From a virus: DNA of 20,708 bases. The stretch lies in IMG/VR virus record IMGVR_UViG_3300048672_001760, positions 1-20,708 of that record; one strand, 5' to 3'. Position 1 is the stretch's first letter, and every line of letters starts with the position of its first letter. The notes below the pieces were generated by a model. That model saw nothing but the letters and a program-made list of their open reading frames with translations. It searched no databases and was not told the origin of the DNA. Below are positions 1 to 20,708 of this stretch, piece after piece. The position numbers and the translations under genes are program-made.

Positions 1-7
1 GCTTTAG

Positions 8-43
8 GGGTGTATAGGGGAGGGTGTGCCCCACTGTACACCC
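8..43. other. Intergenic hairpin after terminase gene
   Basis: A 7-bp arm GGGTGTA (8-14) pairs with TACACCC (37-43), and an inner GGGG (17-20) pairs with CCCC (29-32). It sits just past the stop of the large terminase on the minus strand, in the short spacer before the next gene, which is off the window. There is no T-run, so it is not a classical terminator. It belongs to a set of G/C-tract hairpins found at gene borders in this window. Confidence 0.4.
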
Positions 44-68
44 TTCCGCTTCCAATCATCTTGATAGG

Positions 69-1679
69 CTATTGAGATTCACTGTATAGGGTAGCATACT
101 TAAGCAAACCAATAAGCAAAGTATCCATCGCTTCGGTAATGTGGGTAGCGTCTTGAGGTAAGACTTTGCGAGACTTTTCACTACTCTTATCCTTTTTCGT
201 AACAGAATAGTGGTCTTTGTAGTGTATTTTAGTTTGCGTACGTGCAGCACAGTACTCAAATTGGCTAGCATTTTCCATGTTGTACTTAAAATCGAAATCG
301 TACTTGTCACTTCCACCTTTAAGAATATCGCCCCAAATATCGTAGCGGTTTTCTTGTAAGGTTTGAGATAAGTTAATTGCGTTCACATCATATCCTGCGT
401 CGTACAACTCGTTAATTGTACGTACAGCAAATGTTTCATATTCGTCCTTATCTGCATCTCGTCCTTTGGCTGTATTGTCGTAGAAATATACTACCTGTTT
501 GTTGGAATGAAACTGGTAATAGTCCGTGAATAGCTTGACAACATCAGAACGTTTGCCAGGGTGCGTTACATAGAATACCTTGAGCAACTTGATAGTTCTA
601 CCATGCAGCTGTCCAACAACCAGCGATGTTATGTCTGCATTGTAGTCCATACCGATAAACAATGGTTGTTCATCGTCTATGTCACCATCCCACAGACAGT
701 TCCTATCTGCACGATAGTTAATAGATTCGTGTAGCAATGGCATAGGGTTGGTATATCCATGTGTACCAGGCTCTAGACCTGCATAGAAACAGTTATCAAC
801 CGTTTTCGGGATTAGATTCAATACAGCTAGATCAAAGTCTGAATCGCTTGATTTTGTACGATACCAGTTTTTGATGGTATCGACCCCCAAAGCATAGATA
901 TTCTCAAGGCTGGAGGCGAACGAAACATAAGTAAGATCCTTACACTTTTCATTCAACTCAGCGTACATGAGCTTATCGAATTCCTCGTATTTCTGCCTCT
1001 CAGCCTTCGATTTTGCAATTTTGGACTGAGCATTACAATAAGCCCTAATCTCCGCTAATTCCTCAATTTCTGCCTTTCTATCAAGGCTCTCTTGTTCTTT
1101 GTATTTCAATAGCCAGAACTCCGATGGTGTACGTGGCATATCGGTTACATAAACAACGCTCTTGTGAATAGATAGGTGTTCAAAATACTCTTCATTACCA
1201 CGCAAACACTTCAAAGCTTCAGCCACTTTTTTCTCGTTACATAAACGTGCCTCATCGATAATAATCCAGTCAATAGATTCACCATTGGCCAAACTATTAT
1301 AGTTGAATGAGAATAACTTGATAGCAGAACCATTACGAAAAAATATACAGCGCTTATGGTCACGTGGCTTGATGTGTGCATGCTTAAAGCCCTTTGGAGG
1401 CTTCTCAAAACACACAAAATCCCTTCCCTCTACGTAACCAAGGGCTTCCCAGGATTTGACGATTTGAGGGAAAATATGCTCCATCATGTGTTGAAATGAT
1501 GGGCAACCAATGGCACCGACTGATCTAGGCATCAGCACCGCATTAAGTGCTGCCTTGATACCTGTAACACCATAGGTCTTACCTGTACCCCGACCCCAAA
1601 TATTGACTGATAACCTAGCAGGAATTGAATTGGTTATTAGCTGGGCAGAATGGACATATATTTCCTTAGTTTGAATCAT
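69..1679 (-). CDS. Phage terminase large subunit (TerL)
   Basis: This is the motor that packages phage DNA: an N-terminal ATPase translocates DNA into the prohead and a C-terminal RNase H-like nuclease cuts it. Visible motifs are a terminase-type Walker A, WGRGTGKT (28-35); a Walker B, WIIIDEA (138-144); and nuclease acidic residues at GMDYNAD (343-349, Asp345), FYDNTAKGRD (399-408, Asp401) and DATHITEAMD (510-519). At 536 residues it has the usual TerL length and is complete. The ATG at 1679 overlaps the end of the upstream gene by 14 nt, so the two are probably translationally coupled. The residue 190-245 stretch is rich in Lys and Glu and probably helical. The gene is downstream of the capsid genes rather than upstream. 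The family call is firm; the packaging strategy (cos or headful) cannot be told. Confidence 0.93.
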   Translation of the reverse strand: MIQTKEIYVHSAQLITNSIPARLSVNIWGRGTGKTYGVTGIKAALNAVLMPRSVGAIGCPSFQHMMEHIFPQIVKSWEALGYVEGRDFVCFEKPPKGFKHAHIKPRDHKRCIFFRNGSAIKLFSFNYNSLANGESIDWIIIDEARLCNEKKVAEALKCLRGNEEYFEHLSIHKSVVYVTDMPRTPSEFWLLKYKEQESLDRKAEIEELAEIRAYCNAQSKIAKSKAERQKYEEFDKLMYAELNEKCKDLTYVSFASSLENIYALGVDTIKNWYRTKSSDSDFDLAVLNLIPKTVDNCFYAGLEPGTHGYTNPMPLLHESINYRADRNCLWDGDIDDEQPLFIGMDYNADITSLVVGQLHGRTIKLLKVFYVTHPGKRSDVVKLFTDYYQFHSNKQVVYFYDNTAKGRDADKDEYETFAVRTINELYDAGYDVNAINLSQTLQENRYDIWGDILKGGSDKYDFDFKYNMENASQFEYCAARTQTKIHYKDHYSVTKKDKSSEKSRKVLPQDATHITEAMDTLLIGLLKYATLYSESQ

Positions 1680-2268
1680 TTTCGGTGTAGTTTACGCTTT
1701 CGGCTAACTTTTGAAGCACAGGAGAAAGTTGAACTTTCTTCTTAACCATTTGAGATAGGAATTTTGCCACCTTTTCATCCACTGTCTTTTTGTAGTTTGG
1801 TAGTGCTTCTGGATTAGATGTCAAAATAGGGATTGCCATTTCTTCCTCTTTTGGCGCTGGATTGATCCAATTTTCTTTCAGCTTTTGCAAGCCGTTGAGT
1901 GCTGCTGCAATAGCACGTCCATCAGGTTCAATCTTGGAATACTCAGAATCAATCAGTGTCATGTATTCCTGTAACAAATAATCCTGAAGCTCCTCAGGTG
2001 TATAGAGTAGTTGTGGGTTGAACTCCGATACAACTCTGTCGTAGATATGGTATGCTTGAGGTCTACTCAAGTGAAAAATATTCACTAAATCATATATAAT
2101 GTCCCGTCTTGACTTTCGCTCTGATCGGGGCTTCAATATTTCATCCACTACATAATTTTCGTAGCTTTTAGCTTCGAGAACTTTATCCGACAATTCAACT
2201 TTTTTCTTCCTAACTGCTAAATCCTTCAATTTGGTAGAACTAGAACTCTTAGTGGTTATTTTTTTCAT
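1666..2268 (-). CDS. Putative terminase small subunit / DNA-packaging protein
   Basis: A 200-residue protein directly upstream of and overlapping TerL, the usual place for the DNA-recognition partner of the packaging motor. The first 50 residues are Lys/Ser-rich and basic. Residues about 52-90 read as a helix-turn-helix-like segment, with RRDIIYDLVNIFHLSRPQAY as its core. The rest is helical, ending in a basic VEKK-type segment. The ATG at 2268 is 2 nt from the stop of the upstream 82-residue gene. The position and the HTH-like core support a TerS role, but small terminases diverge so much that sequence alone is weak. The neighbouring 82-residue protein competes for this role. Confidence 0.5.
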   Translation of the reverse strand: MKKITTKSSSSTKLKDLAVRKKKVELSDKVLEAKSYENYVVDEILKPRSERKSRRDIIYDLVNIFHLSRPQAYHIYDRVVSEFNPQLLYTPEELQDYLLQEYMTLIDSEYSKIEPDGRAIAAALNGLQKLKENWINPAPKEEEMAIPILTSNPEALPNYKKTVDEKVAKFLSQMVKKKVQLSPVLQKLAESVNYTENDSN

Positions 2269-2270
2269 TC

Positions 2271-2519
2271 TTAGAACTTCTTTTTTTCGTGTTGGTCAAT
2301 CATTTTTTGTGCTTGCTTTTGAGCCTCAGAACTGCCCGAATAAGCAAGAGAAAACTTACTTTGCATCAACTTTGCCTTAGAGATTAGTTGGCCTCTTAAA
2401 ACGGCTGTATCGAACTCTGGGTCGTCAACTGACACACCCACGATTATAGCAAGCTCTTCACGGGTAAAGGCAAATAATCCCGCAAATTGCTCAAGCTCAT
2501 TCTTTTGCTCTGGAGTCAT
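2271..2519 (-). CDS. Small helical protein, TerS-like (alternative small terminase)
   Basis: An 82-residue, mostly helical protein. Its middle, AIIVGVSVDDPEFDTAVLRG, is followed by LISKAKLMQSKFSLAYSGS. This resembles the pattern 'short HTH, then GRxxAKAxLRxxQFKLAxxGN' seen in many small phage terminase or packaging proteins. The start ATG at 2519 overlaps the end of the phospholipase D-like gene by 23 nt and the stop is 2 nt before the next ATG, so it is part of one packed operon with TerL. It could be the true small terminase, with the 200-residue neighbour as a second DNA-binding factor, or a head accessory protein. Confidence 0.4.
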   Translation of the reverse strand: MTPEQKNELEQFAGLFAFTREELAIIVGVSVDDPEFDTAVLRGQLISKAKLMQSKFSLAYSGSSEAQKQAQKMIDQHEKKKF

Positions 2520-3072
2520 TAATTTTTGTGTGTAGATAGTTCTTAGTATGTATTCCTATTTCGAAGCTTGAGAGTACTAATCCAGCCTCATTTTTGTTAT
2601 TTCTAGTCATGTTCTGACTTCCGATAATGGTATAGATTTTGTCCCCCAAATCGATTACTACAGCCTTAGCATGGGACTTTTGAAAACCGATTACAGTTGC
2701 AATTGAACTGCAAAATTGGAAGGCAACAGGCTGGCGCTCCTTGATGCGATAATCCAACAAACAATGTATTTCGTCTAGCTTTCCTTCTTCCTTGAGCTTA
2801 TGAAAAGCTCTTAACGGTTCTTCTGATAGGCCCCAACTTGTGAAGTATAATTTGGCTGGGGTATTACTCTTGAGTATAAGTTGAACGATGAGCTGGTATA
2901 GTGAGAATTTTCCTTCCGAAAAATATAAGCTCGCATCATTGACCTGGCATGACTCAACAAGTTTGGTCAGACCTTCACAGACTGCTACAGACTGAATACT
3001 ACCTGTGAAATGTTCAGGCAAGATTTGAGCTGTCTGTTTGGTTAGGGTTGAAAAACTAATTAAGCCGCTCAT
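2497..3072 (-). CDS. Phospholipase D-like protein with a single HKD motif
   Basis: A 191-residue protein with one clear PLD-superfamily active-site motif: His134-x-Lys136, Asp141, then GSQN (151-154) and a downstream Glu162. That is the HxKx4Dx6GSxN signature. Single-HKD members work as dimers; known examples include Nuc-type endonucleases, phosphodiesterases and PLD-like nucleases. No signal peptide is visible, so action in the cytoplasm or virion is likely. Its ATG overlaps the upstream coiled-coil gene by 17 nt, and its end overlaps the 82-residue gene by 23 nt, placing it inside the packaging block just ahead of the terminase genes. That context suggests a nucleic-acid role such as DNA end processing or host DNA breakdown rather than lipid cleavage. 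The family is well supported; the substrate is inference. Confidence 0.75.
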   Translation of the reverse strand: MSGLISFSTLTKQTAQILPEHFTGSIQSVAVCEGLTKLVESCQVNDASLYFSEGKFSLYQLIVQLILKSNTPAKLYFTSWGLSEEPLRAFHKLKEEGKLDEIHCLLDYRIKERQPVAFQFCSSIATVIGFQKSHAKAVVIDLGDKIYTIIGSQNMTRNNKNEAGLVLSSFEIGIHTKNYLHTKINDSRAKE

Positions 3073-3748
3073 ATTGGTATTCTTCTGGTTGTTCTGTTAG
3101 GTGTGTTTCTATCTTGAGTATTTCAGCTTGTACATTTGCAATGTGCTGCTCTTTACGATCGTCTGGGATCTTGCTCAAGTATGATGGTGTTAGGTAGGTT
3201 TTGATTGTCCTTAATCGGCGCTCAAGACTCTCTCCAGCTTTCAACTCAAGCTTGACATTTTCAGGTCGAGGAAGCATTACTCCATATTTGTCGAAGTGGT
3301 TTGTTTGCTCCCAAAGTTCGTCAGACTCCTCAAGCGTTTTTCGAAGCTCAAACACAGCTTCTTTTGCTTCGTCTGGCTCTAGTGTTGGCTTGCCTTGAAA
3401 GTAGCTTTCGACGTAAAGCACTAGCTCGAAGTGCTTTCTATTTGCCTCTTTGAAAAGCTGTTTTCTACGCTCTACAACCTGCTTAATTTCTGTTGGTGCA
3501 TTAGCAGCTTCGGAGTTGCTCAAAGTAGCTTCAGGAAGCTTTGAAAGTAGCTTTTCTTCCTGTTTAAGCTGTTTTTGAATCTCAATGTGCTCTTTGAGAA
3601 TCCTTTGAAGTGTACCCCTTGTATAGGTGCTTTCTCCTAATGCTGGAAGTACATTCAACCAGCTTGAAGCTGGGTTGTACTTTCTCAAAAGCTCTAATCC
3701 ATGCTCGAACGATTGAGGGTCTTTGAGGTATAATATTAGATCATTCAT
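3056..3748 (-). CDS. Coiled-coil phage protein of unknown function
   Basis: No family recognised. The frame is open from further upstream, but the first 14 codons would be made of a terminator-like hairpin and U-run. I therefore start at the ATG at 3748 (MNDLILYLKD), giving 230 residues. The protein is very rich in Glu, Lys and Leu. Residues about 50-110 and 130-190 look like long helices or coiled coils (for example EIQKQLKQEEKLLSKL). There is no membrane segment or signal. It overlaps the PLD-like gene by 17 nt and sits between head or tail proteins and packaging genes, so a head-completion, scaffold-like or virion-internal role is possible but unproven. Confidence 0.65.
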   Translation of the reverse strand: MNDLILYLKDPQSFEHGLELLRKYNPASSWLNVLPALGESTYTRGTLQRILKEHIEIQKQLKQEEKLLSKLPEATLSNSEAANAPTEIKQVVERRKQLFKEANRKHFELVLYVESYFQGKPTLEPDEAKEAVFELRKTLEESDELWEQTNHFDKYGVMLPRPENVKLELKAGESLERRLRTIKTYLTPSYLSKIPDDRKEQHIANVQAEILKIETHLTEQPEEYQYERLN

Positions 3749-3751
3749 AAC

Positions 3752-3782
3752 AAAAAAAGGGAGGGCAATTTGCCCGCCCTTT
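3752..3782 (-). terminator. Terminator-like hairpin with U-run
   Basis: On the minus strand AAAGGGCGGGCA pairs with TGCCCTCCCTTT (11 pairs and one mismatch, 3-nt loop). It is followed by a run of Ts ending at 3752, for seven Ts in total. It lies between the end of the small head/tail gene block (3820) and the ATG at 3748, only 7 nt ahead of that start codon. It can end the transcript of the structural genes, or partly reduce read-through into the PLD/terminase genes. Confidence 0.7.
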
Positions 3783-3819
3783 GGCTTCACAAGTGATTAG
3801 GTTAGAGGTATTATAGGTG

Positions 3820-4029
3820 CTATTTTTTTGCGACTTCAGCTTTTGTCTCAATAGGTTTTAATTGAGGCAAAAAACCTTTTTCGGAAAGTTGCTCAGCTGT
3901 TTTTAGGGAAATTGTTTCCAAGTCAATCCAGCCATACCCAACAATAAAAAATGGATTTGAAATGATATTTTTTTCGACCAATTCAAAAGTAGCTGCTACT
4001 TGTGGATTGAGGGTTACGTTAAGCGACAT
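3820..4029 (-). CDS. Small conserved-looking structural-block protein
   Basis: A 69-residue protein, unrecognised. The frame is open to 4074, but the ATG at 4029 (MSLNVTLNPQ) overlaps the upstream stop by 11 nt, in keeping with the packed operon, so I chose it. The sequence contains EKNIISNPFFIVGYGWIDLE and ends in a Lys-rich tail, with no membrane or signal features. It is the last gene before the terminator-like hairpin at 3752-3782. Its position after the 184-residue structural candidate suggests a small head-tail joining or accessory protein. Confidence 0.55.
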   Translation of the reverse strand: MSLNVTLNPQVAATFELVEKNIISNPFFIVGYGWIDLETISLKTAEQLSEKGFLPQLKPIETKAEVAKK

Positions 4030-4573
4030 AGTTAATTGCAGTACCACTTGGTAGGTACAAACCACGCAAAACATCGAACGTAATCACAACTGTGATACGT
4101 CCTTTGGTACGTTCGTTTTCAGGTGTGAATCCTGTAATGTAAGCACTTCGATCCGCATCACCATACCAAATACAATCGCCATTGTTCTTTTCGATAACGA
4201 TGTCAAGTGGGGCACCAAGTAAGGATGAAATATAGCCGTTGTTGTCTGGTGTATCGGCTAATTCGAATGTAATTTCGGTCATTACACCTGTAGTCTCCTG
4301 AATGTTACCAATAGGTTTTTGGCTAACTTTCAAGGTCCCAACTTCAACCTCTAATTTTCCGAATGTAGCTGTTCCGAACGCTGGTGCAGTTACTGTTGCT
4401 GTAGCATAAGCAGCACCTTCAACACTTGCTGTTAAATCTGGTCGGACAGGGCGGACTGTGATATCGCTAGACAATGCAATTGCGATATAGTCCTTATATC
4501 CAGCAAGCTTCGATTTTGCATTTGGGTTTCGCAAAATCCTCTGGATTTTTGGTTTTACGATAGTTTGTGGCAT
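4019..4573 (-). CDS. Probable virion structural protein (tail-tube or head-decoration type)
   Basis: A 184-residue, beta-rich protein with low charge, many Val/Thr/Gly residues and alternating hydrophobic strands such as GRITVVITFDVLRGLYLP near the C terminus. This composition and the place two genes after the capsid gene suit a tail-tube, neck or decoration protein. There are no catalytic motifs, signal or membrane segments. The start is an ATG at 4573 after a 59-nt spacer, and its stop overlaps the next gene by 11 nt. No family was recognised with certainty; a tail-tube role is only a guess from shape and context. Confidence 0.55.
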   Translation of the reverse strand: MPQTIVKPKIQRILRNPNAKSKLAGYKDYIAIALSSDITVRPVRPDLTASVEGAAYATATVTAPAFGTATFGKLEVEVGTLKVSQKPIGNIQETTGVMTEITFELADTPDNNGYISSLLGAPLDIVIEKNNGDCIWYGDADRSAYITGFTPENERTKGRITVVITFDVLRGLYLPSGTAINYVA

Positions 4574-4632
4574 TGTAATTTAATAGGTTTAGAATATTCT
4601 AGTAATCTTAAAAGGTGTAGAACAAAGTGGTA

Positions 4633-4971
4633 TTACTTTGAGATTTTCACAAACACTCCAGCATTCAATTCGATTAACTCTTCACATAGGGAAGGATTTG
4701 CCAAAAGTGCCTCATAGTCGTACTCAATACCATTGTATTTGATGAATGGGTACATCAATTTATATTGGACTTTATTCAATGTGACAATTCTATCATCTGC
4801 TGAAGTTTTCCCATTTTGCAATAATTTAACTCGTTCGGTTAATTCAGCAATAACACGGTCTTTTTCCTCTTGAGCTTTAACTCGTTCAGTTAAATCAGCG
4901 ATAATAAGGTCTTTTTCCTCTTGAGTTTGTTCTAATTTTGCTCCTTGAGCATTAGTTTTTGGTTCTGCCAT
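4633..4971 (-). CDS. Capsid-adjacent protein with duplicated coiled coil
   Basis: Starts at MAEPKTNAQG. An in-frame ATG at 4995 is also possible, but the 4971 ATG has the A-rich lead (CAAAAA) typical of this genome. The protein is 112 residues long. Residues about 18-51 are a coiled coil formed by two 17-residue copies, EEKDLIIADLTERVKAQ and EEKDRVIAELTERVKLL. A globular part follows (YPFIKYNGIEYDYEALLANP) and ends in FVKISK. It lies directly after the major capsid gene. Similar small proteins near capsid genes are often head or neck accessories. No function is recognised. Confidence 0.6.
   Translation of the reverse strand: MAEPKTNAQGAKLEQTQEEKDLIIADLTERVKAQEEKDRVIAELTERVKLLQNGKTSADDRIVTLNKVQYKLMYPFIKYNGIEYDYEALLANPSLCEELIELNAGVFVKISK
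4819..4920. repeat. 51-bp in-frame tandem repeat
   Basis: Two 51-bp units (4870-4920 and 4819-4869) encode near-identical 17-residue coiled-coil copies. They share stretches such as GGTCTTTTTCCTCTTGAG on the plus strand. This is a recent slippage-type duplication that extends the coiled coil in register. Confidence 0.75.
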
Positions 4972-5031
4972 TTTTTGAAAATAAGTACGTAACATTTTCA
5001 GCTACGTACTCAAATTGAAGGTTAGAGATAA

Positions 5032-6054
5032 TTAAGAAAGGCTACCGATTCTTACGCCTGCAGGGTCAACAATTTGTACCCCGAAGCAAAGTTTCATCAT
5101 GTAGATGAATAGGTATCCTGCCTCTTGAACTTTGATTGAGCTTGCCATACCAGCTGTATCTGTTCCAACTCGGATACATCCATCTATCACATCGATAATA
5201 CGGTTTGATGTACCTAGCCATGTTGCTGGTGCAATCTTCACGCGTTTTCCTGTATCTTCAAGGTAGATAAACTCGAATACACCACCATCGTATTTTTCAT
5301 ACGTTGGGTCATTCTTATATCGACGTTTGAAGTTACTTTTATAGCGCTTAAACACTTGATGAGATACAAATTGAGTACGCTCAAGTGTCTTATAAGCTAC
5401 GTCGAAATCGTCATCTACTTTTTGGAATGATTCCAACATATTACCTTCGTCTGTAACATTCACCCAACCAGCACCCTCATTGAATGCAGGAATCACCACA
5501 GGGGTTAATTTGTCCAATGGATCAGTTGCAGCAATACATTGTGTAATCATTTTTTCGAGTCCATCGGCTACTAACAAGGCTTTTGGCGTTGTCGTATTAA
5601 CTAAACTCTTATCACCTTTGTAAAAAGTGAAGTTATTAAGTTGAGCCATTGCCTGTTTTGCAAACTCAGCCATAATAATACCTTCATGATATACTTTTTT
5701 GCCTTCGGTGATATTGATTAGCATATCGTTTACAAAAGGCGTACTACGAACATTTTCTGGATCAATTGCTAAGTCTGATTGACCAACACTTACGCTAAGT
5801 TTACGATGTGAATACACTACTTCATCTCCTGTAGTACCTACTGAACCTGTATATGGTTTAAGTATATTGTTAACAGTCAGTTTCATGTACCCTTTCTCAT
5901 TCACTACATCTGTTTCGACAGGAAAATGAGAAACAAATTCGCATTGAGATAATTGTTGGCGCAAGATTTCAGAACCATACTTTTGTGCAAAATTTTGAAG
6001 TTTGGCAACATTTGTAGCATTATTAATGGTACCAATAGGTGTTAATAAACCCAT
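5032..6054 (-). CDS. Major capsid protein (probable)
   Basis: A 340-residue protein with the size, composition and position of an HK97-fold capsid subunit. It comes directly after the S49 protease/scaffold gene and is followed by small head or tail genes. The N-terminal 50 residues are helical and polar, suitable for a scaffold-like or delta region. The middle has regular beta/alpha character. The C-terminal stretch (SIKVQEAGYLFIYMMKLCFG VQIVDPAGV) resembles the end of Bacteroidota phage capsid proteins. There is no signal or membrane span. The ATG is at 6054, preceded by TAAAAAAC. The call rests on context and overall character, because capsid proteins lack strict motifs. Confidence 0.7.
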   Translation of the reverse strand: MGLLTPIGTINNATNVAKLQNFAQKYGSEILRQQLSQCEFVSHFPVETDVVNEKGYMKLTVNNILKPYTGSVGTTGDEVVYSHRKLSVSVGQSDLAIDPENVRSTPFVNDMLINITEGKKVYHEGIIMAEFAKQAMAQLNNFTFYKGDKSLVNTTTPKALLVADGLEKMITQCIAATDPLDKLTPVVIPAFNEGAGWVNVTDEGNMLESFQKVDDDFDVAYKTLERTQFVSHQVFKRYKSNFKRRYKNDPTYEKYDGGVFEFIYLEDTGKRVKIAPATWLGTSNRIIDVIDGCIRVGTDTAGMASSIKVQEAGYLFIYMMKLCFGVQIVDPAGVRIGSLS

Positions 6055-6125
6055 GTTTTTTAGTGGTTAGGTGTTAAACTTGTAGAGGATTATAATTCAG
6101 TTTTAATGGTGTAGAACTATGGTCT

Positions 6126-6554
6126 TTAGGCTTTTATAGCTGTGAACTCTTCGTCGTCTTTTGACTCAGACTCGACCATTTGTTGATTATTGTTTTTAGG
6201 TGGTGTAGAAGTTATTACCGTTTGGTTTTGTCGTGTTTCAACCTTCTCAAGGCGCTCCATTAAAGGATTTAAAACAGCTTTTAAGGATGCCTCAAACGAT
6301 TTCTCTGCATCATTTTTTGCCCCTGGAGTTCCCGCTTCTGTCGCTGTTGTGACAGGTTGAACAGCTGCTGTTGGTACTGTGGGCTGTTGATTGGCATCTG
6401 CGCCAGCTGTTGGTGAAGTTCCTTCTCCAGATTCAGCATTTGGTTCGTCGTTAGTTCCATCTTGGTTTACTTCTTTAAGATCAACCATTGCCTTGATGGC
6501 CTTAATTGCCCAGGCGTTATCGGTTGAAAATGTGTATTGCTTCGGTTTACTCAT
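6126..6554 (-). other. Possible nested scaffold protein (internal start)
   Basis: In-frame ATG at codon 309 of the protease gene, reading MSKPKQYTFSTDNAW. It sits exactly at the boundary between the protease domain and the scaffold-like tail and is preceded by the A-rich CCAAAAAACTACCAAAACA. It would give a 142-residue free scaffold, as lambda Nu3 is made from inside gene C. This is inference from position and start context only. Confidence 0.35.
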
Positions 6555-7478
6555 TGTTTTGGTAGTTTTTTGGGGGGTTGTAGGATTGGATTGTGCAAGC
6601 TCCTGAACATACTGGATGGCTTCTTCAAATGTGCAAATCCCATCAATCAGGCCTTCTTTAAGGGCTTGATCTGCTGTCATATCTGCACCATCCATGGCTC
6701 TTTGGCTGATATCGGGGCGGAATTGCTTAACGAATTCCATAAAGTGTGAATCGAGAGTAAATAGTATCCCTTCTTCGTAGGTCTTATCATTACCTTTTTG
6801 GGCATTTCGATAAGCCTCATTTTTCTTAGGGGATGTTGTAGAGTAGATTGAACGATAGTCAATCCCCATTTTCTGGTAGTATTTTTGAAAGCTCAAGAAG
6901 CTTGTCATAACCCCTACAGAACCAATTAAAACACTTTTTGAAGTGGCTAATATTAGTCTACTTGGTGAGGCTATATAATAGCCTGCTGAGCACGTCATGC
7001 CCTCGGATAGAGTTATAATAGGCTTAGGGTAGTTGGCTTTGTAATTAGCAAGTTCGCTGGTACCAAAAACACTGCCTCCTGGCGTGTTGGATAGCTCTAA
7101 AACACCTACAATCTCACCATCATTCTTGGCTTTTTCATACCAAGACTGGATGGTTTTGGTTCCTGCAGAACCCCAGTAAGTTTCTTGAGTAATTACATCA
7201 TTGATGGGAATTACTAAAACGTTTCCTACCTTAAACGGAGGGTAATAGAAGTAATAATCTTCGATATAGATTTCACCTTGAGCTGAATAACTAGAAATAA
7301 ATCTATTGACTAAATCCTTTTTTGCTTCTAGTGTTGGCTCCTGTTCTATATATGACTTATAATCGCCATTACTGGCATTCTGAAGTATATTGAATATGAG
7401 GTTTTCCGCTACAACTAAATTAATGTGTAGTGGACCTTTGGTTAGGGCATTAAATAGGTATCTATCTCTTTCATTCAT
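6126..7478 (-). CDS. S49-family prohead protease fused to scaffold-like C terminus
   Basis: Residues about 85-295 form a SppA/ClpP-fold S49 peptidase: ELSNTPGGSV (128-137), the nucleophile Ser164 in MTCSAGYYIA (161-170), GSVGVM (186-191) and Lys218/Lys219 in STTSPKKNE as the likely general base. Phage members cleave the scaffold and capsid termini during head maturation. Residues about 300-450 are low-complexity, rich in Pro, Thr, Ala and Glu. They include a predicted coiled coil (MERLEKVETRQ, 407-417) and an acidic tail, as expected of a scaffolding domain. The gene lies immediately upstream of the capsid gene. An internal ATG at codon 309 may give a separate scaffold. The start at 7478 follows a strong terminator at 7520-7554, so a promoter is likely between them. 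Confidence 0.85.
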   Translation of the reverse strand: MNERDRYLFNALTKGPLHINLVVAENLIFNILQNASNGDYKSYIEQEPTLEAKKDLVNRFISSYSAQGEIYIEDYYFYYPPFKVGNVLVIPINDVITQETYWGSAGTKTIQSWYEKAKNDGEIVGVLELSNTPGGSVFGTSELANYKANYPKPIITLSEGMTCSAGYYIASPSRLILATSKSVLIGSVGVMTSFLSFQKYYQKMGIDYRSIYSTTSPKKNEAYRNAQKGNDKTYEEGILFTLDSHFMEFVKQFRPDISQRAMDGADMTADQALKEGLIDGICTFEEAIQYVQELAQSNPTTPQKTTKTMSKPKQYTFSTDNAWAIKAIKAMVDLKEVNQDGTNDEPNAESGEGTSPTAGADANQQPTVPTAAVQPVTTATEAGTPGAKNDAEKSFEASLKAVLNPLMERLEKVETRQNQTVITSTPPKNNNQQMVESESKDDEEFTAIKA

Positions 7479-7519
7479 GCCTCAAAACTCAGCTGTATTT
7501 CAGAGGAATGAAAGGACAA

Positions 7520-7554
7520 AAAAAGGCTATACAATTAGTTTGTATAGCCTTTTT
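7520..7554 (-). terminator. Strong bidirectional intrinsic terminator
   Basis: A 15-bp perfect stem, AAAAAGGCTATACAA with TTGTATAGCCTTTTT, has a 5-nt loop and T-runs on either strand. It lies between the multi-Ig protein gene (stop at 7562) and the protease gene (start at 7478). It would end the fibre/adhesion transcript. Confidence 0.85.
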
Positions 7555-7561
7555 ATAACTC

Positions 7562-8872
7562 TTAGATGGTTTGATAAACGCCTGGGCTAACGTTCGAAGT
7601 ATTATTTTTATCCCTTATAAAGAACCTATTTTGTGTAGGAATCACTTCTGGTAATTGTACTGTCACATACGGATATCCTGAGTATGCTCCTGTGGTATGG
7701 ATACCTGCAGTAAGTACATCGTACCATACTTGTACATCGCCTGCGAGTGGTGCAATACCTACTTGTATATCTTGCAACGTAAGGCCGCAAAGGTTTCTGA
7801 TCGAGATGGTATATACTTTTGCCTGAGGTGCAACAACTTCTATCACGTTCGAAGCTTCGGAATCTGAGTATCCAGCTCGTTGGCCAACTATAGTATATTT
7901 TCCTGGCATTAGGAATTTGAACTTATCATCAACTCCAGTAAGATTAATAATTACTATGTCTACGCCTTCAATTGCAAGATTTCCCCCTTTCTTGATAACG
8001 TATGAGCTATAATTACCCGAATTGAGAATAGTCACAACATCAGTTGTTAGGATGTTTGTAGTGTCCAGCGATGGCTTAGGTAACTGTGCTTTTTGTACTA
8101 CTATTTCAGCGGTCAAATCACTTTCTTGATAGCCACTTTTAGTGAATGTTAGGTAGAAACTACCAAAATCACTTGTTCCTGGTGTCCAGCTCCATGCACC
8201 TGTTGCACCTGTTTGTACAGATGCATACTCACCGCCATAGTTGTAGCTATTACGATAGATTTTTATTGTTCCTTGACCTTCTGCAGTACCATCTATTTTA
8301 GTACCAACTGATACCAAAAAGCTACCCGCCACAAATGGGATATTTGCTTTTGGTAATGGTGTTTCTGGGTTGTTAACGGTGTAGCCTACTGTACGCAAAG
8401 ATTCAGCTTTTCCAATTTCAGTTTGCGAGAAGGCGTAATTTCCCGCTACTTGTACATATAATGTCCAAGTTCCTTGAGCTGTTACAACTACAGTAAAAAC
8501 AGTTGTATTATTACTTAGATTAATACACTTAATTGTAGCTCCAGCTACACCTGTTCCTGTGTAGGTAGCTTTGTTTTGCGCAGACAATACCATTTCAAAA
8601 GTTTCCACAGTAGGTTCTTTTGAAGCGTTAGTAAGGTCTATTTCGTTTGAAAGGTCAGACCACTCAAGATCGGCTCTTCTTTGCTTCGCACGGTATTTCC
8701 CTGGCACAAGGTCTGTAAAGTTATGGTACAGACCATTATCAGTAATGATAGGTTGAGCTACACCGTCTCGATATAGCTCAATTTCTTTTTGCGAAAAAGA
8801 TGGCGAAACTAGATTCGTTAATTGAATCCATGTTGCACTTCTTTTTTCGAGTATAGGTGTTGTAGTCTTCAT
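7562..8872 (-). CDS. Multi-domain Ig-like protein, probable virion fibre or adhesin
   Basis: A 436-residue beta-rich protein made of successive Ig/FN3-like modules: about 1-85 (ending LSNEIDLTNASKEPTVETF), 88-170 (ATYTGTGVAGATIKCINLSN, a bacterial Ig-type repeat), 175-265 (GTIKIYRNSYNYGG and WSWTPGTSDFGS) and 270-350 (PGKYTIVGQRAGYSDSEASN). A C-terminal domain of about 85 residues follows. Phrases such as LVPGKYRAKQRR and LMPGKYTIVGQRAGYSDS show that the modules are related. There is no signal peptide, unlike its upstream neighbour. Ig modules on phage virions commonly bind host surface glycans. The gene is the last of the fibre block and ends at the terminator at 7520-7554. The ATG is 11 nt after the hairpin at 8884-8901. 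Confidence 0.6.
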   Translation of the reverse strand: MKTTTPILEKRSATWIQLTNLVSPSFSQKEIELYRDGVAQPIITDNGLYHNFTDLVPGKYRAKQRRADLEWSDLSNEIDLTNASKEPTVETFEMVLSAQNKATYTGTGVAGATIKCINLSNNTTVFTVVVTAQGTWTLYVQVAGNYAFSQTEIGKAESLRTVGYTVNNPETPLPKANIPFVAGSFLVSVGTKIDGTAEGQGTIKIYRNSYNYGGEYASVQTGATGAWSWTPGTSDFGSFYLTFTKSGYQESDLTAEIVVQKAQLPKPSLDTTNILTTDVVTILNSGNYSSYVIKKGGNLAIEGVDIVIINLTGVDDKFKFLMPGKYTIVGQRAGYSDSEASNVIEVVAPQAKVYTISIRNLCGLTLQDIQVGIAPLAGDVQVWYDVLTAGIHTTGAYSGYPYVTVQLPEVIPTQNRFFIRDKNNTSNVSPGVYQTI

Positions 8873-8883
8873 ATAATTAGAAA

Positions 8884-8901
8884 GAGGGGCAATTGCCCCT
8901 C
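8884..8901. other. Perfect GC palindrome before a start codon
   Basis: GAGGGGCAATTGCCCCTC is an 18-bp perfect palindrome lying between two genes and ending 11 nt before the ATG at 8872. Only a weak TTTCTAATT follows on the minus strand, so termination would be inefficient. It may instead mark a processed RNA end or separate the two messages. Confidence 0.6.
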
Positions 8902-8905
8902 GGTA

Positions 8906-11749
8906 TTAGTTAGTTGAAGTATTAACCTTAGTTAGCGACAAATAAAAATCTTTTCGCCCTGGCTGTTCTGGATAGCAGCTCTTCCAGTCGCTTGCTGAAA
9001 TAGTACCTGTATAGTATGTGCCATTGATATTCACACGCCACATACAGTTTTGTGGTTCGACATCGTAAGGGCGGCATGCAAAAACTCCAATGTATCCATC
9101 TGGAGTATATGTAATTCGTAGAGGTAACTTATCTTTCGAATCCTTATACTCAATTCCCTTATGCTTTTGCCAAGTTTGTCCACCATCATACGATATCTCC
9201 GTATTCCAGCGGTTGAATTTCATATTTGGACGTAATGAAGCAAGACTTACCTGAGTAGAACCCAATGTTTTCTTTGTGAAAATATAATTCAAAGCACCAT
9301 AAAACCCATTATAACCGTCTATATCAGAACCTCCCGCTGGTGCATCCCACAGGTATGAATTCCACGCACCATTGAAAAACGTCATCATTTGGTTCATAAA
9401 TGTAAGATGACGATTGATGTAAGCTCTTGTTGATCCATCTGGTGCAGGATTGTAAAATTGATGATCATTCCATCTGTAGCCTAGAAATTCGCCTTGTGAT
9501 CCTGCATCACAGACGATTTTGCACATAGCTCCGTATTTTCGACCCTGTAATTCTGCAAAGTATGAACCCGTTTCAATTAAGTGAATTGTTTTTGCTAACA
9601 CGTGTACAACATTAGACCCTGCAATTCCTGTAGGATCGTATGCAGGACCAAAATGACTTACTTTTCTCTTCAGTATATTATTAGCATCTCGAAGTTCTTG
9701 TCCTTCAGGAAGACCATCTTCCTGTTTCCAACTTTGTTCTTCAACTTCTATTGCATTTTTTGTCTGCGATAGATTCCAATTTTGTACGTTCCCTGCGTCT
9801 CCAGATGCTCCCCAAATCAAATTGACTTGTAACTGGTCTCCATTATTATTCAATAGGTACGCATTCCCTGTTGGTTTTGGATAATCATACGTGCCATCTG
9901 AACGTGTAGGGTAACGAGCCCAGTTAAATTGCCCATAAGTAAAAAGTGATACAACATATAAGTTAAGATTATAGCCTAGTATCGCATCGCTCATGCCCTT
10001 AATATTAGCTCTAAGCTTGTTTGCTTTCATATCATTTGAGCCGTCCTCAAAACCCATTTCCCAATCGACCTCAGATGCGAACACCTTCACTCGACCGTTT
10101 TCCATGTCACCTTTTCCATAGTTACCAATAACTCCTTTTCCTATATTATACAATTCAATTGTACTTGCATTTGTGTAGAAAGGGATATTTTGTTCTGCAT
10201 TACCAAATGGCGATGGGAAACTCATAAAGCCTCTACGCGAATGAGACAAACGAGATGTAAATGTTTCAAACGTACCCGAAGAACATTGTGGATCCCAAGG
10301 GTTTGAGGATGGCCAAATGTCCTTACAAAATTCATATCCCCATTGCTTTATTGGCGTGTAAATACCCTTTGTTTGATAGTCAACACCTCCAAACATGTAC
10401 AATGGAACAGATGCAGCAACAAAATAAGTAGGGCTTTGAATATTAAGGTAAGGGTCTAATGTTGTAGGAATCTCTACGTTCGGAAATTTTTGTGGAGATA
10501 CTATATCAACAATTGTTTCTTTCGGTACGGCATTGAAAATATTAGGATAATCTCCTGCTACAACAGGACTTGTTGTATTTGTACTTTGTGCAGTATTAAT
10601 ATAGTTGAATGCAATTGTACTGTACCCTGAACAGTTGTTCGATACAGCTTCTATTGTATAAGTACCAGACACTAAAGAACTAGGAATACCAAAATTGATT
10701 GTAGGACCTGTAGGAGATACAGTATTTTCTGTAAGAACTGTATTCCCTTGCTTAATTCTATATGTCATGCTGTAGATATCACATCCGTGAAATGTGAATC
10801 TACCTTGTGTATTATCAACTTTGCTAGCAGATAAAAGTGTCAAGCCACATTGGCAATTTGCTGTAGCTGTTTTTGTATAAGAAAATGATTTTGAGGCACT
10901 TCCTGAACAGTTCGTCGCTGATGTTTCCATCGTGTACGTTCCAGAACTCAAATCTATTCCTAAGTCTACTTGAGGAGTTGAGTTCGTAACCGTCACAACA
11001 CCTTCTTTCTGTACTACATTACCTAACTTAACTTTCCATGCCATTTCATAGACACTGCATGACTGGAACTCAATTGTAACCTTTGTAGTGTTTGCTACTT
11101 GTGTTACCCCCAAAACTGAATAACCACAATCACAGGCGGGTTTTACCTGCTCTGCCACTGAACCAAAACCAATTTTTTTGATTTCGGCTGTAGCAATAGA
11201 TGCCCCTGCTGGGCTGAGGATATTTTGAGTTACTGACTTAAAATTTGTGAAGGCATCGCTAATGGTATTGAGCTTTGTCCAGTTGACAGACGTAACATTA
11301 TACTGCTGTTTTGAATAATAATATACCAGGTTATTTCCTACCTTTTCTATCTTGAGCCACACTGGCAAACTTATGTTTGCTGTGCTGGCAACTAACTGGA
11401 TAGGGCTTTTATCACTCTTTCTTAATAGTACCTTGAGTGAATCGCGTTGAATACCCACCGTAGCATTTGCTAAGGATCCATCTACTTTGTTAGAATTATC
11501 CTCGTTTCGAAAAGATAATCCAACTAGTGCGGATTTGTCACTAATAGTATTGATGTATGCACTTAGATAGAAATTACCATTGCGGGCAAACTTATATCTG
11601 CGGAATTGGGCACGGTCAACAGTGCCACTTACTGTTCCCTTGGATTTAAGAATTAAGCTCCCTTCTGCAGTAACTACAGTAGGGACTTGAGCGTAACATG
11701 AAAATGATAGGAGCAAATAGAATAGCCCCCTGATAAGTTGTTTTGTCAT
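8906..11749 (-). CDS. Large secreted protein with lectin-like and Ig-like modules in the structural operon
   Basis: 947 residues. The first 20 (MTKQLIRGLFYLLLSFSCYA) form a Sec signal peptide with likely cleavage after CYA. Residues about 28-198 resemble a concanavalin A-like (LamG or DUF1349-type) sheet, with PVWLKIEKVGNNLVYYYS as the most typical stretch. Two tandem cysteine-rich Ig-like repeats follow, each with a CxC pair, a third Cys and an NCSG: Cys206/208/231/281 and Cys299/301/323/373. The last 550 residues are one large domain rich in Trp, Tyr and Asn, including ASEVDWEMGFEDG (558-570) and a C-terminal beta module (SYDGGQTWQKH). It could be a glycoside hydrolase-like barrel, but no catalytic signature is certain. 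A signal peptide is unusual for a virion protein, so it may act outside or on the cell surface. Confidence 0.6.
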   Translation of the reverse strand: MTKQLIRGLFYLLLSFSCYAQVPTVVTAEGSLILKSKGTVSGTVDRAQFRRYKFARNGNFYLSAYINTISDKSALVGLSFRNEDNSNKVDGSLANATVGIQRDSLKVLLRKSDKSPIQLVASTANISLPVWLKIEKVGNNLVYYYSKQQYNVTSVNWTKLNTISDAFTNFKSVTQNILSPAGASIATAEIKKIGFGSVAEQVKPACDCGYSVLGVTQVANTTKVTIEFQSCSVYEMAWKVKLGNVVQKEGVVTVTNSTPQVDLGIDLSSGTYTMETSATNCSGSASKSFSYTKTATANCQCGLTLLSASKVDNTQGRFTFHGCDIYSMTYRIKQGNTVLTENTVSPTGPTINFGIPSSLVSGTYTIEAVSNNCSGYSTIAFNYINTAQSTNTTSPVVAGDYPNIFNAVPKETIVDIVSPQKFPNVEIPTTLDPYLNIQSPTYFVAASVPLYMFGGVDYQTKGIYTPIKQWGYEFCKDIWPSSNPWDPQCSSGTFETFTSRLSHSRRGFMSFPSPFGNAEQNIPFYTNASTIELYNIGKGVIGNYGKGDMENGRVKVFASEVDWEMGFEDGSNDMKANKLRANIKGMSDAILGYNLNLYVVSLFTYGQFNWARYPTRSDGTYDYPKPTGNAYLLNNNGDQLQVNLIWGASGDAGNVQNWNLSQTKNAIEVEEQSWKQEDGLPEGQELRDANNILKRKVSHFGPAYDPTGIAGSNVVHVLAKTIHLIETGSYFAELQGRKYGAMCKIVCDAGSQGEFLGYRWNDHQFYNPAPDGSTRAYINRHLTFMNQMMTFFNGAWNSYLWDAPAGGSDIDGYNGFYGALNYIFTKKTLGSTQVSLASLRPNMKFNRWNTEISYDGGQTWQKHKGIEYKDSKDKLPLRITYTPDGYIGVFACRPYDVEPQNCMWRVNINGTYYTGTISASDWKSCYPEQPGRKDFYLSLTKVNTSTN

Positions 11750-11772
11750 TTTTGATAAGGATTATAATTGAT

Positions 11773-12690
11773 TTAAGATAATACGACACTGAGGATTTCA
11801 AGCACACACACATAATCGGAATTTTCGCCAGTAGTGACCACATCTTCCCAATCTGCCTGCAGAGGATCTGGAGTATCTTCGCCAGTAGTGACCACATCTT
11901 CCCAAAAGTTGACCAAGGCACTGTAGTCTACTTCTGCAGTCACACCAAGGATTTGTAGTTGTGCACCTAAATAGGGGCAATTGATATATGCACGGCTTGA
12001 CTTGTATATGCCGTTTTGCTCTCCAGCAACACGTACAAAAACGAATACAAGTCCATTACCTTGAGGTACTGTGATTTCACCGTTGAGCTTCCAATCTGTT
12101 ACAGTACGAATATCGTTATATACCGACACCCCAAACTCGTACCCTTCATTGGGGTACTTAGTTGTAATGCTAGCTATACGGGAATCGCAATCTACTTCGA
12201 CGTTCATAATGTCGTCGATAATCAGATTAGCAAAAGCGTCTACAGCTTTTGCTTTGGTGAAAGTAAGTTCATGAAAGTTTGATGAGCCTTTTTCTTGTGG
12301 TACTACATACTTATATGTACATACCAGGGGAATGAGGTATTCCACATGGCCATTCTCAAGTTGAAGCTCCAATGCAACATGGCGGTTGCGAAGGTACTTT
12401 TCTGCAAAATCAGTGAAACCAGTTTTTTCGCTATCCTTGAAGGTTAGCACTACTATATAGTTATCGTAGGCAAAATCATCGGGGAGTTTTCTTTCCTCGA
12501 TAGTAAGTTCTCCACGCATCTGATCCTTACTGGACCATTCTACAAGATAGTTTTCCGAATTGGCCCACACAAAAGCACCCACGGAGGTAATGCGTGGGTT
12601 GGGGTCGTAATAGATGTTTTCAGCGAGTGCCAGGCGTGCCTTTGCTACGCCTGCTACTCGCTTACCTGAATGTTGATAATTAAGAATCAT
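11773..12690 (-). CDS. Probable tail/baseplate structural protein with duplicated C-terminal motif
   Basis: A 305-residue beta-rich protein, not recognised as a named family. Its N-terminal 250 residues look like one or two beta domains (for example ELTIEERKLPDDFAYDNYIV and GYEFGVSVYNDIRTVTDW). The C terminus carries two copies of WEDVVTTGE (263-271 and 281-289) separated by the acidic/proline linker DTPDPLQAD. This gives an 18-residue repeat that may be a flexible linker or tether. There is no signal peptide. Its ATG overlaps the upstream stop as ATGA, so the two genes are coupled, and it is followed after 23 nt by the 947-residue gene. A virion or baseplate role is inferred from position. 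Confidence 0.55.
   Translation of the reverse strand: MILNYQHSGKRVAGVAKARLALAENIYYDPNPRITSVGAFVWANSENYLVEWSSKDQMRGELTIEERKLPDDFAYDNYIVVLTFKDSEKTGFTDFAEKYLRNRHVALELQLENGHVEYLIPLVCTYKYVVPQEKGSSNFHELTFTKAKAVDAFANLIIDDIMNVEVDCDSRIASITTKYPNEGYEFGVSVYNDIRTVTDWKLNGEITVPQGNGLVFVFVRVAGEQNGIYKSSRAYINCPYLGAQLQILGVTAEVDYSALVNFWEDVVTTGEDTPDPLQADWEDVVTTGENSDYVCVLEILSVVLS
11824..11905. repeat. 28-bp exact direct repeat, 54-bp period
   Basis: The 28-bp sequence starting TTCGCCAGTAGTGACCAC occurs without mismatch at 11824-11851 and 11878-11905. The 54-bp offset keeps the frame and encodes WEDVVTTGE twice near the C terminus of the 305-residue protein. Confidence 0.9.
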
Positions 12691-13160
12691 ATACTGTATT
12701 GGTGTCGTTTGCGACTCCAGAGTCTCAGCAAAGATTCCGCTTTTATATCGGTTTCATCAAGGTCGAATATCTTGAGGAACTCGTAGGTCGAGTCCTCTTT
12801 GTGCTCTTTGTACTTATGCCTCACGACTCTCATGTGGGTACAGTACTCCATATAGAATTGCTTGTGGATGAATTTGTTGATACGCCTTAGCGTTTCGAAG
12901 TGGATTTCGGTTCGTTTGATGTTTCGAACCTTTCTATCGGGGATGTTGAGTCGAACAATATGGTAATAGTGTTCTTGATAGTTGTAGTTTCGTTTCAAAA
13001 GGTCGGTAATATGCTTACGCTCATACTCGAACTCACGGAACATTGCGAAAATTACAGTACCGATATAGTCATCTTTTGAATCATCGGCACTAAGGTTTAG
13101 TAGGTCTTTGTGCTTGAGGTATTTGAAGGACAAAGAATCGAGTCTAACTTCTAGAATCAT
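12687..13160 (-). CDS. Unrecognised basic protein opening the late operon
   Basis: No family recognised. The frame is open back to a GTG at 13289, but the ATG at 13160 (MILEVRLDSL) is the better start. It leaves room for a promoter after the terminator at 13342-13374, and the next gene also begins MIL. The protein is 157 residues and basic, rich in Lys, Arg, His and Tyr (for example HIVRLNIPDRKVRNIKRTEI and RVVRHKYKEHKE). It appears mostly helical, with no signal or membrane segment. The high positive charge suggests nucleic-acid contact or an internal virion protein. It overlaps the 305-residue gene as ATGA, so the two are translationally coupled. Confidence 0.55.
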   Translation of the reverse strand: MILEVRLDSLSFKYLKHKDLLNLSADDSKDDYIGTVIFAMFREFEYERKHITDLLKRNYNYQEHYYHIVRLNIPDRKVRNIKRTEIHFETLRRINKFIHKQFYMEYCTHMRVVRHKYKEHKEDSTYEFLKIFDLDETDIKAESLLRLWSRKRHQYSI

Positions 13161-13341
13161 TCTATTAACAAAGTATAAGGATTTATTGGTTTTGTCCAGA
13201 AAAACGACTCGTTTTGGTGGATGACTTTTTTCGCAAAAGCCCCGAAAATTCTTGCTTTTGTACAAGAAAATTTTTAGGTATTTTTGCACTGCCCATATAA
13301 TTCTTTAATACTTTGTTTCAATTTGTTTATACAAGATACTC
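13161..13341 (-). promoter_or_regulatory. Likely promoter region of the late (structural) operon
   Basis: About 180 bp between a strong terminator and the first late gene, the largest gene-free stretch in the left half. It holds TATACTTTG (minus strand, 13177-13169), one base longer than the Bacteroidota -7 consensus TAnnTTTG, but no clear TTG at the right distance. It also holds an imperfect inverted repeat AAAATTCTTG / CAAGAAAATTTT near 13245-13275 that could be an operator. The exact start site cannot be told. Confidence 0.3.
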
Positions 13342-13374
13342 AAAAAGCATAGAGGCTATACCACTATGCTTTTT
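13342..13374 (-). terminator. Bidirectional intrinsic terminator
   Basis: AAAAAGCATAG (13342-13352) pairs perfectly with CTATGCTTTTT (13364-13374) around an 11-nt loop, with T-runs on both strands. It is placed 24 nt after the stop of the 101-residue gene, so it ends the middle operon before the late operon. Confidence 0.8.
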
Positions 13375-13397
13375 ATAATAAGATAACAAAAATCTTG

Positions 13398-13703
13398 CTA
13401 AGATTGAGCAGCTTCTTTAGTTTGTTTCTCTAGATCTAAATCAGCTTGTAGAAACTTGATTTTTATTTGCTTCAAATTTGAAATCTCATTTTCAATATAT
13501 CCAACAATCTTTTCACCTGTTTTTGTCTTTCTTCCTAAAATAGAATGTAAAATTGCTTGTTCAGGACTGCTAACAGGGCCTGAAAGAGTATTGATCATTT
13601 CATTTAAAGTTACAATATGCTTGTCGATCATAGAAATGCTTGAAGCTACTTGAGACTTAGTAAAACCAATTTGTACGTGAACTTGATTTGCTTGATTATC
13701 CAT
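13398..13703 (-). CDS. Small helical protein of unknown function
   Basis: 101 residues, unrecognised. It is almost wholly helical and polar, with heptad-like patterns at both ends (SISMIDKHIVTLNEMINTLS and IENEISNLKQIKIKFLQADL). This suggests a small coiled-coil dimer. There are no cysteines, signal or membrane span. It lies 17 nt after the membrane-anchored 163-residue gene and is the last gene before the terminator at 13342-13374. A phage regulatory or accessory role is possible. Confidence 0.55.
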   Translation of the reverse strand: MDNQANQVHVQIGFTKSQVASSISMIDKHIVTLNEMINTLSGPVSSPEQAILHSILGRKTKTGEKIVGYIENEISNLKQIKIKFLQADLDLEKQTKEAAQS

Positions 13704-13720
13704 TTGATTTGATGTTTAGA

Positions 13721-14212
13721 TTAATGATATATGCTTTGCAAGTAAATAATTCGCTTTTGGGAATGAGGATCTAAGCATGAGCATAGCCACATAAGTAGGG
13801 CAATGATAGCCAGTAGTTTGATGGCCATTATTAAGTATTTTCCAAATACTTCCATTGACTCAGTAATACCTTTAGTTTCATAGATTGAATAATAAAGCTT
13901 TGTAAGCCCTGATAGCTTTACTTCATCATACTTTACACTTGAGTCTATTAAGATGATAAGTGAAGGATATATCACATCTTCTCTTTGATCCGAAAATCTA
14001 ATACATTGAAGTCTTTCTGTAACATAATCTATGTCCTTTACATTTTGGATTCCATAGATTACTATAGTTTTAATTCCTGCATGTAATTGACTATTCACCA
14101 TAGGTTCATCAATATGAAACCATTTTGTGTGAGCAGTTCCCTGGGTAATTTCCAAGGCAAAAAGCTTGTTTAACCAATTGTATTTTCCAAAAATTATCTT
14201 GTTACGTTTCAT
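13721..14212 (-). CDS. Membrane-anchored protein with C-terminal span
   Basis: 163 residues, unrecognised. The first 120 look like a soluble alpha/beta domain (AGIKTIVIYGIQNVKDIDYV and VIYPSLIILIDSSVKYDEV). A single hydrophobic span follows at about 126-146 (KYLIMAIKLLAIIALLMWLC), ending CSC, and then a short tail. With most of the protein before one late span and no signal peptide, it is probably tail-anchored with the soluble domain in the cytoplasm. Its ATG overlaps the zinc-finger gene stop as ATGA. A holin or anti-holin is unlikely given the large soluble domain. Superinfection exclusion or a host-membrane factor is possible but not shown. Confidence 0.55.
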   Translation of the reverse strand: MKRNKIIFGKYNWLNKLFALEITQGTAHTKWFHIDEPMVNSQLHAGIKTIVIYGIQNVKDIDYVTERLQCIRFSDQREDVIYPSLIILIDSSVKYDEVKLSGLTKLYYSIYETKGITESMEVFGKYLIMAIKLLAIIALLMWLCSCLDPHSQKRIIYLQSIYH

Positions 14213-14580
14213 TTTGGTATAGGTTTATTTTTATGCTTCATTCCTATGTGTGCCTTCAGGCCGTTGTGCCCTTTGTGAGTTATGAAATCACAGTAAGGGC
14301 AATGTGTTTCAGAAATCTGCTGTTCAGTTGCCTGAGCAGCGTAAGTCTTACCTCTACCACGACCCCAATCGTAGTATATCTGTGAACTTGGCTGCACTGT
14401 TGCTTGATCTGGTGTATGATCTTTCTGTAAGTAGGGGAGTGGACTCCTCTTGAGAAACTGGCAATGGGTGACAATCTCCCTTATATAGTTTATCTCGCGT
14501 TGAATATCGCCGTTAGCGTCCTTGAGCTTTTCGACGGATTTGGCAAGATGTTTTTCTCGTATTTCATCGAAGTTGGTCAT
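14209..14580 (-). CDS. C2H2 zinc-finger protein with terminase-like WGRGxGKTY motif
   Basis: 123 residues from the ATG at 14580. A GTG-led extension to 14616 would run through a hairpin and is rejected. The N-terminal 45 residues are helical and charged. Residues 72-80 read WGRGRGKTY, the same spacing as the Walker A of the large terminase in this window (WGRGTGKTY), but no Walker B or ATPase fold follows. The C terminus is a classical C2H2 finger: Cys94-x2-Cys97, His111-x4-His116, with Phe99 and Leu108 as core residues. It probably binds nucleic acid or protein. Its stop overlaps the membrane protein gene. The role of the P-loop-like motif is unknown. Confidence 0.6.
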   Translation of the reverse strand: MTNFDEIREKHLAKSVEKLKDANGDIQREINYIREIVTHCQFLKRSPLPYLQKDHTPDQATVQPSSQIYYDWGRGRGKTYAAQATEQQISETHCPYCDFITHKGHNGLKAHIGMKHKNKPIPK

Positions 14581-14592
14581 AACTTTTCGGGT

Positions 14593-14616
14593 GTGAGGGC
14601 TATTTCTAGCCCTCAC
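14593..14616. other. Intergenic hairpin 12 nt before a start codon
   Basis: A perfect 10-bp stem GTGAGGGCTA / TAGCCCTCAC with a TTTC loop, between the stop at 14626 and the ATG at 14580. No U-run follows on either strand, so it is not a classic terminator. It could be an RNA processing or stability element. Confidence 0.6.
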
Positions 14617-14625
14617 TGGGTTACA

Positions 14626-15027
14626 CTAAAAATTGACTTTGAAGGCATATATTTCTAAGCTACTTTTAGACTTAAAATAGATGGCTTTTTCTGTTACATT
14701 GGTCTCTCCAATAATTCCAATCTCATTGAAAATTTCGACTGGATTCCTCTCAAGAACTCTATTGTCAATTTCTGCCAGTTGTGGATAAAGTATTTTTTCC
14801 AATGGTGTTGCATATACACCAAAGAACCACAAATCTTTCTCTGTGTGAGTAACCTTTGGTCGTGGTGCTATTATAAAATCGTTTTCCCATAGCAAGCTTT
14901 GAAACTTTTCGATTACTGGGGCTTCATTCGATTTAAAAGGTAGAATACATACCTGATCAATAGCATTTGCAATTACCTCACTTAAATTTTCGGGCATTGC
15001 TTGATAATAATTTGTCATGTTTCCCAT
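14626..15027 (-). CDS. Hypothetical protein
   Basis: 133 residues; an in-frame ATG at 15018 is an alternative start. No family recognised. It has mixed alpha/beta character with segments such as SEVIANAIDQVCILPF and KDLWFFGVYATPLEKILYP, and ends in a beta strand (LEIYAFKVNF). There is no signal or membrane span. It is the first gene after the hairpin at 15074-15103 and is separated by a hairpin from the zinc-finger gene below it, so it may be expressed with its own message. Confidence 0.5.
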   Translation of the reverse strand: MGNMTNYYQAMPENLSEVIANAIDQVCILPFKSNEAPVIEKFQSLLWENDFIIAPRPKVTHTEKDLWFFGVYATPLEKILYPQLAEIDNRVLERNPVEIFNEIGIIGETNVTEKAIYFKSKSSLEIYAFKVNF

Positions 15028-15073
15028 AACTTTGAACTGTTTGATTTTTATACGTAAAAAATTTGAACACTTT

Positions 15074-15110
15074 GGACAGCTTGTGGCGCAATCACAGCTG
15101 TCCTTTTTTT
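15074..15110 (+). terminator. Hairpin with T-run on the plus strand
   Basis: GGACAGCTTGTG (15074-15085) pairs with CACAGCTGTCC (15093-15103), with one bulged base, and is followed by seven Ts at 15104-15110 on the plus strand. Read in the minus direction of the genes it is preceded by As and the T-run comes only 13 nt later. It would therefore work best against plus-strand (antisense) transcription, though it could weakly end the upstream operon too. Confidence 0.5.
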
Positions 15111-15117
15111 GTACTTA

Positions 15118-15246
15118 CTAATGAATGTTTGTGAAGTATAACCACAAATGATAACCAATGTAACTCCACACTGCAGTGGTTATAATTACAACGCCTCGCC
15201 ATGTCCAGGCTTTGATGAGGTCTGGTGAATTAGGATGCTGCTTCAT
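15118..15246 (-). CDS. 42-residue single-span membrane protein
   Basis: A short frame, overlapping the last 17 nt of the DUF4494 gene in another frame, with the ATG at 15246 and TAG at 15118-15120. The protein starts MKQHPNSPDLIKAWTWRG. One hydrophobic span follows at about 17-38 (VVIITTAVWSYIGYHLWLYF) and it ends TNIH. The overlapping start and the clean amphipathic-then-hydrophobic design favour a real small phage membrane protein. A holin-like or inhibitor role cannot be told from 42 residues. Confidence 0.5.
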   Translation of the reverse strand: MKQHPNSPDLIKAWTWRGVVIITTAVWSYIGYHLWLYFTNIH

Positions 15247-15658
15247 ATTGGAATACTTCTAAGATTGGCGTGGTATTGATGTCGGTAATCTTATAATCGT
15301 TCAGTGTTCCCAAATTCTTCTTGAGGGTGTTGTATGCCTCTGCTGGATCATCTGCATTGATGATATAGAAGTGAGGAGAAAACTTCTCCTTTTGGCTCTT
15401 TTCATCGAAAGTGATGTAGAGTACTTTCATTTTGAAGAATACATCTCCACTATCTTGAATAAACACCTCTGCAAGTTTCATCTTGCGTATTCCTTCGATT
15501 TTGAATTCTTTTATACTTTCTTGAAGCCTTCTGAGTAGTTCAGCCTCTGCGTCGGTGTAACTGATAGCGTCCAGCAAATACACTTCCTTGATGTTTTGTA
15601 AAGAACCGTTGTCGGTCTCCTTCAGGTAGGAGATTTTACCTTCGTAGTATGTTGCCAT
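15230..15658 (-). CDS. DUF4494 family protein
   Basis: 142 residues. The start, MATYYEGKISYLKETDNGSL, followed by VYLLDAISYTDAEAELLRRL and a second half with KVLYITFDEKSQKEKFS, matches my recollection of the DUF4494 family. That family is common in Bacteroidota genomes, phages and mobile elements and its function is unknown. Two related halves, each a strand followed by an 'ADD/DA-AE' helix (SYTDAEAELLR and NADDPAEAYNTL), suggest an internal duplication. It is cytoplasmic, with no signal. It lies 4 nt after the 92-residue gene, so the two are co-transcribed. Confidence 0.7.
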   Translation of the reverse strand: MATYYEGKISYLKETDNGSLQNIKEVYLLDAISYTDAEAELLRRLQESIKEFKIEGIRKMKLAEVFIQDSGDVFFKMKVLYITFDEKSQKEKFSPHFYIINADDPAEAYNTLKKNLGTLNDYKITDINTTPILEVFQYEAAS

Positions 15659-15662
15659 TTTT

Positions 15663-15941
15663 CTAAAAGATTGGTGGGTGTTGGTTAATAATATCCATTA
15701 TATCCATCTGGATGTTGCCAGATTGGCGGGTCAGTCCTAGGTAATCACGGGCTAGCTTGATGGCGGTGGCTGGTACGTAGCGATCACCTCGAAGCATTTT
15801 TCTAATATTAGAGTTGTCGGGATTTGGTCCATAATCAAGCTCCGATCGGAGCAACTTGTATAAACCTTTACGTTTTTGAAGTGGTAATTTTTGGTAGGCT
15901 CTTATCACTTCCATTGGCATTATAAGTCTCTCAGTTCTCAT
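15663..15941 (-). CDS. Small putative DNA-binding protein
   Basis: 92 residues. The centre (PDNSNIRKMLRGDRYVPATA) and the following helix (IKLARDYLGL) have the shape of a helix-turn-helix recognition region, as in small Bacteroidota phage regulators. The protein is basic and has no membrane span. The ATG at 15941 lies 7 nt from two copies of an 11-bp direct repeat (15949-15978) that may be its own operator. It heads a two- or three-gene unit with DUF4494 and the 42-residue membrane protein. The DNA-binding role is inferred and the family is not recognised. Confidence 0.5.
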   Translation of the reverse strand: MRTERLIMPMEVIRAYQKLPLQKRKGLYKLLRSELDYGPNPDNSNIRKMLRGDRYVPATAIKLARDYLGLTRQSGNIQMDIMDIINQHPPIF

Positions 15942-15948
15942 AATTATT

Positions 15949-15978
15949 TGACCCGTTTTTTAAGTAGTGACCCGTTTT
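15949..15978. promoter_or_regulatory. 11-bp direct repeats upstream of a regulator-like gene
   Basis: TGACCCGTTTT occurs exactly at 15949-15959 and 15968-15978, a 19-bp period, just ahead of the ATG at 15941. On the coding strand it reads AAAACGGGTCA. A further GACCCGTTTTTT is at 16923-16934. The layout suits binding of a regulator dimer, perhaps the downstream product. Confidence 0.4.
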
Positions 15979-15983
15979 AATTC

Positions 15984-16160
15984 TTATTCTAAAGCCTTAA
16001 TGAGTTCGTCCAAATTTTGGATTTTGTGAGGTGGTTTTTTTGGGCTAAGATTCATTATATCTCTCTTCTTTACCTTAATCCTACCTTCAAGAACCATCTT
16101 CCTAAACTCGTAATCTAGGAATTCAAGCCCATCACAGAATAACTTATCGTTTTTGATCAT
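15984..16160 (-). CDS. 58-residue hypothetical protein
   Basis: A short frame filling the space between the zinc-ribbon gene and the 92-residue gene, from the ATG at 16160 to TAA at 15984. It begins MIKNDKLFCDGLEFLDYEFR, has a basic middle (VLEGRIKVKKRDIMN) and ends NLDELIKALE. It is soluble and mostly helical, with one cysteine. Its fit between neighbours (16 nt to the upstream stop) and normal amino-acid balance support it as a real gene. No family recognised. Confidence 0.55.
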   Translation of the reverse strand: MIKNDKLFCDGLEFLDYEFRKMVLEGRIKVKKRDIMNLSPKKPPHKIQNLDELIKALE

Positions 16161-16176
16161 TCGTTTCGAAATTTAT

Positions 16177-16416
16177 CTAATCTAATTCTCGAAGTATGTC
16201 TTGAGCTAATTTGAGCTGCTCATATATCTCAGGTTGATTGGCTTTGAGATCATTAAATTCTGTATCTGTGAACTTAACTAATCCACCATTATCGAATCTT
16301 GCAAAGTTTCCACAGTAGAAGCATAGAGATATATCATCCTGCTGAGGTACTATCTTTTCTTCTGTGTCGATTGGTGAATGGCAATCGACCAATTCATTAC
16401 AGTGTGGACAATTCAT
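16177..16416 (-). CDS. Small zinc-ribbon protein
   Basis: 79 residues. Two CxxC knuckles, Cys3-Cys6 (MNCPHCNE) and Cys32-Cys35 (LCFYCGNF), make a four-cysteine zinc ribbon. A helical acidic tail follows (KFTDTEFNDLKANQPEIYEQ). Such small phage proteins bind nucleic acid or partner proteins. The ATG at 16416 overlaps the end of the upstream gene by 20 nt, so translation is coupled. The zinc site is clear; the partner is unknown. Confidence 0.6.
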   Translation of the reverse strand: MNCPHCNELVDCHSPIDTEEKIVPQQDDISLCFYCGNFARFDNGGLVKFTDTEFNDLKANQPEIYEQLKLAQDILRELD

Positions 16417-16600
16417 GTTGTTGGAGGGTTTGAAGTTTTTGCTTGAGCTTTTCGATTATCTCCAGACGATAGTCTTGAGATTTTTTGTGTTCTTCTGGGT
16501 TGTTCTTCCAACTCACTAACCAGTTAGCTGGGTTTTGGTAGAACTTATATTGTCTTTCGACATTTAGGATTGACTGCTTGAGTCCTGCGATTGTTTCCAT
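16397..16600 (-). CDS. Small coiled-coil protein
   Basis: 67 residues from the ATG at 16600, which shares an A with the upstream stop (TAATG), a typical coupling arrangement. An upstream ATG at 16636 (79 residues) is the alternative. The sequence is helical throughout, with a heptad pattern in the second half (SQDYRLEIIEKLKQKLQTLQ) and a Trp-containing middle (NPANWLVSW). It overlaps the zinc-ribbon gene by 20 nt. No family recognised. Confidence 0.55.
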   Translation of the reverse strand: METIAGLKQSILNVERQYKFYQNPANWLVSWKNNPEEHKKSQDYRLEIIEKLKQKLQTLQQHELSTL

Positions 16601-16944
16601 TATACTGTGAGCTGTGCGTAATTGGTGTACATCCATTGTCCCCTGTGGAACTCTAAGAGTTTATATTCCTGGCGTAGCTCCTTGGTTTGTCTGGTGTCAA
16701 ATATGGCCGCCGAGCGGATTCTATGACTTTTTCCCTGGAACAATTCGAAGTTCATAAAATCTTTGATGAGGTACCCTAGCTTGCCTCTTTTCCAGGCAGG
16801 GAATGTTGTGGAAAACTCATTGGTCCAAAATAGCCGACGGTTATCATCGGTGAATTCTATTATCAGGGCAATAGAACTCATTTCTTTTTTTCGGATGGCC
16901 GTCTCTGCTGGCAAAGCAATACGACCCGTTTTTTGTTTTTTCAT
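16600..16944 (-). CDS. Hypothetical protein, middle operon
   Basis: 114 residues from the ATG at 16944, which lies 19 nt after the replication gene stop and is preceded by AAACCCAAAAAAA. A TTG-led extension to 16980 overlaps that gene and is less likely. It has a basic start (MKKQKTGRIALPAETAIRKK), then a compact domain with ALIIEFTDDNRRLFWTNEFS and EYKLLEFHRGQWMYTNYAQL. It has no cysteines and is soluble. It follows the replication protein, so an accessory to replication is possible. Family unknown. Confidence 0.55.
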   Translation of the reverse strand: MKKQKTGRIALPAETAIRKKEMSSIALIIEFTDDNRRLFWTNEFSTTFPAWKRGKLGYLIKDFMNFELFQGKSHRIRSAAIFDTRQTKELRQEYKLLEFHRGQWMYTNYAQLTV

Positions 16945-16963
16945 TTTTTTTGGGTTTGGTTGT

Positions 16964-18418
16964 TTAGTAATCGTAATCAAAAGAGTTCATCCACGTCTCT
17001 ACCTCTACGATTTCAGGGTAGATCTGGCTAGATTTTTTAGGGTATGTTGGTTTGAAATTTACTTTCGAAAGTGCCACCATCATTTCATTGAATCGCTTCA
17101 ATGGATTGTCACCGAGGTGGCTGAAAATTACAGCGTAATATTGCTGTAAGCCCAATAGGTCTAAGTTATGTACCTCAACTCTAGGCTTATGACCTAATGC
17201 AAGCTTTTGAAAATCTCCTTTTGCTTGAGACAAAAGGTGCTCAACCTTGCGAGCTTTGAACTCTTTAGGGTTTGTCAAATTGCTACGAACCTTCTTGCCT
17301 TCAGCTTCTTCAGCTTTCAACCAAGCCTCTAGGCCTGCAAAGCCTCGTTTGTTGTCTTTGTCAAAGTATCCACGACCAGCCACTGCTATGCTATGCGGGT
17401 CTGGAAGATAGGCGTCTGGGTGGTATGAGTAATATTTTGCTGCTCTGTCGATCTTGTCAGTCTGGCGCTTAAGGAACTGCGCCAGCTCTTTTTCGGTGCG
17501 GATGTATCGGCAATTGTGGAAAACATCTGTCCAGATCAGTCTGAGAATCGTTTTCACTGTTGCTTTGTCATATTTTCTGCCCGAATATAGCTTCATGTAG
17601 GCATATCCCCAGAATTGCATGGTGGCTTGGCGACACTTTTCCGTCCATTCGTCGTATTGTTTCTCACCGTTTTCTGCGTTATCCACGCCCTGTTGTGGAT
17701 AACTTTCGGCGCCCGCCCCCTTGGTGTGTTTCTCTCCGTTTTGCGTCTCCTGTGCCAAATTAGCTTGTTTAGGGGCATCCGTAGGGGCTATTTGTTTATC
17801 CCTCTGTCCCTTTGGTTCATTCTCTCCGTCACTTTTCAACTTATTCAGTCCGCTTATAATTTCTTTTTCAGAACTCTTTCTGTAAGTATTAATATGCGGA
17901 AAAAGATTCCCGTTAGTGGTAGAGGCGCCAAGTGGGCAAATTTGCAAATCTGGCTGATCGAATCTCTCTGCGATTGTCTGACCCCACAAAAAAGAGGCGT
18001 TAAAGGTTATTCCTATGCCCTTATTTCGACCTTTGTTGGTCTTGCTAAGTACCCCCATGTTTGCCAATATAGACAGCATAGAACGCACTGTACGGTCGCT
18101 ACAGCCCGCACTATGCCCAATACTTGGGTTGCTGGTTAACAATTCAGGTAGGTTACTCTCTGTACTATACGTACCGAATTTTGTAGAGGCTACCATCTTG
18201 TTATAGTAGTCGACGTACCAGTTTAGGCACGTGTTGAAAACACGCTCCAATTTGGTACGCTCCAGCTCACGCGGGCGCATCAAGTACTCAAGCTCTCTAA
18301 TAGTTCCATCAGGCTGTTTGATTTTTCTGGTATATGATTGGTGCTCGGTCTTTGCGTCGGCATCCATCATCATATTCCAAAATTTCTTACGCAGTTCTGG
18401 TTTCTCTATTCGTTTCAT
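16964..18418 (-). CDS. Winged-helix replication-initiation-like protein
   Basis: 484 residues. The N-terminal 80 residues are helical and basic. Residues about 97-140 form a winged helix-turn-helix (SIGHSAGCSDRTVRSMLSIL, then MGVLSKTNKG and a wing). A low-complexity polar linker spans about 185-260. The C-terminal half is helical, with a KLYSGRKYDKATVKTILRL segment and many Lys/Arg/Tyr residues. This layout (wHTH, linker, helical C-terminal domain) resembles replisome-organiser or replication-initiator proteins of Bacteroidota phages and mobile elements. It opens the middle operon, 73 nt below the tRNA. No helicase or primase motif is present. It could instead be a transcription regulator. 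Confidence 0.55.
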   Translation of the reverse strand: MKRIEKPELRKKFWNMMMDADAKTEHQSYTRKIKQPDGTIRELEYLMRPRELERTKLERVFNTCLNWYVDYYNKMVASTKFGTYSTESNLPELLTSNPSIGHSAGCSDRTVRSMLSILANMGVLSKTNKGRNKGIGITFNASFLWGQTIAERFDQPDLQICPLGASTTNGNLFPHINTYRKSSEKEIISGLNKLKSDGENEPKGQRDKQIAPTDAPKQANLAQETQNGEKHTKGAGAESYPQQGVDNAENGEKQYDEWTEKCRQATMQFWGYAYMKLYSGRKYDKATVKTILRLIWTDVFHNCRYIRTEKELAQFLKRQTDKIDRAAKYYSYHPDAYLPDPHSIAVAGRGYFDKDNKRGFAGLEAWLKAEEAEGKKVRSNLTNPKEFKARKVEHLLSQAKGDFQKLALGHKPRVEVHNLDLLGLQQYYAVIFSHLGDNPLKRFNEMMVALSKVNFKPTYPKKSSQIYPEIVEVETWMNSFDYDY

Positions 18419-18491
18419 AGGTTTGGTAATTTTTTGATTTGGGCTACTAAGGCATTACCCTTTTCGCCCTGCAAGCTATTTGCTTACCCTG

Positions 18492-18570
18492 TGGAGATAA
18501 CAGGAATCGAACCTGTGCAAAATTGACCTAGCTTTTCAGTCTAGCGCTCTACCTGCTGAGCTATATCTCC
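18492..18570 (-). tRNA. tRNA-like gene, anticodon GAA (Phe), with unusual variable region
   Basis: Folds as a full cloverleaf on the minus strand: acceptor GGAGATA / TATCTCC (7 bp), D arm GCTC-AGCAGGTA-GAGC, anticodon loop CTGAAAA (T33, anticodon GAA) and T arm ACAGG-TTCGATT-CCTGT, with A73 as discriminator and no encoded CCA. Two oddities stand out. The anticodon stem CTAGA / GCTAG has an A-G mismatch next to the loop. The variable region is 11 nt (GTCAATTTTGC) instead of the usual 4-5 of a Phe tRNA, and could form a tiny 3-bp arm (CAA/TTG). By anticodon it is tRNA-Phe; its true amino-acid identity is open. Confidence 0.85.
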
Positions 18571-18577
18571 AGATAAT

Positions 18578-18597
18578 TCCCCTCGTACTTAAGGGGA
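18578..18597. other. Hairpin 7 nt upstream of the tRNA
   Basis: TCCCCT (18578-18583) pairs with AGGGGA (18592-18597) around an 8-nt loop. On the minus strand it lies 7 nt before the tRNA 5' end, in the precursor leader. It may end the upstream message or help 5' processing. Confidence 0.45.
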
Positions 18598-18644
18598 TTA
18601 ATCAACACCAAGATTAACTTTTTTGAAAAATGCACTCATGGTAA

Positions 18645-18860
18645 TTATGTCCAGTCCCAATACAAGCCGTACGGATGACGTTTCTCTTTATGCTCTACTG
18701 TCTTCAAATACATATTTTCCCGAAAATCGTCATTGAAAATCACAAGATTGATTGTATCATCATCAATTACCCTTGTGACCATTCCAACATAAAAATTATT
18801 GCGATTTAAGTAGTAAATCACTGTTTCCCCCATTTTGGGAATTCTTTTCTCGTATGCCAT
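18645..18860 (-). CDS. Small beta-barrel-like phage protein
   Basis: 71 residues. The sequence (GETVIYYLNRNNFYVGMVTR, then VIDDDTINLVIFNDDFREN) has the 'strand-turn-strand, xxVTxVxDDxTVNLxVFxD' pattern of small SH3-like barrels common in phage early regions. It ends in an aromatic YGLYWDWT. It has no cysteines and no signal. It is preceded by a gene-free 158-bp spacer (18861-19018) in which I see no longer coding frame. The fold call is a pattern impression; no function is known. Confidence 0.6.
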   Translation of the reverse strand: MAYEKRIPKMGETVIYYLNRNNFYVGMVTRVIDDDTINLVIFNDDFRENMYLKTVEHKEKRHPYGLYWDWT

Positions 18861-19018
18861 ATCAAACTATGTTCTTAGTTATTGATGGATAAAATCCTGC
18901 CACTTAAGAGTGTAACTGGCGCCACCCCGAACCCATAAAAAAATAAAAAAATCTAGTTCCTATTTTCCCTTTCTGAAACCGTAATATATTATTAAGAATA
19001 AAGTAAGGATTATAAATT

Positions 19019-19270
19019 TCATGATTGCTCCCTTGGAGAAATTACAGTGGATGCTAGTAACTTGAGCACTTCTTCTTCTCCACCATCTTCGAACCCAATA
19101 CTATCAATATGCTCTGGTACTTGGCTATTTTTATCACACCTGATAATAATGTAAGATTTGCTTGGGTCTTGAGGAATAATTATGTTCTCAATATGTTCTG
19201 GTATTTGGCTATTTTTATCACACCTGATAATAATGTTGCTTGTGTCTTGAGGTATAATTATGTTCTCCAT
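19019..19270 (-). CDS. Small protein made of a tandem duplication
   Basis: 83 residues. Residues 2-27 (ENIIIPQDTS, then NIIIRCDKNSQIPEHI) are repeated at 28-55 (ENIIIPQDPSKSY, then IIIRCDKNSQVPEHI) with only a 2-residue insertion and three or so changes. An acidic segment follows (GFEDGGEEEVLKLL), then a polar tail. One Cys per repeat could bind metal or form a disulfide. No family recognised. The ATG of copy 1 matches an ATT codon in copy 2, so the present start may have arisen with the duplication. It lies 6 nt after the 137-residue gene. Confidence 0.55.
   Translation of the reverse strand: MENIIIPQDTSNIIIRCDKNSQIPEHIENIIIPQDPSKSYIIIRCDKNSQVPEHIDSIGFEDGGEEEVLKLLASTVISPREQS
19106..19267. 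repeat. Tandem coding repeat, 78 and 84 bp
   Basis: Two adjacent units (19190-19267 and 19106-19189), nearly identical in DNA. For example TTGGCTATTTTTATCACACC and CTGATAATAATGT occur in both. They encode the duplicated halves of the 83-residue protein. Confidence 0.85.
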
Positions 19271-19276
19271 TGTAAA

Positions 19277-19690
19277 TTAAGAAGGTTCAAAGCCATTTTT
19301 TCTTTTTAAGTAGGACTCCATAGACTGATGAATTTGATCAATTTCACCTGCCAGCTGACGTATGTGTTGACTGTAGGTATTCAAATTACCATTTACGGAC
19401 CTTATAAAAAATCCAGAATCTTTTATGGATCTATGGTAACGATACAATTGACCAAGTGTACCCTTCAGGATTATTTCTATTTTCTCATCCTCAGGCAGGT
19501 GCAACCATTTCCCATCAGGTGCATGATACCAATCTTGAACACTGTCTATATTATGGGCTAATACAAGGTAATCCAAATAAACATTAGCATTAACCATAAT
19601 TGATTGTGGGTCTTTATCTGGATTGGTTTCAATCAACTTAAAAACAATCTCCTTTAAAAGCTCACTTCGCTGTTCTTCGCTGTATTCCAT
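19277..19690 (-). CDS. Hypothetical early protein
   Basis: 137 residues, unrecognised. It is mostly helical: EQRSELLKEIVFKLIETNPD at the start, ANVYLDYLVLAHNIDSVQDW in the middle and a coiled-coil-like end (HIRQLAGEIDQIHQSMESYL). There is no signal or membrane span. The ATG at 19690 follows a 127-bp spacer with a hairpin (19718-19741) and begins a three-gene minus-strand run with the repeat protein and the SH3-like protein. It is likely an early phage protein. Confidence 0.55.
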   Translation of the reverse strand: MEYSEEQRSELLKEIVFKLIETNPDKDPQSIMVNANVYLDYLVLAHNIDSVQDWYHAPDGKWLHLPEDEKIEIILKGTLGQLYRYHRSIKDSGFFIRSVNGNLNTYSQHIRQLAGEIDQIHQSMESYLKRKNGFEPS

Positions 19691-19717
19691 AGGATTTATT
19701 TTACAGGTTTTTTATAG

Positions 19718-19741
19718 AAGGGGAGGGACTACACTCCCCTT
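19718..19741. other. Intergenic hairpin between divergent genes
   Basis: AAGGGGAG (19718-19725) pairs with CTCCCCTT (19734-19741) around an 8-nt loop, in the spacer between the minus-strand 137-residue gene and the plus-strand DUF2158 gene. No long U-run follows on either strand. Confidence 0.5.
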
Positions 19742-19770
19742 GTTCAACTGGATGTTTAGTGCTATATTTA
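19740..19770 (+). promoter_or_regulatory. Candidate promoter for the plus-strand DUF2158 gene
   Basis: TTG at 19740-19742 and TATATTTA at 19763-19770 are separated by 20 nt, matching the Bacteroidota -33 TTG and -7 TAnnTTTG layout except for the last base. Transcription would start near 19776, about 40 nt before the ATG. Confidence 0.35.
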
Positions 19771-19817
19771 AGCTTCCAAAAATCAAATTATTCACATCTA
19801 AACAATCCAATATCTTT

Positions 19818-20024
19818 ATGGCAAATAGTGAAATCACCGTTGGTTCTATTGTAATGCTAAAATCAGGAGGACCCGCAATGACCGTTTCTAAAATTTCAAA
19901 TAATTGGGCTGATTGTATTTGGTTCCCTAAAAATTCACAAACTGATTATGGTTCAGATACCAAAGAAACAAGTTTTACTTTAAACGTACTTAAGGTTGTT
20001 GTTCTTCCTGAGAACGAAAAATAA
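19818..20024 (+). CDS. DUF2158 (YodC-like) small protein
   Basis: 68 residues from the ATG at 19818 (MANSEITVGSIVMLKSGGPA). The signature 'xGxxVxLKSGGPxMTVxxI...CxWF' is that of the DUF2158/YodC family: small beta-barrel proteins of unknown function found in many Gram-negative bacteria and prophages. The frame is open further upstream but crosses the spacer hairpin, so this ATG is chosen. It is the only complete plus-strand gene in the window, and its 3' end overlaps the convergent 61-residue gene by 35 nt. Its own promoter and opposite direction suggest a moron or lysogenic-state gene. Confidence 0.8.
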   Translation: MANSEITVGSIVMLKSGGPAMTVSKISNNWADCIWFPKNSQTDYGSDTKETSFTLNVLKVVVLPENEK

Positions 20025-20175
20025 ATCTCCAATACTTTTTAGCTTCACTAAGGATTGATTGAGATGATGCACTAGGCCCTCTCACCTCAATCATCTTTAG
20101 CATGATTTCATGCTTCATTTTTAACTTTTCCTTTTTAGTAAGCTTATCCTTATTACGATTCTTCCTGTACCCCAT
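19990..20175 (-). CDS. Small basic early protein
   Basis: 61 residues. It is very basic at the start (MGYRKNRNKDKLTKKEKLKM), then helical (KHEIMLKMIEVRG), ending in SEAKKYWRFIFRSQEEQQP. No family recognised; the charge suggests nucleic-acid binding. The ATG at 20175 overlaps the end of the Cro-like gene by 23 nt, so they form one transcript. Its 3' end overlaps the plus-strand DUF2158 gene, so strong transcription of one could interfere with the other. Confidence 0.5.
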   Translation of the reverse strand: MGYRKNRNKDKLTKKEKLKMKHEIMLKMIEVRGPSASSQSILSEAKKYWRFIFRSQEEQQP

Positions 20176-20371
20176 TAGATTCTCCTAGTTTTAGTTCCGT
20201 AAACATAAAATCAAGCTCTTCGTCAGAAAACTTGCTTCTGATGCCATTCATCTTATAATCAAATGACCTAACATCTAGGCAAAATTTCTTTTGGAAAGCA
20301 TTTCTTATACGAGTTTTGTCCTTACGGGCTTTTTTCTTATAAGCTGATTTTATTATTACATCCTTTGTCAT
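20153..20371 (-). CDS. Cro-like small DNA-binding protein (putative)
   Basis: 72 residues. A basic N terminus (KSAYKKKARKDKTRIRNAF) leads into QKKFCLDVRSFDYKMNG and then SKFSDEELDFMFTEL. This follows the pattern seen in small Bacteroidota phage HTH proteins ('xFxxxFxLxxxSFxxKxNGxxxxSxxExxxI'), where SFDYKMNG would hold the recognition helix. It is the first gene of the leftward early operon and faces the Xre-type repressor across an operator-like spacer, the place of Cro in lambda-like switches. The HTH reading is an inference; no family name is certain. Confidence 0.5.
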   Translation of the reverse strand: MTKDVIIKSAYKKKARKDKTRIRNAFQKKFCLDVRSFDYKMNGIRSKFSDEELDFMFTELKLGESNGVQEES

Positions 20372-20415
20372 ATCCGCTCATCAAATTAAATGACGAAAAA
20401 TTTGAACAAAAAGCC

Positions 20416-20459
20416 ATTTCGTTGTAATTTCGTTTATTGTTCGTTAGTATTTCGCTGTT
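20416..20459. promoter_or_regulatory. Four 11-bp direct repeats (operator or iteron array)
   Basis: Four consecutive 11-mers: ATTTCGTTGTA, ATTTCGTTTAT, TGTTCGTTAGT and ATTTCGCTGTT. The core TTCGTT (TTCGCT in the last) starts at 20418, 20429, 20440 and 20451, exactly one helical turn apart. They lie just downstream of the candidate leftward promoter and 45 bp before the ATG at 20371. This is where a repressor or Cro operator would sit; replication iterons are the alternative. Confidence 0.6.
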
Positions 20460-20466
20460 TGTGATA

Positions 20467-20497
20467 CAAAGATTATTATTTATTACAGTATTAGCAA
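20467..20497 (-). promoter_or_regulatory. Candidate leftward early promoter
   Basis: On the minus strand, TTG (20497-20495) is followed after 19 nt by TAATCTTTG (20475-20467). This is close to the Bacteroidota TTG / TAnnTTTG promoter, with one extra base in the -7 element. Transcription would start near 20460, directly at the edge of the repeat array, so a bound repressor would block it. Confidence 0.4.
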
Positions 20498-20607
20498 GCA
20501 TAAAATTGTAATTTTTTAAAGTTTTTTGATGATTGATAGTTATATTATTTTTAAATAATTGATAATCAGTAGATTATGAATGTTTATTTTTTAATATTTT
20601 AAAAAAA

Positions 20608-20634
20608 TACAATTTTTCGAATCTTTAAATTGTA
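20608..20634. promoter_or_regulatory. Inverted repeat before the repressor gene
   Basis: TACAATTT (20608-20615) and AAATTGTA (20627-20634) form a perfect 8-bp inverted repeat with an 11-bp spacer, 13 bp ahead of the repressor ATG. A third copy, AAATTGTA, is at 20503-20510. It suits a dimeric HTH regulator, possibly autoregulation by the repressor. The flanking 150 bp are very AT-rich. Confidence 0.45.
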
Positions 20635-20647
20635 AAAAATAGTCATT

Positions 20648-20708
20648 ATGGAAAATTTCAATAAAAGGCTCAAAGAAGCTTTGAAAAAGAAAGGTATAAG
20701 TCAAAAAT
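20648..20708 (+). CDS. Xre-family HTH repressor, N-terminal part only
   Basis: The first 20 residues, MENFNKRLKEALKKKGISQK, have the helix 1 to helix 2 pattern of Xre/cI-type regulators (F-xx-RL-xx-AL-xxx-GISQ-x-LA). The gene is cut by the window end. It is divergent from the Cro-like operon, and this head-to-head layout with an operator array between them is typical of a temperate phage immunity region. Whether a LexA-like peptidase domain follows cannot be seen. Confidence 0.65.
   Translation, partial: MENFNKRLKEALKKKGISQK

Follow-up and report, generated by a model that had tools for sequence, protein, structure and literature searches.

The Apl protein of phage 186 recognizes seven direct repeats spaced by 10-11 bp and located between pR and pL; it binds them as monomers, weakly at a single site and with strong cooperativity, and represses both promoters (PMC7498355). 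The C repressor of phage P2 binds a direct-repeat operator, O1/O2, with a centre-to-centre distance of 22 bp (PMC4752584). In Streptomyces, the BldC regulator binds at smeA-sffA to four tracts placed one helical turn apart, on which four small monomers are arranged head-to-tail (PMC5859096). Here we describe a set of direct repeats found in the 20,708-base virus record IMGVR_UViG_3300048672_001760 of IMG/VR, the whole of which was analysed and is referred to below as the window. The repeats lie near its right end, in the spacer between two divergent transcription units.

Gene layout around the divergent spacer

The spacer separates a leftward early operon from the start of an Xre-type regulator gene carried by the plus strand. 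The features of this region are as follows:

20372-20647: divergent spacer, between the leftward operon and the plus-strand Xre-type start
20416-20459, unstranded: four 11-bp direct repeats in exact 11-bp phase, the best phased array of the window and the proposed operator
20500-20640, unstranded: AT-rich half of the spacer, delimited by composition (88% A+T)
20648-20708, plus strand: start of the Xre-type regulator gene, recognized by PHROG matches and truncated by the end of the contig, which leaves 20 residues
20153-20371, minus strand: 72-aa ORF that opens the leftward operon and that, from its position, is proposed to encode a small regulator
19277-19690, minus strand: 137-aa ORF of the leftward operon
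16964-18418: O-like replication (initiator) gene of the leftward operon

In the leftward operon the 72-aa ORF is followed by a 61-aa ORF, the 137-aa ORF, further small ORFs and the O-like replication protein, and the structural genes are found to the left of this early operon. A tRNA-Phe (GAA) gene is located within the operon (18491-18570, minus strand), and a stretch of about 80 bp is duplicated almost perfectly at 19104-19270, inside an 83-aa ORF (19019-19270, minus strand). The integrase gene and the att site lie outside the present contig fragment. An Xre repressor had been proposed on the plus strand in the initial annotation; this assignment rests on the first 20 residues of the protein, which weakly match transcriptional-regulator PHROGs (best E 0.003). 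The AT-rich half of the spacer, which had also been pointed out, was borne out by its composition, and the rightward promoter presumably lies within it (20500-20640).

The 72-aa protein had been labelled Cro-like. No relative of this protein was found in IMG/VR, in about 51,000 phage records or in a 395-genome sample of one phylum, no family matched it at any threshold, and any similarity to Apl or Cox was below detection. With no relative or family detected, the Cro-like label finds no support in the sequence. A single-sequence AlphaFold model of the protein was helical but of low confidence (pLDDT 64.5), and too poor to use.

The terminase of the window is nearest to those of Bacteroidota phages (Flavobacterium, Cellulophaga, Polaribacter, Bacteroides, Porphyromonas), its best reference being a phage deposited under Microcystis with 34% identity. 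Because the host assignment is based on terminase similarity at this level of identity to the best reference, it is one that we infer: the host probably belongs to the Bacteroidota.

Four direct repeats in exact 11-bp phase

The motif TTCG occurs in the spacer at 20418, 20429, 20440 and 20451, in steps of exactly 11 bp, and the corresponding 11-mers read, in register, ATTTCGTTGTA, ATTTCGTTTAT, TGTTCGTTAGT and ATTTCGCTGTT. Four TTCGTT cores had been reported at this spacing; the spacing and the TTCG are indeed common to the four units, but TTCGTT is present in three of them, the fourth having TTCGCT. The repeated 11-mers are direct and non-palindromic and no inverted repeat pair is found inside the array, which agrees with the earlier remark that the repeats are unlike the dyad operators of lambda. 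Tandem Repeats Finder detected the array both with a period of 11 (score 40) and with a period of 22 (score 53). No second array of the same repeats was found anywhere in the window.

The statistical standing of the array was assessed on shuffled sequences. The pattern TTCG(N7TTCG)x3 has a single match in the window and had none in 100 shuffles. Four occurrences of a C+G-containing 4-mer at one period were seen in 0 of 2000 dinucleotide shuffles of the spacer, a criterion that was picked after the array had been seen. When repeats were scored with a weight for composition, the array ranked first among the four-unit phased repeats of the window with periods of 9-13; 3 of 200 shuffles of the whole window, and none of 2000 shuffles of the spacer, attained its score. 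Simply counting identical columns gave no significance, 7.5% of the shuffles matching the array, and the significance is therefore carried by the C and G positions. Though short, the array is real; judged against the whole window, it is modestly significant.

For comparison with other switch regions, a profile of Xre-type proteins was built from the loci at hand, and yielded 64 divergent spacers between an Xre gene and an ORF, the window included. In this convenience sample, drawn from loci collected for other purposes, the window spacer ranked first with a four-unit score of 30.7, a value that none of 300 shuffles reached; the second-best spacer scored 19.1. These figures bear on the possibility that the four copies arose by chance in an AT-rich spacer and that the true operators are other, shorter dyads, such as TTTGTGATACAAA at 20459-20471. 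An accident would be compatible with the whole-window shuffles that reach the score, with the non-significant column count and with the inverted repeats that several comparison spacers, including that of the closest relative, have instead of an array. However, the score was never reached in the spacer shuffles and the spacer is an outlier among the 64 Xre-gene spacers, while dyads as long as the proposed one (13 bp) would, by our own estimate, be expected to turn up by chance in DNA this rich in A+T. We consider an accidental array rather unlikely.

It is ordinary for phages that are otherwise related to exchange switch modules. The nearest relative of the window, IMGVR_UViG_2890102224_000003, has a terminase that is 79-80% identical and structural genes that are 64-70% identical as DNA, but its early region is different and so is its switch, which is of the dyad type, with inverted repeats around AATACTTG. 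The switch of the Microcystis-phage relative has inverted repeats too, and four other distant relatives had no four-unit phased array in their switch spacers. The switch spacer of Flavobacterium phage 1H (L363, 38109-38152) contains a long inverted repeat, TATCATTTAGTAAAACTTTTT ... AAAAGTTTTACTAAATGATA. The spacer that precedes an HTH regulator in Cellulophaga phage Ingeline_1 (L362, 14788-14903) holds the tandem 11-bp repeats TACCAAACAAT and TACCAAACAAA together with an inverted copy, TTTGGTA, and may possibly represent a two-unit version of a phased operator.

Relatives were sought more widely. None was found in IMG/VR for the O-like gene or the 137-aa gene (19277-19690), and a terminase pattern search of GTDB contigs gave no confirmed match. 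One distant prophage was recognized by its terminase (29% identity) in the 395-genome sample of one phylum, and no switch was identified in its flanks. A search of IMG/VR and GTDB contigs for three AACGAA motifs spaced by 11 bp retrieved no comparable switch context among the matches listed.

Candidate promoters and replication origins

The primary promoter of Bacteroidota consists of a -7 element, TAnnTTTG, and a TTTG near -33 (PMC7366714). Two candidates for the promoter of the leftward operon were retained in the spacer, one on either side of the array:

20467-20499, minus strand: candidate early promoter 1, TTG-N19-TAATCTTTG, with one mismatch to TTG-N17-23-TAnnTTTG
20382-20409, minus strand: candidate early promoter 2, TTTG-N17-TTAATTTG, with one mismatch and of a quality equal to that of promoter 1

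A TTG-N19 promoter had been proposed next to the repeats. Such a sequence is present on the minus strand, from 20497 to 20467. Its box is not TAnnTTTG: it reads either as TA-N3-TTTG, with one inserted base, or as AATCTTTG, with one mismatch, and the match is at chance level. Because about 1.15 matches this good are expected per spacer by chance, neither candidate is significant; six such matches occur in 20300-20708 when both strands are counted. The start site of promoter 1 would be followed immediately by the repeats, and the -33 element of promoter 2 would be directly preceded by them.

With promoter 1 in use, the early transcript would carry all four repeats in its 5' leader, ahead of the start codon and in their AACGAA-type form. 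The repeats might then work at the RNA level, either by attracting an RNA-binding protein or by forming an attenuator. Folding of this leader was no better than that of shuffled sequences (z -0.40), no Rfam family matched it, and it is not evident what an exact 11-bp phase would mean in a single-stranded RNA. The one full match to Rfam was the tRNA at 18491-18570. An RNA element in the leader, which we hold to be very improbable, was rejected on the folding and Rfam results.

As a fallback, the initial annotation had considered the repeats as replication iterons, with the AT-rich half (20500-20640) as a possible unwinding element; in this reading the O-like initiator (16964-18418) would bind the array. 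At least 119 stretches with four phased TTCG motifs were retrieved from IMG/VR. Among the matches listed, the phased TTCG/CGAA arrays were inside ORFs of at least 80 aa in 97 of 119 cases; for the 79 ORFs of 150-360 aa, also among the matches listed, CGAA was on the coding strand in 69, with a median relative position of 0.47. Ten array-bearing ORFs were sampled: seven clearly matched replication-initiation, primosomal or DnaD-like helicase-loader PHROGs, and the three others matched related or unnamed PHROG families. Mid-gene CGAA arrays were seen in the IMG/VR loci L017, L022, L035, L039, L074, L089, L099, L103, L108 and L113 and in many of the loci L002-L120. The array-bearing genes of initiator type are DnaD-like, O-like, DUF1376 or Lin1244, and a low-complexity tract often adjoins the array. 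The mid-gene CGAA arrays of such genes are probable in-gene replication origins. Since 11-bp-phased arrays with the same CGAA core are common inside phage initiator genes, phasing alone is not diagnostic and cannot separate an operator from an origin, and iterons stay a real rival.

Binding of the array by the initiator would also fit with the O-like gene of the window, which is without a phased array of its own, and with the 88% A+T stretch of the spacer. However, the array is intergenic instead of being in the middle of an initiator gene, it is located about 2 kb from the O-like gene, and its AT-rich part is on the opposite side compared to the low-complexity tract of the in-gene arrays that were read. 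No DnaA box was found in the spacer. The linker of the O-like gene (17660-17840) is a better origin candidate: it contains facing DnaA-box cores, TTATCCAC, at 17679 and 17695, as well as three copies of ACGG(A/T)GAGAA, whose ends are at 17670, 17739 and 17829. This linker is likelier than the spacer to be the replication origin of the phage. The iteron fallback is more credible than first put in that phased CGAA arrays mark phage initiator genes, and less so in that the window has a better origin candidate than the spacer; overall, we regard it as unlikely.

The proposed operator and its relation to known systems

The array sits between the Xre-type start and a divergent early operon of small genes that leads to the O-like gene. 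Because it is real, lies between divergent genes and is exceptional among the 64 spacers, a helix-phased direct-repeat switch is the best supported reading. From the first description of this switch, the array and its place between the Xre-type start and the divergent early operon have stood, whereas no support was obtained for the Cro-like label, the promoter match and the presence of TTCGTT in all four units. Direct repeats one turn apart suit monomers bound head-to-tail, an arrangement documented for Apl and BldC, and we therefore take the array as the operator of the leftward operon. The operator role, the bound protein and the direction of regulation are those that we infer from geometry and position. 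On balance, the spacer probably controls the lysogeny switch of a temperate phage, with the four 11-bp direct repeats as an operator to which a small early regulator, or else the repressor, would bind cooperatively in a head-to-tail row.

In such an operator, the monomers of a small DNA-binding protein would stack head-to-tail on the repeats, along one face of the helix and cooperatively. The bound array would shut off or tune the leftward early operon, whose promoter would abut or overlap the array. The likeliest occupant would be the product of the first early gene, the 72-aa protein, acting like Apl of phage 186. The Xre repressor would be the second choice, possibly bound as dimers to 22-bp pairs as the P2 C repressor is. 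It seems quite unlikely that the array reflects an independent origin of the filament-type switch operator in a phage of Bacteroidota, with a new small early regulator unrelated to Apl, Cox or Xis forming a filament on phased repeats at the start of its own transcript. The switch interpretation is plausible though unproven, and other phages already provide examples of the binding mode that would be involved. If the array is an operator, the direct-repeat, head-to-tail lysogeny switch known from P2-like coliphages would extend to Bacteroidota phages, and an orphan early protein would gain a function.

The array shares features with each of the systems considered. Like the in-gene arrays of O-like and DnaD-like initiators, it combines a CGAA core, exact 11-bp steps and four or more copies; those arrays, however, are found mid-ORF with CGAA on the coding strand, whereas that of the window is intergenic with the AT-rich tract on the other side. 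BldC operators likewise have four regularly spaced sites one turn apart, but BldC is a MerR-like developmental regulator of the host, the core of its sites is AATT and not TTCG, and no phage switch is involved. The P2 C operator, too, belongs to a phage switch and is built of direct repeats, not of dyads, and its 22 bp are twice the period of the window array; it differs in having two sites only, which flank a -10 element and are bound by a dimer. The Apl operators of phage 186, to which the Cox sites of P2-like phages are related, resemble the array by their multiple direct repeats at about one turn (10-11 bp), located in the lysis-lysogeny region beside the first early gene. Operators of this type go with a small (winged) HTH protein of the Apl/Cox/Xis kind encoded by the phage, the 72-aa ORF of the window being in the corresponding position, and with cooperative binding of monomers, bending of the DNA and repression of both promoters. 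In 186 seven sites lie between face-to-face promoters and a second array is present at att, whereas in the window four sites lie between divergent genes and att is outside. Since the Apl sites of 186 are direct repeats at 10-11 bp, being unlike the lambda operators does not make the array new.
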